Assembly: GCF_000069785.1 (NCBI RefSeq)
Contig: NC_010528.1
Coordinates: 558,001-622,000, forward strand
DNA from: Cupriavidus taiwanensis LMG 19424
Lineage (GTDB): Bacteria > Pseudomonadota > Gammaproteobacteria > Burkholderiales > Burkholderiaceae
Length of the DNA: 64,000 nt
Direction: 5' to 3'
This document shows positions 1 to 64,000 of this stretch, one piece after another. The position numbers and the translations under genes were made by a program. How positions within the stretch are numbered: the first letter of the stretch is position 1; each line of letters starts with the position of its first letter. A model generated the notes under the pieces. The model had not been told where the DNA came from. It searched no databases and saw only the letters and a list, made by a program, of their open reading frames with translations.

Positions 1-839
1 GCGGGCTTGTCGTTGGCCCATGCGGCCAGGCGGCTGTTCTCGGGGCCGTCGACGATCTCGGCCACGTCGGTGATGCGGATCGGCGCGCCGTTCTTGTAGC
101 CGAGGATGATCTGGCGGTATTCGTCGGCGGAGCGCAGCTGGTCGTTGGCGTCGATGGTCGACGCGCGCTGCGGGCCGTCGAAGCTCCCCTTGGCGCCGTT
201 GACATTGGACGCGCCGATGGCGGTGCGCAGGTCGTCGATCGACATGCCCAGCGACGCCAGCGCGGTCGGGTTGGCCTGGATGCGCACCGCGGGACGCTGC
301 CCGCCGCTGATGGTGACGAGGCCCACGCCCTGGATCTGCGAGATCTTCTGCGCCACGCGCGTATCGACCATGTCCTGCAGCTTGGGCAGCGGCATGGTGT
401 CGGACGTCATGGCGATGGTCATGATCGGCGCGTCGGCCGGGTTGACCTTGCTGTAGACCGGCGGCATCGGCAGGTCCGACGGCAGCAGGTTGCTGCCGGC
501 ATTGATGGCGGCCTGCACCTCCTGCTCGGCCACGTCCAGCGGCAGCGTCAGCTCGAACTGCAGCGTGATCACCGACGCCCCTCCTGACGAGGACGACGAC
601 ATCTGCTTCAGGCCCGGCATCTGGCCGAACTGGCGCTCCAGCGGCGCGGTCACCGACGAGGTCATCACGTCGGGGCTGGCGCCGGGGTATAGCGTGGTGA
701 CCTGGATCGTCGGGTAGTCGACCTCGGGCAGCGCCGACAGCGGCAGCAGCCGGTAGGCCACCAGCCCGGACAGCAGGATGGCCAGCATCAGCAGCGCCGT
801 CGCGACCGGGCGCTCGATGAAGAGGCGGGACGGGTTCAT
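1..839 (-). CDS. mdtB: RND multidrug efflux permease, MdtB/MuxB type (partial, N-terminal 279 residues)
   Basis: Inner-membrane RND proton antiporter; the gene runs off the left edge, so only the N-terminus is present. The start is the ATG at 839, preceded by AAGGA seven bases upstream and lying 9 bp after the stop of mdtA, so the two are co-transcribed. The N-terminus ([19 protein letters not shown]) holds the first membrane helix, roughly residues 9-33, followed by the periplasmic porter domain with the family segment [15 protein letters not shown]. The order of membrane-fusion protein then permease matches mdtABC/muxABC operons, in which a second RND subunit normally follows. Substrates cannot be read from the sequence. 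Confidence 0.9.
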
Positions 840-848
840 GCGGCGTCC

Positions 849-2333
849 TTACTGCTGCGGCGCGCGCGCGGCCGGTGCGCTGGCGCCGGCTTCGCGGTGG
901 CGGCGGCGTTCGCCTTGCGGTGCCGAAGCGCTTGCAGCGCCTGTAGCGCCGGCATCGGCCTGCGCGCCGCTGGCACCGCCGGCACCGCCCGCACCGCTCG
1001 CACCATCGCGATGGCGCCGCCCGCGCGCGCGCGGCTGGCTGGCCGGCACCACCGCGGCCGCGCGTGCCGCCGGGTCGACGGTTTCGACCGTCATGCCTTC
1101 CTTGAGCCGGTCGGCGCCGTCGACCACCACGCGCTGGCCCGGCTCGAGCCCCTTGAGCACCGCGGTGCGGGCGCCGTCGCCGGGGCCCAGCTCGACCACC
1201 TGCACCTTGACCTTGCTGGCTTCGTCGACGGTATAGACGAAGGTGCCCTGCTGGCCGCGCTGGATCGCCGCCACCGGGATCACGGTGGCGTCCCGCAGCG
1301 TGTCGACGCGCGTGCGGACATTGACGAACTGGTTGGGGAACAGCATGCCGTCGGCATTGGGGAAGACCGCCTTGAGCTTGACCGTGCCGGTGGTGGTGTC
1401 GATCTGGTTGTCGGTGGTCAGCAGCGTGCCTTCGCCCAGCTGGTTGCGCACCTGGCGGTCCCAGGCCTGCACCGGCAGTTTCTCGCCGGCGTTGAGCTTC
1501 TTCAGTACCGAGGGCAGGTTGTCCTCGGGGATGGTGTACATCACCGCGATCGGCTGGATCTGCGTGATCAGCGCGATGCCGTTGGTGTCGCTGGTGTTGA
1601 CGATATTGCCGGGGTCGACCTGGCGCAGGCCGATGCGGCCCGACACCGGCGCCACGATCTTCGTGTAGCCCAGTTGCAGGCGCGCGTTGGCGACGTTGCC
1701 CTGGTCGGTCTTGACCACGCCCTCGTACTGGCGCACCAGCGCGTCCTGGGTATCGACCTGCTGCTTGGAGATCGAATCCTGGCCCAGCAGCGTGCGGTAG
1801 CGCTGCTGGTCCAGCTTCGCGTTCTGCAGCAGCGCCTGGTCGCGCGCCAGCTGGCCCACGGCCTGGTCGAGCGCGGCCTGGAACGGGCGCGGGTCGATCT
1901 CGGCCAGCACGTCGCCGGCCGTGACCATCTGGCCTTCCTTGAACAGCACCTTGAGCAGCGGGCCGGACACCTGCGCGCGCACGGTCACGTTCGAGACCGG
2001 GGTCACGTTGCCCAGCCCGTTCAGGACCACGTCCATGTCGCGCTGGGCCACGGTGGCGACCACCACCGGCGAGCGCGGCATGCCGGGGCGACCGCCAGGG
2101 CCGCCAGGGCCGGCGGCGGCCGGTCCGCTGGCACCGCCGGGCCCGCCCGGGCTGCCCTTGGAGGCGTCGCCGCGGTGCGCATGCCAGTACCAGGCGCCGC
2201 CGGCCAGCAACAGCACCAGCAGCCCGGCATACAGCCGGCGCCGGTTCCGGCGCGGCGGGGTGCCGGACGAACCGGGCGGGGGGGAAGACGGGGACGGGGT
2301 AGGGTTAGGTTGGCCGTGTTCGGGGTTGGACAT
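849..2333 (-). CDS. mdtA: RND efflux membrane-fusion (periplasmic adaptor) protein, MdtA type
   Basis: Periplasmic adaptor of a tripartite RND pump, 494 aa. A proline-rich cytoplasmic leader (about residues 1-27) precedes one membrane anchor (about 34-50), then a Gly/Pro-rich linker. The lipoyl-like half motifs (VRAQVSGPLLKVLFKEGQ and later IVAPVSGRIGLRQVDPG) flank an alpha-hairpin. A beta-barrel and membrane-proximal domain follow. The last 65 or so residues are an Ala/Gly/Arg-rich, His-containing low-complexity tail (GRRHRDGASGAGG) that is not part of the family fold. First gene of the leftward efflux operon, divergent from the two-component system at 2653, which is a plausible regulator. 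Confidence 0.92.
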   Translation of the reverse strand: MSNPEHGQPNPTPSPSSPPPGSSGTPPRRNRRRLYAGLLVLLLAGGAWYWHAHRGDASKGSPGGPGGASGPAAAGPGGPGGRPGMPRSPVVVATVAQRDMDVVLNGLGNVTPVSNVTVRAQVSGPLLKVLFKEGQMVTAGDVLAEIDPRPFQAALDQAVGQLARDQALLQNAKLDQQRYRTLLGQDSISKQQVDTQDALVRQYEGVVKTDQGNVANARLQLGYTKIVAPVSGRIGLRQVDPGNIVNTSDTNGIALITQIQPIAVMYTIPEDNLPSVLKKLNAGEKLPVQAWDRQVRNQLGEGTLLTTDNQIDTTTGTVKLKAVFPNADGMLFPNQFVNVRTRVDTLRDATVIPVAAIQRGQQGTFVYTVDEASKVKVQVVELGPGDGARTAVLKGLEPGQRVVVDGADRLKEGMTVETVDPAARAAAVVPASQPRARGRRHRDGASGAGGAGGASGAQADAGATGAASASAPQGERRRHREAGASAPAARAPQQ

Positions 2334-2652
2334 GTCCGCAATCCTGGGGACGGCGCGCCCGGCGCACCGTCATGTGTTCTGCTGGCAAGTGACGATGCCG
2401 CAGTATGCCGCATCGCACGCATTGCAATGGGCGCCGGCCGGCCTTGCGGGGCAGCGGGCCCGAGTGCCGCGCGGCGCGCATGGGGCGGCGCCGGCGGCAA
2501 GTCATGCGGCAAGGATAATGTGCGGGCGCGGACGCCCGTATTTCCGCGTCCGGCCGATTTATTACAGAGGATTACCAGGACCCCGGGTGTAACCTGCGGA
2601 AACAAAACCGTCCGGCCCCGCCGGCGTATGTGGCGCCGGGGCTGACTATCAT
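2334..2652. other. 319-bp divergent intergenic region (mdtA / two-component system)
   Basis: No convincing gene; the reading frames crossing it are low-quality overlaps. It must carry the promoters of the leftward mdtAB operon and the rightward response-regulator operon. An A/T-richer patch around 2555-2580 (GATTTATTACAGAGGATTAC) is the most promoter-like stretch. I see no clean repeat or operator. Confidence 0.5.
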
Positions 2653-3402
2653 GTGCCTATGCGAACGAACCAGCCTACCCAGATCCTCGTCGTCGACGAC
2701 GATCCCGAACTGCGCGATCTGCTGCGCGAGTACCTGACCCAGCAAGGCTTCGCCGTCTCGGTGATGCATGACGGCGACGGCCTGCAGGCGCGCCTGGAGC
2801 GCGAGCGGCCGGCGCTGATCGTGCTGGACCTGATGATGCCCAAGGTCGACGGCCTGACCGCGCTGCGCAACCTGCGCGCCAGGAACGACGATATCCCGGT
2901 GATCCTGCTCACCGCCCGCAGCGACGAGATCGACCGCATCGTCGGCCTGGAGATCGGCGCCGACGACTATCTCGGCAAGCCATTCTCGCCGCGCGAGCTG
3001 CTGGCGCGGATCAACGCCGTGCTGCGCCGCAAGCTGGCGCGCCCGGCGGCGGCGCCCGAGGACCGCGAGTCGGTTGCGTTCGGCCCGTTCCGCGTCAACT
3101 TCCGCCAGCGCACGCTGGCGCGTGCCGGCCAGGCGCTGTCGATCAGCGATACCGAGTTCGCGCTGCTCAAGCTGCTGCTGATGCATCCGCTCGAAGTGCT
3201 GTCGCGCGAGCGCATTGTCGAGCTGATGTACGGCAGCGCCAGCGGCATCAGCGACCGCGGCATCGACGTGCAGATCTGGCGCCTGCGCCGGCTGCTCGAC
3301 GAGGACGCGCAGCGCCCGCGCTATATCCAGACCGTGCGCGGCCGCGGCTACACCTTCGTGCCTGACGAAGCGGAAGAGATTCCCGCGGGCCTCCCCGAAT
3401 AA
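2653..3402 (+). CDS. OmpR-family response regulator
   Basis: Receiver plus winged-helix DNA-binding regulator, 249 aa. The receiver has the acidic pair D15-D16, phosphoacceptor D59 (LIVLDLMMPKVDG), T87-type switch (ILLTARS) and K109 (DDYLGKPFSP). The C-terminal winged helix (about residues 140-238) ends with the usual RGRGYTF. I start it at GTG 2653 to keep the longest frame; ATG 2659, two codons on, is equally possible because neither has a strong ribosome binding site. The sensor kinase follows after 67 bp. It is divergent from the efflux operon. Confidence 0.92.
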   Translation: MPMRTNQPTQILVVDDDPELRDLLREYLTQQGFAVSVMHDGDGLQARLERERPALIVLDLMMPKVDGLTALRNLRARNDDIPVILLTARSDEIDRIVGLEIGADDYLGKPFSPRELLARINAVLRRKLARPAAAPEDRESVAFGPFRVNFRQRTLARAGQALSISDTEFALLKLLLMHPLEVLSRERIVELMYGSASGISDRGIDVQIWRLRRLLDEDAQRPRYIQTVRGRGYTFVPDEAEEIPAGLPE

Positions 3403-3469
3403 CCCGGCGCCGGCCATGCGCCGGCGCTGCTGGCGCCCCGCATCCGGCGCCACCAGGACCTGCTTCCCG

Positions 3470-4741
3470 ATGAAGTTGCGACGTATCGATACCCTGTTCG
3501 GCCGCATTGCGCTGCTGATCGCCGCGGTGCTGGTGATCAGCCATTTCTCGTGGCTCGCCATCCTGCGCATGGACCGGCGCCAGCAGCAGGTCGACTATTC
3601 GGTGGAGCAGATGCTGTTCCAGCTCGACAGCATCGAGCGCGCGCTCGACGCGCGGCCGCCGGCGAAGCTGCCCAGCCTGGTGGAAACCGCCAACACCGCC
3701 GATGCCGACGAGCACGCCACCGCGCCCAAGGGCGGGCGCTCGCGCCGGCTGGTGGAGCAGTTCATCAGCCGGTTGCCGCAAGGCACCGAGATCCGGCTCG
3801 AGGACGAGACCACCCCGCGCATCTGGATCAAGCTGCCGAGCCGCGCCGACTGGATCGCGATGCCGATCCTGTGGGTCCACAACCCGCCGCCGGACAACCG
3901 GCTGGTGCCGGGGGTGATGCTGGTGGTCGGCGTCGCCATCGTCTTCGCCGTGCTGATCGCGTGGCAGATCCAGCGGCCGGTGCGCGACATGGCCAACGCA
4001 GCGGCGCTGCTGTCACGACAGCACGCCGTGCCGCCGCTGCGCGAGCGCGGGCCGCACGAGCTGCGCCAGCTGATCGAGCGCTTCAACCGCATGGTGGCCG
4101 ACCTCGCGCGCATCGACCAGGAACGCAACACCATGCTGGCCGGCATCGCCCATGACCTGAAGACGCCGCTGGCGCGGCTGCGCCTGCGCGCCGAGATGCT
4201 GGCCGATCCCAAGGCGGCCGCGGGGGTCACGCGCGACGTCGATTCGATGGCGGCCATCGTCGAGCAGTTCCTGAGCTTCGCGCAGACCAGCGAGTCGACC
4301 GCGCGGCCGGTGCCGGTGGACCGGCGCGTCAACGAGCTGGCCGCCTCGCTGGCCGAGCAAGAGCGCCAGGTGGTGCTGTCGCTGGACGCCGGCGAAGGCT
4401 TCCGCATGATCGCCACGCAGCTGGACCGCATCGTCGGCAACCTGGTCGACAACGCCTACGCCTACGGCAAGCCGCCGGTCTGCATCGCGACCTCGCGCAC
4501 GCCGGACGGCTACATGCTGGTGGTGGAAGACCAGGGCGACGGCATTCCCGACGACGACAAGGAACGCGCCACGCTGCCGTTCGTGCGGCTGGATCCGGCG
4601 CGCGGCGGCAATGCGCATTCCGGGCTGGGGCTGGCGATCGTCGACCGGCTGGTGCGGCAGGCGGGGGGAAAGCTGAACCTGGTGAATGCGGAAGGGGGCG
4701 GGCTGCGGGTGGAGATGCTGTTTGGGGCGGCTACGGTCTAG
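3470..4741 (+). CDS. EnvZ/RstB-like sensor histidine kinase
   Basis: Membrane sensor kinase, 423 aa from ATG 3470 (AGGAC upstream). The first membrane helix is at about residues 11-31 (LFGRIALLIAAVLVISHFSW). A periplasmic domain of roughly 120 residues follows, then a second helix (GVMLVVGVAIVFAVLIAW), HAMP, and the H-box AGIAHDLKTPLARLRLRAEM with phosphoacceptor His228. The ATPase part has an N-box (IVGNLVDNAYAYG), DQGDGIPD and GLGLAIV. Partner of the upstream response regulator. What it senses is not evident; the location beside an RND pump suggests envelope or drug stress (inference). Confidence 0.92.
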   Translation: MKLRRIDTLFGRIALLIAAVLVISHFSWLAILRMDRRQQQVDYSVEQMLFQLDSIERALDARPPAKLPSLVETANTADADEHATAPKGGRSRRLVEQFISRLPQGTEIRLEDETTPRIWIKLPSRADWIAMPILWVHNPPPDNRLVPGVMLVVGVAIVFAVLIAWQIQRPVRDMANAAALLSRQHAVPPLRERGPHELRQLIERFNRMVADLARIDQERNTMLAGIAHDLKTPLARLRLRAEMLADPKAAAGVTRDVDSMAAIVEQFLSFAQTSESTARPVPVDRRVNELAASLAEQERQVVLSLDAGEGFRMIATQLDRIVGNLVDNAYAYGKPPVCIATSRTPDGYMLVVEDQGDGIPDDDKERATLPFVRLDPARGGNAHSGLGLAIVDRLVRQAGGKLNLVNAEGGGLRVEMLFGAATV

Positions 4742-4804
4742 TGACCGTTTGGTAAAAACCGTGTAGTGCGGTACGGCTGGGGCTTGCCACCACCCCTGGC
4801 AAAG

Positions 4805-4836
4805 GCTCCCCTCTCCCGCAAGCGGGCGAGGGGAGC
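4805..4836. repeat. GC-rich hairpin in the kinase/plsY intergenic
   Basis: Two 15-base arms (GCTCCCCTCTCCCGC and GCGGGCGAGGGGAGC, one mismatch) are separated by AA. It lies between the convergent kinase and plsY genes. No T-tract follows either arm closely, so it is either a weak bidirectional terminator or a dispersed palindromic repeat. Confidence 0.6.
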
Positions 4837-4881
4837 AAACCAGCAGCGGTCGGACGCTCTCAGCAGTTTGCGTTCACACCT

Positions 4882-5490
4882 TCAAACCTTCTTCTTCTCC
4901 CCGATCCGGCTCTCCTTCCCCGCCAGCAGCTTGGCGATGTTCTGCCGGTGCCGCGCAATCAGCAGCACGCTGATCACGAAGATCGCGCCGGCCATCACAT
5001 CCACGCCGTTCATCAGCACGTGGAAGAACGGCGCGAAAATCGCCGCCACCAGTGCCGCCAGCGACGAATAGCGGAAGAAGAACGCGATGATCAGCCAGGT
5101 GGCCAGCGTGCCCAGGCCCAGGATCGGGTCGATCGCCAGCAGGATGCCGGCCGCGGTGGCCACGCCCTTGCCGCCGGCAAAGCGGTGGAACACGGGGAAC
5201 AGGTGGCCCAGGAACACCGCCAGCGCCACCATGGCGAGACCGGTGTCGTTGAGGCCGTGCGCCGGGCCGAAGCGCGCCGCCAGCCACACCGCCAGCCAGC
5301 CCTTCAGGGCATCGCCGATCAGCGTCAGGATCGCGGCCTTCTTGTTGCCGGTGCGCAGCACGTTGGTGGCGCCGGGGTTGCCCGAGCCGTAGGAGTGCGG
5401 ATCCGGCAGCCCCATCAGCTTGCTGACGACCACAGCGAAGGAAACGGAGCCGATCAGGTAGGCGGCAAGGGCGAAAAGCAGATTGGCCAT
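4882..5490 (-). CDS. plsY: Acyl-phosphate:glycerol-3-phosphate acyltransferase
   Basis: Integral membrane enzyme that transfers the acyl group of acyl-phosphate to glycerol-3-phosphate, the first step of phospholipid synthesis. It has 202 aa, the normal family length, with multiple hydrophobic segments. The three cytoplasmic PlsY motifs are present: [14 protein letters not shown] (about residues 33-46), KGWLAVW and the FAGGKGVAT motif near residue 107. Last gene of a leftward run from ogt; the gap to ybaK is 123 bp, so it may have its own promoter. Confidence 0.95.
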
Positions 5491-5613
5491 GTGGAGTGGG
5501 ATGTTTTCAGGCTGGCGCGATTGTAGCGCGGCAGGGGCCTCGCCACGACCGTGACTTCCCCGATTGGCGCGGAGGCTTGCTTCGGCCTGAAGTGGGGCAA
5601 GACGGCCGCAAGG

Positions 5614-6105
5614 TCAGTCCGGCAGCGCGCACTGAACCGGCTGCGCGTCGAGCAGCGTGGGCAGCAGTTTCGGGTCCAGGCTGACCAGGTAGCCGCGGCG
5701 CCCGCCGTTGATATAGATGCGCGCCAGGTCCAGCACGGTCGATTCCACATATACCGGCATGCGCTTCTTCGTGCCGAACGGCGAGGTGCCGCCCACCAGG
5801 TAGCCGCTATGCCGCTGCGCGACCTCGGGCTTGCACGGCTGCACGCTCTTGCGCCCGGTCTGGCGCGCCAGGTTCTTGGTCGAGACCGAGCAGTCGCCGT
5901 GCATCAGCACCACCAGCGGCTGCGCGCGCTCGTCTTCCATGACCAGGGTCTTGACCACATCATGCTCGGGCACGTCCAGCTGGCGCGCCGATTCGCCGGT
6001 GCCGCCGTGCTCGACGTAGTCATAGGGGTGTTCGCCGAAGGCTACGCCGTGCTTGCGCAGGAACTGGGTGGCAGGGGTTTCGGAGACATGCTTGGTCTTG
6101 CTCAT
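5614..6105 (-). CDS. ybaK: Cys-tRNA(Pro)/Cys-tRNA(Cys) deacylase, YbaK/EbsC family
   Basis: Trans-editing hydrolase removing cysteine misloaded on tRNA-Pro, 163 aa, a single YbaK domain. Visible family segments are VVKTLVMEDERAQPLVVLMHGD and YLVGGTSPFGTKKRMPVYV, which holds the conserved GGTSPFG loop. It starts 19 bp after the end of xerD on the same strand and is probably translated from the same message. Confidence 0.93.
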   Translation of the reverse strand: MSKTKHVSETPATQFLRKHGVAFGEHPYDYVEHGGTGESARQLDVPEHDVVKTLVMEDERAQPLVVLMHGDCSVSTKNLARQTGRKSVQPCKPEVAQRHSGYLVGGTSPFGTKKRMPVYVESTVLDLARIYINGGRRGYLVSLDPKLLPTLLDAQPVQCALPD

Positions 6106-6124
6106 GGCGATCGCTGTGTGCCGC

Positions 6125-7063
6125 TCAGCCGCGCGGATGATGCTGCTGGTGCAGCTCGCGCAGGCGTTCGCGGGCGACGTGGGTATAGATCTGGGTGGTG
6201 GAGATGTCGGCGTGGCCCAGCAGCAGCTGCACCACGCGCAGGTCGGCGCCGTGGTTCAGCAGGTGCGTGGCAAAGGCATGCCGCAGCGTGTGCGGCGACA
6301 GCGGGGCATGCACGCCGGCATCGCGCGCATGGCGCTTGATCAGGTGCCAGAAGGCCTGCCGCGTCATGCCTTCGCCGCGCTGCGTGACGAAGAGCGCGTC
6401 GCAGGCACGCCCGGCCAGCAGCACCGGACGCGCGCTGGCGAGGTAGCGCCGCAGCCAGTCGCCGGCCTGCTGGCCGAACGGCACCAGCCGCTCCTTGTCG
6501 CCCTTGCCGCCGACCACGCGCGCGACGCCCTCGTTCAGGCCGATTTCGACGGTCTTCATCTGGGTCAGCTCGGACACGCGCAGCCCGCTGGCGTACATCA
6601 GCTCGAGCATGGTGCGGTCGCGCAGGCCCAGCGGCGTCTCGGTGTCGGGCGCTTCCAGCAGCGCTTCGACCTGGGCCTCGCTCAGGGTCTTGGGGTGGCG
6701 CGGCGGCTGCTTGGCGGGGCGCAGCAGCAGGCACGGGTCAACCTGCACCAGGTGCTCGCGCAGCGCCCACTGGTAGAAGCGGCGGAATACCGCCAGGCGC
6801 CGGTTGGCCGACGACGCGCGGGTCTGCGTGTGGCGCGCGCTGAAGTACGCCGACAGCGCGCCGTCGTCGGCGTCGAGCAGCTCGCCGCGCTGCTCATGCT
6901 GCAGCCAGCGCGCCAGCAGCGTCAGGTCGCGCCGGTAGGCGTCGATGGTGTTGCGCGAGAGCCCGTCTTCCAGCCACAGCGCATCGCAGAAGCGGCCGAC
7001 CAGGGCCACGTCGGCAGCGCTGGCGACGGCGGTGGGCTCGGCTGCCGCCGGAGCGCCGCTCAT
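6125..7063 (-). CDS. xerD: Site-specific tyrosine recombinase XerD
   Basis: Resolves chromosome dimers at dif together with XerC, 312 aa. The N-terminal SAM-like core-binding domain spans about residues 20-110 and the catalytic domain about 125-300. The tyrosine recombinase residues are visible: R162 (ASGLRVSEL), K187 in the beta-hairpin (VGGKGDKERLVPFG), H258 and R261 (SPHTLRHAFATHLL), H284 (LLGHADISTTQIYTHV) and nucleophile Y293. The start codon overlaps the ogt stop (ATGA). This is a housekeeping recombinase, not evidence of a mobile element. Confidence 0.95.
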   Translation of the reverse strand: MSGAPAAAEPTAVASAADVALVGRFCDALWLEDGLSRNTIDAYRRDLTLLARWLQHEQRGELLDADDGALSAYFSARHTQTRASSANRRLAVFRRFYQWALREHLVQVDPCLLLRPAKQPPRHPKTLSEAQVEALLEAPDTETPLGLRDRTMLELMYASGLRVSELTQMKTVEIGLNEGVARVVGGKGDKERLVPFGQQAGDWLRRYLASARPVLLAGRACDALFVTQRGEGMTRQAFWHLIKRHARDAGVHAPLSPHTLRHAFATHLLNHGADLRVVQLLLGHADISTTQIYTHVARERLRELHQQHHPRG

Positions 7064-7539
7064 ATCAGCATGGCGCCCTCATGGCGCAGCAGCCAGCGTT
7101 TGACGTCGAGGTAGAAGCCGTCTTCGGCGTGGTGCGAGAAGCCGCCGATACCGCGCGCCGAGACCACGCGATGGCAGGGGACGAGGATTGGGAACGGGTT
7201 CTGCCCGCAGGCCTGGCCGACCGCGCGCGGCATCGCGCCGATGGTGTCGGCAATGGTGCCGTAGGTGGTGGTCGCGCCGCGCGGCACCGCGCAGATGGCC
7301 TGCCACACGCGCTGCTGGAACGCGCTGCCAGCCGCGGCCAGCGGCACGTCGAAGACAGCATCGGGATCGTCGTAATAGGCCGCCAGCTGCTCGGCGAGCC
7401 GCTGCGTCAGCGCATCCGCCGGAGCAAGCCCCTCGACGTGCCCGGGAAGGTACACGATGGCCCGGATGCGCGCGCCGTCCGTGCGCACGCCGATCTTGCC
7501 GAACGGGGCGGAAAGGATGGCGTCGTAGGTGGCGGGCAT
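7060..7539 (-). CDS. ogt: Methylated-DNA--protein-cysteine methyltransferase
   Basis: Suicidal repair protein that moves the alkyl group of O6-alkylguanine to its own cysteine. From ATG 7539 it has 159 aa, the expected size. The active-site motif is NPFPILVPCHRVV with Cys122, preceded by the helix-turn-helix (ATTTYGTIADTIG). A longer frame upstream adds 31 low-complexity residues that run through a terminator and is rejected. First gene of ogt-xerD-ybaK, with a 4-bp overlap to xerD. Confidence 0.92.
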   Translation of the reverse strand: MPATYDAILSAPFGKIGVRTDGARIRAIVYLPGHVEGLAPADALTQRLAEQLAAYYDDPDAVFDVPLAAAGSAFQQRVWQAICAVPRGATTTYGTIADTIGAMPRAVGQACGQNPFPILVPCHRVVSARGIGGFSHHAEDGFYLDVKRWLLRHEGAMLI

Positions 7540-7590
7540 GGCGGTCGGGCTGGGGCGAATGCTGGATTTTAGTGCTTTTTGGCGGGGCAG

Positions 7591-7614
7591 AAAAAAGGCC
7601 GCCTCGCGGCGGCC
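7591..7614 (-). terminator. Rho-independent terminator of the Bug receptor gene
   Basis: A perfect 7-bp stem (GGCCGCC/GGCGGCC, loop TCGC) with six A residues on the left, read as a U-tract on the minus strand. It sits 28 bp downstream of the Bug stop and upstream of ogt. Confidence 0.85.
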
Positions 7615-7642
7615 CCTTGCGGATGACGTCACACCGGCCGGA

Positions 7643-8611
7643 TTACTGCTCCAGCTTGATGTTCTGCACCTTGACCAGGTTCTTCATCTTGTCGAATTCC
7701 TTCTTGATCTCGGCCGCGTGCTGCGCCGGCGTGTTGCCCGACGGCTCGGCGCCGGCGGTGCGCAGGCGCTGCTGGAAGTCCTTGTCCTGCAGGGCCTTGA
7801 CGGCGGCTTCATTGAGCTTCTTGATGACGTCGTCAGGCGTGCCGGCCGGCGCCACCAGGCCGTACCAGGCCGGATCGTTCGGCTCCTTCAGGCCCATTTC
7901 GCCGAAGGTCGGCACGTCCGGCAGCGAGTCCAGGCGCTTGTTCCAGGCCACAACCAGCGGGCGCAGCTTGCCGGCCTTGATGTAGGGCATCGACGACGGC
8001 AGGTTGTCCACCATGATCGGCACCTGGCCGGCCAGCACGTCGTTCAGCGCCGGGCCCGCGCCGCGGTACGGGATATGGACCATGAAGGTCTTGGTCGAGA
8101 CCTTGAACTGCTCGCCCAGCATGTGGCCGAAGCCGCAGGTGCCCGACGACGCGTACGAGTACTTGCCCGGGTTGGCCTTCAGCACGGCCAGGAATTCCTT
8201 GTAGTTCTTGGCCGGGAAGTTAGGGTTCACCGCGATCACGTTGGCCACGTTGGCCAGGTTGGTGATGGGCTTGAAGTCCTTGATCGGGTCGTACGACAGC
8301 TTGGGGTTGCAGGCCGGGTTCACGGCCATGGTCGAGACCGTGGAGATGCCGATGGTGTAGCCGTCCGGCGCGGCCTTGGCGATGGCGTCGGCGCCGATCG
8401 AACCGCCCCCGCCCGCGCGGTTTTCCACCACCACCGGCTGGCCCAGGATGCGGCTCATCTGGTCCGCCGCGCCGCGGCCGACGATGTCGGTGGTGCCGCC
8501 GGGTGCGAACGGAATGATCAGGCGGATCGGCTTGGTGGGGTAGCTCTGGGCGTGCGCCGCGGTGGCGGCGGCGGCCAGGGCCAGGGTCAGTGCGAGTTTG
8601 CCAGCTTGCAT
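7643..8611 (-). CDS. Bug-family tripartite tricarboxylate (TTT) solute receptor
   Basis: Periplasmic solute-binding protein, 322 aa from ATG 8611 (GGGAG about 11 bases upstream). A signal peptide ends at AAHA before QSYP. The mature N-terminus has the Bug hallmarks YPTKPIRLIIPFAPGGTTD and VVVENRAGGGGSIGADAIAK. Bug proteins bind small carboxylates such as organic acids or dicarboxylic amino acids. No TTT membrane subunits are adjacent, which is common for these expanded orphan receptors. A terminator follows at 7591-7614. Confidence 0.92.
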   Translation of the reverse strand: MQAGKLALTLALAAAATAAHAQSYPTKPIRLIIPFAPGGTTDIVGRGAADQMSRILGQPVVVENRAGGGGSIGADAIAKAAPDGYTIGISTVSTMAVNPACNPKLSYDPIKDFKPITNLANVANVIAVNPNFPAKNYKEFLAVLKANPGKYSYASSGTCGFGHMLGEQFKVSTKTFMVHIPYRGAGPALNDVLAGQVPIMVDNLPSSMPYIKAGKLRPLVVAWNKRLDSLPDVPTFGEMGLKEPNDPAWYGLVAPAGTPDDVIKKLNEAAVKALQDKDFQQRLRTAGAEPSGNTPAQHAAEIKKEFDKMKNLVKVQNIKLEQ

Positions 8612-8715
8612 GAGATCATGTCTCCCGTCAGAAATCCGGGCAGGGTGCCGCCCGGAAGCAAAAAAACCGTCGCAGTGCCACAGGTCGGGCGGTGCGCCGG
8701 CAGCGTAATCTGGGG

Positions 8716-9435
8716 TCAGCCGCCCAGCAGGCCGCGCTTGACGCCGGCGTCGACCGGGCGTTCGCCCAGGAACACCCGCAGCAGGGCCTGGTAAAAGTCT
8801 TCGCCGGGGATCGGCCGGCCGCGCGGCGTGCCGTTGATGGCGACGACCGTCCCCGTTTGCGGGGAAAAATCCAGGTTGATGACGTCGCCCTTGTGCGCGG
8901 TGCCGATCTCGCCCAGGGTGCGCTCGAACTGTACCAGCCGCGCCGCCAGCCCCCGCATCTGCGCCTCGCTGTGGTTGTCGCGCATGCCCTGGCGGATCGC
9001 GCGCACCACGGCCGGCGGCTCGGTCTCGCGCAGGATGCGTAACTGTAGCCGCTTGGCGCCGGAGGTGCCCAGTACCAGGGCCGCGTTGCGGGCCTTTTCC
9101 TCCAGGTACAGCGCCGCCACGTAACCCTTGCTCAGGAAGCCGGTGCGCAGGGCCGCGCCATTGAGCTGCAGCTCCTTGCCGCCCACGCGCGCCGCATCGT
9201 CGAAGCGCATGCCTTCGATCTCGACCGCGCGCGCCGGCCCCGGCACGGCATGCACCATGGGCGCGGCGCCGAGCGCCGCCAGCACGACGGCCAGGCGCAG
9301 GCGGCGGCCCGGGCGGAAGCCAGGGCGCAAGCCAAGGCAGAAGCCAAGGCGGAAGCCAAGGCGGAAGCCAAGGCAGAAGCGGGAGCGGAGGAGGGTGTCC
9401 ACGCGCAGGCGCGCGGAACGGATGCGGGACAACAT
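8716..9435 (-). CDS. Exported chalcone-isomerase-like protein with a repeat-expanded leader
   Basis: The C-terminal 165 or so residues match the bacterial chalcone-isomerase-like family (GKELQLNGAALRTGFLSKGY, VAALYLEEKA, GDVINLDF, PIPGEDFYQALLRVFLGE). These are periplasmic proteins, often fatty-acid-fold-like, without proven isomerase activity. The leader is odd: after an Arg-rich start it holds repeated GF(R/C)L tetrapeptides encoded by a 12-bp tandem repeat, then a hydrophobic stretch ending in APMVHAVPG, a likely signal cleavage area. The start is uncertain: ATG 9435 was chosen, with 9459 and 9516 in frame and no clear ribosome site at any of them. Confidence 0.75.
   Translation of the reverse strand: MLSRIRSARLRVDTLLRSRFCLGFRLGFRLGFCLGLRPGFRPGRRLRLAVVLAALGAAPMVHAVPGPARAVEIEGMRFDDAARVGGKELQLNGAALRTGFLSKGYVAALYLEEKARNAALVLGTSGAKRLQLRILRETEPPAVVRAIRQGMRDNHSEAQMRGLAARLVQFERTLGEIGTAHKGDVINLDFSPQTGTVVAINGTPRGRPIPGEDFYQALLRVFLGERPVDAGVKRGLLGG
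9314..9385. repeat. 12-bp minisatellite, six units, inside a signal-peptide region
   Basis: Six head-to-tail 12-bp units on the + strand, consensus CGGAAGCCAAGG, each with at most a few changes (units start at 9314, 9326, 9338, 9350, 9362, 9374). Being a multiple of three, it encodes a tetrapeptide repeat in the minus-strand chalcone-isomerase-like gene. Confidence 0.93.
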
Positions 9436-9617
9436 GGCGGCAGGCGTACAACTTGGCATGCCATGCTGCCCGAAATCTGGAAGAATACCTATCCGTATCT
9501 GCCCTAGTCTGCACATTCAGGCTTTTTTGCCGTTATCTCTCCCCGCTGCTGTTTCTGTGCGACGGCTGCCCGGGCAGTTGCAGCGCCACGCCCCTGCCAC
9601 CACAACAACAACCCTCG

Positions 9618-10511
9618 ATGTCTTCCGCCCTCCTGCTGGTCCCGGACTTCAGCCTGATCCTGATCGGCTGGCTGCTGGTGCGCTATTCCCCCTTCGACCG
9701 CGCCTTCTGGGGCGGGGTGGAGCGGCTGGTCTACTTTGTCCTGTTCCCGGCGCTGCTGCTGCAGTCGACCAATACCGCGGTGCTGGATTTCTCCTCGACC
9801 TCGGCCATGCTGGGACTGGCGATGCTGGTGCTGGCCACCGGCGTGGCCGGCGGTTACGCCGTCAAATGGGTGCTGCGCCCGGATGCGGTCAGCTTTGCTT
9901 CGGGGCTGCAGACCGCGTTCCGCTTCAATTCCTATATCGGGCTGGCGCTGGCCTCGCGGCTGGGCGGTTCCGAAGGGCTGGCGCTGATGGCGGTGATCGT
10001 CGGCTGCACCGTGCCGCTGTGCAACGTGCTGGCGGTGTGGGCGCTGGCCCGGCATGGCCAGGCCGCGCTGTGGAAGGAACTGGCGCGCAATCCGCTGATC
10101 CTGGCCACCGCCGGCGGCCTGGCGACCAATATGATGGGGCTGCACGCGCCCGAGGTACTGGGCATGACGCTCAACCGGCTGGGCTCGGCGTCGACCGCGC
10201 TGGGGCTGATGACGGTGGGCGCCGGGCTGCAGATCAGCGGCGCCACCGGCACCGCCGGGCCGGTGGCGTGGTGGACCGGCGTCAAGCTGCTGGCCATGCC
10301 GTGCGTGGCCTGGCTGGTGGGGCGGCACCTGCCGCTGACCGTGCTGCAGTACCAGATCGTGGTGCTGTACGCCTCGCTGCCGACCGCCTCCAGTGCCTAC
10401 ATCCTGGCCGTGCGCATGGGCGGCAACGGACCGATGGTGGCCGCGACGATCTCGCTGATGACGGTGGGGGCGATCGTGACCACGCCGCTGTGGCTGGCGC
10501 TGGTGAGCTGA
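9618..10511 (+). CDS. AEC-family (auxin efflux carrier-like) transporter
   Basis: Ten-helix secondary transporter, 297 aa from ATG 9618. Hydrophobic segments fill nearly the whole protein, with the opening SALLLVPDFSLILIGWLLVR and a polar break typical of AEC proteins in mid-protein (QTAFRFNSYIGLALA). Bacterial members carry malate, malonate or related acids; the substrate here is not evident. Divergent from the chalcone-isomerase-like gene and convergent with queG (20-bp gap). Confidence 0.88.
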   Translation: MSSALLLVPDFSLILIGWLLVRYSPFDRAFWGGVERLVYFVLFPALLLQSTNTAVLDFSSTSAMLGLAMLVLATGVAGGYAVKWVLRPDAVSFASGLQTAFRFNSYIGLALASRLGGSEGLALMAVIVGCTVPLCNVLAVWALARHGQAALWKELARNPLILATAGGLATNMMGLHAPEVLGMTLNRLGSASTALGLMTVGAGLQISGATGTAGPVAWWTGVKLLAMPCVAWLVGRHLPLTVLQYQIVVLYASLPTASSAYILAVRMGGNGPMVAATISLMTVGAIVTTPLWLALVS

Positions 10512-10531
10512 CCTGACCGGGGCATCCCGGA

Positions 10532-11746
10532 TCAGCCGGCCTGTTGCGCCGGCGGTCCGCCCTGTGCCAGGGCCCAGTCGATATGCTCGTGCACCAGCGG
10601 CGTGGCAGCCTCGCGCCGCGCCAGCAGTGCGGCGCGGATGCGCGCGGCCAGGGCCGCGTCTTCGGCGCGCGTGCCCGACCGGGCCGCGCGCAGGCTGTTG
10701 CCAAGCCCCACCGCCAGATTGCGCAGCCAGCGCTCATGGCCGATGCGGCGGATCGGGCTGCCTTCGAGGCGCTGGTTGAATTCGGCTTCGGTCCACTGGA
10801 ACAGCGCCACCATGTCGGGCGCGTCCAGGCCATTGCGCACATCGAAGTCCGGCACGGTGGCCACGTGCGCGAACTTGTTCCACGGGCAGGCCAGCTGGCA
10901 GTCGTCGCAGCCGTAGACGCGGTTGCCCATCGGCGCGCGGAATTCCACCGGGATCGCGCCCTTGTGCTCGATGGTGAGGTAGGAAATGCAGCGGCGCGCA
11001 TCGAGCCGGTAGGGCGCGACGATGGCGCGCGTGGGGCAGATGTCCAGGCAGCGGTGGCAGCTGCCGCAATGGCCGGATTCGGGCGGATCGGCGGGCAGCG
11101 GGATGTCCACCAGGATCTCGCCGAGGAAGAACATCGAGCCGCCGTCGCGGTCCAGCAGCAGCGTATGCTTGCCGCGCCAGCCGAGACCGCCCTGGCTCGC
11201 CAGCGCCACTTCCATGACGGGGGCCGAATCGGTAAAGACGCGGTAGCCGAACTTGCCGATCTCGGCCTCGATCCGGCTGGCCAGCTGCTGCAGGCGGCTG
11301 CGCAGCACCTTGTGGTAGTCGCGCCCGCGCGCATACAGCGACACTACCGCGGTGGCCGGGTCGTCCAGCCGCGCCAGCTCGTGGCGGCGCCAGTCGGCGG
11401 CCTGCGCGTGCGCGCCGGCGGCCGGGACATAGGGCATGCGCGCCACGATCGCGCGCACCGTGCCGGGCACCAGTTCGGCCGGACGGGCGCGCCGCAGGCC
11501 GTGGTTGGCCATATAATCCATGTCGCCGTGGCAGCCCTGCGCCAGCCAGGCCAGCAGTCCGGGCTCGGCGTGCGCGAGGTCGACATCGGCGATGCGCACC
11601 GAGGCAAAGCCCAGCGCCGCGCCCCATGCGCGGATCGACGCGGCCAGCGCCGCAAGCTCCCCCGGGCCCGCGGCCGCGTGGCCGCTGGTATCTGGTACTG
11701 GTGTGGGCGGCGCATCCGCCTGCCCTGGGGCGACTCGGTCGATCAT
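10532..11746 (-). CDS. queG: Epoxyqueuosine reductase
   Basis: Cobalamin- and Fe-S-dependent enzyme for the last step of queuosine tRNA modification, 404 aa. The N-terminal cobalamin-binding part includes HGDMDYMANH. Two [4Fe-4S] sites are seen at CGSCHRCLDICPTRAI and CDDCQLACPWNK, and the C-terminal HEAT-like part follows. The start at ATG 11746 leaves a 28-residue Pro/Ala leader before the homologous region, so an internal start is possible. Its ATG is only 16 bp from that of the divergent tsaE, so the two promoters must overlap the opposite coding sequences. Confidence 0.93.
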   Translation of the reverse strand: MIDRVAPGQADAPPTPVPDTSGHAAAGPGELAALAASIRAWGAALGFASVRIADVDLAHAEPGLLAWLAQGCHGDMDYMANHGLRRARPAELVPGTVRAIVARMPYVPAAGAHAQAADWRRHELARLDDPATAVVSLYARGRDYHKVLRSRLQQLASRIEAEIGKFGYRVFTDSAPVMEVALASQGGLGWRGKHTLLLDRDGGSMFFLGEILVDIPLPADPPESGHCGSCHRCLDICPTRAIVAPYRLDARRCISYLTIEHKGAIPVEFRAPMGNRVYGCDDCQLACPWNKFAHVATVPDFDVRNGLDAPDMVALFQWTEAEFNQRLEGSPIRRIGHERWLRNLAVGLGNSLRAARSGTRAEDAALAARIRAALLARREAATPLVHEHIDWALAQGGPPAQQAG

Positions 11747-11762
11747 TCCTGAATTGTACGCA

Positions 11763-12275
11763 ATGCCCTTGCTCGAAGAACGCACCCTGACGCTGCCCGA
11801 CGAAGCCGCCACCGCGCGCCTGGGCGCCGCACTGGCCGCCGCCGTGCAGGCGATGCCGCCGCGCACGGTCCATGTGCAGCTGTCGGGTGACCTGGGCGCC
11901 GGCAAGACCACGCTGTCGCGCGCCGTGCTGCGGGCGCTGGGCCACGCGGGCAAGGTCCGCAGCCCGACCTACACGCTGTGCGAGCCCTATGAAGTCGCCC
12001 GCGCCGACGGCTCGCCGCTGACGGTCTACCACTTCGACCTGTACCGCTTTGCCGATCCCGAAGAGTGGCTCGACGCGGGTTTTCGAGACTGCTTTGCAGA
12101 GCCGGCCTTCAATTTGGTCGAGTGGCCGGAGAAGGCCGGGCGCCTGCTGGGGGAACCGGACCTGCACGTGTTGCTCCAATCGGACATGGCCGGCGCCGAT
12201 GACGCCGGCGAGCGGCGGATCGCGACCATGCGCGCCTATACTCCCACTGGACTTACCTTGCTGAACGCATGCTGA
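11763..12275 (+). CDS. tsaE: tRNA threonylcarbamoyladenosine biosynthesis ATPase TsaE
   Basis: ATPase of the TsaB-TsaD-TsaE complex that makes t6A at position 37 of ANN-decoding tRNAs. It has 170 aa. The P-loop GDLGAGKTTLSR is at residues 42-53, followed by the family segments VRSPTYTLCEPY and VYHFDLYRFADPEEW and the acidic FNLVEWPEKAG. Its stop overlaps the amiC start by 7 bp, so amiC is translationally coupled; the same pairing is frequent in proteobacteria. Confidence 0.95.
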   Translation: MPLLEERTLTLPDEAATARLGAALAAAVQAMPPRTVHVQLSGDLGAGKTTLSRAVLRALGHAGKVRSPTYTLCEPYEVARADGSPLTVYHFDLYRFADPEEWLDAGFRDCFAEPAFNLVEWPEKAGRLLGEPDLHVLLQSDMAGADDAGERRIATMRAYTPTGLTLLNAC

Positions 12276-13789
12276 TCAAGCGACTTGCCACCGACCGCCC
12301 CGATGGACCCGACGGCCTGCTGCAGGCGCGCCGCAAATGGATGGCGCAGGCGCTGAAGCTGGGCGCCGGCGCCGCCGTGCTGACGCTGGCCGGTCCGCAG
12401 ATCGCGTCGGGCGCCGGCATCGTCGCGGTGCGCGTGTGGCCGGCGGAGGACTACACCCGCGTCACCATCGAATCCGATACGCCGCTGGCCGCGGTGCACC
12501 AGATGATCCGCGACCCCGACCGGCTGGTGGTGGACATCGACGGCCTCGACCTGTCGCCCACGCTGCGCGAGCTGGTGGCCAAGATCACCCCGAACGACCC
12601 GTATATCCAGACCGTGCGCGTCGGCCAGAACCGCCCGCGCGTGGTCCGCATGGTGTTCGACCTGAAGGAAAACGTGGCGCCGCAAGTGTTCACGCTGGCG
12701 CCCATCGGCAGCTACCGCAACCGGCTGGTGTTCGACCTGTATCCGGTCAACCCGCCCGACCCGCTGTGGAAGCTGGTGCGCGACACCGAGGAAAAGCAGC
12801 GCCGCTTTGCCACCTCGGCCCCCGCGCCGGGCGCGGAAGGCATCGCCGGCGCTCCGGCCGGCGCGGAAGAGGACGCCATCGGCGCGCTGGTGCGCCGCTT
12901 CGACGAGAAGGGCGAAGTGCCGCCCACCACCGCGCCGCTGCCGCCGCCGGTGGCCGCGGCCCGGCCGCGGCCGTCGACACCGTCCACCGCACCGGTGCCG
13001 CCGGTGCCGGCCCCGAACGCGCCCGTGGTGCCGCCGGTCGCACGCGACAATCCCACCGCCGAGCGCCCGTTCAAGATGCGCCGGCTGCTGACCGTGGCGA
13101 TCGACCCCGGCCATGGCGGCGAAGACCCGGGCGCGATCGGCGCGGCCGGCTCGCGCGAAAAGGACGTGGTGCTGCAGATCGCGCACCGCCTGCGCGCCAA
13201 GATCGACGCGCAGCCCAATATGCGCGCGATGATGACGCGCGACGCCGATTTCTTCGTGCCGCTGAACGTGCGCGTGCAGAAGGCGCGCCGCGTGCAGGCG
13301 GACCTGTTCGTGTCGATCCACGCCGATGCCTTCCTGTCGCCCGAGGCGCGCGGCGCGTCGGTGTTCGCGCTGTCCGAGCGCGGCGCGTCCAGTACCGCGG
13401 CGCGCTGGCTGGCCAACAAGGAAAATGCCTCCGACCTGATCGGCGGCGCCAACATGGGCAACAAGGATGCGCAGGTGGCGCGCGTGCTGCTGGACTTGTC
13501 GACGACCGCGCAGATCAACGACAGCCTGCAGGTCGGCAAGGCCGTGCTGGGCGAGATCGGCGGCATCAACAAGCTGCACAAGGCCCACGTCGAGCAGGCC
13601 GGGTTTGCCGTGCTGAAGGCCCCGGACATCCCGTCGATCCTGATCGAGACCGCGTTTATCAGCAATCCGGAAGAGGAGCGCAAGCTCAATGACAACGCGC
13701 ACCAGGAGCAGCTGGCCAATGCCATCCTGAAAGGCATCCGTTCGTACTTCGCGCGCAATCCGCCGCTGTCGAAGAATCCGTCTGTCTGA
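12269..13789 (+). CDS. amiC: N-acetylmuramoyl-L-alanine amidase AmiC
   Basis: Periplasmic zinc amidase that cleaves septal peptidoglycan to separate daughter cells, 506 aa. A twin-arginine-type signal (RRKWMAQALKLGAGAAVLTL, residues 21-40) is followed by an N-terminal AMIN domain (about 50-165). A Pro/Ala linker (about 220-260) follows, then the Amidase_3 domain with Zn ligand H282 (AIDPGHGGEDPG), a Glu in SREKDVVLQIA, the second His in DLFVSIHADAF, and catalytic Glu in PSILIETAFISNPEEE. Export as a folded protein by Tat fits E. coli AmiC. A terminator follows. Confidence 0.95.
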   Translation: MLIKRLATDRPDGPDGLLQARRKWMAQALKLGAGAAVLTLAGPQIASGAGIVAVRVWPAEDYTRVTIESDTPLAAVHQMIRDPDRLVVDIDGLDLSPTLRELVAKITPNDPYIQTVRVGQNRPRVVRMVFDLKENVAPQVFTLAPIGSYRNRLVFDLYPVNPPDPLWKLVRDTEEKQRRFATSAPAPGAEGIAGAPAGAEEDAIGALVRRFDEKGEVPPTTAPLPPPVAAARPRPSTPSTAPVPPVPAPNAPVVPPVARDNPTAERPFKMRRLLTVAIDPGHGGEDPGAIGAAGSREKDVVLQIAHRLRAKIDAQPNMRAMMTRDADFFVPLNVRVQKARRVQADLFVSIHADAFLSPEARGASVFALSERGASSTAARWLANKENASDLIGGANMGNKDAQVARVLLDLSTTAQINDSLQVGKAVLGEIGGINKLHKAHVEQAGFAVLKAPDIPSILIETAFISNPEEERKLNDNAHQEQLANAILKGIRSYFARNPPLSKNPSV

Positions 13790-13815
13790 TCCGCCCCACT
13801 GGCGGCAGGCACAAA

Positions 13816-13850
13816 AGAAACGGGGCATGCCTTGGGCATGCCCCGTTTCT
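13816..13850. terminator. Bidirectional terminator between amiC and the SBF-like transporter
   Basis: A perfect 16-bp stem (AGAAACGGGGCATGCC and its complement) with a TTG loop. The A-rich left flank and T-rich right arm make it work for both convergent genes. Confidence 0.9.
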
Positions 13851-13864
13851 CATGGCCACGCGCT

Positions 13865-14890
13865 TCAGGCCCGCGCCGTGGCCGGGTCCTCCAGCAACGC
13901 ATCGCGGTTAGCATAGCGCGACGCGATCACCGAGCAGACGATCAGCTGCAACTGGTGATAGACCATCAGCGGCAGCACCAGCAGTCCCAGCGCCGGATGG
14001 CCCGCAAACAGGATCTTGGCCATCGGGATGCCGTTGGCCAGGCTCTTCTTCGAGCCGCAGAACACCGCGGTGATCTCGTCCTCGACGGAAAAGCCCAGGC
14101 GGCGCGCCGTCAGCGTGGTGAAGCCCAGCACCACGAACAGCAGCACCGCGGCAATCCCCATTACCGCGCCGATGGTCTGCCACTGGTACTGGTGCCACAG
14201 GCCCTCGGCGGTGGCGTCGCAGAACGACGAGTAGACGATCAGCACGATCACGCCGCGGTCGATCTTGTTGGTGATGTGCTTTTTCTTGGCCAGCCAGTTG
14301 CCGATCAGCGGGCGCAACAGCTGGCCCAGCGCGAACGGCAGCAGCAGCTGCAGCGCCACGCCGGTCAGCGCCTTGCCCAGCGGCATCGAGGCGCCGCTGG
14401 CGCTGATCACCAGCCCCATCAGCAGCGGCGTCACCAGCATGCCGATCAGGCCCGAGATGGTGGCGTTGAAGATCGCGCCCGAGACGTTGCCACGGGCCAT
14501 CGAGGTCATGGCCACCGACGACGACACCGTGGACGGCAGCGCGCACAGGAAGAACACGCCCAGCAGCAGGTCGGCCGGCAGCGTATTGCGCAGCGACAGC
14601 ATGAGCAGCGCGCCCACCACCGGGAACACCACGTAGGTGAAGACCTGCACGAACACGTGCAGGCGCCAGTGCTTGGCGCCCGCCACCAGCTTGTCGCGCG
14701 ACAGCGCCGCGCCGTGCAGGAAGAACACCAGCGCCACGCCCAGGCTGGTCACCACGCCGAGGTGCAGCGGGCCGTCGCCGGTACCAAGTTGGGGCGCGGC
14801 CAGCGCGATGGCAATGGCCGTCAGCATGACGAGCACAAAGCCGTCGATCAGGTCATAGAGCTTCTTGAGGTTGCGGACAATACGGGACAT
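13865..14890 (-). CDS. Bile acid:sodium symporter-fold (SBF-like) transporter
   Basis: Polytopic membrane protein, 341 aa, with about ten hydrophobic segments and the SBF-like family signatures FFLHGAALS, FFLCALPSTVSSSVAMTSMA and VFCGSKKSLANGIPMA. This family (YfeH-like) is predicted to move organic anions with sodium; no substrate can be assigned. It is divergent from the LysR gene at 14995, a pairing that usually means the regulator controls the transporter. Confidence 0.88.
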   Translation of the reverse strand: MSRIVRNLKKLYDLIDGFVLVMLTAIAIALAAPQLGTGDGPLHLGVVTSLGVALVFFLHGAALSRDKLVAGAKHWRLHVFVQVFTYVVFPVVGALLMLSLRNTLPADLLLGVFFLCALPSTVSSSVAMTSMARGNVSGAIFNATISGLIGMLVTPLLMGLVISASGASMPLGKALTGVALQLLLPFALGQLLRPLIGNWLAKKKHITNKIDRGVIVLIVYSSFCDATAEGLWHQYQWQTIGAVMGIAAVLLFVVLGFTTLTARRLGFSVEDEITAVFCGSKKSLANGIPMAKILFAGHPALGLLVLPLMVYHQLQLIVCSVIASRYANRDALLEDPATARA

Positions 14891-14950
14891 GACTGCGGGT
14901 GAAATCCTGCGATGTTAGGGTTTTGCCTAGTATTGGACGCTAGCCAGGTC

Positions 14951-14975
14951 TAGAATGCAAATTCATTTATAGAAT
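14951..14975. promoter_or_regulatory. Candidate LysR-type operator between transporter and regulator
   Basis: Overlapping palindromes: GAAT-4-ATTC at 14953-14964 and ATTC-7-GAAT at 14961-14975, the latter with the T-N11-A spacing of LysR boxes. TAGAAT occurs twice, at 14951 and 14970. The tract is AT-rich and lies in the 104-bp divergent promoter. Confidence 0.5.
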
Positions 14976-14994
14976 CTATTTATCCGCTTGTTGC

Positions 14995-15912
14995 ATGAAT
15001 TACACATTGCGGCAGTTGCGCGTGTTTCTTGCCGTGGCCAGCAGCGGTGGCTTCAGCCGGGCCGCGGATGCTGTCGGACTGACGCAGCCGGCGGTCAGTC
15101 GCGGCGTCGCGGAGCTGGAAGACGCGCTCGGCGTGCGCCTGCTGGATCGCACCACGCGCGAAGTGGTGCTGACCGAAGCCGGCCATGCGCTGGCACCGGC
15201 GCTGGAGCGCCTGCTCGGGCAACTGGACGACACCCTCGAAGAAACGCGACAGCTCGGTGAGCGCTATCGGGGCCGTGTAGTGATAGCCGGCGCGCCGACG
15301 ATTTCGGCACGGCTGATGCCGCTCTACGTGGCCGCCTGCGCCGCGCAATATCCCGAGATTCGCTTGACCGTGCGCGACAACGTCCAGGCCGACGGACTGG
15401 AGCAGGTGCGCGCCGGCGCGGTGGACTTCGGCGTGCTGATCGACCCGCTGGTGCGCGACGGGCTGCTGGTGGCACCGGTGGCGACCGACCCGTTCTGCTT
15501 CGTCTGCCGGCGCGACCATCCGCTGGCGCAGGCGGAATCGGTGCCGTGGTCGGCGCTGCACGGCATGCGGCTGGTGCTGCTGGACTTTGCCTCGGGCAGC
15601 CGGCCGCTGATCGACCGCGTGTTCGGCCGCCACGGCGTGGTGCCGCAGGTGGTGCAGGAGCTGGGCCATTCGGCCAGTGTGTTCGGCATGGTCGAGGCCG
15701 GCATCGGCGCCTCGGTGCTGCCGTCATTCTCGTTGCCGCTGCCGGCGGCGTCGCCGCTGGTGTGGCGCCCGCTGGTGCCGCGCGAGGAGCGCAGCATCGT
15801 CATGGTGCGGCGCGAGGACCGCTCGCTGTCGCCGGCCGCGGCGGCGGTGTGGGAACTGGTGCGGGGCCTGACCGTGCGGGCCGAGGCGCCGGCCGTCAGC
15901 GCCGCGGCCTGA
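14995..15912 (+). CDS. LysR-family transcriptional regulator
   Basis: 305 aa. The winged helix at residues 1-60 contains SSGGFSRAADAVGLTQPAVS, followed by the linker helix and a periplasmic-binding-like effector domain from about residue 92. Divergent from the SBF-like transporter, which it probably regulates (inference from arrangement). The effector is unknown. Confidence 0.92.
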   Translation: MNYTLRQLRVFLAVASSGGFSRAADAVGLTQPAVSRGVAELEDALGVRLLDRTTREVVLTEAGHALAPALERLLGQLDDTLEETRQLGERYRGRVVIAGAPTISARLMPLYVAACAAQYPEIRLTVRDNVQADGLEQVRAGAVDFGVLIDPLVRDGLLVAPVATDPFCFVCRRDHPLAQAESVPWSALHGMRLVLLDFASGSRPLIDRVFGRHGVVPQVVQELGHSASVFGMVEAGIGASVLPSFSLPLPAASPLVWRPLVPREERSIVMVRREDRSLSPAAAAVWELVRGLTVRAEAPAVSAAA

Positions 15913-15943
15913 GCCGGCCGCGTCGTAAGCCGGCCGCGCCCGG

Positions 15944-16723
15944 TCAGCGCGCGGTGACCATCAACGCTTCCAGCGCAAAGCTGCCGTCGTCCTGCACGCG
16001 ATAGTGCTCGCGCACTTCCGCGGGCGCCACCTGCCACAGGTGCCGGATCGCGTCCACCGCCACCGCCGGCGTGCGCATGCGCTGTACCCAGCTGTCGAAG
16101 TCGATGCCGATGCGCCAGGTCTCCGATACCGCGATGGCGTCCGCGGCAAAGCCCGCCGCCTCGAACATCGCGCGCCAGTCCGCCGGCGTGTAGTCGCGCA
16201 CATGCGAGGGATCGCGCAGCAGCTCGACCGATTGCAACCAGGTATCGCGCAGCGGATCCGGCGCGCCGGCGATGTCGATCAGCACCACCTTGCCCCCGGG
16301 CTTGAGCACGCGGCGGATTTCCGCCAGCGCGGCCGGCACGTCGCGCCAGTGGTGCGCGCTCATGCGCGACACCACCGCGCAGAAGCCGGCATCGTCGAAC
16401 GGCAATTGCTCGGCCGCGCCCTGGCGGGTGCGCACGTTGGCCAGCCCGCGCTCGCGTGCCGCGGCCTCGACTACGGCCAGCATGTCGGCCGACAGGTCGT
16501 ATGCGGTCACCTCGCCCGCCACCGCCGCGGCGGCAAAGCTGGCATGGCCGGCGCCGCAGCCGAGGTCGAGCACGCGGCTGCGCGGGCGGTTGGCCGCGGG
16601 AATCAGTGCAGCCAGTTCGTCCTTCAGTTGCTGCAGATCCGCGCCGCTGGCGTGGACCGCGCTGGTGAGGTAGGCGCTGGCGGTGGCGCCGAACTGGGCG
16701 GCGACGAGTTCCTGTTGCTGCAT
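15944..16723 (-). CDS. Class I SAM-dependent methyltransferase
   Basis: 259 aa from ATG 16723, which has AAGGAG nine bases upstream; a longer frame adds 40 unconvincing residues. The SAM-binding motif I is RVLDLGCGAGHASFAAA (about residues 46-62), with motif II VTAYDLSADML and the motif III region VLKPGGKVVLIDIAG. It resembles UbiE/Methyltransf_11 small-molecule methyltransferases. The substrate is unknown. Divergent from the XRE regulator at 16883. Confidence 0.88.
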   Translation of the reverse strand: MQQQELVAAQFGATASAYLTSAVHASGADLQQLKDELAALIPAANRPRSRVLDLGCGAGHASFAAAAVAGEVTAYDLSADMLAVVEAAARERGLANVRTRQGAAEQLPFDDAGFCAVVSRMSAHHWRDVPAALAEIRRVLKPGGKVVLIDIAGAPDPLRDTWLQSVELLRDPSHVRDYTPADWRAMFEAAGFAADAIAVSETWRIGIDFDSWVQRMRTPAVAVDAIRHLWQVAPAEVREHYRVQDDGSFALEALMVTAR

Positions 16724-16832
16724 GGTGCTGAGCTCCTTGGGCCGCTGCCGGGTGAGGCCGGCGGGCGGTCTTGTTGTCGGGGGAGGGGGCTTGCCCGCGA
16801 GGCGGGTTCGGCATACTGTAGGCGGCTCATTT

Positions 16833-16867
16833 TCCCGGTACAAGTCACCGCTTTATCCTGGTATAAG
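16833..16867. promoter_or_regulatory. Direct-repeat operator candidate upstream of the MmyB-like regulator
   Basis: Two 12-bp direct repeats, TCCCGGTACAAG (16833-16844) and TCCTGGTATAAG (16856-16867), two mismatches apart and 23 bp (about two helical turns) start to start. They lie in the methyltransferase/regulator divergent promoter. Confidence 0.5.
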
Positions 16868-16882
16868 CGCCACCAGCCTGCC

Positions 16883-17689
16883 ATGCCGCCAACCATCCAG
16901 ACTGCAGATCCATCCTCGCCAGCCTCGCGCGAGGCCGTGCTCGGCGCCTTCCTGCGCGCGCACCGCGAACGCCTGGCGCCGGCGGACGTGGGCGTGGCGC
17001 CCGGCCAGCGCCGGCGCACGCCGGGGCTGCGACGCGAGGAGGTCGCGCAACTGGCGGGACTAAGTACGACCTGGGTGACGTGGCTGGAGCAGGGCCGGCC
17101 GGTGTCGCTGTCGGCGCGCGCGCTGGCCAGCCTGGCCGGGGCGCTGCGGCTGTCGCGTGCCGAGCGCGCCTATCTGTTCGAACTGGCGGGGCGGCGCGAC
17201 CCGCAACACGCCGCCGGCGAGCCGGTGCCGCCCGCGGTGCTGGCCAGCGTGCACGCCATCGACGGGCCGGCTTACCTGCTTGACCGCCAATGGACCGCGC
17301 TGGCCTGGAACGCCGCGGCCGCGGACCTGTTCACCGGCTGGCTCGACGCCGCTGGCACCGAGCGCAACCTGCTGCGCGCGATGTTCCTGTCGCCGGCGCT
17401 GCAGGCGCTGGTGCAGGACTGGCCGCACCGCGCCGCACGGCTGGTGGCCGAATTTCGCGCGCACAGCATCCGCCACGCCGACGCGGCACCGACGCGGGCG
17501 TTGATCGAGGGATTGATGGCGGAGAGCGCGGAGTTCCGCGCTGCCTGGCTGTCGCAGGACGTGGAAGACCGCGAGGGCGGGCGCCGCGGCTTTCGCCATC
17601 CGCGCCAGGGCACGCTGCAGTTCGAGCAGCTGACGCTGGTGCCCGCGGCGGCGCCGGGACTGATGCTGGTGATGCTGCTGCCCGGCTGA
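16883..17689 (+). CDS. XRE-type regulator with MmyB-like ligand domain
   Basis: 268 aa. The N-terminal helix-turn-helix has the family start FLRAHRERLAP and RRTPGLRREEVAQLAGLST. The C-terminal MmyB-like domain (about residues 105-268) resembles a PAS-like pocket described in MmyB to bind fatty acids (ALAWNAAAADLF, FRHPRQGTLQFEQLTLVP). Such proteins usually regulate an adjacent divergent or downstream enzyme gene, here the methyltransferase. Confidence 0.9.
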   Translation: MPPTIQTADPSSPASREAVLGAFLRAHRERLAPADVGVAPGQRRRTPGLRREEVAQLAGLSTTWVTWLEQGRPVSLSARALASLAGALRLSRAERAYLFELAGRRDPQHAAGEPVPPAVLASVHAIDGPAYLLDRQWTALAWNAAAADLFTGWLDAAGTERNLLRAMFLSPALQALVQDWPHRAARLVAEFRAHSIRHADAAPTRALIEGLMAESAEFRAAWLSQDVEDREGGRRGFRHPRQGTLQFEQLTLVPAAAPGLMLVMLLPG

Positions 17690-17707
17690 GCGGGCAGCTG
17701 CCAGCGC

Positions 17708-18466
17708 TTACTTGGGCTGCATCCGGATCGCGCCGTCCAGGCGGATCACTTCGCCGTTGAGCATGGGGTTCTCGATGATCGAGCGCGCCAGCTTCGCGTA
17801 TTCGGCGGGCCGGCCCAGCCGCGACGGGAACGGCACCATCTTGCCCAGCGCGTCCTGCACCTCCTGCGGCATGCCCAGCAGCATCGGGGTTTCGAACAGG
17901 CCCGGGGCGATGGTCATGCAGCGCACGCCGTCGCGCGCCAGGTCGCGCGCGATCGCCAGCGTCATGCCGACCACGCCGCCCTTGGACGCGGCATAGGCCG
18001 CCTGCCCGATCTGGCCGTCGAAGGCCGCCACCGAGGCGGTATTGATGATCACGCCGCGCTCGCCCTCGCTGTCGGGGGCGTTCTGCACCATCGCCGCGGC
18101 GGCCAGGCGGATCATGTTGAAGGTGCCGATCAGGTTGATGCGGATGGTCTTGTCGAAGGCATCGAGCGGATGCGGGCCGTTCTTGCCGACCGTCTTGTTG
18201 GCGGTGGCGATGCCGGCGCAGTTGACCAGGCCGGCAAGGCGGCCGAGCGACTGCGCCGCGGCGACCGCGGCCTGGCCATCGGCTTCCGAGGTGACGTCGC
18301 AGCGCACGAACCGGCCGCCGGTCTCGGCCGCCAGCGCCTGGCCCGCGGCTTCGTTCAGGTCGGCGATGACGACCCTGGCGCCGGATTCGGCAAGGAGGCG
18401 GGCCGTACCCGCGCCAAGGCCTGAGGCGCCGCCGGTGATGATGAATACGTTGTCCTTGATTTCCAC
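17708..18466 (-). CDS. Short-chain 3-hydroxyacyl-CoA dehydrogenase-like SDR
   Basis: 252 aa. The Rossmann motif [12 protein letters not shown] is at about residues 11-22, with NAGI-type NCAGIA, catalytic Ser in [12 protein letters not shown] and YAASK. The sequence resembles type II 3-hydroxyacyl-CoA dehydrogenases (HSD17B10-like) used in isoleucine and beta-oxidation routes. A 14-bp palindrome lies 26 bp upstream of the start. Single gene, convergent with the MmyB-like regulator. Confidence 0.88.
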
Positions 18467-18491
18467 GGTCGTGTCTCCTCGGTGTGGTTTC

Positions 18492-18505
18492 CGTTTACGT
18501 AAACG
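18492..18505. promoter_or_regulatory. Palindromic operator upstream of the SDR gene
   Basis: A perfect 14-bp palindrome, CGTTTACGTAAACG, 26 bp upstream of the SDR start. It resembles the sites described for MerR-type LiuR regulators of branched-chain amino acid catabolism, which fits an acyl-CoA dehydrogenase. The regulator itself is not in the window. Confidence 0.6.
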
Positions 18506-18605
18506 TTAAGCGCATTGTACGGAGGCCGGGCCGATGTGCAAGGGGCCCGGGAGAAATCGGGCGGCGGTGCGCTCAAGCACCTGTGCGTGCCGCAAAGGCC
18601 GGAAC

Positions 18606-18632
18606 AAAAAAAAGCGGCCCGAAGGCCGCTTT
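18606..18632 (-). terminator. Rho-independent terminator of adk
   Basis: A 9-bp perfect stem (AAAGCGGCC/GGCCGCTTT, loop CGAA), followed in the minus direction by eight A residues (18606-18613) read as U. It lies 26 bp after the adk stop. Confidence 0.9.
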
Positions 18633-18658
18633 CTTGACTGTCTGGTCCAGCGAGTCGA

Positions 18659-19324
<666 letters not shown>

Positions 19325-19717
19325 TTACGGGTCCTCAGAGTTTTTAATCTGGTATGGCGGGAGATCAGAAGGAGGGTAACGCCGTAAGTTGACGCGAGAC
19401 TGACTGCGGTCCCGGTGCGCGCTGACTGCGTTCAGCGCGGGCACGGCTCAGGCGTACCCACGCGTACGGCCGGCGGCGGCTGCCAGGGGGATGGCGGCGC
19501 GGCGCACCGGACGGGCTCTATCTTTATCTCCCCACCGAGCCTTGGCCGGCGGCGCGACTGCTCGCGCCAGCGGGGCGGCTCTGTATCGGCAAGCATTATG
19601 CCATGAGGCAGCGGGGATTCGGCCCGAAATCGGCGCCCCGGTTCGGTTGCAGCAGAATCGACCGGAGCGGGCAGGTGCGCGCGCAGCCCGGACGTGCGAG
19701 CCCCGCGGAGGTGTCTG
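19325..19717. other. 393-bp adk/kdsB intergenic region
   Basis: No gene supported. The first 55 bp beside adk include GGAGGG and a T-rich patch, the likely adk leader and promoter region. An 8-bp hairpin (CGCGCTGA, loop CTGCGT, TCAGCGCG) lies at 19418-19439 with no T-tract. Short frames crossing the region have no recognisable features. Confidence 0.5.
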
Positions 19718-20527
19718 TCAGGGCCCTTCCTGGGCCATCGACTGTGCCCACAGCGTGCGCACCCGGTCGAGGTCGGCCTGGGTATCCACCCCGGGCGCGG
19801 GCGCGGCGGCGGTCTGCATCACCGCGATGCGCTCGCCGTGCCACATGGCGCGCAGCTGCTCGAGCGCCTCGGTCTGCTCCAGCGGCGCCGCCGCCAGCGT
19901 CGGGAAGCGGCGCAGGAAGCCGGCCCGATAGGCGTACAGGCCGATATGACGCAGCACCGGCATGTCCGGCAGCGGCACCCGGGCCGACGCGGCAGGCATG
20001 GCCGGCACGCCGGACCACGCGTCGCGCGCCCACGGAATCGGCGCGCGCGAGAAATACAGCGCGCGGCCGGCGGCGTCGCACACCACCTTGACCACGTTGG
20101 GGTTGAACACTTCGGCGCTGTCGTGCAGCGGATGGGCCGCGGTGGCGATGGCGCAGTCCGCGTGGTGCGCCAAGTGCAGCGCCACCTCGTCGATCAGCGC
20201 CGGCTCGATCAGCGGCTCGTCGCCCTGCACGTTGACGACGATGGCGTCATCGGCCAGCCCGAGTTGCGCCGCGACCTCGGCCAGCCGGTCGGTGCCCGAG
20301 GGGTGGTCGGCGCGGGTCAGCACCGCCTCGATGCCGTGCGCGGCGCAGGCCTGCGCCACCGCGGGCGCGTCGGTGGCGACCACGGTGCGCTGCGCCGACG
20401 ACGCGTGCGCGCGCTCGGCCACGCGCACCACCATCGGCCGACCGCCGATGTCGGCCAGCGGCTTGTCGGGCAGGCGGGTCGAGGCGAGCCGCGCCGGGAT
20501 CACCACGGTAAAGGCGGGGACGGTCAT
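19718..20527 (-). CDS. kdsB: 3-deoxy-manno-octulosonate cytidylyltransferase
   Basis: Activates Kdo as CMP-Kdo for lipopolysaccharide core synthesis, 269 aa. The nucleotidyltransferase start [20 protein letters not shown] holds the CTP-binding loop. [11 protein letters not shown] and the C-terminal [12 protein letters not shown] are standard for KdsB. It starts 10 bp after the Trm112-like gene in the leftward exbB-exbD-lpxK-Trm112-kdsB set. Confidence 0.97.
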
Positions 20528-20537
20528 GGCGCGCTGC

Positions 20538-20741
20538 TCAGTTGCCCGCCGGCGCGTCCGGCTCGATCACGCGGCCGGGCACCGACTGGCGGGCCTCGTC
20601 GGCCAGCATCACGGGGATGCCGTCGCGGATCGGGTAGGCCAGCTTGTCGGCGTGGCAGATCAGCTCCTGCGCGGCGCGGTCGTATTCCAGCTTGCCCTTG
20701 CATAGCGGGCAGACCAGGATTTCAAGCAGCCGGTTGTCCAT
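20538..20741 (-). CDS. Trm112-family small zinc-binding protein
   Basis: 67 aa. It begins [20 protein letters not shown] with a CxxC pair and continues [14 protein letters not shown], typical of YcaR/Trm112-like proteins encoded between lpxK and kdsB in many proteobacteria. Role unproven; some Trm112 relatives activate methyltransferases. Its 5' end overlaps the lpxK 3' end by 20 bp, indicating translational coupling. Confidence 0.93.
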
Positions 20742-21825
20742 CTCGGTGTTCCTCGTTGCGCCCGGCGGCGCCGCTCGCGGCGGCCGGCGCGGTCGGCGCG
20801 GGTTGGATTTGCGCCTGCACGGCGCGGCGGATTTTATCGATCAGGCCCGCATCGATCACGGGCCTGGTGGGCACGACCCAGATGCGCGGGTCGTCGAAGC
20901 GCTCGCATTTTACGGCATCCTTCTCGGTGATCAGGATCACGTCCGCATCGAGCGCGTCGGGATGGTCGACGAACGGGTCGACGACGAAGTCATAGTGGTC
21001 GGGCAGCGGCAGCGTCTTCGGCGCCAGGCCGGCGCCGCGCAGGCTGGCAAAGAAGCGCTCGGGGTTGCCGATGCCGGCCGCGGCCAGCACGCGCCGGCCG
21101 GCGAAGGCGCTGAGCGGCCGCGCCATGGCGGGATCGGCGAGCTGCCAGGCGTCACCCAGTTCCAGGCGCATGCCGTACACGCCGGGGCGGTCGGGCGTGG
21201 CGCGGAAGGTGGGGTCATTGATCAGGGTGGCGTCGCGCGGGCGCGAGAGCGGCTCGCGCAGCGGGCCCGCTGGCAGCATCAGGCCGTTGCCGCCCATGCG
21301 CGCGTCGAACATCACGATCTCGAAGTCGCGCTGCAGCTTGTAGTGCTGCAGGCCGTCGTCGAGCAGCAGCACGTTGATGCCGGGGTGCGACACCAGCATG
21401 GCCTGGGCGCACAGCGCGCGGTCGGGGTAGACCCAGACCGGCACGTCGGTGGCGCGCGCGATCAGCAGCGGTTCGTCGCCGACGTCGCCGGCCTGCGAGG
21501 TCGGCTTGACGCGGCGCGGGTGCTTGAGCTGCACGCCGTAGCCGCGCGAAACCACGCCGGGCCGCAGCCCGGCCTCGGTCAGCGCATGCGCCAGCGCGAT
21601 CACCGCGGGGGTCTTGCCGGTGCCGCCCACGGTGACGTTGCCGACCACCACCACCGGCATCGGCAGCCGCGTCGACTTGAACCAGCCGCGCTGGTAGCCG
21701 TGGCGGCGCACCCGCGCGACCACGCCGAACAGCAGCGAGAACGGCAGCATGACCCACGCGAACCAGCCGCGGCGTTGCCACTGGGCGGTCACGAAGTCGG
21801 CAAGGGCATGGCGGGGAACGGGCAT
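20722..21825 (-). CDS. lpxK: Tetraacyldisaccharide 4'-kinase
   Basis: Phosphorylates the lipid A disaccharide precursor to lipid IVA at the inner membrane. 367 aa from ATG 21825, with 34 extra in-frame upstream residues lacking homology. An N-terminal hydrophobic anchor ([18 protein letters not shown]) precedes the P-loop [18 protein letters not shown] and the family segments [15 protein letters not shown] and [15 protein letters not shown]. The C-terminal tail ([19 protein letters not shown]) is low complexity. Confidence 0.96.
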
Positions 21826-21960
21826 GGACGCGGCGGGCGAGAGTCGATGGTCGGGATGCGATTGTAGTGCGCGCGCGGCTTCGCCCCTCGGGGGCGGCCC
21901 AACCATTATGGGCATTGCCGTGCGCATGGGGCAAGCCCGCCGGCCGCGCGCGGCCCGGGC

Positions 21961-22386
21961 TCAGCGCGGCTGCGCGCTCTGCGTGGCGAACGTCAGGCGC
22001 GACAGCCCGGCCAGCCGCGCGGCCTCCATCACGTTGACCACGGCCTGGTGGGTGGCCTGGGCGTCGGCATTGACGATTACCACCGGCGGCTGGCCGCCGG
22101 CGCCCGCGGCGCTGCGCAGCCGGTCGGCCAGGCTGGTGACGTCCTTCTGCTCCATCACCTGCTTGTTGACCGAGTAGACGCCGCGCGACGACACCGACAC
22201 CACGATCTCCTGCGGCTGCTGCCGCGCGCGCTCGGCGTCGGCGGTGGGCAGCTGGATCTGCAGCTCGGTAAAGCGCGAGTACGTGGTCGTGATCATCAAA
22301 AAGATCAGGATCACGAGCAGCACGTCGATCAGCGGAATCAGGTTGATCTCCGGCTCTTCGCGCCGCTGGCGGGAACGGAAGTGCAT
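21961..22386 (-). CDS. exbD: Biopolymer transport protein ExbD
   Basis: Subunit of the proton-driven ExbBD motor that energises TonB-dependent transport, 141 aa. One membrane helix (residues about 15-36, INLIPLIDVLLVILIFLMIT) carries the essential Asp of the family in IPLIDVLLV. A periplasmic domain ending QAVVNVMEAARLAGLSRLTFAT follows. It lies 23 bp downstream of exbB. No tonB is next to it. Confidence 0.95.
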   Translation of the reverse strand: MHFRSRQRREEPEINLIPLIDVLLVILIFLMITTTYSRFTELQIQLPTADAERARQQPQEIVVSVSSRGVYSVNKQVMEQKDVTSLADRLRSAAGAGGQPPVVIVNADAQATHQAVVNVMEAARLAGLSRLTFATQSAQPR

Positions 22387-22409
22387 GGCGTTCGCTTTGC
22401 GTGCGGCGC

Positions 22410-23030
22410 TCAGGCGCGGCGCTGCGGCAGGATGGCGTCGAGGAACGAGGTGGCGCGGAATTCCAGTTCGGCCACATAGTCGTCCACGCGGCGGCGGAAG
22501 TAGCGCCAGAAGATCAGCGCCGGGATCGCCACGATCAGGCCGAAGGCGGTGTTGTACAGCGCCACCGAGATGCCGTGCGCCAGCTGCTCGGGGCTGGTGC
22601 CGGTGCCGCCTTGGTTGCCGAAGATCTCGATCATGCCGATCACCGTGCCCAGCAGCCCCATCAGCGGCGCCACCGAGGCGATCGTGCCAAGCGCGTTCAG
22701 GTAGCGCTCGAGTTCGTGCGCGACCACGCGGCCGGCTTCCTCGACCACGTCCTTGGCGGCGTCGCGCGAGGTATGCGGCTGCAGCACCACGTGGCGCAGC
22801 CCCGCGGCCAGCACACGGCCCAACGGAGAATTCTGTTCCAGCGTGTTGACCACTTCCGGCGTGGCGCGGCGCTGCTGCGCGGCCGCCAGCGCTTCTTCAT
22901 ACAACCTGGCGGGCAGCACCTTGCTGCGCTTCAGCGACAGGAAGCGTTCCACGATCAGCGCCAGCGCGATGACAGAGGCGAGCAACAGCGGCCAGATCGG
23001 CCAGCCGGCCGCTTGAATGATGGAAAACAA
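22410..23030 (-). CDS. exbB: Biopolymer transport protein ExbB (MotA/TolQ/ExbB proton channel)
   Basis: Channel partner of ExbD, 206 aa if translation starts at TTG 23030 (reading MFSIIQAAGWPIWPLLLASV). The frame has no ATG or GTG close to the conserved N-terminus, and a GGGGG run lies about 5 bases upstream of the TTG. Longer upstream ATG starts would add up to 88 non-homologous residues that cross the repeat region. Three membrane segments are seen, with the channel signature GTIASVAPLMGLLGTVIGMI and ALYNTAFGLIVAIPALIFW. A rare TTG start would limit translation of the whole exbB-exbD-lpxK unit. Confidence 0.9.
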   Translation of the reverse strand: MFSIIQAAGWPIWPLLLASVIALALIVERFLSLKRSKVLPARLYEEALAAAQQRRATPEVVNTLEQNSPLGRVLAAGLRHVVLQPHTSRDAAKDVVEEAGRVVAHELERYLNALGTIASVAPLMGLLGTVIGMIEIFGNQGGTGTSPEQLAHGISVALYNTAFGLIVAIPALIFWRYFRRRVDDYVAELEFRATSFLDAILPQRRA

Positions 23031-23237
23031 TTGGACCCCCGGGATCGACAACCGAATAACGAAACCCCAAACCACCAGCCGGCATGCCTTGAGGCGCGTG
23101 GGCAGGGTGCCTTGCTGCGCGCTCCGGCATTGCTCTAAAAAAATCAGGCGCCACTCTAACTCGCGCTCCGGCGCGCGGCAAGCGACGGTGCGCGCCTGTC
23201 TCCGGCACGCATCGCGTGCGGACCGCGCGGAGCACCG

Positions 23238-23352
23238 CTTTCCACAGCGGACAGGGACAGTGTTGTGGATCGATTGTGGAAAGCTGCCGGACAAGATGGC
23301 TAAACCATTGATCGAAAAGGGTAAAGGCGACCCTGCTTAAATTTTGTGCAAT
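23238..23352 (+). repeat. Repeat unit A (46-bp module 23238-23283 plus conserved tail)
   Basis: CTTTCCACA (23238-23246) and TGTGGAAAG (23275-23283) form a perfect 9-bp inverted repeat; TGTGGAT begins at 23264, offset 26 from the unit start, with the right arm at offset 37. TGTGCAAT follows at 23345-23352, 62 bases beyond the module. Confidence 0.9.
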
Positions 23353-23452
23353 GCCGCCCGCGATGCGCTGCGCCGCATCGCGCACGTGCCGTGGCGCTGG
23401 CTGCCACAGCGTGCGGCCGCCTTTCTGTACGCTGGAGCACTTTTCGACCGCG

Positions 23453-23567
23453 CTTTCCACACGTCAGCGGGACAGTGCTGTGGAGGGCTTGTGGAAAGCT
23501 ACCTGAAAAATTGCATAAGTCCTTGATTCGAAAGGCGGTACATCCTGCTGCCTAAAAAACGGGCAAA
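23453..23567 (+). repeat. Repeat unit B (46-bp module 23453-23498 plus tail)
   Basis: The same arms as unit A (CTTTCCACA / TGTGGAAAG), with the internal TGTGGA at exactly offset 26 and the right arm at offset 37. The tail is diverged; the position matching TGTGCAAT reads CGGGCAAA. Confidence 0.9.
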
Positions 23568-23624
23568 CGGTCGTATGGTCCGCTGCCGGGTCTCGCGGCG
23601 CCCTGTCTCCTAGAAAATCGGGGT

Positions 23625-23739
23625 TTGTCCACAGCGGCAAGGGAGAGCACTGTGGATGGCCTGTGGACAATTCCGGGAGAAGCGATCTAACCATCTGAAT
23701 TAAAGGAGCTTTTGCGGCGCTGCCGCGAAAATGTGCAAT
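23625..23739 (+). repeat. Repeat unit C (46-bp module 23625-23670 plus tail)
   Basis: The arms are TTGTCCACA and TGTGGACAA, changed relative to A and B but still perfectly complementary. The internal TGTGGAT is at offset 26 and the right arm at 37. TGTGCAAT recurs at 23732-23739 with the same 62-base spacing as in unit A. Confidence 0.9.
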
Positions 23740-23870
23740 CGCAGCAGAAACGTGTCACGCGGATGCCGCTAGGGGTGTCGCGCCGCCGGGGCGAATGCCA
23801 AGGCGCTTGGCGCGATCAATAAGCGTGCTAGGCGCCACGTTGCCTTGGAGAGTGAAATATAAGGCGCTTT

Positions 23871-23990
23871 TTATCCAGAGACGCTGTGGATAACTTTGTG
23901 AACAAGGCCTTTGGCCGCCTTGTAAGTGGTTGATGCAAAAGAAAAATGGTTATATTGCCTAATTTTTGTTGTGCTCATAAATTGCATAAG
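23871..23990. promoter_or_regulatory. Consensus DnaA box with AT-rich tract
   Basis: TGTGGATAA at 23885-23893 is a perfect DnaA-box complement, facing TTATCCAGA (23871-23879, one mismatch). The next stretch, 23931-23990, has 43 A/T of 60 in a GC-rich genome. AAATTGCATAAG at 23979-23990 repeats exactly a sequence in unit B (23508-23519). Origin-like or titration-site-like in appearance; function unproven. Confidence 0.6.
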
Positions 23991-24114
23991 AATCAAAGGC
24001 TTGCACCAATTCATGCGGCTTTCGGGGCAGCAGGCTGCCATCAGCGCTACCCCCTTGACATTGCAGTTATGCTGTGGACATGTCTGATCTACGCCGCATC
24101 CCCGCGGACTGCCC

Positions 24115-25500
24115 ATGTCTGACTTGCCGAATTTGTCGCGTGACCCTTCCTTCACCGCGCCGCGCAGCGGCCGCGAGGTGATCCCGGTCGGCGAACTGAA
24201 CCACGCCATTGCGCGCGTGCTCGAACGCAGCTTTCCGCTCGCCTGGGTACGGGGCGAGATCTCAAACTTCACGCGCGCGGCGAGCGGCCACTGGTATTTC
24301 TCGCTGAAGGACGCGCGGGCGCAGATCCGCTGTGTGATGTTCCGCGGACGCAACCAGCATGTCGACTTCCAGCCGCGCGAGGGCGAGGCCGTGGAAGTGC
24401 GCGCGGTGGTCTCGATGTACGAGGCGCGCGGCGAACTGCAGCTTGGCGTGGAGGCCATGCGCCGCGCCGGACTCGGCAATCTCTATGAAGCCTTCCTGCG
24501 GCTCAAGGAAAAGCTGTCGCAGGCCGGGCTGTTCGCGCCGGAGCGCAAGCGCCCGGTGCCGGCGCAGCCGCGCGCCATCGGCGTGGTCACGTCGCTGCAG
24601 GCCGCGGCGCTGCGCGATGTGCTGAGCACGCTGCGGCGGCGCGCGCCGCATGTGCCGGTGGTGGTCTATCCGGTACCGGTGCAGGGCGCGGGCGCGGCGC
24701 AGAAAATCGCGGACATGCTCGATGCCGCGGCCGCGCGCTCGGAATGCGACGTGCTGATCCTGTGCCGCGGCGGCGGCAGCATCGAAGACCTGTGGTCGTT
24801 CAATGAAGAGGTGGTGGCGCAGGCGATTGCGCGCTGCACGCTGCCGGTGGTCTCGGGCGTGGGCCACGAGACCGATTTCACCATTGCCGACTTTGTCGCC
24901 GACGTGCGTGCGCCAACGCCCACCGGCGCGGCCGAGCTGGTCAGCCCGGATCGCTCGCACCTGCTCGCGCAGACCCTGCGCGCGCGCGATGCGCTCAGGC
25001 AATGCCTGCGCCGCGGACTGGACCTGCGCGCGCAACACCTGGACTGGCTGGCGCGGCGCGTGCGCAGCCCGCAGGCGCAGTTGCAGGAGCGCCGCGCGCA
25101 GGTCGACAATCTGGCGCGACACTTGCGCTCGGCATTGCGTGACACCGTGGTGTCGCAGCGCCATCGCCAGCAACTGCTGGCAATGCGCTGGCGCGCCTGC
25201 CGCCCCGACGCGCTCGCTGCCCACGCCGGCGTCGCGCGGCTGTGGCAACGGCTGCAGGCGGCCGCGCTGCGCCAGCACGAGCGCGCCGCGCAGCGCCTGG
25301 CACGCAGCGCGGGCGCGCTGGAGCTGCTGGCGCCGCAGCGCACGCTGGAACGCGGCTATGCGGTGCTGCTGGACCAGCGCGGACGCGCGCTGCGCGCCCC
25401 CGCCGAGATCCGCGCGGGCAGCGTGGTCGAAGCGCACCTGGCCGAGGGCGTGGCCGACCTGGCGATCGCCGGCGTGCAGGCCAAGCTGCCCGAATTCTGA
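24115..25500 (+). CDS. xseA: Exodeoxyribonuclease VII large subunit
   Basis: Single-strand-specific exonuclease subunit acting with XseB, 461 aa. The N-terminal OB fold covers [20 protein letters not shown] to about residue 105. The catalytic region includes [39 protein letters not shown] and [24 protein letters not shown] helical C-terminus ends [14 protein letters not shown]. xseB is not adjacent. Divergent from exbB across the repeat region. Confidence 0.96.
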
Positions 25501-25700
25501 GCCGCCGCGCGGCGCCGGGAACGCCTCCCATGCGCGTGCGGCACAGGCCCGAAAGACCGCGCCGAAATCTCCCGGAAAGCCGCGCGCGGACAAACTAACA
25601 TCGGAGCAGGGGGCTTTGCGCCGCGGTTTGCGTGGGCCTTGCAAGTCCCCTACAATCGGCAATTCCGGACCCAACAACCCCAACCCACAGAGACAGAACA

Positions 25701-26282
25701 ATGGAACACAAGCTCCCCCCGCTTCCGTACGCGCATGATGCCCTGGCTCCGCACATCTCCAAGGAGACGCTGGAGTTCCATCATGACAAGCACCACCAGA
25801 CCTACGTCACCAACCTGAACAACCTCATCAAGGGCACCGAGTTCGAGAACGCGACCCTGGAAGAGATCGTCAAGAAGTCGTCGGGCGGCATCTTCAACAA
25901 CGCTGCCCAGGTGTGGAACCACACCTTCTACTGGGATTCGCTGAAGCCCAACGGCGGCGGCCAGCCGACCGGCGCACTGGCCGATGCCATCAACGCCAAG
26001 TGGGGCTCGTTCGACAAGTTCAAGGAAGAGTTCACCAAGGTTGCCGTCGGCACCTTCGGTTCGGGCTGGGCCTGGCTGGTCAAGAAGGCCGACGGCTCGC
26101 TGGACCTGGTGTCCACCTCCAACGCCGCCACGCCGCTGACCACCGACGCCAAGCCGCTGCTGACCTGCGACGTGTGGGAGCACGCCTACTACATCGACTA
26201 CCGCAATGCCCGCCCGAAGTATGTCGAGGCATTCTGGAATGTCGTGAACTGGGACTTCGCCGGCAAGAACTTCGCTGGCTGA
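25701..26282 (+). CDS. sodB: Superoxide dismutase (Fe type)
   Basis: Cytoplasmic dismutation of superoxide, 193 aa. The family segments [20 protein letters not shown] and [25 protein letters not shown], and metal-site [23 protein letters not shown] are all present, covering the three His and one Asp ligands. Iron rather than manganese use is inferred from similarity to SodB and the GGG-Q arrangement (NGGGQPTG). Own transcription unit with a strong terminator. Confidence 0.96.
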
Positions 26283-26311
26283 TCCACGGATCGTCCGCAC
26301 CGCAGAAATCG

Positions 26312-26335
26312 AAAAAGGGCCGCCAGGCCCTTTTT
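26312..26335 (+). terminator. Rho-independent terminator of sodB
   Basis: A 10-bp stem (AAAAAGGGCC/GGCCCTTTTT, loop GCCA) whose right arm runs into TTTTTT, 29 bp after the sodB stop. Confidence 0.93.
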
Positions 26336-26754
26336 TGTTGTCCGTCCGATTCCGCATTTGGCGCACGCTCCACGCACTGCGCACCCCCCGCATCGCCTGT
26401 GTCGACGGCGTCCCATCGCTGGAACACAGCGACACACTACCGCCCACTACCGGGCCCCGCGCCCGCGCCCTATGCTGCCGATGTCCATGCCGGCATGGTC
26501 GGCCACCACGATAACAAATCGGTATGGCGACCAAAAGAAAATGCGAATGGACGCTGCGATACCCGATTTCTAGAATCCCCCTCACGCTGCATCGCCGCGT
26601 ACATCCGCCGCATGAGATAGCGCAATCAAGAATCCAGACATTGCTGATGCCGTAGTCCGGGCAGGGGTTGCTGCTGCCCGCGATTTCGTGCACGGGGCGG
26701 GGCAGGCATCCCCGTATCGATTCGGACAGGCGCAAGACCGACACTGGAGACAAC
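26336..26754. other. 419-bp leader region of the porin/amidohydrolase operon
   Basis: No gene supported; the short frames lack homology. The sequence 26505-26575 is A/T-richer than its surroundings (ACGATAACAAATCGG, AAAAGAAAATGCG) and is the best place for a promoter. A GGAGA ribosome site precedes the porin ATG. No operator recognised. Confidence 0.5.
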
Positions 26755-27849
26755 ATGAAGAACCCCCTTGCGGGCGCCATCTTTGCGGCGCTCGCGGCCT
26801 GCTGCACCGCCGCTTCGGCGCAGGACCACGTCACGCTGTATGGCAGGCTCAATACGTCGATGGAGTATTCGGATGCGTCGACGGCCTCCGATGGCACCAA
26901 GCTGGGTGGCACCGGCCGCCTGACCAATAACCGCTCGGTGTTCGGCATGCGCGGCGAAGAGGCGCTGTATGGCAGTCTGAAGGCGATCTGGCAGATCGAA
27001 AGCAATATCTCCCTGGATACGGGCAGCGGGCAACTGGCCAGCCGCAATACCCGCGTTGGGTTGGCTGGCTCGGCCGGCAGCTTCTTCATGGGCAACTGGA
27101 CCACGGCTTACCTCGAAGCCACGTCGTCCTACGACCCGTTCTATCCGACCACGGCCGGGTATATGGCGCTGATCGGCAACGGCTCGACCCCGACCTCCGA
27201 CAACATCCAGGACACCAGCGCCTTCGACCGCCGCCAGAAGAACAGCCTGCACTACCGCAGCCCGAAGTGGAACGGCTTCAGCGGCGGCGTGACCTGGGGC
27301 GTCAATGAAGAGCGCGCCACGGTGCCGCGCAATCCCAGCCTGTGGTCGTTCGCCGGGGCCTATGACAACGGCCCGCTGAACGTGGTGCTGGCTTACGAGC
27401 GCCACAACAACTACCAGACCGCGGGCCGCGACGACGAAGGCATGAAGATCGGCCTGTCGTACCAGTTCCCGACCACCAAGGTCTCGGCGATCTACGAGCG
27501 GCTGCACTACCGCACCGCCACCGGCGACCTGAAGCGCGATGCGTACTACGCCTCGGTGGTGCAGAAGCTGTGGACCGGCAGCCTGCGCGCGGGTGTCGGC
27601 TTTGCCGGCAACGGCCGCGGCAACGCCACCGAGACCGTCGGCTTCTTCCGCAGCGGCCCGGATACCGGCGCGGTGCAGGCCACGCTGGGCTACGAGTATC
27701 CGCTGTCGAAGCGCACTTCGGTGTTCGGCTTCTACAGCCGCATCTTCAACAAGAAAAACGCCACCTACGACTTTGCGATCAACGAGCTGGGCATTTCCGC
27801 CGGCGCCGATCCGCAGACCTTTGCGCTAGGCATGCGCCACGTGTTCTGA
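26755..27849 (+). CDS. Outer-membrane porin, Gram-negative (OmpC/Porin_4) type
   Basis: 364 aa. A signal peptide (MKNPLAGAIFAALAACCTAA) ends at ASA before QDHVTLYGRLNTSMEYS, the standard beginning of betaproteobacterial porins. Alternating beta-strands follow, with the loop 3-like acidic region and the C-terminal TFALGMRHVF ending in Phe for BAM recognition. First gene of a five-gene rightward run; the Bug receptor follows after 45 bp. Confidence 0.93.
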   Translation: MKNPLAGAIFAALAACCTAASAQDHVTLYGRLNTSMEYSDASTASDGTKLGGTGRLTNNRSVFGMRGEEALYGSLKAIWQIESNISLDTGSGQLASRNTRVGLAGSAGSFFMGNWTTAYLEATSSYDPFYPTTAGYMALIGNGSTPTSDNIQDTSAFDRRQKNSLHYRSPKWNGFSGGVTWGVNEERATVPRNPSLWSFAGAYDNGPLNVVLAYERHNNYQTAGRDDEGMKIGLSYQFPTTKVSAIYERLHYRTATGDLKRDAYYASVVQKLWTGSLRAGVGFAGNGRGNATETVGFFRSGPDTGAVQATLGYEYPLSKRTSVFGFYSRIFNKKNATYDFAINELGISAGADPQTFALGMRHVF

Positions 27850-27894
27850 ACGAGGCCCGCCTCAGGCCATTACCCGAGATCAAGGAGACCCCAC

Positions 27895-28875
27895 ATGAAA
27901 TTCCGCCACATGCTGCGCGCGGCGCTGGCCGCCGCACTGTGCCTGCCGCTGCTGCCCGGCGCGGCGCACGCCGACACCTATCCCGACAAGCCGATCCGCA
28001 TGGTCGTGCCGTTTGCCGCCGGCAGCGCCACCGACCTGCTCGCGCGCATCGTCAGCGCGGAGATGAGCACCTCGTCGAACCTGCAGATCGTCGTCGACAA
28101 CCGCCCCGGCGCCGGCGGCACCATCGGCACCGCGGTGGTGGCCAAGGCGCCCGCCGACGGCTACACGCTGCTGCTGACCTCCGCCGGGCACGCGGTCAAT
28201 CCCACGCTCTACCCCAAGCTGCCGTACGACACCACGCGCGACCTGAAGGGCATCTCCACGGTCGCGACCATGCCCTACCTGCTGGTGGTCAGCGCCTCCA
28301 GCCCGTACCGCACGCTCAAGGACCTGCTGGCCGCGGCGCGCGCCAAGCCTGATTCGGTGACCTACAGCTCGGCGGGCAGCGGCAGTTCGTCGCACCTGAG
28401 CGGCGAGCTGTTCAACGTGACCGCGGGCGTGCAGACGCGGCATATCCCGTACAAGGGCGCGCCGGCGGCCATCACCGATGTGATCAGCGGACGCGTCGAC
28501 ATGTTCTTCGCCCCGTCCATCACCGCGCTGCAGTTCGTCAAGGAGGGCAAGCTGCGCATCTTGGGCGTGGCCACGGCGGCGCGGGTGCCGTCGCTGCCGG
28601 ACGTGCCCACCATCGCCGAAGCGGGCGTGCCGGGCTATGTGTTCGATGCCTGGTTCGGCGTGCTGGCGCCGGCGGGCACGCCCAAGGAAATCGTGGCGCG
28701 CCTGAACACGGCGATGCAGCAGGCGCTGAGCGCGCCGGCGACCAGGGAGAAGCTGGTGGCGCAAGGCGCCGAGGCCAAGCCCTCGACCCCGGTCGCGTTC
28801 GACAAGCTGATCGCCGCCGACATCGCCAAGCTCGAGCCCATCGTCAAGCGCTCGGGCGCGCAGCCGGGCCAGTAA
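27895..28875 (+). CDS. Bug-family tripartite tricarboxylate solute receptor
   Basis: 326 aa. Signal peptide cleaved after AAHA; hallmarks YPDKPIRMVVPFAAGSATD, VVDNRPGAGGTIGTAVVAKA, VTYSSAGSGSSSHLSGELF, HIPYKGAPAAITDVISGRVD. It binds an unknown small carboxylate or amide in the periplasm. Its place between a porin and an exported amidohydrolase suggests uptake of the substrate or product of that enzyme. No TTT membrane components are adjacent. Confidence 0.92.
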   Translation: MKFRHMLRAALAAALCLPLLPGAAHADTYPDKPIRMVVPFAAGSATDLLARIVSAEMSTSSNLQIVVDNRPGAGGTIGTAVVAKAPADGYTLLLTSAGHAVNPTLYPKLPYDTTRDLKGISTVATMPYLLVVSASSPYRTLKDLLAAARAKPDSVTYSSAGSGSSSHLSGELFNVTAGVQTRHIPYKGAPAAITDVISGRVDMFFAPSITALQFVKEGKLRILGVATAARVPSLPDVPTIAEAGVPGYVFDAWFGVLAPAGTPKEIVARLNTAMQQALSAPATREKLVAQGAEAKPSTPVAFDKLIAADIAKLEPIVKRSGAQPGQ

Positions 28876-28935
28876 CGGCGCAGCACTGGCGCCCGCACGG
28901 CGGGCGCCCCTTCCACTGACACACGGAATACCGTT

Positions 28936-30672
28936 ATGCGATGCATTGCACGGGCCCTGGCACATGCCATGGCGGTGGGCTGCCTGATGGCGGCCTGGGG
29001 AACACAGGCGCAGGCCGCCGCCGCGCAGGCGGACCGGATCCTGGTCAACGGCACGGTGCTTACCATGGACGCCGGCGATACGGTGGCGCAGGCCATCGCC
29101 ATCCGCGGCGAGCGTATCGTCGCGGTGGGCGCCAACCCGCAAATCCGCCGCCTGGCCGGCCCGGCTACCGAGGTCATCGACCTCGGCGGGCGCACGGTGA
29201 TTCCGGGGCTGATCGACACCCATATCCACGCCATCCGCGGCGGCCAGAGCTATGCCTTCGAGACCTACTGGTACGAAGGCGAGACCACCAGCCTGGCCGC
29301 CGGGCTGGAGCAGTTGCGACAGACCGCGCAGGCGCGCGGCCCGGGCAAGTGGGTGGCCGTGACCGGCTCGTGGCACCCCGACCAGTTCACCGAGAAGCGC
29401 GCCCCCACGCCGGCCGAGCTGACCGCGCTGCTGCCCGACAATCCGGCCTACGTGCAGTACCTGTACGACTACGCGCTGGTCAACGCCAAGGCGATCGAGG
29501 TGCTCAAGCTCGACCAGCCCGATGCGCTGCCGCCCGGCATCCGCATGGAGCGCGACAGCGACGGCCGTCTCACCGGCCGGGTCTTCGGCGCGATCCGGCC
29601 GCTGTCGGCGCTGTTCGGGCGCATCCTGGCGCAGAGCCAGGTCGACCCCAAGGCCAGCCTGCAGGCCTTCTTCGGCCGGCTGAACAGCCTCGGTGTTACC
29701 GCGCTGATCGACCCTACCGCCGGGCCGGGCGCCGCGTACGATCCGCTGTTCGCGCTGTGGCGCGAAGACAGCCTGTCGCTGCGGGTGGGCTACCGCATCC
29801 CGACGCTGGTCGCGGGCAACGAGGCCGAGTGGTTCCGCAACACGCTGGCCTTCCTGCCGCCGCGGCTGGGCGACGGCAAGCTGCGCTTCCTGGGACCGGG
29901 CGAAATGCTGGTGTTCGGCATGGACGACGGCGTGAAGATGGGGCCCGGATTCCAGCCGTCGGCGAAGGACCGCGAGGAACTGCTCAAGGTGGCAAGCTTT
30001 GCCGCCAGCCGCGGCTATCCGGTCGAGATCCACGCCTATACCGACGATGCCGCCAGCGCGATCCTGGATGTGTTCGAGGAAGTGGGCAAGCGCCATGACC
30101 TGGGCAAGCTGCGCTGGGCCATGGCCCACCTGAACACCGGCAAGCCGGAAACGTTCCGGCGCATGAAGGCGCTCGGGCTTGCCTACACGGTCCAGATGGG
30201 GCCGTACTTCGAGGCCAGCGCCATCGGCCACGCCAACGACCACCATGTGGCCGAGGCCGCTCCGCCCGTGCGCCTGGCCCTGCAGCACGGGCTGAAAGTG
30301 GCCGGCGGCACCGATGCCACGCGTATCGGCATCCCCGGGGTCTGGCGCGCGCTGGAGTTCCACGTCGGCGGCTATTCGATCGGCAGGGAAGTCCGGCGCA
30401 AGGAGGACTTCCGGCTCTCGCGGCTGGAAGCGCTGAGGCTGTACACCGCCAACGCGGCCTGGATTTCGTTCGATGAGACTTCGCGCGGCACGCTGGAGGC
30501 GGGCAAGCTGGCCGACCTGGCGGTGCTCGACAAGCCCTACCTGACCGTACCGGTTGAAGACATCCATCGCATCCGTTCGGTGCTGACGATGGTCGACGGG
30601 AAAGTGGTGCATGGCGACGGCGCCTTCGCCGCGCGCCAGGCATTGGCCCCGCGAGCGCAGCGCAGGCCATAA
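28936..30672 (+). CDS. Exported amidohydrolase (metal-dependent hydrolase, YtcJ-like)
   Basis: 578 aa. An N-terminal signal (about residues 1-30, ending TQAQAAAAQA) implies export, unusual for this family. The amidohydrolase fold begins ADRILVNGTVLTMDAGD and has the metal motif GLIDTHIHA with H96 and H98, further His/Asp candidates in VEIHAYTDDAAS and AGGTDATRIG, and the C-terminal beta-sandwich part SRGTLEAGKLADLAVLD. The substrate is unknown; YtcJ-like proteins hydrolyse amide or carbamate bonds. The next gene begins 3 bp after its stop. Confidence 0.9.
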   Translation: MRCIARALAHAMAVGCLMAAWGTQAQAAAAQADRILVNGTVLTMDAGDTVAQAIAIRGERIVAVGANPQIRRLAGPATEVIDLGGRTVIPGLIDTHIHAIRGGQSYAFETYWYEGETTSLAAGLEQLRQTAQARGPGKWVAVTGSWHPDQFTEKRAPTPAELTALLPDNPAYVQYLYDYALVNAKAIEVLKLDQPDALPPGIRMERDSDGRLTGRVFGAIRPLSALFGRILAQSQVDPKASLQAFFGRLNSLGVTALIDPTAGPGAAYDPLFALWREDSLSLRVGYRIPTLVAGNEAEWFRNTLAFLPPRLGDGKLRFLGPGEMLVFGMDDGVKMGPGFQPSAKDREELLKVASFAASRGYPVEIHAYTDDAASAILDVFEEVGKRHDLGKLRWAMAHLNTGKPETFRRMKALGLAYTVQMGPYFEASAIGHANDHHVAEAAPPVRLALQHGLKVAGGTDATRIGIPGVWRALEFHVGGYSIGREVRRKEDFRLSRLEALRLYTANAAWISFDETSRGTLEAGKLADLAVLDKPYLTVPVEDIHRIRSVLTMVDGKVVHGDGAFAARQALAPRAQRRP

Positions 30673-30674
30673 GC

Positions 30675-31067
30675 ATGCCGCACCTGACCGTCGAATACAC
30701 CCGCAATCTTGCGCCGGTTGCGCGCATCGATGCCTTGCTGGCGGGGCTGAGCGCGGTCCTGCTTGCGCAGCCCGGCGCGTTTGCGCCAGGCGGCATCCGT
30801 GCGCGCGCGGTTTGCCTGGAGTCCTACCGCATGGCCGACGGCAGCGGCGACGATGCCTTCGTCCACGTGACGCTGGCGGTAGCGGCGGGGCGCCCGCAAG
30901 ACGTGCTCGACCGCACCGTCACCGCCATGTTCGATTGCCTGACCGCGCATTTCGCCGAGCCATACCGGCGCCGGTATCTGGCGCTGTCGCTGGAGTTGCG
31001 GGAGTTTGCCGGGGCCTATCGCAGCCTTAACAACATTCACCAGCGCTACAGCACCACGGCTGCATAG
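30675..31067 (+). CDS. 5-carboxymethyl-2-hydroxymuconate isomerase-like (tautomerase-fold) protein
   Basis: 130 aa starting MPHLTVEYTRNL, so after removal of Met the N-terminal proline is free, as in the tautomerase/CHMI families. It continues ARAVCLESYRMADGSGDDAFVHVTLAVAAGR with the conserved Arg and length of CHMI. In aromatic degradation (homoprotocatechuate) this step isomerises a muconate. No other meta-cleavage gene is here, so the true substrate may be different and linked to the amidohydrolase, whose stop lies 3 bp upstream. Confidence 0.82.
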   Translation: MPHLTVEYTRNLAPVARIDALLAGLSAVLLAQPGAFAPGGIRARAVCLESYRMADGSGDDAFVHVTLAVAAGRPQDVLDRTVTAMFDCLTAHFAEPYRRRYLALSLELREFAGAYRSLNNIHQRYSTTAA

Positions 31068-31122
31068 GGCAGCGGCCGCGTTCCACCACAACGACAAGAC
31101 AGCCCAAAAGAGGAGACAGCAA

Positions 31123-32214
31123 ATGAAGTTCGGAACCATGGGGGCCGCGCTGCTTGCGTTGGCCCCGACGCTGGCCGCGGCGCAGTCCGTGACGATGTAC
31201 GGCGTGATCGACACCGGCGTGGAATACGTGAACAAGGTCGGTGCGGGCGGCGACAGCCTGGTGCGCATGCCGACCCTGACCGGCACCGTGCCGTCGCGTT
31301 GGGGCCTGCGCGGGACCGAGGACCTGGGCGGCGGGCTCAAGAGCGTGTTCGTGCTGGAGTCAGGCTTCGCCCCGGATACCGGCGGTGCCAACCAGGGCGG
31401 TCGGCTGTTCGGGCGGCAAGCGCTGGTCGGGCTGAGCGGCAAGTGGGGGCAGCTGTCGCTGGGGCGTCAGTACACCATGCTGTTCTGGGCCAACCTGGAC
31501 TCGGACATCCTTGGCCCTAACGTGTACGGCGCGGCATCGCTCGACAGCTACCTGCCGAATACGCGTGCCGACAACGCGCTGGCCTACAAGGGCACCTTCG
31601 GCGGCCTGACCATTGGCGCTACCTACAGCTTCGGGCGCGATGCGGTCAACGCCGGCCCCAGCCCGGCCGGCACCAATTGCGCGGGCGAGAACCCGGCCAG
31701 CAAGTCTGCCTGCCGGGAATGGTCGGCGCTGATCCAGTATGAGCACAAGGGCTGGGGCGTCACCGCTGCCTATGACTCGCTGCGCGGCGGGCCGGGTGCA
31801 TTCGGCGGGCTTGGCAACAAGTCGCTGAGCGATGATCGCCTGTCGCTGAGCGGCTACGTGCTGTTGTCGCGCGCCAAGCTGGGCGTGGGCGTGATCCGCC
31901 GCGACAACGAAGGCAGCGCGACGCCGCGCAGCCAGCTCTGGTACGGCGGCATGGCCTACGACATTACGCCGGCTTTCACGCTGGCCGGGCAGGTCTATTA
32001 CCTCAAGTTCCACGACAGCGCCAACAAGGCCATGCTGTACGCGGTGCGTGGCGCCTATGCGTTCTCCAAGCGGACTTCGGTTTACGCCACGGCGGGATTT
32101 ATCGATAACGGGGGGCAGCTGGCGCAGTCAGTGAGTGCCGGGGCGGCTGGGTCCAATCCCAGGCCGGGGGCGTCGCAGTTTGGCACGATGGTGGGGGTCA
32201 AGCACGTGTTTTAG
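31123..32214 (+). CDS. Outer-membrane porin, Gram-negative type (second copy)
   Basis: 363 aa. A signal peptide ends at LAAA before QSVTMYGVIDTGVEYVNKV. Features include WGLRGTEDLGGGLKSVFVLE, LFGRQALVGLSGKWGQLSLGRQY and the C-terminal GTMVGVKHVF. It is as close to common betaproteobacterial porins as to the first porin at 26755, so the pair does not look like a recent local duplication. Last gene of the run; the LysR gene downstream is convergent. Confidence 0.93.
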   Translation: MKFGTMGAALLALAPTLAAAQSVTMYGVIDTGVEYVNKVGAGGDSLVRMPTLTGTVPSRWGLRGTEDLGGGLKSVFVLESGFAPDTGGANQGGRLFGRQALVGLSGKWGQLSLGRQYTMLFWANLDSDILGPNVYGAASLDSYLPNTRADNALAYKGTFGGLTIGATYSFGRDAVNAGPSPAGTNCAGENPASKSACREWSALIQYEHKGWGVTAAYDSLRGGPGAFGGLGNKSLSDDRLSLSGYVLLSRAKLGVGVIRRDNEGSATPRSQLWYGGMAYDITPAFTLAGQVYYLKFHDSANKAMLYAVRGAYAFSKRTSVYATAGFIDNGGQLAQSVSAGAAGSNPRPGASQFGTMVGVKHVF

Positions 32215-32268
32215 GAAGGCCTGTCCGGGCTGGGGCTGCATGGCATCTAAGCCAAACAGCCAGCCCTC

Positions 32269-33213
32269 CTAATCGCCTTCCGCCATCTCCGCCAGCAGCC
32301 GGCTATTCGGCCAATCCCCCTCCACCGCCAGATCCCTCGCCACCCGCCTGAGCGTCTCCATCACCGCAAGCGAAGCCCGCGACGGCGGCCGCGCCGCGGC
32401 ATAGCCGATCATCCGATGCAGCTCCAGCCCCCGGATCGGCACTGCCTGCAGCCGCTGCGCCTGCAGTTCTTCGCGTATTGCCGCGGCAAAATGCACCGTC
32501 CAGCCGAATCCGCGCGCTACCAGGCGCCGGGCTACCTCGATCGATTCCACTTCCATCGAGACCTGCAGCTCCAGCCCCTGGCGCGCCGCCAGCGCTTCCA
32601 GCGCCAGCCGCACGCCTGACTTGGGCACGCCAGTCAGGATCAGCGGAAGGTCCTGCAGCTGTTCCATCTCCACCGGCCCATCCCCCAGCGCGGTATCGCC
32701 CCACGGACCGATCGCGCACAGGCTCTCCGCCACCAGCGGCACCGCCGAAACCCCGGGGCTCGATACCGGCCCGCTCAGCAGCGCGACGTCGAGCGTGCCC
32801 TGCAGCAGCGCATCCTGCAGCGCGGGCGCGAAATTCTCCACCAGGCGCAGGCGGATCTCCGGATACTGCTCGCGCAGCGCTTCGGCCAGCGGGATGAACA
32901 GCAGCGGCGCCAGCGCCGGCGTCAGTCCCAGCGCCACCAGCCCGCGCGGCGACGCGGCGAGGTCGGCGATGTCCACCTTGACCTGATCGGCGTAGCGCAG
33001 CAGGAAGGACGCGCGGTCCAGCAGCACCAGGCCTTCTGGCGTGGGCGTGGCGCCGCGCACGTGGCGCTCCAGCAGGCGCACGCCCAGTTCTTCCTCGAGC
33101 AGCCGGATCTGTCGGCTGAGCGCGGGCTGCGCGATATGCAGCGCCGCCGAGGCGCGGCCGAAGTGCTGCAGCGTGGCCAGCACCTTGAAGTAGCGAAGTT
33201 GTCGGAGGTCCAT
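32269..33213 (-). CDS. LysR-family transcriptional regulator
   Basis: 314 aa. The winged helix begins MDLRQLRYFKVLATLQHFGR and contains AALHIAQPALSRQIRLLEEELGVRLLER; an effector domain follows from about residue 92. It is convergent with the porin operon and could regulate it (inference). A GCAATCGATTGC palindrome lies 28 bp upstream of its start, the same core as the site in front of the oxidoreductase, so it may itself answer to the neighbouring LacI protein. Confidence 0.92.
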   Translation of the reverse strand: MDLRQLRYFKVLATLQHFGRASAALHIAQPALSRQIRLLEEELGVRLLERHVRGATPTPEGLVLLDRASFLLRYADQVKVDIADLAASPRGLVALGLTPALAPLLFIPLAEALREQYPEIRLRLVENFAPALQDALLQGTLDVALLSGPVSSPGVSAVPLVAESLCAIGPWGDTALGDGPVEMEQLQDLPLILTGVPKSGVRLALEALAARQGLELQVSMEVESIEVARRLVARGFGWTVHFAAAIREELQAQRLQAVPIRGLELHRMIGYAAARPPSRASLAVMETLRRVARDLAVEGDWPNSRLLAEMAEGD

Positions 33214-33240
33214 GGCGTAGCTCTACTGCGGTGAACGTGC

Positions 33241-33252
33241 GCAATCGATTGC
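33241..33252. promoter_or_regulatory. LacI-type operator upstream of LysR gene
   Basis: Perfect palindrome GCAATCGATTGC, centred on the CG step typical of LacI-family sites, and identical in its 12-bp core to the site at 34575-34588. Confidence 0.65.
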
Positions 33253-33286
33253 ACAAAATTTCCAAAAAAAGCGCCCTCGGGCGACG

Positions 33287-33410
33287 AATGCCGTTCAGTT
33301 AACCCCTGTTCGTTCCCGCGCAGGCGGAAACCCAGTGACTTCCAAAAAACGCCGGATTCCCGCCTGCGCGGGAATGACGGTAGTGTCTGATTCCTTAACT
33401 GAACGGCATT
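33287..33410. repeat. 124-bp nested palindromic element (MITE/REP-like)
   Basis: Perfect 16-bp terminal inverted repeats, AATGCCGTTCAGTTAA and its complement (33395-33410). Inside them is a second perfect 15-bp inverted repeat, TTCCCGCGCAGGCGG (33313-33327) and its complement (33360-33374). No coding capacity. The whole sequence could fold into a cruciform. It lies between the LysR and LacI genes. Confidence 0.8.
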
Positions 33411-33427
33411 GCCTCGGGGCGACCGCC

Positions 33428-34441
33428 TTACACGGGCCGAGTCGAAGCCCGCACCACCAGTTCGGGCGCCAGCAGGGTCCGCGCCGTGGTGGTGGCGCTG
33501 CCGTCCAGTGCCCCCAGCATCAACGCGGCGGCGCGCGTGCCCATCTCGTAGAATGGCACGCGGATGGTGGTCAGCGCGGGAGACACCGCATGCATCAGCA
33601 GCATGTCGTTGTGTCCCACCACCGACAGGTCCGACGGGCAGCTGCCGCCGGCGGCGCGCACCGCCGCGTAGCAGCCCAGCGCCAGGAAATCATTGGCGGC
33701 CACCACCGCGGTGATGCGCTTGCGGCGCGACAGCAGCTGCGCGCAGGCGGCCTGGCCCGCCGCTTCGGTGTAGGCCGGCGCGCGCACCACCGGGCAGTGC
33801 GACGCAGCCAGGCCCAGCTCCGCCACCGCCTGCAGGAAGCCTGCTTCGCGCTCATGGCCGGTCGAGAGATTGACCGGTCCGGCCACATGACCGATGCGCC
33901 GGTGGCCCAGCGCGTGCAGATGGCCGACGGCGAGCGCCATCGCCTGGCGGTGGTCGCCGACGATGCTGGAAACGCGCCCGGCATCGTCGCTGCGGTTGAC
34001 CATCACCAGCGGAACGCCCTGCGCCAGGCAATGGTCCACCACCGGGTCGTTGCGCTCGGCGGTGGCCAGGATCAGGCCGTCGACCTGCCGCGCCAGCAAC
34101 TGGTCGACGATAAAGGTCTGGCGCGCCTTGTCGCCGCCGGCATTGGCCACGATCGGGATATAGCGGTGCCGCGCCAGCGCGTTCTCGATGCCGAGCACGA
34201 TCGGCGGAAACACCGGGCTGCCGATGTCCGGCACCACCACGCCGATGGTGCCCGAGCGCCGCGTGCGCAGCGCCGCGGCAATGCGGTTGGGCGAGTAGTG
34301 CAGGTCCTGTGCCGCCTTCAGTACGCGGGCCACCAGTTCGTCGCCGATGCGGTGGCGGGTCTGCGGATTGAGCACGCGCGATACCGTCGACGGATGCACG
34401 TCGAGCGCCTGGGCAATCTGCTTGATGGTGGGTTTGCTCAT
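33428..34441 (-). CDS. LacI-family transcriptional regulator
   Basis: 337 aa. The N-terminal helix-turn-helix TIKQIAQALDVHPSTVSRVL has the LacI YQTVSRV-like recognition helix and the hinge YSPNRIAAALRTRRSGTIGV. A sugar- or acid-binding periplasmic-type domain follows (GVVVPDIGSPVFPPIVLGIE). It is divergent from the oxidoreductase at 34655; the TGCAATCGATTGCA operator lies between them. Confidence 0.93.
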   Translation of the reverse strand: MSKPTIKQIAQALDVHPSTVSRVLNPQTRHRIGDELVARVLKAAQDLHYSPNRIAAALRTRRSGTIGVVVPDIGSPVFPPIVLGIENALARHRYIPIVANAGGDKARQTFIVDQLLARQVDGLILATAERNDPVVDHCLAQGVPLVMVNRSDDAGRVSSIVGDHRQAMALAVGHLHALGHRRIGHVAGPVNLSTGHEREAGFLQAVAELGLAASHCPVVRAPAYTEAAGQAACAQLLSRRKRITAVVAANDFLALGCYAAVRAAGGSCPSDLSVVGHNDMLLMHAVSPALTTIRVPFYEMGTRAAALMLGALDGSATTTARTLLAPELVVRASTRPV

Positions 34442-34574
34442 CGCTGTGTGCCATGTGCGGCAGGCGCTGCGCCATACCGCCTGGTTATCGGGATACCGGC
34501 AAAAAGTGGATTGGACGCAAGGCCGCGGCGGTTCCTACAATCGGCCCGGATGCCAGCAGGCCTTGCGCTTGTCG

Positions 34575-34588
34575 TGCAATCGATTGCA
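34575..34588. promoter_or_regulatory. LacI-type operator upstream of the oxidoreductase
   Basis: Perfect 14-bp palindrome TGCAATCGATTGCA, 66 bp before the oxidoreductase ATG and 133 bp before the LacI ATG. Probably bound by the neighbouring LacI protein. Confidence 0.72.
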
Positions 34589-34654
34589 TTGTAATCTGCC
34601 CGGGCGGCATTGCCAAGCCGCAGCCGGCCCGGGCCAGCAACAGGAGAGACAGAG

Positions 34655-35596
34655 ATGAAAGCAGCGGTATCGTTCGCGGGCCAGGCGCCGGTGTACCAGG
34701 AGTTCGACGACCCGGTCGCCGAACCCGGTACGGTGGTGGTCAAGGTTTCCGCGTCCGCGCTCACGCGGCTGGACATGGCGATTGCCGAAGGCCGCCACTA
34801 CATCAAACCAGGCGCGGGCCGCTTCGTGGTGGGGCGCGAAGGCGTGGGGCGCCTCGCCGACGGGCAGCGGGTCTACTTCAATGTCAATGCGCCGCGCGCG
34901 CCGTACGGCTCGATGGCGCAGCGCGCGCTGGTGGACCCGGCGCTGACCTTCCCGGTGCCGGACGGCATCGACGACGCCCGCGCGGCCGCGCTGGGCAACG
35001 CCGGCCTCGCGGCGTGGCTGCCGCTGTCGTGGCGCGCGCACATGCAGCCGGGCGAGACCGTGCTGGTGCTTGGGGCGACCGGCATCTCCGGGCTGCTGGC
35101 GGTGGCCGCGGCCAGGCTGCTGGGCGCCGGCCGCGTCATTGCCGCCGGGCGCGACGTACGCGCGCTGCAGCGTGCCCGCCGGCTGGGCGCGGACGCGGTG
35201 GTGCCGCTCGACCAGCCGGGCGACCTGGTCGACGCCTACCGCAATGCGGCCGGCGGCAGCGTCGATATCGTGCTCGACTACCTGTGCGGCGCGCCCGCCG
35301 AAGCCGCATTGCTGGCGCTAGGCCATGGCGGGCGCCTTGTCCATATCGGCACCACGGTCGCGCCGACCATCACCTTTGCCGGCGCTGCCGCGCGCCAGGC
35401 GTGCTTCGACATCATGGGCTTCGCCTACTACCACGCGCCTATCGAGGCGCAGGCGCAGGCCTACGCCGAGCTGTGCCGGCATACCGCCGCCGGGCGCATG
35501 GAGATCGACATCGTCGCCGAGCCGCTGGAAGCGGTCGGGCGCGTGTGGGCGGCGCAGGCGCAGGGCGCGCGGCAGCGCTTCGTGCTGGTGCCCTGA
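34655..35596 (+). CDS. Zinc-independent medium-chain alcohol dehydrogenase/quinone oxidoreductase-like protein
   Basis: 313 aa from ATG 34655 with GGAGAGACAG upstream. The GroES-like N-terminus spans about residues 1-110 and the Rossmann part has VLVLGATGISGLLAVAAARL. None of the usual catalytic-zinc Cys/His residues or the four-Cys structural zinc loop is seen, so it resembles quinone-oxidoreductase-type MDRs using NAD(P)H. The substrate is unknown; control by the divergent LacI protein is likely. Confidence 0.88.
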   Translation: MKAAVSFAGQAPVYQEFDDPVAEPGTVVVKVSASALTRLDMAIAEGRHYIKPGAGRFVVGREGVGRLADGQRVYFNVNAPRAPYGSMAQRALVDPALTFPVPDGIDDARAAALGNAGLAAWLPLSWRAHMQPGETVLVLGATGISGLLAVAAARLLGAGRVIAAGRDVRALQRARRLGADAVVPLDQPGDLVDAYRNAAGGSVDIVLDYLCGAPAEAALLALGHGGRLVHIGTTVAPTITFAGAAARQACFDIMGFAYYHAPIEAQAQAYAELCRHTAAGRMEIDIVAEPLEAVGRVWAAQAQGARQRFVLVP

Positions 35597-35603
35597 AGAC
35601 GCG

Positions 35604-35729
35604 TCATGCCTGGCGCAATGGTCCGCGCAAGATCCTCGAGCCGCCGTCGACCGGCCGGTTCACGCCGGTCGCGAAGCCGGCATCGCCCCCGGCGAGCGAG
35701 GCAATCCCCTTTGCGATGTCCCCAGGGCC
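35604..35729 (-). pseudogene. C-terminal remnant of a short-chain dehydrogenase
   Basis: The last 41 codons of a minus-strand frame read GDIAKGIASLAGGDAGFATG then VNRPVDGGSRIL, the characteristic C-terminus of SDR enzymes. The rest of the frame upstream has no SDR homology, and the Rossmann motif and catalytic Tyr-Lys are missing. A decayed gene or a deletion scar beside the oxidoreductase. Confidence 0.7.
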
Positions 35730-35784
35730 AGGGTCGGGCTGCCTGGCGTGATGCGTCCACGGTAGCCCTGGTTGCTGAAGCGAA

Positions 35785-36168
35785 TCAGCGGCCCTTCGCG
35801 TCCGGCACGCGGGTCTGGTCGATCGAGGCCCCGCCGCTGCCCGTTCGCGGCTTGCCGTGCAGGCCGTCGCGGTCGACCTTGCCGGCGCTTTCCGAGGCCG
35901 GTTTGGGCTTGTCGCGGCCGGGCAGGCCGCCCGCGGTGTGCGGCTCCTTGGGCACGTCGCCGAGATCCTTGGCCAGCCCGCCCGGGTTGGTGGGTGTGGC
36001 GCCCGGTGTGCTGCCCGGTGCCACGCCGGCACCCGGCGGCGGTACGGTCTGGCTGCCCTTGGGGCCCTTGTCGGTACGCACGCCGGTTTCGGGCGGCTGC
36101 GCCAGGGTGCCGCCGGCGAACGCGCAAAGCAGCGCAATCGCTGCGGCGCGTGGGATCGTGAATTGCAT
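35785..36168 (-). CDS. Secreted Pro/Gly-rich small protein of unknown function
   Basis: 127 aa from ATG 36168 with AGGAG nine bases upstream. An N-terminal signal peptide (MQFTIPRAAAIALLCAFAGG, then TLAQPP) is followed by a disordered, Pro/Gly/Thr-rich tail with repeated charged patches (RTDKGPKGSQ, GRDKPKPASESAGKVDRDG). No recognised domain. It looks like small periplasmic proteins common in Cupriavidus; role unknown. Confidence 0.7.
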   Translation of the reverse strand: MQFTIPRAAAIALLCAFAGGTLAQPPETGVRTDKGPKGSQTVPPPGAGVAPGSTPGATPTNPGGLAKDLGDVPKEPHTAGGLPGRDKPKPASESAGKVDRDGLHGKPRTGSGGASIDQTRVPDAKGR

Positions 36169-36459
36169 CTGGATACTCCTGTAACGCGGGCGTTCCGCTG
36201 TGTAAAGCGGTGTAAAGGGGGCATGCTGGTACGGCAAAAGCATTTGCCGGGCCATCCCGCACGCTGCAGTGCCCGGTCCGGCAACGGACCGGCGCAACGC
36301 ACTTTCTACAAGCGCCGGCGGTTGTTACAAGGTGGCGCCGGCGTCGGGGGGCGCGGTTCCGGCCCGCGCGGTCCCTGGCCGCCGAAATCCGTGCGGGAAC
36401 GGAAGTTGCGCGCACTTCGGGCGTTGGCCGCGATAGCGGCCCACCTCACCGGAGGCGTC

Positions 36460-36741
36460 ATGAAGCACAGCAAGCACGATACGTCGAACGATCCGGCGCT
36501 GGATCGGCGCCAGGGCCTGGATGACCGTGAACTGAAGGAAAACGCCGCGGACAACCAGCGCGCGCGCGAACGCGCCAGGGCCGATTGGGAGCATGCGGCA
36601 TCACGCCGCAAGGACGGAGAGAAAGGGCGCAAGCCGGACCAGGCCGGCAAGGGCGAGATGCCACCGGGCGTGAAGGCGCGTGACCTGCACGATCCCGGCA
36701 GCCGGGATCCCGACGCGCCGCCGACTGTCAACCGGTCCTGA
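36460..36741 (+). CDS. Small highly charged hydrophilic protein of unknown function
   Basis: 93 aa from ATG 36460, preceded by GGAGG. Almost no hydrophobic residues; rich in Asp, Arg, Lys and Ala (DDRELKENAADNQRARERAR), ending DPGSRDPDAPPTVNRS. Probably intrinsically disordered. No family recognised. Convergent with udgX. Confidence 0.65.
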   Translation: MKHSKHDTSNDPALDRRQGLDDRELKENAADNQRARERARADWEHAASRRKDGEKGRKPDQAGKGEMPPGVKARDLHDPGSRDPDAPPTVNRS

Positions 36742-36747
36742 TTCCGC

Positions 36748-37356
36748 TCACGGCTTCCCGCCGCGTGCCAGGCGCGCCGCTGCCTGCAGGCTGCGCACGA
36801 TGCGGTCGAAGGCGGCGGCACGCGCCTCGTCGCTGCGCTGGCGCAGGGCAAAGGAGGGGTGGTAGGTAGCGATGACCAGCCGCCCTTCATGCTCCACCGG
36901 CGTCTCCATCATGCCCGCCAGCGTTACGCTCTTGCGGCCCAGCACCGCGCGCGCCGCGGTCGCGCCCAGCGCTACCACGACTGTGGGGTGCACCTTCTCC
37001 AGCTCTCGTTCCAGCCAGAGGTTGCAGGCCTCGATTTCCTGCTGCGCCGGCGATTTGTGCAGCCGGCGCTTGCCGCGCCACTCGAACTTGAAATGCTTGA
37101 CCGCATTGGTCATGAAGAGCTTGTCGCGATCCAGGCCCGCGGCCTGCAGCGCTTCATCCAGCAGGTGTCCGGCGGGTCCGACGAAGGGCGAGCCTTGCAG
37201 GTCTTCCTGCGAGCCCGGCTGCTCGCCCACCAGCATGATGCGCGCGTGGGCCGCGCCGGTGCCGGGCACGCCCTGCGTGGCGTTGCGCCACAACGGGCAG
37301 CGCCGGCATTCGTTGAGTTCGCCGCGGCTGACAGGGGGCTTGTTGCGTTCGGGCAT
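36748..37356 (-). CDS. Uracil-DNA glycosylase, UdgX type
   Basis: 202 aa, UDG superfamily. Motif A is GEQPG (residues 44-48) and motif B is HPS (166-168). The UdgX-specific loop WRGKRRLHKSP carries H100 in place of the KRRIH histidine that in mycobacterial UdgX forms a covalent bond with the uracil site. Cysteines C17, C20 and C111 fit an Fe-S cluster; I see only three, so the fourth ligand may be a histidine such as H88. By family knowledge the product traps abasic-site DNA covalently rather than releasing it. Confidence 0.88.
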   Translation of the reverse strand: MPERNKPPVSRGELNECRRCPLWRNATQGVPGTGAAHARIMLVGEQPGSQEDLQGSPFVGPAGHLLDEALQAAGLDRDKLFMTNAVKHFKFEWRGKRRLHKSPAQQEIEACNLWLERELEKVHPTVVVALGATAARAVLGRKSVTLAGMMETPVEHEGRLVIATYHPSFALRQRSDEARAAAFDRIVRSLQAAARLARGGKP

Positions 37357-37575
37357 GACTGATGCAATGGGGCGGCGCGCGCGGTGCGCTGCTGCCGGTT
37401 TGCAGCAGGTTTCACGCCATGGCAGCCGCGCGGGGCCGCCCCTGCGCCGTCACCGCCGCTGCCACATCGGTATGGAACTTGCCTTCTCCCAAGACCCCGC
37501 GACGGCCACGCCACGGCAAGCCGCGCCGGGTTCCCTGCCTTGCCGCATCAAACGCCTGAGGCCTGAACCGCGCGC

Positions 37576-40278
37576 ATGTCCCAGACCATCCGCCCCGCTT
37601 CCCGGCGCCGCATTGCCGCCGAACTGTTCCGCGCGATCTGGCGCTTCCGCGCCCGCGTGCTGGTCGCGGTGAGCCTGCTGCTGCTGGCCAAGGCCTGTGC
37701 CGTGGCCGTGCCGCTGATGCTCAAGCTGGTGGTCGACGAGGTCACGCCGGCCGCGGCCGGTACCGATGCCGCGCGCCTCGGCCTGGTCGCGATGCCGGTG
37801 TTCCTGGTGCTGGCCTATGCCATCCTGCGGCTGCTCGGCAATGCCTTCAGCGAGCTGCGCGACGTGGTCTTTGCCTATGTGACGCAGAGCACGGTGGCGG
37901 CCTTCATGGAGCGCGCCTTTGCGCACCTGCATGCGCTGGGCGCGCGCTTCCACGCGCAGCGTGCCACCGGCAGCGTGATCCGCGACCTGGAGAAGGGCAC
38001 CGCGGCGATCGGCTTCCTGCTCGGCGTGGCCGTCTTCACCATCGTGCCGACGCTGATGGAGATCGTGTCGGTGCTGGCCATTATGATCGGCGCCTATGGC
38101 GCGGCCTTTGCCGCCATTATCCTGGGCGTGTTCGTGCTGTACGCCGGCTTCACCTACGTCTTTACGCAGCGGCGCATGCGCGTGCAGCGCCAGGTCAATG
38201 CGGTCGAGGCCACCACCAACAGCAAGGTGGTGGACAGCCTGCTCAATTACGACACCGTCAAGTTCTTTGCGCGCGAGTCCTTCGAAACCCGGCGGCTGTC
38301 GGAGATGCTGCAGCGCTGGGTCGGCATCAGCGTGGAAAACCAGTATGCGCTGTCGGCGCTGCATATCGGGCAGAGCCTGTGCATTGCCGTGGGCGTGGGC
38401 GCCGTGATGCTGCTCGCCACCCAGCGGGTCATCCAGGGTTCGCTGTCGGTGGGCGACCTGGTGCTGATCAACGCCTACATCATCCAGGTGGTGCTGCCGC
38501 TCAATACACTGGGCTTTATCTTCCGCGAATCCAACGACGCCATGACCAACGTGGAGCGGCTGTTCGCGCTGCTCGACGCCCACGGCAAGCCCGGCGAGGA
38601 CAGCGACGCGCCGGCCGCGCGCCCGCTGCGCGTGAGCCGCGGCGAGATCGTGTTCGACCGCGTCAACTTCAGCTATGACCCCAGCCACCAGACCCTGTGG
38701 GACGTCAGCTTCCGCGCCGGCGCCGGCCAGACCGTGGCGGTGGTGGGCGGCAGCGGCTCCGGCAAGTCGACCCTGGCGCGGCTGCTGTTCCGGCTGTACC
38801 AGCCGGACAGCGGCAGCATCAGCATCGACGGACAGGACCTGCGCCTGGTGACCCAGCGCAGCCTGCGCGAACTGATCGGCATCGTGCCGCAGGACACCAT
38901 CCTGTTCAACGACACCATCGCCTACAACATTGGCTATGGCCGCGAAGGCGCCACCCGCGCCGACATCGTCGCAGCGGCACGCGCCGCGCAGCTCGACGCC
39001 TTCATCGACCGCCTGCCCGACGGCTATGAAACCCAGGTGGGCGAGCGCGGCGTGCGCCTGTCGGGCGGCGAGCGCCAGCGCGTGGCAATTGCGCGCGCGA
39101 TGCTCAAGCGCCCGCCCATCGTGGTGTTCGACGAGGCCACCTCGGCGCTGGACACGCGCTCGGAGCGCGCGATCCAGCAGGAGTTGTCCGAAGTCGCGCG
39201 CGGACGCACCGCGCTGATCATCGCGCACCGGCTCTCGACCATCGTCGATGCCGACCGCATCCTGGTGATGGAGCATGGCCGCATCGTCGAAGACGGCAAC
39301 CACGCCACGCTGCTCGAGCGCGGCGGCATCTACACCCAGATGTGGCAGTTGCAGCAGCAGCAGCGCGAGCTGGAACGCGCCGAACGGCGCCTCGCGCTGC
39401 AGCCGGTGCGCCTGGAGATCCTGGTGGCCAGCGTGGTCGACGGGCTGCGCGAGCTGATTGCCGAGCGCCATATCAACCTGTTCACGGTGCAGAGCGAATC
39501 AGAGCTGCGCGTCACCGGCGATCCCGGCGTGCTGCAGAAGGCGATCTGGGAACTATGCCAGCACATGATCGCCACCATCGAGCCGGGCGGGCGGCTGGAG
39601 CTGCGGCTCGAGCGGCTTGACGGGCAGGCCGGCCTGCGGCTGTCCGCCACGCCGGGCGATCTGCCGCTGCCGGATGTGCAGGGCCTGCATGAATGGCTGG
39701 CCGAGCACGGCGTCACGCTGTCGGCCGACGGGCCCGCGCACGCCTACCAGATGCTGATGCCGATGCGCGCCGTGCAAGAGAGCGAACCGCGCCCCGCGCC
39801 GGCCGCGCCGCACAGCGCCGAAGCCGTGCCGGAGGCGCCGGATGCGCAGGCGCTCAAGGGCCTGCGCGTGCTGCTGCTGGACGACGACGAGCCCACGCGC
39901 GAGGTGCTGAGCGCCTCGCTGGAAGACTACGGTGCCCATGCGATTGCGCAGCAGCGTGGCGATGACGTGATCGCGCTGCTGGCGGGTACGCATCCGGGCC
40001 AATGGCCGCAGGTGCTGCTGTGCGACCTCGCGCTCGACGAGGAGGACGGCTACACCGTGCTGCGCCGGGTGCGGCGGCTGGAAGCGCAGATGCAGGTGCC
40101 GCTGGGCAAGCGCATGACCGCGATCGCGCTGTCCGGGCACGCCGAGCCGCAGGACCGCATGCGCGCGCTGATGGCCGGGTTCCAGCTGCACCTGTCCAAG
40201 CCCGTGCGGGTGGGCGAGCTGGTGGCGGCGATCCGTTCGCTGGCGGTGCGCGCCACGCAAGACACGCAGGAAGCGTAG
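37576..40278 (+). CDS. ABC exporter fused to a degenerate kinase-ATPase-like domain and a receiver domain
   Basis: 900 aa. Residues about 20-310 form six membrane helices and resemble ATM1/HMT1-type half-transporters. The nucleotide-binding domain has Walker [16 protein letters not shown] (K397), signature LSGGERQ (495-501), Walker [12 protein letters not shown] (D519-E520) and H551. An extension at about 605-730 aligns with HATPase_c regions ([20 protein letters not shown]) but lacks the N-box Asn and G-boxes. Residues about 760-890 are a full receiver domain with D769/D770, phosphoacceptor-like D817 and K875. The usual family length is about 600 aa. No partner kinase is adjacent. Convergent with the glycan cluster. 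Confidence 0.9.
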
Positions 40279-40299
40279 CGCGGCCGCTACCGCTGCGCT

Positions 40300-41226
40300 T
40301 CAGGCGCGCGTCTCGTGCAGCCGGCGGCGCAGCTTCAGCACCTCCGGCGGGATCACGCGCCGCTCCTGCCATACCCAGGGCATGCCGCCCAGCACCTCGG
40401 CCAGGCCGCGCCATCCCTGGCAGCGCCACAGCTGCGGCAATGCCGCCGCGGTCTCGCCCAGCGCCACATGCCAGGGCAGCCGCAGCCAGGCGGACCAGAT
40501 CGCATTGCGCGCGAGCAGCGAACGGCGCTGCGCCGGATTGCGCAGCGGACTGGGATGGTGGTGCACCACCAGTTGCGGCGCGTATACCAGCTGCCAGCCA
40601 TGCGCAGCCAGGTCCAGCGCCAGCAGCGTTTCCTCGCCGCCGAGGAACAGGCGCGGGTGGTAGCCGCCGGCCTGCCGGAAGGCATCGGTGCGGAACGCGG
40701 TGGCGCCCGCCATCAGGCCCAGGATGGCGCGCCCCGGCAGCATGGCCGAGGGCAGGGGGCTGGCCGCCATGCGCGTGCAGGTCGGGTCTTCGCCGCGATG
40801 CTCGCCCACCAGGATACGCGCCGTCAGCGCGGCGACGCGCGGATGGCGCTCGAACATGGCGCACGCCGCCGACAGCGATCCGGGCGCCCACCAGCAGTCG
40901 TCATCGCAGAAGGCGACATAGCGGGTACTGGCCCAGTCCGCGCCCAGGTTGCGGCCGGCCGCGCCGAGGTTGTGCGCACTGCGCAGCAGCGCGGCGTGCG
41001 GGAACTCGCGCCGCACCATGGCCGCGGTGCCGTCGTCCGAGGCGTTGTCGACCACCGCGATGGGCGGGCGCTCCGGCAGCGCGCTCAGTCGCGCCAGCGC
41101 GGTGCGCACCGAATCGCGCCGGTTATGCGTCAGCACCACCACGCTGATGTCGAAAGGCCCGGAACAATGGCTGGCAGGGGAAGCAGATGTGGGAATCGGC
41201 ATCGGGAATTTGCTTGGCTCAGTCAT
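40300..41226 (-). CDS. Family 2 glycosyltransferase
   Basis: 308 aa from ATG 41226, which overlaps the PIG-L stop by 8 bp. GT-A fold with ISVVVLTHNRRDSVRTALA, VVDNASDDGT and the metal-binding DDD in YVAFCDDDCWW; acceptor region FLGGEETLLALDLAAHGW. No membrane segments. Fourth and last gene of the leftward arm of the glycan cluster. Donor and acceptor sugars unknown. An alternative start is ATG 41202. Confidence 0.9.
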   Translation of the reverse strand: MTEPSKFPMPIPTSASPASHCSGPFDISVVVLTHNRRDSVRTALARLSALPERPPIAVVDNASDDGTAAMVRREFPHAALLRSAHNLGAAGRNLGADWASTRYVAFCDDDCWWAPGSLSAACAMFERHPRVAALTARILVGEHRGEDPTCTRMAASPLPSAMLPGRAILGLMAGATAFRTDAFRQAGGYHPRLFLGGEETLLALDLAAHGWQLVYAPQLVVHHHPSPLRNPAQRRSLLARNAIWSAWLRLPWHVALGETAAALPQLWRCQGWRGLAEVLGGMPWVWQERRVIPPEVLKLRRRLHETRA

Positions 41227-41983
41227 GACCGGCGCCTGCCGGCTCCAGTATCCAGTAGCGTTCGGGCGCGCACAGGTCGCACAGCTTGTCTTCGCTGAAC
41301 AGCTGCAGCTGGCTCTGGTACGCATTCAGCGCGTAGCTCTTCTGCGTCAGGTACTGCGTCACGGGCAGGTTGACGGGGGTGGCGCGCAGGCCGCTGTCCC
41401 CGCATTGCACCAGCCGTTGCTGCAGCAGGCCGGGCATGCGCCGGTAGATCGCGTCCTCGTAGTAGAGCCACTGCACCCGCGGGGCCGCCGCGGCCGCGGC
41501 CGGGGGCGCGCGCGGCGCGCTCCACGCCGGACCCGACGCATGCGCGGCCAGCATCAGCAGCCGGCAGGCGTCATGCACCAGGCCATGGTCGGAGTGAAAC
41601 AGCCCGAGCGGAGCCACCACCACGCCTTCGGTCTGGGTCAGCAGCACGGTGTGCAGGGCGTCGGCAAGCTGTCGGGCGGTGTAGTGGCGGCCATACTGGC
41701 TGTCCCAGAAATCCAGCCATACCGCGTGCGCGCCCAGCATGGTCAGCGCGTGGTTGTCCTCGCGCCGGCGCGACAGCACCGCCTGCTCGGCGCTGGCGAA
41801 GCCGGCGGCCTGGTCCCAGTCAGGGGCCGGCATGTCGGCGGGCGGCACGCCCGCGAATACCGTCACCACGCGCGCCGCGCGCGCCGCCGCGATCAGGCCG
41901 CCGCAACTGAACACGGCATCGTCCAGGTGCGGCGAGATCACGGTCACCGCGGCGGCGAGATCGACCACCATCGCCGTGCCCAT
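41219..41983 (-). CDS. PIG-L-family N-deacetylase
   Basis: 254 aa from ATG 41983 (GAGGGG upstream). The zinc-binding motif is VISPHLDDAVFSCGG with H19, D21 and D22, and the second site is LFHSDHGLVH. The family removes acetyl groups from N-acetylglucosamine-type substrates (LmbE/GPI/BshB-like). A low-complexity Ala/Pro insert at about residues 152-165 is unusual. Lies between the UDP-glucuronate decarboxylase and GT2 genes, so it presumably deacetylates a glycan intermediate. Confidence 0.9.
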   Translation of the reverse strand: MGTAMVVDLAAAVTVISPHLDDAVFSCGGLIAAARAARVVTVFAGVPPADMPAPDWDQAAGFASAEQAVLSRRREDNHALTMLGAHAVWLDFWDSQYGRHYTARQLADALHTVLLTQTEGVVVAPLGLFHSDHGLVHDACRLLMLAAHASGPAWSAPRAPPAAAAAAPRVQWLYYEDAIYRRMPGLLQQRLVQCGDSGLRATPVNLPVTQYLTQKSYALNAYQSQLQLFSEDKLCDLCAPERYWILEPAGAGHD

Positions 41984-42012
41984 GGCGTCCCCTCGCGCGC
42001 TCCGGCACGCCG

Positions 42013-43041
42013 TCAACTGAGCGCGGCACGCGCTTCGCGCGCGGTGGCCGACACCGGCACCACGTTGCCGGGCGCCCCTTCGGCATGCGCCTGGGCAGCG
42101 AGCCGCGCGGCAAAGTAATCCACGGTGCGGCGCAGCCCCTGTTCCAGCGCGGTGGTCGGCTCCCATCCGAGCAGCTGCCGCGCCAGCGTGATGTCGGGGC
42201 AGCGCTGGTGCGGGTCGTCGGCCGGCAGCGGGCGCATCTCGATCCGGGAGGGCGAGCCGGTGGCGCGCAGCACCGCCTGCGCAATTTCCAGCATGGTGGT
42301 CTCGCACGGGTTGCCCAGGTTGACGGGCGTGCCGCTCGCGGGAGCTTCCATCAGCCGGACCAGCGCATCGACCATGTCGTCGACATAGCAGAATGCACGC
42401 GTCTGCGCGCCGTTTCCGTAAACCGTCAGCGGCTGCCCGGTCAGCGCCTGGGTGATGAAATTCGATACCACGCGGCCGTCGGCGGGGTGCATGCGTGGCC
42501 CGTAGGTGTTGAAGATGCGCGCGATGCGCACGTCCAGTCCGTGCTGGCGGTGATAGTCCATGAACAGGGTCTCGGCGCAGCGCTTGCCTTCGTCATAGCA
42601 GGAGCGGATGCCCACCGGATTGACATGGCCCCAGTACCCTTCCTGCTGCGGATGGTGCTCGGGGTCGCCGTAGACTTCGCTGGTGGACGCCTGCAGGATG
42701 CGCGCCCTGAGCCGCTTGGCCAGTCCCAGCATGTTGATCGCGCCGTTGACGCTGGTCTTGGTGGTCTGCACCGGGTCGTGCTGGTAATGCACCGGCGAGG
42801 CCGGGCACGCGAGGTTGTAGATCTCGTCGACTTCCACGTACAGCGGGAAGGTGACGTCGTGGCGCAGCAGCTCGAAATTGGTCCGGCCCAGCAGGTGCGC
42901 GATGTTCTCCTTGGTGCCCGTGTAGAAGTTGTCCACGCACAGCACGTCCTGGCCGGCGCGCACCAGCCGCTCGCACAGGTGCGAGCCGAGAAATCCCGCG
43001 CCGCCGGTGACCAGGATGCGCTTGCGATCGCTTTCCTTCAT
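42013..43041 (-). CDS. UDP-glucuronate decarboxylase (UDP-xylose synthase-like)
   Basis: 342 aa extended SDR. The NAD-binding [10 protein letters not shown] is at about residues 13-22, the catalytic Ser in [12 protein letters not shown] and Tyr-Lys in SCYDEGKR. The segment [18 protein letters not shown] is characteristic of UXS enzymes that convert UDP-glucuronate to UDP-xylose. The C-terminal 30 residues are Ala-rich and variable. It supplies a pentose donor to the neighbouring transferases (inference). Confidence 0.92.
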
Positions 43042-43093
43042 TTCCGTTCTCCTTGGATTGGCTTGCTTGTGCGGGCGTGCCGCGGTGCCGGCG

Positions 43094-44365
43094 TCAGGCC
43101 GCCACGCGGCGGGCCCCCGCCTGCAGCACGGGCGCGCCGGCGCAGACGCGCGCATAGACCGCCTCCATCTGCCGCGCCACTCCGGCCCAGGTGAAATGCG
43201 CCTGCGCGCGGCGCCGGCCCGCTTCGCCGAGCTTGCGCGCCAGCGCGGGGTTCGCGGCCAGTTGCGCGAGCCGCGCCGCCAGCGCCGCCGGGGCCTTGGG
43301 CGGCACCAGGAAGCCGGTGTGCCCGTCCACCACCGTGGAGCGGATGCCGCCGACGTCCGCGCCGATCACCGGAGCCCCGCACGCCATCGCTTCCACCGGC
43401 GTGATGCCGAAGGGCTCGTACCACGGGGTCGTCACGAAGACATCCGCGGCGCTGTAGAACAGGCGCAGCGTGTCGCGCCCGCGCCGGCCGGTAAACACCA
43501 CGCGTTCGGCCACGCCTTCGGCGCTGGCTACCTCCTGCAGCCTGCCGATTTCCGGGGTGGCCTGCACACTGGGCTGCTCGGCGTTGCCGCCCACCACGTA
43601 CAAGGTGGCATCGAGGTCCGTGTCGCGCCGCAGGCAGCCCAGCGCGCGGATCACGTTGTCGATGCCCTTGCGCGGCACCAGCCGGCCCAGCTGCAGCACG
43701 CGAAATCCGTGCAGCGGCCAGCCCAGTGCGCGCCGTGCCGCGTCACGCGGCACCGGCGCGAACTCCGCGGCATCGAAGCCGCACGGCACGGTCTGCACGC
43801 GCGCCGGATCGGCGCTGTACAGGCTGACGAGGTCGTCCAGGTCTTGCGGACACTCCGCCACCACGCAGTCGGCCTCGCGCACCAGCGTGTCCTCGATGGC
43901 GAAGCGGTCGTCGGGGAAGCCGTCGGTGCTGCCCTGGTGCAACCTGCGCACCTTGCCCAGCGCGTGGAAGGTCATCACCAGCGGTATGCCCAGCGTGTGG
44001 CGGGCCCGTAGCGCAGCCAGCCCGGACATGAAGAAGTTGGCATGGAGCACATCGTAGCCGGTGGCGTCGCGGCGCACGAAGTCGGCCAGGAACGCGCCGA
44101 AGTCCTCCATATACGGCAGCAACTGTTCCTTGGGGATCTGCACCGGCGGTCCGGCCGTGACATGGATCACGCGTACGTTGGGTGCGAACGCCACCACTTC
44201 TGGCAACAGCGCCTTGTCGCGGCGCGTGAACACATCGACCTGATAGCCGCGGCTGCCAAGCTGCCTTGCAAGATGCGCCACATAGATGTTCTGCCCGCCG
44301 CAGTCGGTACTGCCGACACTGGCGAGTGGCGAGGCATGTTCGCTGATCAGCGCGATCTTGCGCAT
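43094..44365 (-). CDS. Family 4-type (group 1) glycosyltransferase
   Basis: 423 aa, GT-B fold. It begins [20 protein letters not shown] and contains [20 protein letters not shown], a donor-binding part with [20 protein letters not shown] and the EX7E motif [14 protein letters not shown]. The sequence resembles sucrose-phosphate-synthase-like GT4 proteins. First gene of the leftward arm, divergent from the GlcG-like gene. A longer upstream frame of 57 residues is rejected because [10 protein letters not shown] is the natural start. Confidence 0.9.
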
Positions 44366-44746
44366 GGTGGGCTCCGGTATTTTGCGGCCGCCCGCAACGC
44401 AGGGTACCGGCCAGGAGGTGGTGGCCCCTGCAGCTAGCGTGCCAGTGCGGCACGGACAATCCCACAAATCTTGCTGCCGATCGGGGAACCGATGGAGAAG
44501 CGATATAGCGGTTCTCGTTGAGAGCGAGAACCGCATAGCCCAGAAGACGCACCAAGGGCGCCATCGGGCGTTTTGGTCATTCTTACGCCGCCCCTTTGTA
44601 ATTTGCGCTTACCGGTCTTTCACTTGCGACCCCGCGTTGCGCAGCGTTGCAACCGGCCCGATGTTTGCTGCGTCGATGGCGCTCATGCAGGCCTTGCTGC
44701 ACGCACTGGCCGACCGCCTGCCCTTCAACCATCGATGGAGTTGCCC
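44366..44746. promoter_or_regulatory. 381-bp divergent promoter region of the glycan cluster
   Basis: No gene supported. It must drive both arms of the cluster. A perfect 10-bp inverted repeat with a 7-base loop (GCGGTTCTCG 44508-44517; CGAGAACCGC 44525-44534) lies near the middle and is an operator or attenuator candidate. The stretch 44570-44625 is relatively T-rich (TTTGTAATTTGCGC). Confidence 0.6.
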
Positions 44747-45265
44747 ATGCCCATGACCCCCGCTGCGGGCCAGCCGCCCCGCGCTTCCCAGGCCGGCGCC
44801 AGCCGCTTCAGCGATCCCGCCGCGGCGCGGCGCGCGGTGGAACTCGCGCTACCGATGCTGCAAGCCTCGCTGCGCGACAAGGCTGTCGGCGAAAGCGGCT
44901 GCATGCATGTCGTCGTGATGGATCCGACGCTGCAGCCGGGCGATTGCGCGTTCGAGGAAGCGATTCTCTATGAGCATTCGCTGCCGTCGCGAGAAGCCTG
45001 GGATGCCGACTACAGCCGCTATGCGCGCGCCAAGGCCAGCCTGAGCTGGCGCACCGGCATGGCCAGCGCGCAGGTAATCCACTGCAGCCCCCACCGCCTG
45101 CGCAGCGATGACACGCTGCTCGGCGGTGCCGCCGTGGTGGACGGCATCGTGGTCGCCGTCAGCGGTGCCAATGCGTGGTACGACGAGGCCTTTGCCGGCT
45201 GCGTGGCGATGCTGCTGCGAGCGGTGGCGCAAGGGTCTTGCGCAAGCGCGCAGCCGGCCGGCTGA
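44747..45265 (+). CDS. GlcG/HbpS-like protein of unknown function
   Basis: 172 aa from ATG 44747 (GGAG seven bases upstream). The segments ARAKASLSWRTGM and LGGAAVVDGIVVAVSGANAWYDEAFAG match, at low similarity, the conserved core of GlcG/HbpS (DUF336) proteins, which are small ligand- or haem-binding folds. The N-terminal half (SLRDKAVGESGCMHVVVMDP) is divergent. First gene of the rightward arm; a 200-bp gap separates it from the SDR gene. Confidence 0.7.
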   Translation: MPMTPAAGQPPRASQAGASRFSDPAAARRAVELALPMLQASLRDKAVGESGCMHVVVMDPTLQPGDCAFEEAILYEHSLPSREAWDADYSRYARAKASLSWRTGMASAQVIHCSPHRLRSDDTLLGGAAVVDGIVVAVSGANAWYDEAFAGCVAMLLRAVAQGSCASAQPAG

Positions 45266-45465
45266 TGGGCCGCTGATGGCCTGCGGTCTGCCGCACCGGT
45301 GCGTTCGCCTGACTGTTGGCACACATTTCGCACCGGCAGCAAGCCTGCGCACCTGGAAATTCCTGTCCTGAACGCAGCATGCCGCAGCCGGCAGGGTGCC
45401 AGCACCGATGTCCGATTCGTTGTCCGAATCACTGTTCACCACACACCGATCGCCAGGGAACCACC

Positions 45466-46236
45466 ATGCAAACTTCGCCTCCGCCACGACCCGCCGCGTA
45501 CACCGAGTCCGCCATGCCGCTGCAGGACCGCACCTATCTGGTCAGCGGCGCGGGCAGGGGCCTGGGCGCCGCCATCTGCCGCACGCTGAGCGCCGCCGGC
45601 GCCGCCGTGATCGTGGCCGATATCGACGACAAGCTTGCGCGCGACAGCGCCGGCGGCCTTGCCGAGGCCGGCGCGCAAGCGTGGCCGCTGCATCTGGACG
45701 TCTCCGATCCCGCCTCCGTGCATGCCGCCTTCGAAGCCGTGCGCGCGCGTGGGGCGCGCCTCGACGGCATCGTCAACAACGCCGCCATCGATATCACGCT
45801 GCCGGTGGATGAGGTCGATGCCGAGACCTGGCGCAAGGTGCTGATGGTCAACCTGTACGGCCCCTATCTGATGACGCATGCCGCCGTGCCGCTGCTGAAG
45901 GCGCAGGGCGGGGGGCATATCGTCAACATCGCGTCGACCGCGTCAAAGCGCGCGTGGCCCAATGCTTCGGCCTACCACGCCACCAAGTGGGGCCTGCTTG
46001 GCTTCTCGCACGCATTGCACGCGGAACTGCGCCCGCACGGGATCAAGGTGTCGGCCATCGTGGCGGGCGGCATGCGTACGCCGTTCCTGCTCGACCGCTT
46101 TCCCGATATCGATCAGGGCAACCTGCAGGATCCGGCCAATGTCGCCAACGCAGTGCGCTTCGTGCTGACGCAGCCCGATGAAACCGTGATCCCCGAGGTG
46201 ATGGTGCTGCCGATGAAGGAGACCTCGTGGCCATGA
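45466..46236 (+). CDS. Short-chain dehydrogenase/reductase of the glycan cluster
   Basis: 256 aa. TYLVSGAGRGLGAAICRTL is the cofactor motif, followed by NNAAIDITLP, catalytic Ser in NIASTASKRAWPNASA and YHATK. The C-terminus ends PEVMVLPMKETSWP. A sugar-oxidising or -reducing role is likely from context. Its stop overlaps the phosphatase start (ATGA). Confidence 0.9.
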   Translation: MQTSPPPRPAAYTESAMPLQDRTYLVSGAGRGLGAAICRTLSAAGAAVIVADIDDKLARDSAGGLAEAGAQAWPLHLDVSDPASVHAAFEAVRARGARLDGIVNNAAIDITLPVDEVDAETWRKVLMVNLYGPYLMTHAAVPLLKAQGGGHIVNIASTASKRAWPNASAYHATKWGLLGFSHALHAELRPHGIKVSAIVAGGMRTPFLLDRFPDIDQGNLQDPANVANAVRFVLTQPDETVIPEVMVLPMKETSWP

Positions 46237-46886
46237 GCTCCGCCAGCGCTTCCGGACGCCAGCTCAGCGCCGCGGTGCTGCTCGACAAGGACGGCACCGT
46301 GCTGCACGACGTCCCCTGCAACGTCGATCCGGCGCGCATGCGGCTTGCGCCAGGCGCGCCCGCCGCGCTGCGGCTGCTGGGCGGCCTGGGCGTGCCGCTG
46401 GTGGTGGTGACGAACCAGCCCGGGGTGGCCCATGGCCTGCATACCGAGGCAGAACTGGTGCCGGTGCGCGATCGGCTGGCGGCGATGTTTGCCGAGCATG
46501 GCGCCGTGCTGGCCGGCTTCCTGTATTGCCCGCATCATCCTGAAGGGCGGGTCGCTCCCTACGCGCGCGCGTGCCTGTGCCGCAAGCCCATGCCCGGGAT
46601 GCTGCTGCAGGCCGCCGCGGCATGGCGGCTCGATCTGGCGCGGTCCTGGATGATCGGCGATATCCTGAACGACGTCGAGGCCGGCAACCGCGCCGGGTGC
46701 ACCACCGTGCTGGTCGACTGCGGCAACGAGACCGAATGGCAGCTGTCGCCCGCGCGCCAGGCTGACTACGTGGTGCGCACGCTCGACGCCGCCGCGCGCC
46801 TGGTGGTTGCGCGCATGCGGGCCGCGGACCCGGCCGGCGCGGCAGCATCGAAGGCCGCGTCGCCATCCCATGCGGAGGCGCCATGA
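46233..46886 (+). CDS. HAD-IIIA phosphatase, GmhB-like (heptose bisphosphate phosphatase family)
   Basis: 217 aa. HAD motif I is LLDKDGTVLHD with nucleophile D18 and D20; motif II is VVVTNQPGVAHG. The Zn-binding loop CPHHPEG plus CLCRKPMPGM is characteristic of GmhB, as is motif III-IV MIGDILNDVEAGNRAGC. GmhB dephosphorylates heptose-1,7-bisphosphate on the way to ADP-heptose. A C-terminal Ala-rich tail of about 25 residues is extra. Overlaps both neighbours by 4 bp. Confidence 0.88.
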   Translation: MSSASASGRQLSAAVLLDKDGTVLHDVPCNVDPARMRLAPGAPAALRLLGGLGVPLVVVTNQPGVAHGLHTEAELVPVRDRLAAMFAEHGAVLAGFLYCPHHPEGRVAPYARACLCRKPMPGMLLQAAAAWRLDLARSWMIGDILNDVEAGNRAGCTTVLVDCGNETEWQLSPARQADYVVRTLDAAARLVVARMRAADPAGAAASKAASPSHAEAP

Positions 46887-48124
46887 ACTGGCAATCCGCG
46901 CGCAGCGTGCTGTGCGTGCGCCTCGATAATATGGGCGACGTGCTGATGAGCACGCCGGCGATGCAGGCCCTGGCCGAGGCGCTGCCGGGCCGACGGCTGA
47001 CATTGCTGACTTCGCGCAGCGCGGCGGCGCTGGCGCCGCACCTGCCGATGGTCAGTCGCGTGCTGGCGTGGGACGCACCGTGGGCCAGGCACACCGAGGC
47101 TCAGGTGGCACCGGCTCCCGGACCGGAGATCGCCGCGTGCGCGCGCTGGCTGGCGCGCTTCCGTTTCGACGCGGCCGTGATCTTTACCGTCTACAGCCAG
47201 AGCCCCCTGCCCGCCGCGGTGCTGTGCGCGCTGGCGGGCATTCCGCTGCGGCTGGCCTGCTGCCGCGAGAACCCGTACACGCTGCTGAGCGACTGGATTC
47301 CCGACACCGAGCCGGGCACGCTGCCGGGACAGCGTCCGCGCCACGAGGCGCAGCGCCAGCTCGACCTGGTGGCGCAGGTGGGAGCCGTCGCGCGCGATAC
47401 GCGCCTGCGTTTTCGCGTGCTGGCGTCGGACCGCAGCGCCGTCGCGGGGCGCCTGGCCGCGATCCGCGGCGGACGCAGCGGGCCGGTGGTGGTGGTGCAT
47501 CCCGGCGCCAGCGCGCCGTCGCGGCGCTGGCCGCCGGCGCGCTTTGCCCAGGTGGCGCACGCGCTCGCGGTGAAAGCCGGTGCGCACGTGCTGGTGACCG
47601 GTGATGCCGCCGAGCACGACATCGTGCGCGCGGTCTGCGCCGCTGCCGGCCACGCGCGCGTGGTGCCGCTCGCCGGCGCCTTGCGCCTGGGCGAAATGGG
47701 CGCGCTCATCGAAGCCGCCGACCTGCTGGTGTCGAACAACACCGGGCCGGTCCACCTCGCCGCCGCGCTGGGCACGCCGGTGGTGGACCTGTACGCGCTG
47801 ACCAACCCGCAGCACACGCCGTGGCAGGTGCCGCACCGCACGCTGTTTGCCGATGTGCCGTGCCGCTATTGCTACAAGAGCATGTGTCCGCAGGGGCACC
47901 ATCGCTGCCTGGAAGATGTGCCGGCCGCGCACGCGGTGCAGGCCGCGCTGGCGCTGCTGGGTGGCAATCCCGACAGCATGCCCGCGGTCGAACTGCCGTG
48001 GCCGGGCGTGGGCGCAGCCGCTGCGACGCCTCCTGAGTTCGATGCCGTGCCGGCGATGCCGGACGACAGTGCAACCCGCCACCTCCCACACGACGAGGCT
48101 GAACATGTACACCCTTGGCATTAA
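46883..48124 (+). CDS. Family 9 glycosyltransferase (ADP-heptosyltransferase-like)
   Basis: 413 aa. N-terminal VRLDNMGDVLMSTPAMQALA and C-terminal VHPGASAPSRRWPPARFAQV and NNTGPVHLAAALGTPVVDLY are the GT9 signatures. A cysteine-rich stretch CRYCYKSMCPQGHHRCLEDV near the end is common in the subset of GT9 proteins outside LPS core synthesis. Probably adds a heptose from an ADP-heptose donor. A 20-bp overlap with the next gene indicates coupling. Confidence 0.9.
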   Translation: MNWQSARSVLCVRLDNMGDVLMSTPAMQALAEALPGRRLTLLTSRSAAALAPHLPMVSRVLAWDAPWARHTEAQVAPAPGPEIAACARWLARFRFDAAVIFTVYSQSPLPAAVLCALAGIPLRLACCRENPYTLLSDWIPDTEPGTLPGQRPRHEAQRQLDLVAQVGAVARDTRLRFRVLASDRSAVAGRLAAIRGGRSGPVVVVHPGASAPSRRWPPARFAQVAHALAVKAGAHVLVTGDAAEHDIVRAVCAAAGHARVVPLAGALRLGEMGALIEAADLLVSNNTGPVHLAAALGTPVVDLYALTNPQHTPWQVPHRTLFADVPCRYCYKSMCPQGHHRCLEDVPAAHAVQAALALLGGNPDSMPAVELPWPGVGAAAATPPEFDAVPAMPDDSATRHLPHDEAEHVHPWH

Positions 48125-49862
48125 CGCCGCCTACCATGACTCTGCCGCCTGCCTGGTGCGCGATGGCGAGGTCATCGCCGCGGCGGAGGACGAGCGCTTC
48201 ACCCACATCAAGCACGGCAAGCGCCCGGTGCCGTTCACGGCGTGGGAGCTGCCGTTCCACGCCATCGACTATTGCCTGGCCGAGGCCGGCATCGCGCTGC
48301 GCGACGTCGACCATGTCGCCTATGCCTTCGATCCCGCGCTGATGCTGGGCGCGCGCCGGCATGACGCCACCGTGACGCTGCCGCTGGAGCCGTCGGCGCA
48401 CGGTGCCGCCAGCGGGCATGAGTCGCCGTGGGACCCGCTGTTCCTGTCGTACGTGGTCAACGCGCCGCGGCAACTGGCCAGCGGCGCGCCGCACCACCTG
48501 GCCGCGCGCTTCCGGGGCGTGCGCCACGACGGGCCGTTCCGCTGGCATTTCGTCGAGCACCACATGGGGCATGAAGCCAGCGCTTTTCTGGCGGCGCCGT
48601 TCGCGCGCTGCGCAGTGCTGACCATGGACGGGCGCGGCGAGCGCGCCACCACCAGCTACGGCGTGTTCGACGGCAAGGCGTACCGGCGCATCAAGCAGAT
48701 CGACCTGCCGGACTCGCTTGGGCTGCTGTACGAACGCGTTACGCGCCACCTGGGCTTCCTGCATTCGTCGGACGAGTACAAGGTGATGGCATTGGCGTCC
48801 TACGGCAAGCCCGCGCATCTCGGCGTGTTCCGCGACATGGTCCGGCGCGATGCCGAAGGCGGCTACCGCGTGTCGCAACCGGACCTGGCGGCGTTGCTGG
48901 GGCCGCCGCGCCAGCGCGGCGAGGCCTTCGGCGCCGCGCATTTCGATATCGCGCGCTCGCTGCAGGAGGTGCTGGAGGAAACCGTGGTCGGCATGACCAC
49001 CTGGCTGGCCGAGGCCACCGGCGAACGGCACCTGGCCATGGCCGGCGGCGTGGCGCTGAATTGCGTGATGAACGCGCGCGTACGTGACCAGAGCCCGTTC
49101 GACGAGGTCTGGGTGCAGCCCGCCGCCGGCGACGCCGGCACCGCGCTGGGCGCGGCGCTGTGGATCGACTTCCTGCAGCGCGGACGTCCGGCGCGGCAAT
49201 GGTCGATGGAACACGCCTACCTGGGGCCGGCATATGGCGAGGACGAGATCGCGGCCTTCCTCGACTGGGCCAGGCTGCCTTACCGCCGGCTCGACGACCT
49301 GGCAGGGCAGACCGCCGAGCTGCTGGCGCAGAACAAGATCATCGGCTGGTTCCAGGGTCGCATGGAGTTCGGCCCGCGCGCGCTGGGCGCGCGCTCGATC
49401 CTGGCCTCGCCGATCGATCCCGGCATGCAGCAGCGGTTGAACCAGATCAAGGACCGCGAAGACTTCCGCCCGGTGGCGCCGGTGGTGATGCAGGAGCGCG
49501 CCGCGGACTGGTTCAGCGCGGCCAAGCCCGGCCGCGGCGAGGCGCCGTTCATGCTGTTCATCTACGACGTGCGCCCCGAGCAGGCGGCGCGCATCCCCGC
49601 GGTCTGCCATGTCGATGGTACCGCGCGCGTGCAGACTGTGCGCCGCGAGCAGAACCCGGCCTACTATGACTTGCTGGCCGCGTTCGAGCGCCGCACCGGC
49701 GTGCCGATCCTGGTCAATACCTCGTTCAACACGCGCGGCGAACCGATCGTGTGCACGCCGCGCGATGCGGTCGAGTGCTTCTGGACCTCGCCGCTGGACG
49801 CGCTGGTGATCGGCCCGTTCCTGCTGGAGAAGCCTGCGGGAGGTGCCCATGCAAAGGCCTGA
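48105..49862 (+). CDS. NodU/CmcH-family O-carbamoyltransferase
   Basis: 585 aa. The N-terminal domain begins YTLGINAAYHDSAACLVRDG and carries the HHMGHEASAF metal and carbamoyl-phosphate region. The C-terminal YrdC-like half has WFQGRMEFGPRALGARSIL and SFNTRGEPIVCTP. The family transfers carbamoyl from carbamoyl phosphate through carbamoyl-AMP to a sugar hydroxyl, as in Nod factors and antibiotics. In this cluster the likely acceptor is a glycan sugar (inference). Confidence 0.93.
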   Translation: MYTLGINAAYHDSAACLVRDGEVIAAAEDERFTHIKHGKRPVPFTAWELPFHAIDYCLAEAGIALRDVDHVAYAFDPALMLGARRHDATVTLPLEPSAHGAASGHESPWDPLFLSYVVNAPRQLASGAPHHLAARFRGVRHDGPFRWHFVEHHMGHEASAFLAAPFARCAVLTMDGRGERATTSYGVFDGKAYRRIKQIDLPDSLGLLYERVTRHLGFLHSSDEYKVMALASYGKPAHLGVFRDMVRRDAEGGYRVSQPDLAALLGPPRQRGEAFGAAHFDIARSLQEVLEETVVGMTTWLAEATGERHLAMAGGVALNCVMNARVRDQSPFDEVWVQPAAGDAGTALGAALWIDFLQRGRPARQWSMEHAYLGPAYGEDEIAAFLDWARLPYRRLDDLAGQTAELLAQNKIIGWFQGRMEFGPRALGARSILASPIDPGMQQRLNQIKDREDFRPVAPVVMQERAADWFSAAKPGRGEAPFMLFIYDVRPEQAARIPAVCHVDGTARVQTVRREQNPAYYDLLAAFERRTGVPILVNTSFNTRGEPIVCTPRDAVECFWTSPLDALVIGPFLLEKPAGGAHAKA

Positions 49863-50835
49863 GCCACGGGTATCGGTGGTGGTACCTACCTGGCGCCGCC
49901 CGGCGCTGCTGGCGCGCTGCCTGCAGGCGCTGTGCGCGCAGCGCCTGCCCGCGCAGGACTACGAGATCCTTATCGCCGACGATGGCTGCGAAGCCCGCAT
50001 CGAACGGCTGGTGGCGCTGATGGCCGCGCAGCATCCGCATCATGCGCTGCGCTATGTGCCAGTGCCCGGCACGCAAGGGCCGTCGGGCGCGCGCAATGCG
50101 GGCTGGCGCCGCGCGCTGGCCCCGGTGATCGCATTCACCGACGACGACACCGTGCCGGAGCCGGGCTGGCTCGAAGCCGGCTGCGCGGCGCTGGCGGGCC
50201 AGCCCGAGTGTTGCGCGGTGGCCGGCACCGTGACCGTGCCGCTGCCGGCACGGCCCACCGACCACGAGCGCGATACCGGGGGTCTCGCGCACGCGGAGTT
50301 TGTCACCGCCAATTGCTTCGTCCGGCGCGATGCGCTGCAGCGCATCGGCGGCTTTGACGAGCGCTTCACGCGCGCCTGGCGCGAGGATTCGGACCTGCAG
50401 TTCCGGCTGATCGAGCAGGTTTGCCCGGTGGGGCGCGCGCCGGCGGCGGTAGTGGCCCATCCGGTGCGGCCCGCCGCGTGGGGCAGCAGCATGGCGGCCC
50501 AGGCGAAGGTGTACTTCGACGCGCTGCTGTACAAGAAGCATCCGCGCCTGTACCGGCAGCGCATCCGGCGCGTGCCGCCTTGGCATTACTACGCGACGGT
50601 GCTGGCGCTGCTGGCCGCGCCGATCGCGTGGCTGGCAGGCGCGCCCGCCGTGGCCGCGGCAGCGGGCCTGTCGTGGCTGGGATTTACCGTGGCATTCTGC
50701 GCGCGGCGCCTGCGCGGCGCCGCGCTGACGCCGGCCCATGTGGCCGAGATGGCCGTCACCTCCATGCTGATACCGCCGCTGTCGCTGTACTGGCGGCTGC
50801 GCGGCGCGCTGGCGTTCCGGGTGGTGTTCCTATGA
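49849..50835 (+). CDS. Family 2 glycosyltransferase with C-terminal membrane helices
   Basis: 328 aa from ATG 49849 (GGGAGG upstream; a GTG two codons earlier is less likely). The GT-A core is RVSVVVPTWRRPALLARCLQ, DDG and DDD (VIAFTDDDTVPEPGWLEAG), with an acceptor loop FTRAWREDSDLQFRL. Two hydrophobic segments from about residue 245 (YATVLALLAAPIAWLAG) and a re-entrant C-terminal tail anchor it to the membrane. Overlaps the next gene as ATGA. Confidence 0.9.
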   Translation: MQRPEPRVSVVVPTWRRPALLARCLQALCAQRLPAQDYEILIADDGCEARIERLVALMAAQHPHHALRYVPVPGTQGPSGARNAGWRRALAPVIAFTDDDTVPEPGWLEAGCAALAGQPECCAVAGTVTVPLPARPTDHERDTGGLAHAEFVTANCFVRRDALQRIGGFDERFTRAWREDSDLQFRLIEQVCPVGRAPAAVVAHPVRPAAWGSSMAAQAKVYFDALLYKKHPRLYRQRIRRVPPWHYYATVLALLAAPIAWLAGAPAVAAAAGLSWLGFTVAFCARRLRGAALTPAHVAEMAVTSMLIPPLSLYWRLRGALAFRVVFL

Positions 50836-51959
50836 ATGCATGCGTCGAGCCGGTCACGGCGTTGCCCCTGGTACAGCATCGGTCGCGGCGCCGCACGGCG
50901 CCGGTACGCGCGCGGCGCATCGCGGTCTTTCGCGCGCTGCAGCTCGGCGACATGCTGTGCGCGGTGCCGGCGCTGCGGGCGCTGCGCGCGGGCGAGCCCG
51001 ATGCCCGCATCACGCTGATCGGCCTGCCGTGGGCGCAGGAGTTCGTATCCCGCTTCAGCGCGCTGGTGGATGACCTGATGGTGTTTCCCGGCGCGCCCGG
51101 GATGCCCGAGCAACCGTGCGCCGAAGCCGCCGCGGGCCCGTTCTACGCGGCCGCGCATGCGGCGCGGTTCGACCTCGCGATCCAGCTGCACGGCAGCGGC
51201 GCGCTCACCAACGCCGTGGTGCAGCGGCTGGGGGCGCGGCGCATGGCCGGCTTCTGCCCGGATCCCGCCGCGGCGCGCTGCAACCGCGCCGGCGTGCTGG
51301 TACCGTGGCCGCAGGGCAACGAAGTGGAGCGGCTGCTGGCGCTGATGCAGGCGCTGGGCTATCCGTGCACGGACCGCAGCCTGGCGTTTCCGCTGCGCCC
51401 GCTCGACCATGCCAGCTGGCGCTTGCTGGCTGCGGAGCATGGGCTGGTTGCCGGCGAATACATCTGCCTGCACGCCGGTGCGCGCATGCTGTCGCGGCGC
51501 TGGCCGGTGGAGCGCTTCGCCGAGGCAGGGCGCGCGCTGCGGCGCCACTGGCAGGTGAAGGTGGTGCTGACCGGCAGCCGCGACGAGTCCGCGCTGGTGG
51601 GCCAGCTGGCGCGGCGCCTGGGCAAGCCGGTGGTGAACCTGTGCGGGCAGACCGCGCTCGGCACGCTGGCCGCGCTGATCCGGGGCGCGCGGCTGCTGTT
51701 GTGCAATGACACCGGGGCTTCGCATATTGCCGCGGCGGTGGGCACGCCCAGCGTGGTGGTTTCCTGCGGCAGCGACAGCGCACGCTGGGCGCCGCTCGAC
51801 ACCACGCTGCACCGCGTGCTGGCCGACCAGCCGGCATGCCGTCCGTGCATGCATCAGTGTTGCCCGGTCGCCGGACACCCGTGCGCGGCAAACATCAGCG
51901 TGGCCAGCGTGGTGGAAGCCGCGCTGGCGTTGGCAGCTCGGGAGCGCAGCCATGGCTAG
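50832..51959 (+). CDS. Family 9 glycosyltransferase (heptosyltransferase-like), second copy
   Basis: 375 aa. RIAVFRALQLGDMLCAVPAL and LLLCNDTGASHIAAAVGTPS give the GT9 assignment, with the Cys-rich CRPCMHQCCPVAGHPCAAN near the end as in the first copy. Overall divergent from the copy at 46883, so the two likely add different residues. Translationally coupled on both sides. Confidence 0.9.
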   Translation: MNACVEPVTALPLVQHRSRRRTAPVRARRIAVFRALQLGDMLCAVPALRALRAGEPDARITLIGLPWAQEFVSRFSALVDDLMVFPGAPGMPEQPCAEAAAGPFYAAAHAARFDLAIQLHGSGALTNAVVQRLGARRMAGFCPDPAAARCNRAGVLVPWPQGNEVERLLALMQALGYPCTDRSLAFPLRPLDHASWRLLAAEHGLVAGEYICLHAGARMLSRRWPVERFAEAGRALRRHWQVKVVLTGSRDESALVGQLARRLGKPVVNLCGQTALGTLAALIRGARLLLCNDTGASHIAAAVGTPSVVVSCGSDSARWAPLDTTLHRVLADQPACRPCMHQCCPVAGHPCAANISVASVVEAALALAARERSHG

Positions 51960-52899
51960 GCGGCTGCGCATCCTGACCTGGCACGTGCACGGGAATTATC
52001 TGTATTACCTGTCGCAGATCCCCCACGAGCTGTACCTGGTCACGCGCGACGACGGCACGCCCGGCTATGCCGGCGCCGGCGGCGCGCTGCCGTGGGGCGC
52101 CAACGTGCATGAGGTGCCTTACGACGCCGTTCCGGCCAGCGACTTCGACTGCGTGCTGTACCAGCATCGCCACCATTACGAGCATGACCGCGTCGCGCTG
52201 CTCAGCGCCGCGCAGCGTGCGCTGCCGGCGATCTACCTGGAGCACGATCCGCCGCAGGAGCATCCCACCAATACGCGCCATCCGGTGCAGGACCCGTCGA
52301 TGCTGCTGGTGCATGTGACGCCGTTCAATGCGCTGATGTGGGACAGCGGCGTCACGCCGTGCCGCGTGATCGAACATGGCGTGCTGGTCGACGAGGCGGT
52401 GCGCTACAGCGGCGAACTGGCGCGCGGCATCAGCGTGGTCAACAACCTGTCGCGGCGCGGCCGCCGGCTCGGCGCAGACCTGTTCGCGCGCGTGCGCGAA
52501 CAGGTGCCGCTGGACCTGGTCGGCATGGCGGCGCAAGAGGCGGGCGGGCTGGGCGAGGTCGCCAACCCGGAACTGGCGGCCTTTGTCGCGCGCTACCGCT
52601 TCTTCTTCAATCCGATCCGCTACACCAGCCTGGGGCTGGCGGTCGTGGAAGCGATGACACTGGGGGTGCCGGTGGTCGGCCTTGCCACCACCGAGCTGGC
52701 CACCGTGATCCAGAGCGGCAACAACGGCTATGTCGATACGCGCATCGAGGTCCTAGTCAGCGTGATGCGCGAACTGCTGGATGATCCGGAGCTGGCGCGG
52801 GTCTGGGGCGAGCGCGGCTGCCGGGTGGCGCGCGAGCGCTTCGGCATCGGGCGCTTCGTTGCGGAGTGGGACGAGACGCTGCGTGCGGTGTGCGCGTGA
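51952..52899 (+). CDS. Family 4-type (group 1) glycosyltransferase
   Basis: 315 aa, GT-B fold, shorter than typical. It begins LRILTWHVHGNYLYYLSQIP and has GISVVNNLSRRGRRLGADLF and YTSLGLAVVEAMTLGVPVVG, where the EX7E motif appears as a weak variant. Last gene of the rightward arm; it starts 8 bp before the end of the preceding gene. The donor sugar is unknown. Confidence 0.88.
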   Translation: MARRLRILTWHVHGNYLYYLSQIPHELYLVTRDDGTPGYAGAGGALPWGANVHEVPYDAVPASDFDCVLYQHRHHYEHDRVALLSAAQRALPAIYLEHDPPQEHPTNTRHPVQDPSMLLVHVTPFNALMWDSGVTPCRVIEHGVLVDEAVRYSGELARGISVVNNLSRRGRRLGADLFARVREQVPLDLVGMAAQEAGGLGEVANPELAAFVARYRFFFNPIRYTSLGLAVVEAMTLGVPVVGLATTELATVIQSGNNGYVDTRIEVLVSVMRELLDDPELARVWGERGCRVARERFGIGRFVAEWDETLRAVCA

Positions 52900-52915
52900 A
52901 CACGGCACGCGCTGG

Positions 52916-53347
52916 CTAGCCGGGCAAGCCGTTATTGCCGCCGTTGTGGCTGCCATGCAGCCGGGCTCGGCTACTCGACGATGCCGTGCAGCACACCAGG
53001 TAATACGCGCGCTTGAACTGCAGCGCCGCTTCCAGCCTGCGCCCGGCGGCCGCTTCAGCAAACGCGGCCTGCAGGCAGCGCTCGATGCTTTCGGCGGTGC
53101 CGTCCTGCTCGAACAGCCCCGGCGCGCGCTGCTCCCATAGCCGCATCAGCACGGCGCGCCGCTGCGCCAGCGTATGCGGCGGCCAGGGGTGGTCGCGGCT
53201 GAGCAGCTCCAGCCGCGTGGCCAGCAGGGTTTCCAGCAGCAGGGTAGGCCTGGCGAAGCGCGCGGGCAGGGGTATGGTCCCGGCCGGCGCCGTGGCATCG
53301 ACAAGTGCCCCAGGCAGGTCCGTGGCGTCAGGCGACCGGTCGGTCAT
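52916..53347 (-). CDS. Hypothetical protein
   Basis: 143 aa from ATG 53347. A helical Ala/Leu/Arg-rich protein with no recognised domain; the middle part (LAQRRAVLMRLWEQRAPGLFE) and AALQFKRAYYLVCC near the end are the only distinctive stretches. It lies 46 bp downstream of the recombinase-like gene on the same strand, so the two may form a unit. Confidence 0.6.
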   Translation of the reverse strand: MTDRSPDATDLPGALVDATAPAGTIPLPARFARPTLLLETLLATRLELLSRDHPWPPHTLAQRRAVLMRLWEQRAPGLFEQDGTAESIERCLQAAFAEAAAGRRLEAALQFKRAYYLVCCTASSSSRARLHGSHNGGNNGLPG

Positions 53348-53393
53348 GGCAGCCGGCCAGGCGCCGCCGAAGCGCGCGTTGCGGCGGCGGGTT

Positions 53394-54041
53394 TCATTCT
53401 GCCGCCGCCTCGGTGGCGGACTCTTCGGTGTCGGCCAAGGCGATCGCTGCCGCACGCTGGGCCAGCGGCTCGGCGGCCCGGATGCGCAGCACGGTCTGGC
53501 GGGACGTGTTGAAGCGCCGCGCGGTCTCGCTGACCGAATAGCCCGCGGACAGCGCGCTCAGTATGGCGTGGCGCTGCTCGGGCGTGTGCTTGGGCGGACG
53601 GCCGACCTGGCGCCCCATAGCCTTGGCCGCGGCCAGGCTCTCGCGCACGCGCACGCTTCGGGTGGCGCCTTCGAGCGCGGCCACGGCACGCAATACCTCG
53701 ACCGCTTCGGGCGGCGTCGCGCTGGCGAGGTCAGCGCGGGACAGCTGCACGCAGTACAGCGCCACGCCGAGCAGGCGGAAGCGCCGGACCGTGTTCAACA
53801 CTTCAGGCACGCTCCAGCCCAGGCTGCACAGGCGCAGCGCCACCACCGCGTCGCCCGGCTGCACCTGGTGCTGCAGCGCGCGCAGGCGCGGGCGCTGCAA
53901 TGCCGGCACCGATGCGGGCGCTGCCTCCCAGAACACGTGTTGCGGGTCGACGCCATAGCCGGCGGCGCCGGCGGCCTGCAGTTCGTCCTGGATGGCCGAC
54001 GGTGCATCGGCGCAATTGGAGTAGAGGAATGTGGTCGGCAT
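53394..54041 (-). CDS. Serine-recombinase-like protein lacking catalytic residues, with HTH domain
   Basis: 215 aa. The fold and HTH match resolvase/invertase proteins: RPRLRALQHQVQPGDAVVALRL, then GRPPKHTPEQRHAILSALSA and YSVSETARRFNTSRQTVLRI as recognition helix. The catalytic set is gone: the LDRLGRS segment, which normally carries two Arg, reads LCSLGWS (72-77), and the N-terminal YxRVST motif reads LYSNCADAP with no Arg-x-Ser. It is therefore probably a DNA-binding regulator rather than a recombinase. Confidence 0.85.
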   Translation of the reverse strand: MPTTFLYSNCADAPSAIQDELQAAGAAGYGVDPQHVFWEAAPASVPALQRPRLRALQHQVQPGDAVVALRLCSLGWSVPEVLNTVRRFRLLGVALYCVQLSRADLASATPPEAVEVLRAVAALEGATRSVRVRESLAAAKAMGRQVGRPPKHTPEQRHAILSALSAGYSVSETARRFNTSRQTVLRIRAAEPLAQRAAAIALADTEESATEAAAE

Positions 54042-54374
54042 GATGGTATCGGGGCGTGGGGCCGCTCGCTTCTTGAGGCGCTCCGGGCAGAGGGATTTCG
54101 TTCCGGCTTGCGGTATCCGCCGCAACTTTCATGCCGCGCGCGCCGGTGCTCGCGCCGGGTGGCGCAACGTCATGCCGGCGCGGAAAACCGATGCGGGCGC
54201 GCATGCGTTGGCCCACGCGCCGCCGCGGGCACAATTACAAGGCTTCGCGCAGGAATTGCAATGACTCGCGGGCGGCTCGCCGCGCGCGCGCCACGGCGCT
54301 GGAGGCGGCATGGGCACGGAACCTGCACCTTGCGGAGCGAAGCCGGAGTGCCGGCTCCCCACCAGGAGAGAACC
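54042..54374. other. 333-bp divergent region (recombinase-like / hemerythrin)
   Basis: No gene supported. It carries the promoters of the two divergent genes. A short GCCGG palindrome (AGCCGG-AGT-GCCGGCT) lies near 54343, just before the hemerythrin gene, with no T-tract. No operator recognised. Confidence 0.45.
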
Positions 54375-54842
54375 GTGGACAAATCGAAGATCCCCGCAGA
54401 CCAGGCCGAGGCCCTCGGTGCCTTGATGGACGACCACCGTGCCGCCAAGAAGCAGTTCAAGGCGTTCAAGGACACCGAGGACCGCGACGAGAAAGAGTCG
54501 ATCGCGCTCGAGGTGTGCCATCAGCTGACGGTGCACGCCACCATCGAGGAAGAAATCTTCTATCCGGCGTTGCGTGGCGTTAGCGAAGAGATCGACGCCA
54601 TGCTGGACGAGGCGCAGGTCGAGCACCAGGTGGCCAAGGACCTGATCGCGGCGATCGAAGAGGATCCGGCGGGCGACATGCTCGAGGCCAACTTCACGGT
54701 GCTGTCGGAATACGTCTCCCACCACATCGAGGAAGAGGAAGGCGAGCTGTTCAAGAATGTGATCAAGGAAAAGGTCGACCTGCGCGACGTGGCCCAGGCT
54801 ATGGCCGCGCGCAAGGAAGAGCTGATGCGCGAGACGGCATGA
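54375..54842 (+). CDS. Hemerythrin-like HHE-domain protein
   Basis: 155 aa from GTG 54375, preceded by AGGAG. Iron-ligand pattern: H21 (MDDHRAAK), H54 (LTVHATIEEEIFYPAL) with E58, H84 (VEHQVAKDLI) and H116/H117 (SHHIEEEEGELF). HHE proteins bind O2, NO or act in stress sensing and iron or peroxide handling. A separate unit, upstream of the ferredoxin. Confidence 0.9.
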   Translation: MDKSKIPADQAEALGALMDDHRAAKKQFKAFKDTEDRDEKESIALEVCHQLTVHATIEEEIFYPALRGVSEEIDAMLDEAQVEHQVAKDLIAAIEEDPAGDMLEANFTVLSEYVSHHIEEEEGELFKNVIKEKVDLRDVAQAMAARKEELMRETA

Positions 54843-54979
54843 CGCGGCGATGCCGGGGCGCGTGCGGCGCCCCGCCGCTTCAGCGGATTTGAAGGACTTG
54901 CACAAGCCGGTGCCTCCCGCGCGCATCGGCCGGGCGTTACGATCCCCCTCTGATTGACTGCCGTGCCGTAACTGCCCCA

Positions 54980-55309
54980 ATGACGTTTGTCGTGACGGAT
55001 GCCTGCATCCAGTGCCGCCACACCGACTGTGTCGAGGTCTGCCCGATGTCGTGTTTCCACGAAGGGCCGAACTTCCTTGCCATCGATCCTGACCAATGCA
55101 TCGACTGCTCGATGTGCGTGCCGCTGTGCCCGGTCGGTGCGATCTATTCCGAGCACGACCTGCCGGAAGACCAGCGCCATTTCCTCGCGCTCAACGCCGA
55201 GCTGTCGCGACGGCCGGACTGGCTGCCGCTGACGCAGGCGAAGGGACCGCTGCCGGACCACGAGCAGTGGGCCGGCCATCCTGACCGCCTGTCGTTGCTG
55301 CGGCGCTAG
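54980..55309 (+). CDS. fdxA: FdxA-type 7Fe ferredoxin
   Basis: 109 aa. N-terminal cysteines C9, C17 and C50 are placed for the [3Fe-4S] cluster and C21, C40, C43 and C46 for the [4Fe-4S] cluster, in the pattern CIQCRHTDCVEVCPMSC and CIDCSMCVPLC. The extended C-terminus (about 45 residues) is normal for this type. Its stop overlaps that of the convergent FdsR gene by 4 bp. The electron partner is not known; the adjacent formate dehydrogenase uses NAD instead. Confidence 0.93.
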   Translation: MTFVVTDACIQCRHTDCVEVCPMSCFHEGPNFLAIDPDQCIDCSMCVPLCPVGAIYSEHDLPEDQRHFLALNAELSRRPDWLPLTQAKGPLPDHEQWAGHPDRLSLLRR

Positions 55310-56406
55310 CGCTGCGGCGTGTCGAGGTAGTCCGGGAAGGCTTCGGACAAGGTCAGCACGGTGCCGGTCAGGGTGCCGTCATAGCCGGGCAGCGCATTGA
55401 CGCGCTGGCGAAAGGCCTCGCTGGTCAGTGCCCCGACCGCGCCGGCCAGCGCCGCGCTGCGCAGCTTGGCGCGCTCGATCGCAAAGAAGTAGCGCTCCTT
55501 GATCACCGGCACGAAGGCCAGCCCGAAGCGCCGCGCCGCGGTCTCCACGCCAAAGCCCACGTCCGCCATGCCGCTGCCGATGTACGCCGCCACCGCGGCG
55601 TGCGTGAATTCCCCGTTGCTGTAGCCCTCGATGCGCGCGCTGTCGATGCCGCGCGCCGCCAGCATCAGATCCAGCAGCAGCCGCGTGCCTGAGCCGACCT
55701 GCCGGTTGACGAAGCGGACTTCGCGCCGGGTCAGGTCCTCGAGTGTGTGGATGCCGAGCGGGTTGCCCGGCCGCACGAACAGCCCCTGGCTGCGCACCGC
55801 CAGGTGCACCAGGCAGTGCGTCTCGGGCTTGAGCCAGGTGGTGAAGTGGCGCCACATGCCGTGCTCGAACTCGCCCACCGGCACGTGGAAGCCGGCGATG
55901 TCGCACGCGCCTTCGGCCAGCGCCGCCACCGCCTCGACGCTGCCGCAGTATTTCAGGTCGTGTCGCACCTGCTGCTCGTCGAGGAAGTCGCGCAGCGCCG
56001 CCACCGCGAAGCCGTGGCTGGCATGCAGCCGCGCCGTCGCCTCCGGCTGCGCCATCAGCTTTTTCAGCTCGATCTCGAGTTCGGACGCCAGGCTGTCCAG
56101 CGTCGGCGACAGCCGGGCGCCAATCCGCTTGCTGGCCCACACCAACTGCTGCGCCAGGGGCGTCAGGGCGCTGCCGCGCCCGCGCGTCTTGTCGATCAGC
56201 GGACCGCCGAACAGCGCCTCGGCATCGCGCAGGATGCCCCAGGCATAGCGGTACGACAGCGACACCGCCTGGGCGGACTGGCTGATGCTGCCCGAGTCGC
56301 CGATATGGCCGAGCAGGGCGACCAGCCTGGACACGTCCAGGGGTTCGCCGCCCGGCCGGGCGTCGTCCCGGATTTGCAGATGGGGGTGGATCGAGATGCG
56401 GATCAT
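55306..56406 (-). CDS. fdsR: FdsR-like transcriptional regulator of formate dehydrogenase
   Basis: 366 aa from ATG 56406. The N-terminal ModE/LysR-like helix-turn-helix (GSISQSAQAVSLSYRYAWGI) is followed by a LysR-like linker and a periplasmic-binding-type substrate domain (PF12727 type), fitting molybdate- or formate-linked regulators. The position divergent from fdsG matches FdsR of C. necator, described as regulating fds. An alternative start at 56508 would add 34 residues through the promoter repeats and is rejected. Confidence 0.88.
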   Translation of the reverse strand: MIRISIHPHLQIRDDARPGGEPLDVSRLVALLGHIGDSGSISQSAQAVSLSYRYAWGILRDAEALFGGPLIDKTRGRGSALTPLAQQLVWASKRIGARLSPTLDSLASELEIELKKLMAQPEATARLHASHGFAVAALRDFLDEQQVRHDLKYCGSVEAVAALAEGACDIAGFHVPVGEFEHGMWRHFTTWLKPETHCLVHLAVRSQGLFVRPGNPLGIHTLEDLTRREVRFVNRQVGSGTRLLLDLMLAARGIDSARIEGYSNGEFTHAAVAAYIGSGMADVGFGVETAARRFGLAFVPVIKERYFFAIERAKLRSAALAGAVGALTSEAFRQRVNALPGYDGTLTGTVLTLSEAFPDYLDTPQR

Positions 56407-56412
56407 ATGTAG

Positions 56413-56512
56413 AAAATAGCTTATTGAAGGGCCGCTGTCACTCTCATATAGTCCGCCTAACGGGCGAAACGGCGATCCGATAGCCCGGAAATAGGAAAAA
56501 AATAGCATATAA
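56413..56512. promoter_or_regulatory. Direct repeats in the fdsR/fdsG promoter
   Basis: AAAATAGC followed by an AT-rich tail occurs at 56413-56420 (AAAATAGCTTATTGAAG) and 56498-56505 (AAAATAGCATATAAGCG), 85 bp (about 8 helical turns) apart. CATATA occurs at 56445-56450 and 56506-56511. Candidate FdsR sites in the 161-bp divergent promoter. Confidence 0.5.
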
Positions 56513-56567
56513 GCGGGATCCGGCCAGGCCTTGCCGCCGGTCCTGGCGAGCCCTCACAGGAGACGCC

Positions 56568-57113
56568 ATGCCAGACATCGCCCCCAACGCACCACGTGCT
56601 CCCGATGCCGCGGCATCCCCCGATCCCGCGCGCATTGCCGCCATCGTCGCGGCACGCCAGCACATGCCGGGCGCCTTGCTGCCGATCCTGCACGAGATCC
56701 AGGACACCCAGGGCTTTATTCCCGACACCGCCGTGCCCGTGATCGCGCGCGCGCTGAACCTGTCGCGCGCCGAAGTGCATGGCGTGATCACCTTCTACCA
56801 TCACTTCCGCCAGCAGCCCGCCGGCCGGCACGTGGTGCAGGTATGCCGCGCCGAGGCATGCCAGGCCGTGGGCGCCGGGGCGCTCGCCGAGCATGCGCAG
56901 CGCGCGCTGGGCTGTGGCTTCCATGAAACCAGCGCGGACGGGCAAGTGACGCTCGAGCCGGTCTATTGCCTGGGGCAGTGCGCCTGCGGCCCGGCGGTGA
57001 TGGTGGGCGAGCAGTTGCACGGCTATGTCGATGCCGCGCGCTTCGACGCGTTGGTGCGCACGCTGCGCGCGCGGTCCACGGCGGCACCGGCAGAGGCGGA
57101 GGTCCAGGCATGA
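56568..57113 (+). CDS. fdsG: NAD-dependent formate dehydrogenase gamma subunit
   Basis: 181 aa, NuoE-like [2Fe-2S] subunit. Thioredoxin-like fold with ligand cysteines in QVCRAEACQAV and YCLGQCACGPAVMV. Carries electrons within the soluble FdsABGD complex. Its stop overlaps the fdsB start (ATGA). Confidence 0.95.
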   Translation: MPDIAPNAPRAPDAAASPDPARIAAIVAARQHMPGALLPILHEIQDTQGFIPDTAVPVIARALNLSRAEVHGVITFYHHFRQQPAGRHVVQVCRAEACQAVGAGALAEHAQRALGCGFHETSADGQVTLEPVYCLGQCACGPAVMVGEQLHGYVDAARFDALVRTLRARSTAAPAEAEVQA

Positions 57114-58672
57114 GCGCGACCACCACTGTCTTTGTGCCGCGGGACTCCACCGCGCTGGCGCTGGGCGCGGATGAAGTCGCGCGAGCCATCGCGCGCGAGG
57201 CCGCCGCGCGCGGCGAGGCGGTGCGCATCGTGCGCAACGGTTCGCGCGGCATGTTCTGGCTGGAGCCGCTGGTCGAGGTGCAGACCGCCGCCGGACGCGT
57301 GGCCTATGGCCCGGTCAGCGCGGCCGACGTGCCGGGGCTTTTCGACGGCGGGCTGCTGCAGGGCGGCGCGCACGCGCTGGCGCATGGCCTAACCGAAGAG
57401 ATCCCGTTCCTGAAGCGTCAGGAGCGCCTGACCTTCGCCCGCGTCGGCATCACCGATCCGCTGTCGCTGGACGACTACCGCGCGCACGAAGGCTACGCCG
57501 GCCTGGAGCGCGCGCTCGCCATGCAGCCCGCCGAGATCGTGCAGGAAGTCACCGACTCCGGCCTGCGCGGCCGCGGCGGCGCGGCGTTCCCGACCGGCAT
57601 CAAGTGGAAGACGGTGCTGGGCGCGCAAGCCGCGGTCAAGTACATCGTCTGCAATGCCGACGAAGGCGATTCGGGCACGTTCTCCGACCGCATGGTGATG
57701 GAGGACGACCCGTTCATGCTGATCGAGGGCATGACCATCGCCGGCCTCGCGGTCGGTGCGGAGCAGGGCTATATCTACTGCCGCTCCGAATATCCGCACG
57801 CGATCGCGGTGCTGGAGAGCGCAATCGGCATCGCCAACGCCGCCGGCTGGCTCGGTGACGACATTCGCGGCAGCGGCAAGCGCTTCCACCTCGAAGTGCG
57901 CAAGGGCGCCGGTGCCTACGTCTGCGGCGAGGAAACCGCGCTGCTGGAAAGCCTGGAAGGCCGCCGCGGCGTGGTGCGGGCCAAGCCGCCGCTGCCGGCG
58001 CTGAAGGGACTGTTCGGCCAGCCCACGGTGATCAACAACGTGATCTCGCTGGCCACGGTGCCAGTGATCCTGGCGCGCGGCGCGCAGTGCTATCGCGACT
58101 ACGGCATGGGCCGCTCGCGCGGCACGCTGCCGTTCCAGCTGGCCGGCAACATCCGCCACGGCGGGCTGGTGGAGAAGGCGTTCGGCGTCACGCTGCGCGA
58201 GCTGCTGGTCGATTACGGCGGCGGCACGCGCAGCGGCCGCGCGATCCGTGCGGTGCAGGTGGGCGGGCCGCTGGGCGCCTACCTGCCCGAGTCGCGCTTC
58301 GACGTGCCGCTGGACTATGAAGCCTATGCCGCGTTCGGCGGCGTGGTCGGCCACGGCGGCATCGTGGTGTTCGACGAGACTGTCGACATGGCGAAGCAGG
58401 CGCGCTACGCGATGGAGTTCTGCGCGATCGAATCGTGCGGCAAATGCACGCCGTGCCGGATCGGCTCGACCCGCGGCGTCGAAGTGATGGACCGCATCAT
58501 CGCCGGCGAGCAGCCGGTGCGGCATGTGCAACTGGTGCGCGACCTGTGCGACACCATGCTCAACGGCTCGCTGTGCGCAATGGGCGGCATGACGCCGTAC
58601 CCGGTGCTGTCCGCGCTGAATGAATTCCCCGAGGACTTCGGCCTCGCATCCAATCCGGCCAGGGCCGCCTGA
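57110..58672 (+). CDS. fdsB: NAD-dependent formate dehydrogenase beta (diaphorase) subunit
   Basis: 520 aa, NuoF-like. The NADH/FMN-binding part shows GLRGRGGAAFPTGIKW and CNADEGDSGTFSDRMVM, and the [4Fe-4S] site is IESCGKCTPCRIGS. The first 120 or so residues are a NuoE-like/thioredoxin-type extension found in Fds and bidirectional hydrogenase homologues. Site of NAD reduction. Confidence 0.96.
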   Translation: MSATTTVFVPRDSTALALGADEVARAIAREAAARGEAVRIVRNGSRGMFWLEPLVEVQTAAGRVAYGPVSAADVPGLFDGGLLQGGAHALAHGLTEEIPFLKRQERLTFARVGITDPLSLDDYRAHEGYAGLERALAMQPAEIVQEVTDSGLRGRGGAAFPTGIKWKTVLGAQAAVKYIVCNADEGDSGTFSDRMVMEDDPFMLIEGMTIAGLAVGAEQGYIYCRSEYPHAIAVLESAIGIANAAGWLGDDIRGSGKRFHLEVRKGAGAYVCGEETALLESLEGRRGVVRAKPPLPALKGLFGQPTVINNVISLATVPVILARGAQCYRDYGMGRSRGTLPFQLAGNIRHGGLVEKAFGVTLRELLVDYGGGTRSGRAIRAVQVGGPLGAYLPESRFDVPLDYEAYAAFGGVVGHGGIVVFDETVDMAKQARYAMEFCAIESCGKCTPCRIGSTRGVEVMDRIIAGEQPVRHVQLVRDLCDTMLNGSLCAMGGMTPYPVLSALNEFPEDFGLASNPARAA

Positions 58673-58707
58673 GCCAGGTCCAGCAGAGACACGGGAGACA
58701 AACCGCC

Positions 58708-61587
58708 ATGAACGCCCGCAACGAGATCGATTTCGGCACCCCCGCCAGCCCTTCGACCGACATGGTCACCCTGGAGGTCGACGGCGTCAGCGTCACCGTG
58801 CCTGCCGGCACCTCGGTGATGCGCGCCGCGATGGAAGCGCAGATCGCCGTCCCCAAGCTGTGCGCCACCGACAGCCTGGAAGCCTTTGGCTCGTGCCGGC
58901 TGTGCCTGGTCGAAATCGAGGGGCGCCGCGGCTATCCGGCCTCGTGCACGACGCCGGTGGAAGCCGGCATGAAGGTGAAGACCCAGAGCGACAAGCTTGC
59001 CGACCTGCGCCGCGGCGTGATGGAGCTGTATATCTCCGACCATCCGCTCGATTGCCTGACCTGCCCCACCAACGGCAACTGCGAGCTGCAGGACATGGCC
59101 GGCGTGGTGGGTTTGCGTGAGGTGCGCTACAACGACGGCGGCCCCGACGCGAAACCGATCGCGACGCACACGCAGATGAAGAAGGACGAGTCCAATCCCT
59201 ACTTCACCTACGACCCGTCCAAGTGCATCGTCTGCAACCGCTGCGTGCGCGCCTGCGAGGAAACGCAGGGCACCTTCGCGCTGACCATCAGCGGCCGGGG
59301 ATTCGATTCCCGCGTCTCGCCCGGCACCAGCCAGCCGTTCATGGAGTCGGATTGCGTCTCGTGCGGCGCCTGCGTGCAGGCCTGCCCGACCGCGACGCTG
59401 ACCGAGACCTCGATCATCAAGCTGGGCCAGCCCTCGCACAGCACCGTGACCACCTGCGCCTATTGCGGCGTGGGCTGCTCGTTCAAGGCCGAGATGAAGG
59501 GCAACGAAGTGGTGCGCATGGTGCCGTACAAGGACGGCAAGGCCAACGAGGGCCACGCCTGCGTCAAGGGCCGCTTCGCCTGGGGCTACGCCACGCACAA
59601 GGACCGCATTCTCAAGCCGATGATCCGGGCGAAGATCACCGATCCGTGGCGCGAGGTATCGTGGGAAGAGGCCATCGACTATGCCGCGTCCGAGTTCAAG
59701 CGCATCCAGGCCACGCACGGCAAGGACTCCATCGGCGGCATCGTGTCATCGCGCTGCACCAACGAAGAGGGCTACCTGGTGCAGAAGCTGGTGCGCGCCG
59801 CATTCGGTAACAACAACGTCGATACCTGCGCGCGCGTGTGCCATTCGCCGACCGGCTACGGCCTCAAGCAGACGCTGGGCGAATCGGCGGGCACGCAGAC
59901 CTTCAAGTCGGTCGAGAAGGCCGACGTGATCATGGTGATCGGCGCCAACCCGACCGATGGCCACCCGGTGTTCGCCTCGCGCATGAAGAAGCGACTGCGC
60001 GCCGGCGCGAAGCTGATCGTGGTCGATCCGCGCCGCATCGACCTGGTCGATTCGCCGCATATCCGCGCGGACTTCCACCTGCAGCTGCGCCCCGGCACCA
60101 ACGTCGCGCTGGTGACGTCGCTCGCGCATGTGATCGTCACCGAAGGGCTGCTCAACGAAGCCTTCATTGCCGAGCGCTGCGAGAACCGCGCGTTCCAGCA
60201 GTGGCGCGACTTTGTCGCGCTGCCGGAGAACTCGCCCGAGGCGATGGAGAGCGTCACCGGCATCCCCGCCGGACAGCTGCGCGGCGCGGCGCGCCTCTAC
60301 GCGACCGGCGGCAACGCCGCAATCTACTACGGCCTGGGCGTGACCGAGCACGCGCAAGGCTCGACCACCGTGATGGGCATCGCCAACCTTGCCATGGCCA
60401 CCGGCAATATCGGCCGCGAGGGCGTCGGCGTGAACCCGCTGCGCGGGCAGAACAACGTGCAGGGCTCGTGCGATATCGGCTCGTTCCCGCATGAGCTGCC
60501 GGGCTATCGCCACGTGTCGGACACGACCGTGCGCGGCCTGTTCGAATCGGCATGGAATGTCGAGATCAGCCCCGAGCCGGGCCTGCGCATCCCCAACATG
60601 TTCGAGGCCGCGCTGGCGGGCAGCTTCAAGGGCCTGTACTGCCAGGGCGAGGACATCGTGCAGTCGGACCCGAACACGCAGCACGTGTCCGAGGCGCTGT
60701 CGTCGATGGAATGCATCGTGGTGCAGGACATCTTCCTGAACGAGACCGCCAAATATGCCCATGTGTTCCTGCCGGGCTCGTCGTTCCTGGAAAAGGACGG
60801 CACCTTCACCAACGCCGAGCGCCGCATCTCGCGCGTGCGCAAGGTGATGCCGCCCAAGGCGCGCTATGCCGACTGGGAGGCCACCATGCTGCTGGCCAAT
60901 GCGCTCGGGTACCCGATGGACTACCGGCATCCGTCCGAAATCATGGACGAGATCGCGCGGCTGACGCCGACCTTCGCCGGTGTCAGCTACCAGCGCCTGG
61001 ATGAACTCGGCAGCATCCAGTGGCCATGCAATGCTGACGCGCCGGAAGGCACGCCGACCATGCATATCGATGCCTTCGTGCGCGGCAAGGGCAAGTTCAT
61101 CATCACCAGGTACGTGCCCACCAGCGAGAAGGTCACGCGTGCCTTCCCGCTGATCCTGACCACCGGGCGCATCCTGTCCCAGTACAACGTCGGCGCGCAG
61201 ACGCGGCGCACCGACAACGTCCACTGGCATGCCGAGGACCGGCTCGAGATCCACCCGCACGATGCCGAAGAGCGCGGCATCAAGGACGGCGACTGGGTCG
61301 GGGTGCAGAGCCGGGCCGGCGACACTGTGCTGCGCGCCATCGTCAGCGAGCGCATGCAGCCGGGCGTGGTCTACACCACGTTCCACTTCCCCGAGTCGGG
61401 CGCCAACGTGATCACCACGGACAACTCGGACTGGGCTACCAACTGCCCCGAGTACAAGGTGACCGCGGTGCAGGTGCTGCCGGTGGCGCAGCCGTCGGCG
61501 TGGCAGCGGCAGTACCAGGACTTCAACGCCACGCAGCTGCGGCTGCTGGAGGCGGCCAGCGCCGATCCGGCGCAGGCCGCGGGCTGA
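58708..61587 (+). CDS. fdsA: NAD-dependent formate dehydrogenase alpha (catalytic, Mo-bis-MGD) subunit
   Basis: 959 aa. Oxidises formate to CO2. The N-terminal [2Fe-2S] ferredoxin domain (about residues 18-100), a His/Cys cluster region and 4Fe-4S motifs (CIVCNRCVRACEETQ, CVSCGACVQACPTA) come first. The Mo part begins TTCAYCGVGCSFKAEM. The Mo-ligand cysteine is C378 in CARVCHSPTGYG, as in the C. necator enzyme, and the neighbouring active-site His379 follows. 35 bp after fdsB. Confidence 0.97.
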   Translation: MNARNEIDFGTPASPSTDMVTLEVDGVSVTVPAGTSVMRAAMEAQIAVPKLCATDSLEAFGSCRLCLVEIEGRRGYPASCTTPVEAGMKVKTQSDKLADLRRGVMELYISDHPLDCLTCPTNGNCELQDMAGVVGLREVRYNDGGPDAKPIATHTQMKKDESNPYFTYDPSKCIVCNRCVRACEETQGTFALTISGRGFDSRVSPGTSQPFMESDCVSCGACVQACPTATLTETSIIKLGQPSHSTVTTCAYCGVGCSFKAEMKGNEVVRMVPYKDGKANEGHACVKGRFAWGYATHKDRILKPMIRAKITDPWREVSWEEAIDYAASEFKRIQATHGKDSIGGIVSSRCTNEEGYLVQKLVRAAFGNNNVDTCARVCHSPTGYGLKQTLGESAGTQTFKSVEKADVIMVIGANPTDGHPVFASRMKKRLRAGAKLIVVDPRRIDLVDSPHIRADFHLQLRPGTNVALVTSLAHVIVTEGLLNEAFIAERCENRAFQQWRDFVALPENSPEAMESVTGIPAGQLRGAARLYATGGNAAIYYGLGVTEHAQGSTTVMGIANLAMATGNIGREGVGVNPLRGQNNVQGSCDIGSFPHELPGYRHVSDTTVRGLFESAWNVEISPEPGLRIPNMFEAALAGSFKGLYCQGEDIVQSDPNTQHVSEALSSMECIVVQDIFLNETAKYAHVFLPGSSFLEKDGTFTNAERRISRVRKVMPPKARYADWEATMLLANALGYPMDYRHPSEIMDEIARLTPTFAGVSYQRLDELGSIQWPCNADAPEGTPTMHIDAFVRGKGKFIITRYVPTSEKVTRAFPLILTTGRILSQYNVGAQTRRTDNVHWHAEDRLEIHPHDAEERGIKDGDWVGVQSRAGDTVLRAIVSERMQPGVVYTTFHFPESGANVITTDNSDWATNCPEYKVTAVQVLPVAQPSAWQRQYQDFNATQLRLLEAASADPAQAAG

Positions 61588-61602
61588 GGGGAGGACCATG
61601 CG

Positions 61603-62478
61603 ATGATGCGCTGCATGCAGTCGCCGGAACGCCATCCGGCCGCGGCGGAAGCCGCCGCGACCCCTACGCATAGCACCTTTGCGGTCAACCGCTGGCGCGG
61701 CGCGGAGCTGATGCTCGGGCCCGACGAGGTCGCCGAGGAAGTCCCGGTGGCGCTGGAGTACAACGGCATCTCGCACGCGGTGATGCTGGCGACGCCGGCC
61801 GACCTGGAAGACTTCGCGCTGGGCTTCAGCCTGAGCGAGGGCATCGTCGACAGCGCGCGCGAGGTCTACGACATCGAGATCGACACGCGCGCGCATGGCA
61901 TCGCCGTGCAGCTGGACATCGCCTCGGCCGCCTTCATGCGGCTCAAGGACCGGCGCCGCTCGCTGGCTGGCCGGACCGGCTGCGGGCTATGCGGTACGGA
62001 ATCGCTGGAACAGGTGATACGGACTCCTGCGCCGGTGCGGAGCACGGCGAGCTTCCATACCGATGTGGTCCAGGCCGCCTTCGTGCAGCTGCAGCTGCGC
62101 CAGGCCTTGCAGCGACACACCGGCGCAACCCACGCCGCCGCCTGGCTGCGCGCGGATGGCCATGTCTCGATGGTGCGCGAGGACGTGGGCCGCCACAACG
62201 CGCTGGACAAGCTGGCCGGTGCGCTTGCCCGCAGCGGCGAAGACATCGCCGGCGGCGCGGTGCTGGTCACCAGCCGCGCCAGCTATGAGATGGTCCTGAA
62301 GGCCGCCGCCATCGGCGCCGGCGTGCTGGCGGCGGTGTCCGCCCCCACCGCGCTGGCGGTGCGCCTGGCCGAACAGGCCGGCATCACCCTGGCCGGCTTC
62401 GTGCGCCCCGGCGCGCACGTGGTCTACGCCCACCCCCAACGACTGCAGCACGGCAGCACCCACGAGACCCCGGCATGA
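61603..62478 (+). CDS. fdsC: FdhD-family sulfurtransferase (FdsC) for formate dehydrogenase maturation
   Basis: 291 aa. FdhD/NarQ fold; the reactive pair C127-C130 is in GRTGCGLCGTESLEQV. It sulfurates or delivers the molybdenum cofactor to FdsA. The start could be either ATG 61603 or 61606 because two ATGs follow the GGGGAGGA ribosome site. Its stop overlaps the fdsD start by 4 bp. Confidence 0.93.
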   Translation: MMRCMQSPERHPAAAEAAATPTHSTFAVNRWRGAELMLGPDEVAEEVPVALEYNGISHAVMLATPADLEDFALGFSLSEGIVDSAREVYDIEIDTRAHGIAVQLDIASAAFMRLKDRRRSLAGRTGCGLCGTESLEQVIRTPAPVRSTASFHTDVVQAAFVQLQLRQALQRHTGATHAAAWLRADGHVSMVREDVGRHNALDKLAGALARSGEDIAGGAVLVTSRASYEMVLKAAAIGAGVLAAVSAPTALAVRLAEQAGITLAGFVRPGAHVVYAHPQRLQHGSTHETPA

Positions 62479-62699
62479 AGATCGACAACCTCATCACCAT
62501 GGCCAACCAGATCGGCAGCTTCTTCGAAGCCATGCCCGATCGCGAGGAAGCCGTTTCGGATATCGCCGGGCATATCAAGCGCTTCTGGGAACCGCGCATG
62601 CGCCGGGCCTTGCTGGGGCATGTCGACGCCGAGGCCGGCAGCGGGCTGCTGGAGATCGTGCAGGAGGCGCTGGGCAGGCATCGGGCCATGCTGGAGTAG
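62475..62699 (+). CDS. fdsD: NAD-dependent formate dehydrogenase delta subunit
   Basis: 74 aa starting MKIDNLITMANQIGSFFEAM, the conserved beginning of FdsD-like proteins, with IAGHIKRFWEPRMRRAL further on. Needed for active FdsABGD assembly in C. necator. Last gene of fdsGBACD; the convergent tssA ends 16 bp downstream. Confidence 0.94.
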   Translation: MKIDNLITMANQIGSFFEAMPDREEAVSDIAGHIKRFWEPRMRRALLGHVDAEAGSGLLEIVQEALGRHRAMLE

Positions 62700-62715
62700 C
62701 GGGCGCCGGTCCTCG

Positions 62716-63777
62716 CTATATGTCCTGCGACCAGCGCGCCACCAGCTCGGCGGGAATCGCCTGGAACACCTCATCGAAGCGCTTGCCGGCCAGCCGTTCG
62801 GCCTGCCTGAGCAGCAGTGACACCGGACTGCTGGGCTCGTGGCGCTCGAACCAGTCACGCGCGCCGCGGATGCCGGCCAGCGCGGCATCGCGATCTTCCG
62901 GCTTGTCCGGGTGCACGGCGGCTGCGCTGGCACAAGGACTGCCGGCCGCACCCTTATCGGAAGGGCAATCGGCAGACACGCAGGCTCGTGCCGCCGCTGC
63001 TGCCGCAGCGGCAGGCGGTGCCGGCGCGGTCGCGACCGAGGTGGTCAGCATGCCAAGCAGCTTTAGCAACGGGCTCAAGTCAGGACCGTTCTCCCGCAGA
63101 TTGGCTTTGGCCCAGCGGTCGATAGCCGCTGCATGACCAGCGGCCTGATCCAGGGCCGCGAGGGCAGGGCTGTTCTGCTGGCGCAGCGCCTGCAGCTGCA
63201 GCCGTACCGATTCCGGTGCCAGGGCGTCGGCGGGCCGCGGCATGCCGAGCGAGCGCTCGACATCCCGGATCTGCAGCCGAAGCGCCGCGTTGCCGGTGAT
63301 GACGAGTTCGCGAATGTCCCGCATCAGCCCTTCCGGATCCGTCAGCGCTGCCAGCGCATTGGCGCGCATCGCGGGATCGGCCTCGCCATCGACGAGCAAC
63401 TGCGGATGGATTTCATCCGGCCATTTCGCCAGCATGCACGCCAGGGTCGCGAGTCCGTCGCGCAGGCCGCTTGCCATGCCCGGCCGGGTACGGCAGCGCA
63501 GCCACAGCACCAGGATGCGGATGTCGCGCGTGCGCAGCAGCAGGCGCCGGCAGTCGCGTTCCAGATCCGCCCAGTTGACGGCTTCGGGCTCGCTGACGAA
63601 GTTGCCGTACTGCGCCTCCGCCTTTGGCGCCGCCCTGGCCATCAGCAGGACGAACTCGGGGTCGTATTCCAGGTCGTCACCGCATGGCTTCTCGCGTGCG
63701 ACCGGCTCCAGTAGTTCGGGGAAGGCCAGGTCGGGGCCTGGCATCGAGGCGGGCTTGGCTCTGGTGTTTCTGGTCAT
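62716..63777 (-). CDS. tssA: Type VI secretion system protein TssA (ImpA family)
   Basis: 353 aa. The N-terminal ImpA_N domain (PGPDLAFPELLEPVAREKPC, then GDDLEYDPEF) is followed by YGNFVSEPEAVNWADLERDC, which is typical of TssA. The C-terminus contains an Ala/Pro-rich linker (about residues 255-285) and a helical part with SPVSLLLRQAERLAGKRFDE. TssA caps the T6SS baseplate during sheath assembly. Its start overlaps the tssG stop (ATGA). Confidence 0.9.
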   Translation of the reverse strand: MTRNTRAKPASMPGPDLAFPELLEPVAREKPCGDDLEYDPEFVLLMARAAPKAEAQYGNFVSEPEAVNWADLERDCRRLLLRTRDIRILVLWLRCRTRPGMASGLRDGLATLACMLAKWPDEIHPQLLVDGEADPAMRANALAALTDPEGLMRDIRELVITGNAALRLQIRDVERSLGMPRPADALAPESVRLQLQALRQQNSPALAALDQAAGHAAAIDRWAKANLRENGPDLSPLLKLLGMLTTSVATAPAPPAAAAAAAARACVSADCPSDKGAAGSPCASAAAVHPDKPEDRDAALAGIRGARDWFERHEPSSPVSLLLRQAERLAGKRFDEVFQAIPAELVARWSQDI

Positions 63778-64000
63778 CGTGTTGCGTAGTGTTCGGGCTC
63801 GAATACCATCCCGGTGATGGCGCGGTCGCGATCCGGTTCGCCCAGCCACGTGGACCAGCCAAGGCGCTCCTGCGAGCCCAGCACCGCGGGGGGCGCCGCG
63901 TCCGGCATTACCTGCAGCTCGGCGTCCCAGACGAACTCGAAACCAACGAAGGCGCGCACCCATTCGATGAGCGTCGGAAGATCCCTGCCGTCGGGCGTAA
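63774..64000 (-). CDS. tssG: Type VI secretion baseplate protein TssG (partial, C-terminal)
   Basis: Only the last 74 codons lie in the window. The fragment contains FVGFEFVWDAELQVMPDAAP and LGSQERLGWSTWLGEPDRDR, the signature C-terminus of TssG (ImpH/VasB): a W-D-L pattern followed by RLGW-TWLG. The gene continues rightward off the window, indicating a leftward T6SS cluster. Confidence 0.85.
   Translation of the reverse strand, partial: TPDGRDLPTLIEWVRAFVGFEFVWDAELQVMPDAAPPAVLGSQERLGWSTWLGEPDRDRAITGMVFEPEHYATR

Follow-up and report, generated by a model that had tools for sequence, protein, structure and literature searches.

The locus analysed here occupies C1:581238-581971 of a three-contig genome (3,416,911, 557,200 and 2,502,411 bp) and falls within a window, the whole 64-kb stretch of DNA that was analysed, which corresponds to C1:558001-622000. 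It is flanked by exbB on the minus strand and by xseA on the plus strand (both names come from the earlier note on this DNA, that of exbB also from similarity of the frame). Most matches between the exbB open frame and its homologues begin at about residue 87-89 of the frame, and one begins at residue 65; since most of them start that far into the frame, the locus is probably placed between the two genes and not inside exbB. The earlier note had described three modules of DnaA-box-like motifs at 23238, 23453 and 23625, each with a 9-mer at 0, TGTGGA at +26 and a second 9-mer at +37, and all three are present exactly in this form. The length of 46 bp given for them was too small, even though the sequence itself was correctly stated, as each belongs to a unit of about 112 bp, and a fourth unit at 23871-23971 had been missed. 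We refer to the units as A to D; their features, in window positions, are as follows.

22410..23294, minus strand: exbB open frame, probable gene start near 23030
23238..23246, plus strand: DnaA box I of unit A, CTTTCCACA (layout and conserved columns)
23254..23260, plus strand: conserved GGGACAG of unit A (GGACAG columns 85-100% conserved in 150 modules)
23264..23272, minus strand: DnaA box of unit A at +26, with weak outer bases (layout and conserved columns)
23275..23283, minus strand: DnaA box of unit A at +37, CTTTCCACA (layout and conserved columns)
23287..23295, plus strand: conserved half-site of unit A, about +49..57 (module alignment)
23301..23313, plus strand: IHF-like site of unit A, TAAACCATTGATC, 1 mismatch to TAAnnnnTTGATW
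23335..23349, plus strand: Fis consensus site of unit A, GCTTAAATTTTGTGC, 0 mismatches
23453..23461, plus strand: DnaA box I of unit B, CTTTCCACA (layout)
23469..23475, plus strand: conserved GGGACAG of unit B (layout and module alignment)
23479..23487, minus strand: DnaA box of unit B at +26 (layout)
23490..23498, minus strand: DnaA box of unit B at +37 (layout)
23516..23528, plus strand: IHF consensus site of unit B, TAAGTCCTTGATT, 0 mismatches
23550..23564, plus strand: Fis consensus site of unit B, GCCTAAAAAACGGGC, 0 mismatches to GNNYRNNWNNYRNNC
23625..23633, plus strand: DnaA box I of unit C, TTGTCCACA (layout)
23641..23647, plus strand: GGGAGAG of unit C, a variant of the conserved heptamer (sequence)
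23651..23659, minus strand: DnaA box of unit C at +26 (layout)
23662..23670, minus strand: DnaA box of unit C at +37, TTGTCCACA (layout)
23688..23700, plus strand: degenerate IHF position of unit C, TAACCATCTGAAT, 2 mismatches
23722..23736, plus strand: degenerate Fis position of unit C, no match within 1 mismatch
23871..23879, plus strand: box I of unit D, TTATCCAGA, with G instead of C at position 8
23885..23893, minus strand: box II of unit D at +14, TTATCCACA, perfect
23897..23905, minus strand: box III of unit D at +26, TTGTTCACA, completing a core of DARS geometry
23923..23935, plus strand: IHF-like site of unit D, TAAGTGGTTGATG, 1 mismatch, 26 bp after the start of box III
23957..23971, plus strand: Fis-like site of unit D, GCCTAATTTTTGTTG, 1 mismatch, 60 bp after the start of box III
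24115..25500, plus strand: xseA (exonuclease VII large subunit), a recurring neighbour

The extent of the unit emerged from an alignment of 150 modules drawn from 52 sequence-distinct loci, each with at least two modules less than 400 bp apart (the wide-set type of genus g4 was left out), in which the conserved part reaches from 0 to about +113. A DnaA box on the plus strand is followed by GGGACAG, by two DnaA boxes on the minus strand and then, at +63 and +97, by sites of IHF-type and Fis-type consensus, respectively. The conserved blocks read [CT]T[TAG]TCCACA at 0, GGACAG at +17 and TGTGGA at +26 and +37, where the TCCACA and both TGTGGA columns are invariant by construction, being part of the search pattern; further blocks are CC[GT]GA[GC]AAG near +49, [TC]AANNNNTTGAT at +63 and, at +97, a block that is palindromic and AT-centred. 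The IHF consensus TAAnnnnTTGATW in its strict form lies on the plus strand at +63 in 57 of the 150 modules and at no other offset in the first 130 bp. Allowing Y at two T positions raises the count to 88, and freeing the last letter as well raises it to 137, with 1-2 matches at any other offset. For Fis, GNNYRNNWNNYRNNC is found at +97 in 127 modules, with smaller peaks at +29 (30) and +48 (8) that probably stem from the conserved boxes, and the stricter GnnYAnnnnnTRnnC at +97 in 81. TAAnnnnTTGATW and GnnYAnnnnnTRnnC are the consensuses used for E. coli DARS2 in the passages of PMC4245941 that deal with these sites. Within the window, the IHF site of unit B is the sole strict match to TAAnnnnTTGATW. 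Unit C is the weakest unit at both positions, which counts against a uniform function of the units.

The outer arms of the modules had been described as covarying. Every one of 151 modules has A at position +44, and position +1 has T in 125, A in 23 and C in 3. Complementary outer triplets are present in 48 modules, compared with a mean of 28 and a maximum of 42 in 1000 shuffles. This excess is real as a count, yet kinship of the loci can produce it, and the two halves of the module vary within the tolerance of a DnaA box, not strictly as pairs.

In the genome, the exact arrangement is confined to this locus. Exact matches to TGTGGA-N5-TGTGGA number three in the 6.48-Mb genome, all at modules A-C, and the longer pattern TCCACA-N17-TGTGGA-N5-TGTGGA likewise gives three, all at the locus, with none for the reversed-pattern control. 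The search for this layout in relatives that the earlier note had proposed bore it out: the exact core pattern was retrieved from 75 of 398 genomes of the family (the present one included), with a reversed control of 0 in every group counted. Its own genus contributes 58 of 59 genomes (57 with exactly three copies and one with two; the sole genome without the pattern is 78% complete), genus g24 all 16 (ten with three copies and six with two) and genus g4 its single genome, with two copies, and the pattern is absent from the remaining 322 family genomes. A scan of named species gave at least 119 stretches with modules; among the matches listed, most distant taxa have a single module, and those with close-set modules are unclassified Burkholderiaceae, Cupriavidus and Ralstonia. 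That single distant matches represent replication origins found little backing: a DnaA query of ten loci (L069 and nine others) placed dnaA near one of them.

Unit D differs from the other three in the spacing of its boxes, which start at 23871 (plus), 23885 (minus) and 23897 (minus), that is, at 0/+14/+26. We measured the cores of DARS1 and DARS2 in E. coli MG1655, which we take to lie at bioD-uvrB and upstream of mutH, respectively: both have the spacing 0/+14/+26 with the orientations of unit D, and each fits our triplet pattern with 1 mismatch. As the relevant part of PMC5742627 defines a DARS, box I is opposite to boxes II and III, and the spacing is equal in DARS1 and DARS2. The orientation is shared by units A-C and D, and the spacing is that of unit D but not of the strong boxes of A-C; the latter lie at 0/26/37, with only a half-site at +14, and for this reason A-C alone are not filed as DARS. 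When searched with 19 specified letters and one mismatch allowed, the genome contains a single 0/+14/+26 triplet, namely unit D, and this holds even at 2 mismatches. In the family, the triplet is present in 116 of 160 genomes and 15 of 25 genera, with no reversed match, and decoys in which box I or box III was moved by 2 bp were found in 1 and 2 of the 160 genomes, respectively. At the level of the order, in a set that includes seven genomes of the own family, 131 of 240 genomes and 69 of 117 genera possess it, the reversed control again being 0 (decoys were run at family level only). Two triplet matches are present in 14 of 15 genomes of genus g24; in the six genomes listed with both matches, the second one reads TTATGCACAGAACATGTGGATAAGTCTGTGGGAAA, or nearly so, and lies elsewhere (L239:1511-1545).

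The triplet accompanies the modules with great regularity. Of 70 fetched loci that have at least two modules (window not counted; the two collections share some species), 68 carry it downstream of the last module when the three boxes together may have up to 4 mismatches, at a distance of 204-274 bp and once of 423 bp; it was not found after the last module in L069 and the short L153. In L069 (Burkholderiaceae bacterium PBA), two modules lie 3027 bp apart with no triplet found, and in the g4 genome (L205) xseA is preceded by boxes II and III but not by box I. Both may be cases of a broken-up array, and our guess is that the two belong to one genus. Position 8 of box I of unit D is G or A in all 48 loci compared, a departure at an important base; box I of E. 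coli is also off consensus, at position 9. The IHF position of unit D (+52) matches within 1 mismatch in 13 and within 2 in 41 of the 48 loci, and its Fis position (+86/87) is exact in 9 and within 1 mismatch in 41.

From the order listing we chose 37 triplet loci by hand and took stretches of 4-6 kb around them. The triplet adjoins xseA and/or exbB in 20 of these loci, from 17 other families, and the other 17 loci have neither gene within that range. All 21 xseA/exbB-side triplets of other families keep CACA in box I, and 10 of them carry a Fis-type site at +84..87, where about 0.11 would be expected from the other offsets (3 matches at all 105 of them together). IHF sites are rare at this side, being found with 1 of the 21 triplets. 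Triplets away from the two genes (L286, L301 and others) have a Fis-type site at +84..87 in 5 of 19 cases. Four genomes of family f8 (L268, L269, L270 and L271) were chosen for their several matches, three other f8 genomes being outside the sample; the exbB-xseA region holds triplets in all four (6, 6, 4 and 6, at up to 3 mismatches), and in one array 1.25 kb separates the first triplet from the second. An IHF-type site lies at +51..53 in 18 of these 22 triplets and a Fis site at +84..87 in 8. These arrays of 4-6 units, mostly with IHF-type sites, are a cleaner case than the locus in the window. Within the own family, 19 genera were sampled with one genome each; 11 of them retain boxes II and III, searched as TGTGGATAA-N3-TGTG, in the 1.5 kb preceding xseA, and among these g24 alone has a clear box I. 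Complete triplets fetched from the own family are, with the exception of L249, located away from xseA and exbB, and the 38 triplets in its other genera have a site at the IHF position in 3 cases and at the Fis position in 5.

The offsets suggest how units A-C may be related to unit D. In the window, the distances from box III to the IHF and Fis sites of unit D equal those in A-C, and counted from box I both sites are shifted by 11 bp in A-C, from +52 to +63 and from +86 to +97. These 11 bp are the spacing of the two strong minus-strand boxes of A-C and amount to one helical turn, and GGACAG at +17..22 occupies the place of the second part of box II. In this register, the heptamer of unit A would be half a DnaA box on the minus strand at +14. 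Most simply, A-C would have arisen by copying of the canonical unit, with a further box acquired and half of box II lost in the copies. The spacing between modules follows the helix as well. Inter-module distances fall into nine classes (118-119, 141, 152, 159-162, 169-175, 183-185, 194-195, 204-205 and 214-216 bp; two larger distances, 344 and 345 bp, were left out of the phasing analysis), whose phase concentration is R 0.92 at 10.72 bp, and none of 5000 random sets of the same number and range, with values at least 6 bp apart and periods of 9-14 allowed, was as good. Taken over all 97 inter-module distances, which are not independent, R is 0.81 at 10.86 bp. Such phasing favours proteins bound along one face of duplex DNA. 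The distances that separate module C from unit D show no phasing at 10.72 bp (R 0.21); a period of 9.94 gives 0.89, on six classes, a number too small for the value to carry weight.

Genes are present for DnaA, for Hda (above the TIGR03420 cut-off), for both IHF subunits, alpha and beta, and for a member of the Fis family. The last of these proteins passes the NCBI 'Fis family' model and falls below the cut-off of the E. coli-type Fis model. With these genes present, ADP-DnaA is likely to be produced and the partner proteins exist. The gene dnaA starts at C1:707, so the locus is about 0.58 Mb from the origin region. Contigs of 16 relatives were fetched, and eight of them have dnaA at or close to their start; for the seven of these that belong to the own genus, the distance from dnaA to the locus is 405-803 kb, or 0.22-0.37 of half the contig as fetched, and in one g24 genome it is about 976 kb. 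The origin region of chromosome 2 (G000:C3, near both contig ends; L170:1721-2826) contains 19 repeats of the CGCAGAAACGGGTACG type. Exact copies of this repeat are scattered over chromosome 2 to about 112 kb from the contig start and one-mismatch copies to about 168 kb, and chromosome 1 has a single match, at 1 mismatch; the scattered copies are possibly initiator titration or handcuffing sites.

Set beside E. coli DARS2, unit D and the f8 units share the three-box core at 0/+14/+26 with box I opposite to II and III, and the locus is likewise intergenic and away from oriC. Candidate IHF-type sites and, beyond them, candidate Fis-type sites, which match their consensus unevenly from unit to unit, lie on the right-hand side of the core, as in DARS2. 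The differences lie in number and distance: E. coli DARS2 is a single unit, whereas there are four here and 4-6 in the four f8 genomes, and the sites at +52/+63 (IHF) and +86/+97 (Fis) compare with IHF at about +93..121 and required Fis sites further right in E. coli, the latter placed partly after the section of PMC4245941 that covers them. Our scan of E. coli DARS2 for IHF sites gave no strict match and, at 1 mismatch, two sites 3 bp apart, in agreement with the description in PMC4245941. The boxes of modules A-C at 0/26/37 plus a half-site at +14 are unlike E. coli DARS2, as is the genetic neighbourhood, exbB-xseA here and the mutH region there. DARS1 shares the core geometry of unit D; according to the part of PMC5742627 devoted to it, it works in vitro without additional factors, and here the boxes are accompanied by IHF- and Fis-type sites.

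We consider it likely that the exbB-xseA region is a DARS2-like DnaA-reactivating locus of four tandem units, A to D. Judged by its anatomy, it is probably a candidate site for DnaA recharging, as DARS2 is in E. coli. In each unit, DnaA would bind one plus-strand box and two minus-strand boxes in a head-to-head arrangement, and IHF and Fis on the adjoining sites would bend the DNA. If the locus works as DARS2 does in E. coli, ADP-DnaA assembled on it would be driven to release its ADP, and the resulting apo-DnaA would rebind ATP and allow more initiation at oriC, about one third of a replichore away. Unit D would be the ancestral core, lying between the same genes in many families of the Burkholderiales, and A-C would be its tandem copies in Cupriavidus and Ralstonia, in which an extra DnaA box shifts everything after box III by 11 bp; the units would act in concert in DARS2-type DnaA reactivation. 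In favour of this reading are the box geometry of unit D and its specificity against decoys, the IHF- and Fis-type consensus sites, the synteny with xseA and exbB, the helical phasing and the set of genes for the partner proteins. Weighing against it are the missing full box at +14 in A-C, the altered position 8 in box I of unit D, the poor IHF and Fis matches in unit C, in unit D of many loci and in other genera of the family, the scarcity of IHF sites beside xseA in other families, the greater distance of both sites from the core in E. coli, the score of the Fis protein below the E. coli-type cut-off and the different phasing between module C and unit D.

The broader view of the earlier note, that DnaA boxes here mark a replication-control locus, fits the conservation, the box geometry and the IHF- and Fis-type consensus sites; the datA-like member of that class which it had named is not the best one, because the three-box geometry is that of DARS and the Fis-type sites are as in DARS2. 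A datA-like locus would bind ATP-DnaA and, together with IHF, promote ATP hydrolysis, or else titrate DnaA, thereby lowering initiation. DnaA boxes with IHF-type sites between genes in the oriC-proximal part of chromosome 1 suit this function, and datA likewise uses IHF, as stated in the part of PMC5742627 concerned. We nevertheless regard it as unlikely: decoy geometries are almost absent, DARS spacing is not seen among the boxes located around datA in MG1655 (compared by box positions), and Fis sites are a feature of DARS2 and not of datA in the portions of PMC5742627 and PMC4245941 that bear on them. E. coli datA thus resembles the locus in combining DnaA boxes with IHF, and departs from it in box arrangement and in having no Fis site described in that part of PMC5742627. 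The region could also be a promoter responsive to DnaA, IHF and Fis that ties exonuclease VII, and perhaps exbB, to replication state or growth phase. The adjacency of xseA to the syntenic loci and the retention of boxes II and III upstream of xseA in the 11 genera, one with a clear box I, speak for such a role, which is nonetheless unlikely in our judgement, as 4-6 units over 0.7-0.95 kb, phased in Cupriavidus and Ralstonia, would exceed the needs of a promoter, and 17 of the 37 triplet loci (stretches of 4-6 kb) lie away from both genes.

Cupriavidus, Ralstonia and close relatives have a second chromosome, and one is shown in the present genome. A checkpoint resembling Vibrio crtS, a chromosome-1 site that triggers replication of chromosome 2, would suit a locus about 0.58 Mb from oriC in a two-chromosome genome, with modules A-C confined to these taxa among the genomes searched and the matches listed. 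It is very improbable, given that the triplet is present in many other families and that the locus, in contrast to crtS, is without iterons of the chromosome-2 initiator. The iteron CGCAGAAnCGGGTACG, searched genome-wide for this crtS/RepA reading, has no match in the window within 1 mismatch; of its 38 matches, chromosome 2 holds 37, and the remaining one, at 1 mismatch, is on chromosome 1 outside the window (reversed control, 3). Our literature search found no paper on crtS with chromosome 2 in Burkholderia and Ralstonia. The earlier note had also raised a secondary replication origin and an RNA structure, and both find little support. DnaA boxes with IHF and Fis sites are ingredients of oriC too, and one 50-bp stretch, at 23950, has an A+T fraction of 0.72, but the other 50-bp stretches range from 0.24 to 0.60, and the GC skew is positive on the left and negative on the right, a polarity opposite to that of an origin, which gene orientation can cause; we give initiation at this site hardly any credence. 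Hairpin arms controlling exbB or xseA at the RNA level are scarcely credible either. The arms can pair in the window modules, triplet complementarity exceeds the shuffle maximum, and one of six folds reaches z -2.2 (range -0.5 to -2.2). Against this, the outer arm bases are not kept paired, +44 being invariant while its partner varies; the +26 TGTGGA, the IHF and the Fis blocks are conserved outside the proposed stem; the helical phasing argues for duplex DNA; and Rfam searches came back empty, both for the region up to E 1 and for the window at the gathering score.

Returning to DnaA reactivation, part of PMC4245941 reports Fis and the core of DARS2 to be conserved among gamma-proteobacterial relatives of E. 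coli, and one review, in its passage on the subject, states that DARS-like sequences occur in many proteobacteria (PMC10380432). Our literature search found no DARS paper for betaproteobacteria, Ralstonia or Burkholderiales, an earlier mention being possible. The locus would represent a syntenic, widely kept and repeated version of DARS in another order. A bolder and more tentative proposal, possible but somewhat doubtful, is that an ancestral DARS of the Burkholderiales at exbB-xseA was arrayed in some lineages, and that in Cupriavidus and Ralstonia it became a phase-locked array of three units, with an extra box per unit and a decayed old box I, working as one cooperative, switch-like DnaA recharger. 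If this is true, it would be a new architecture for the timing of initiation in two-chromosome bacteria. The locus yields exact predictions for DnaA, IHF and Fis binding, and it renders both DnaA recharging outside the enterobacteria and timing control in multi-chromosome bacteria directly testable in a laboratory strain that is tractable.
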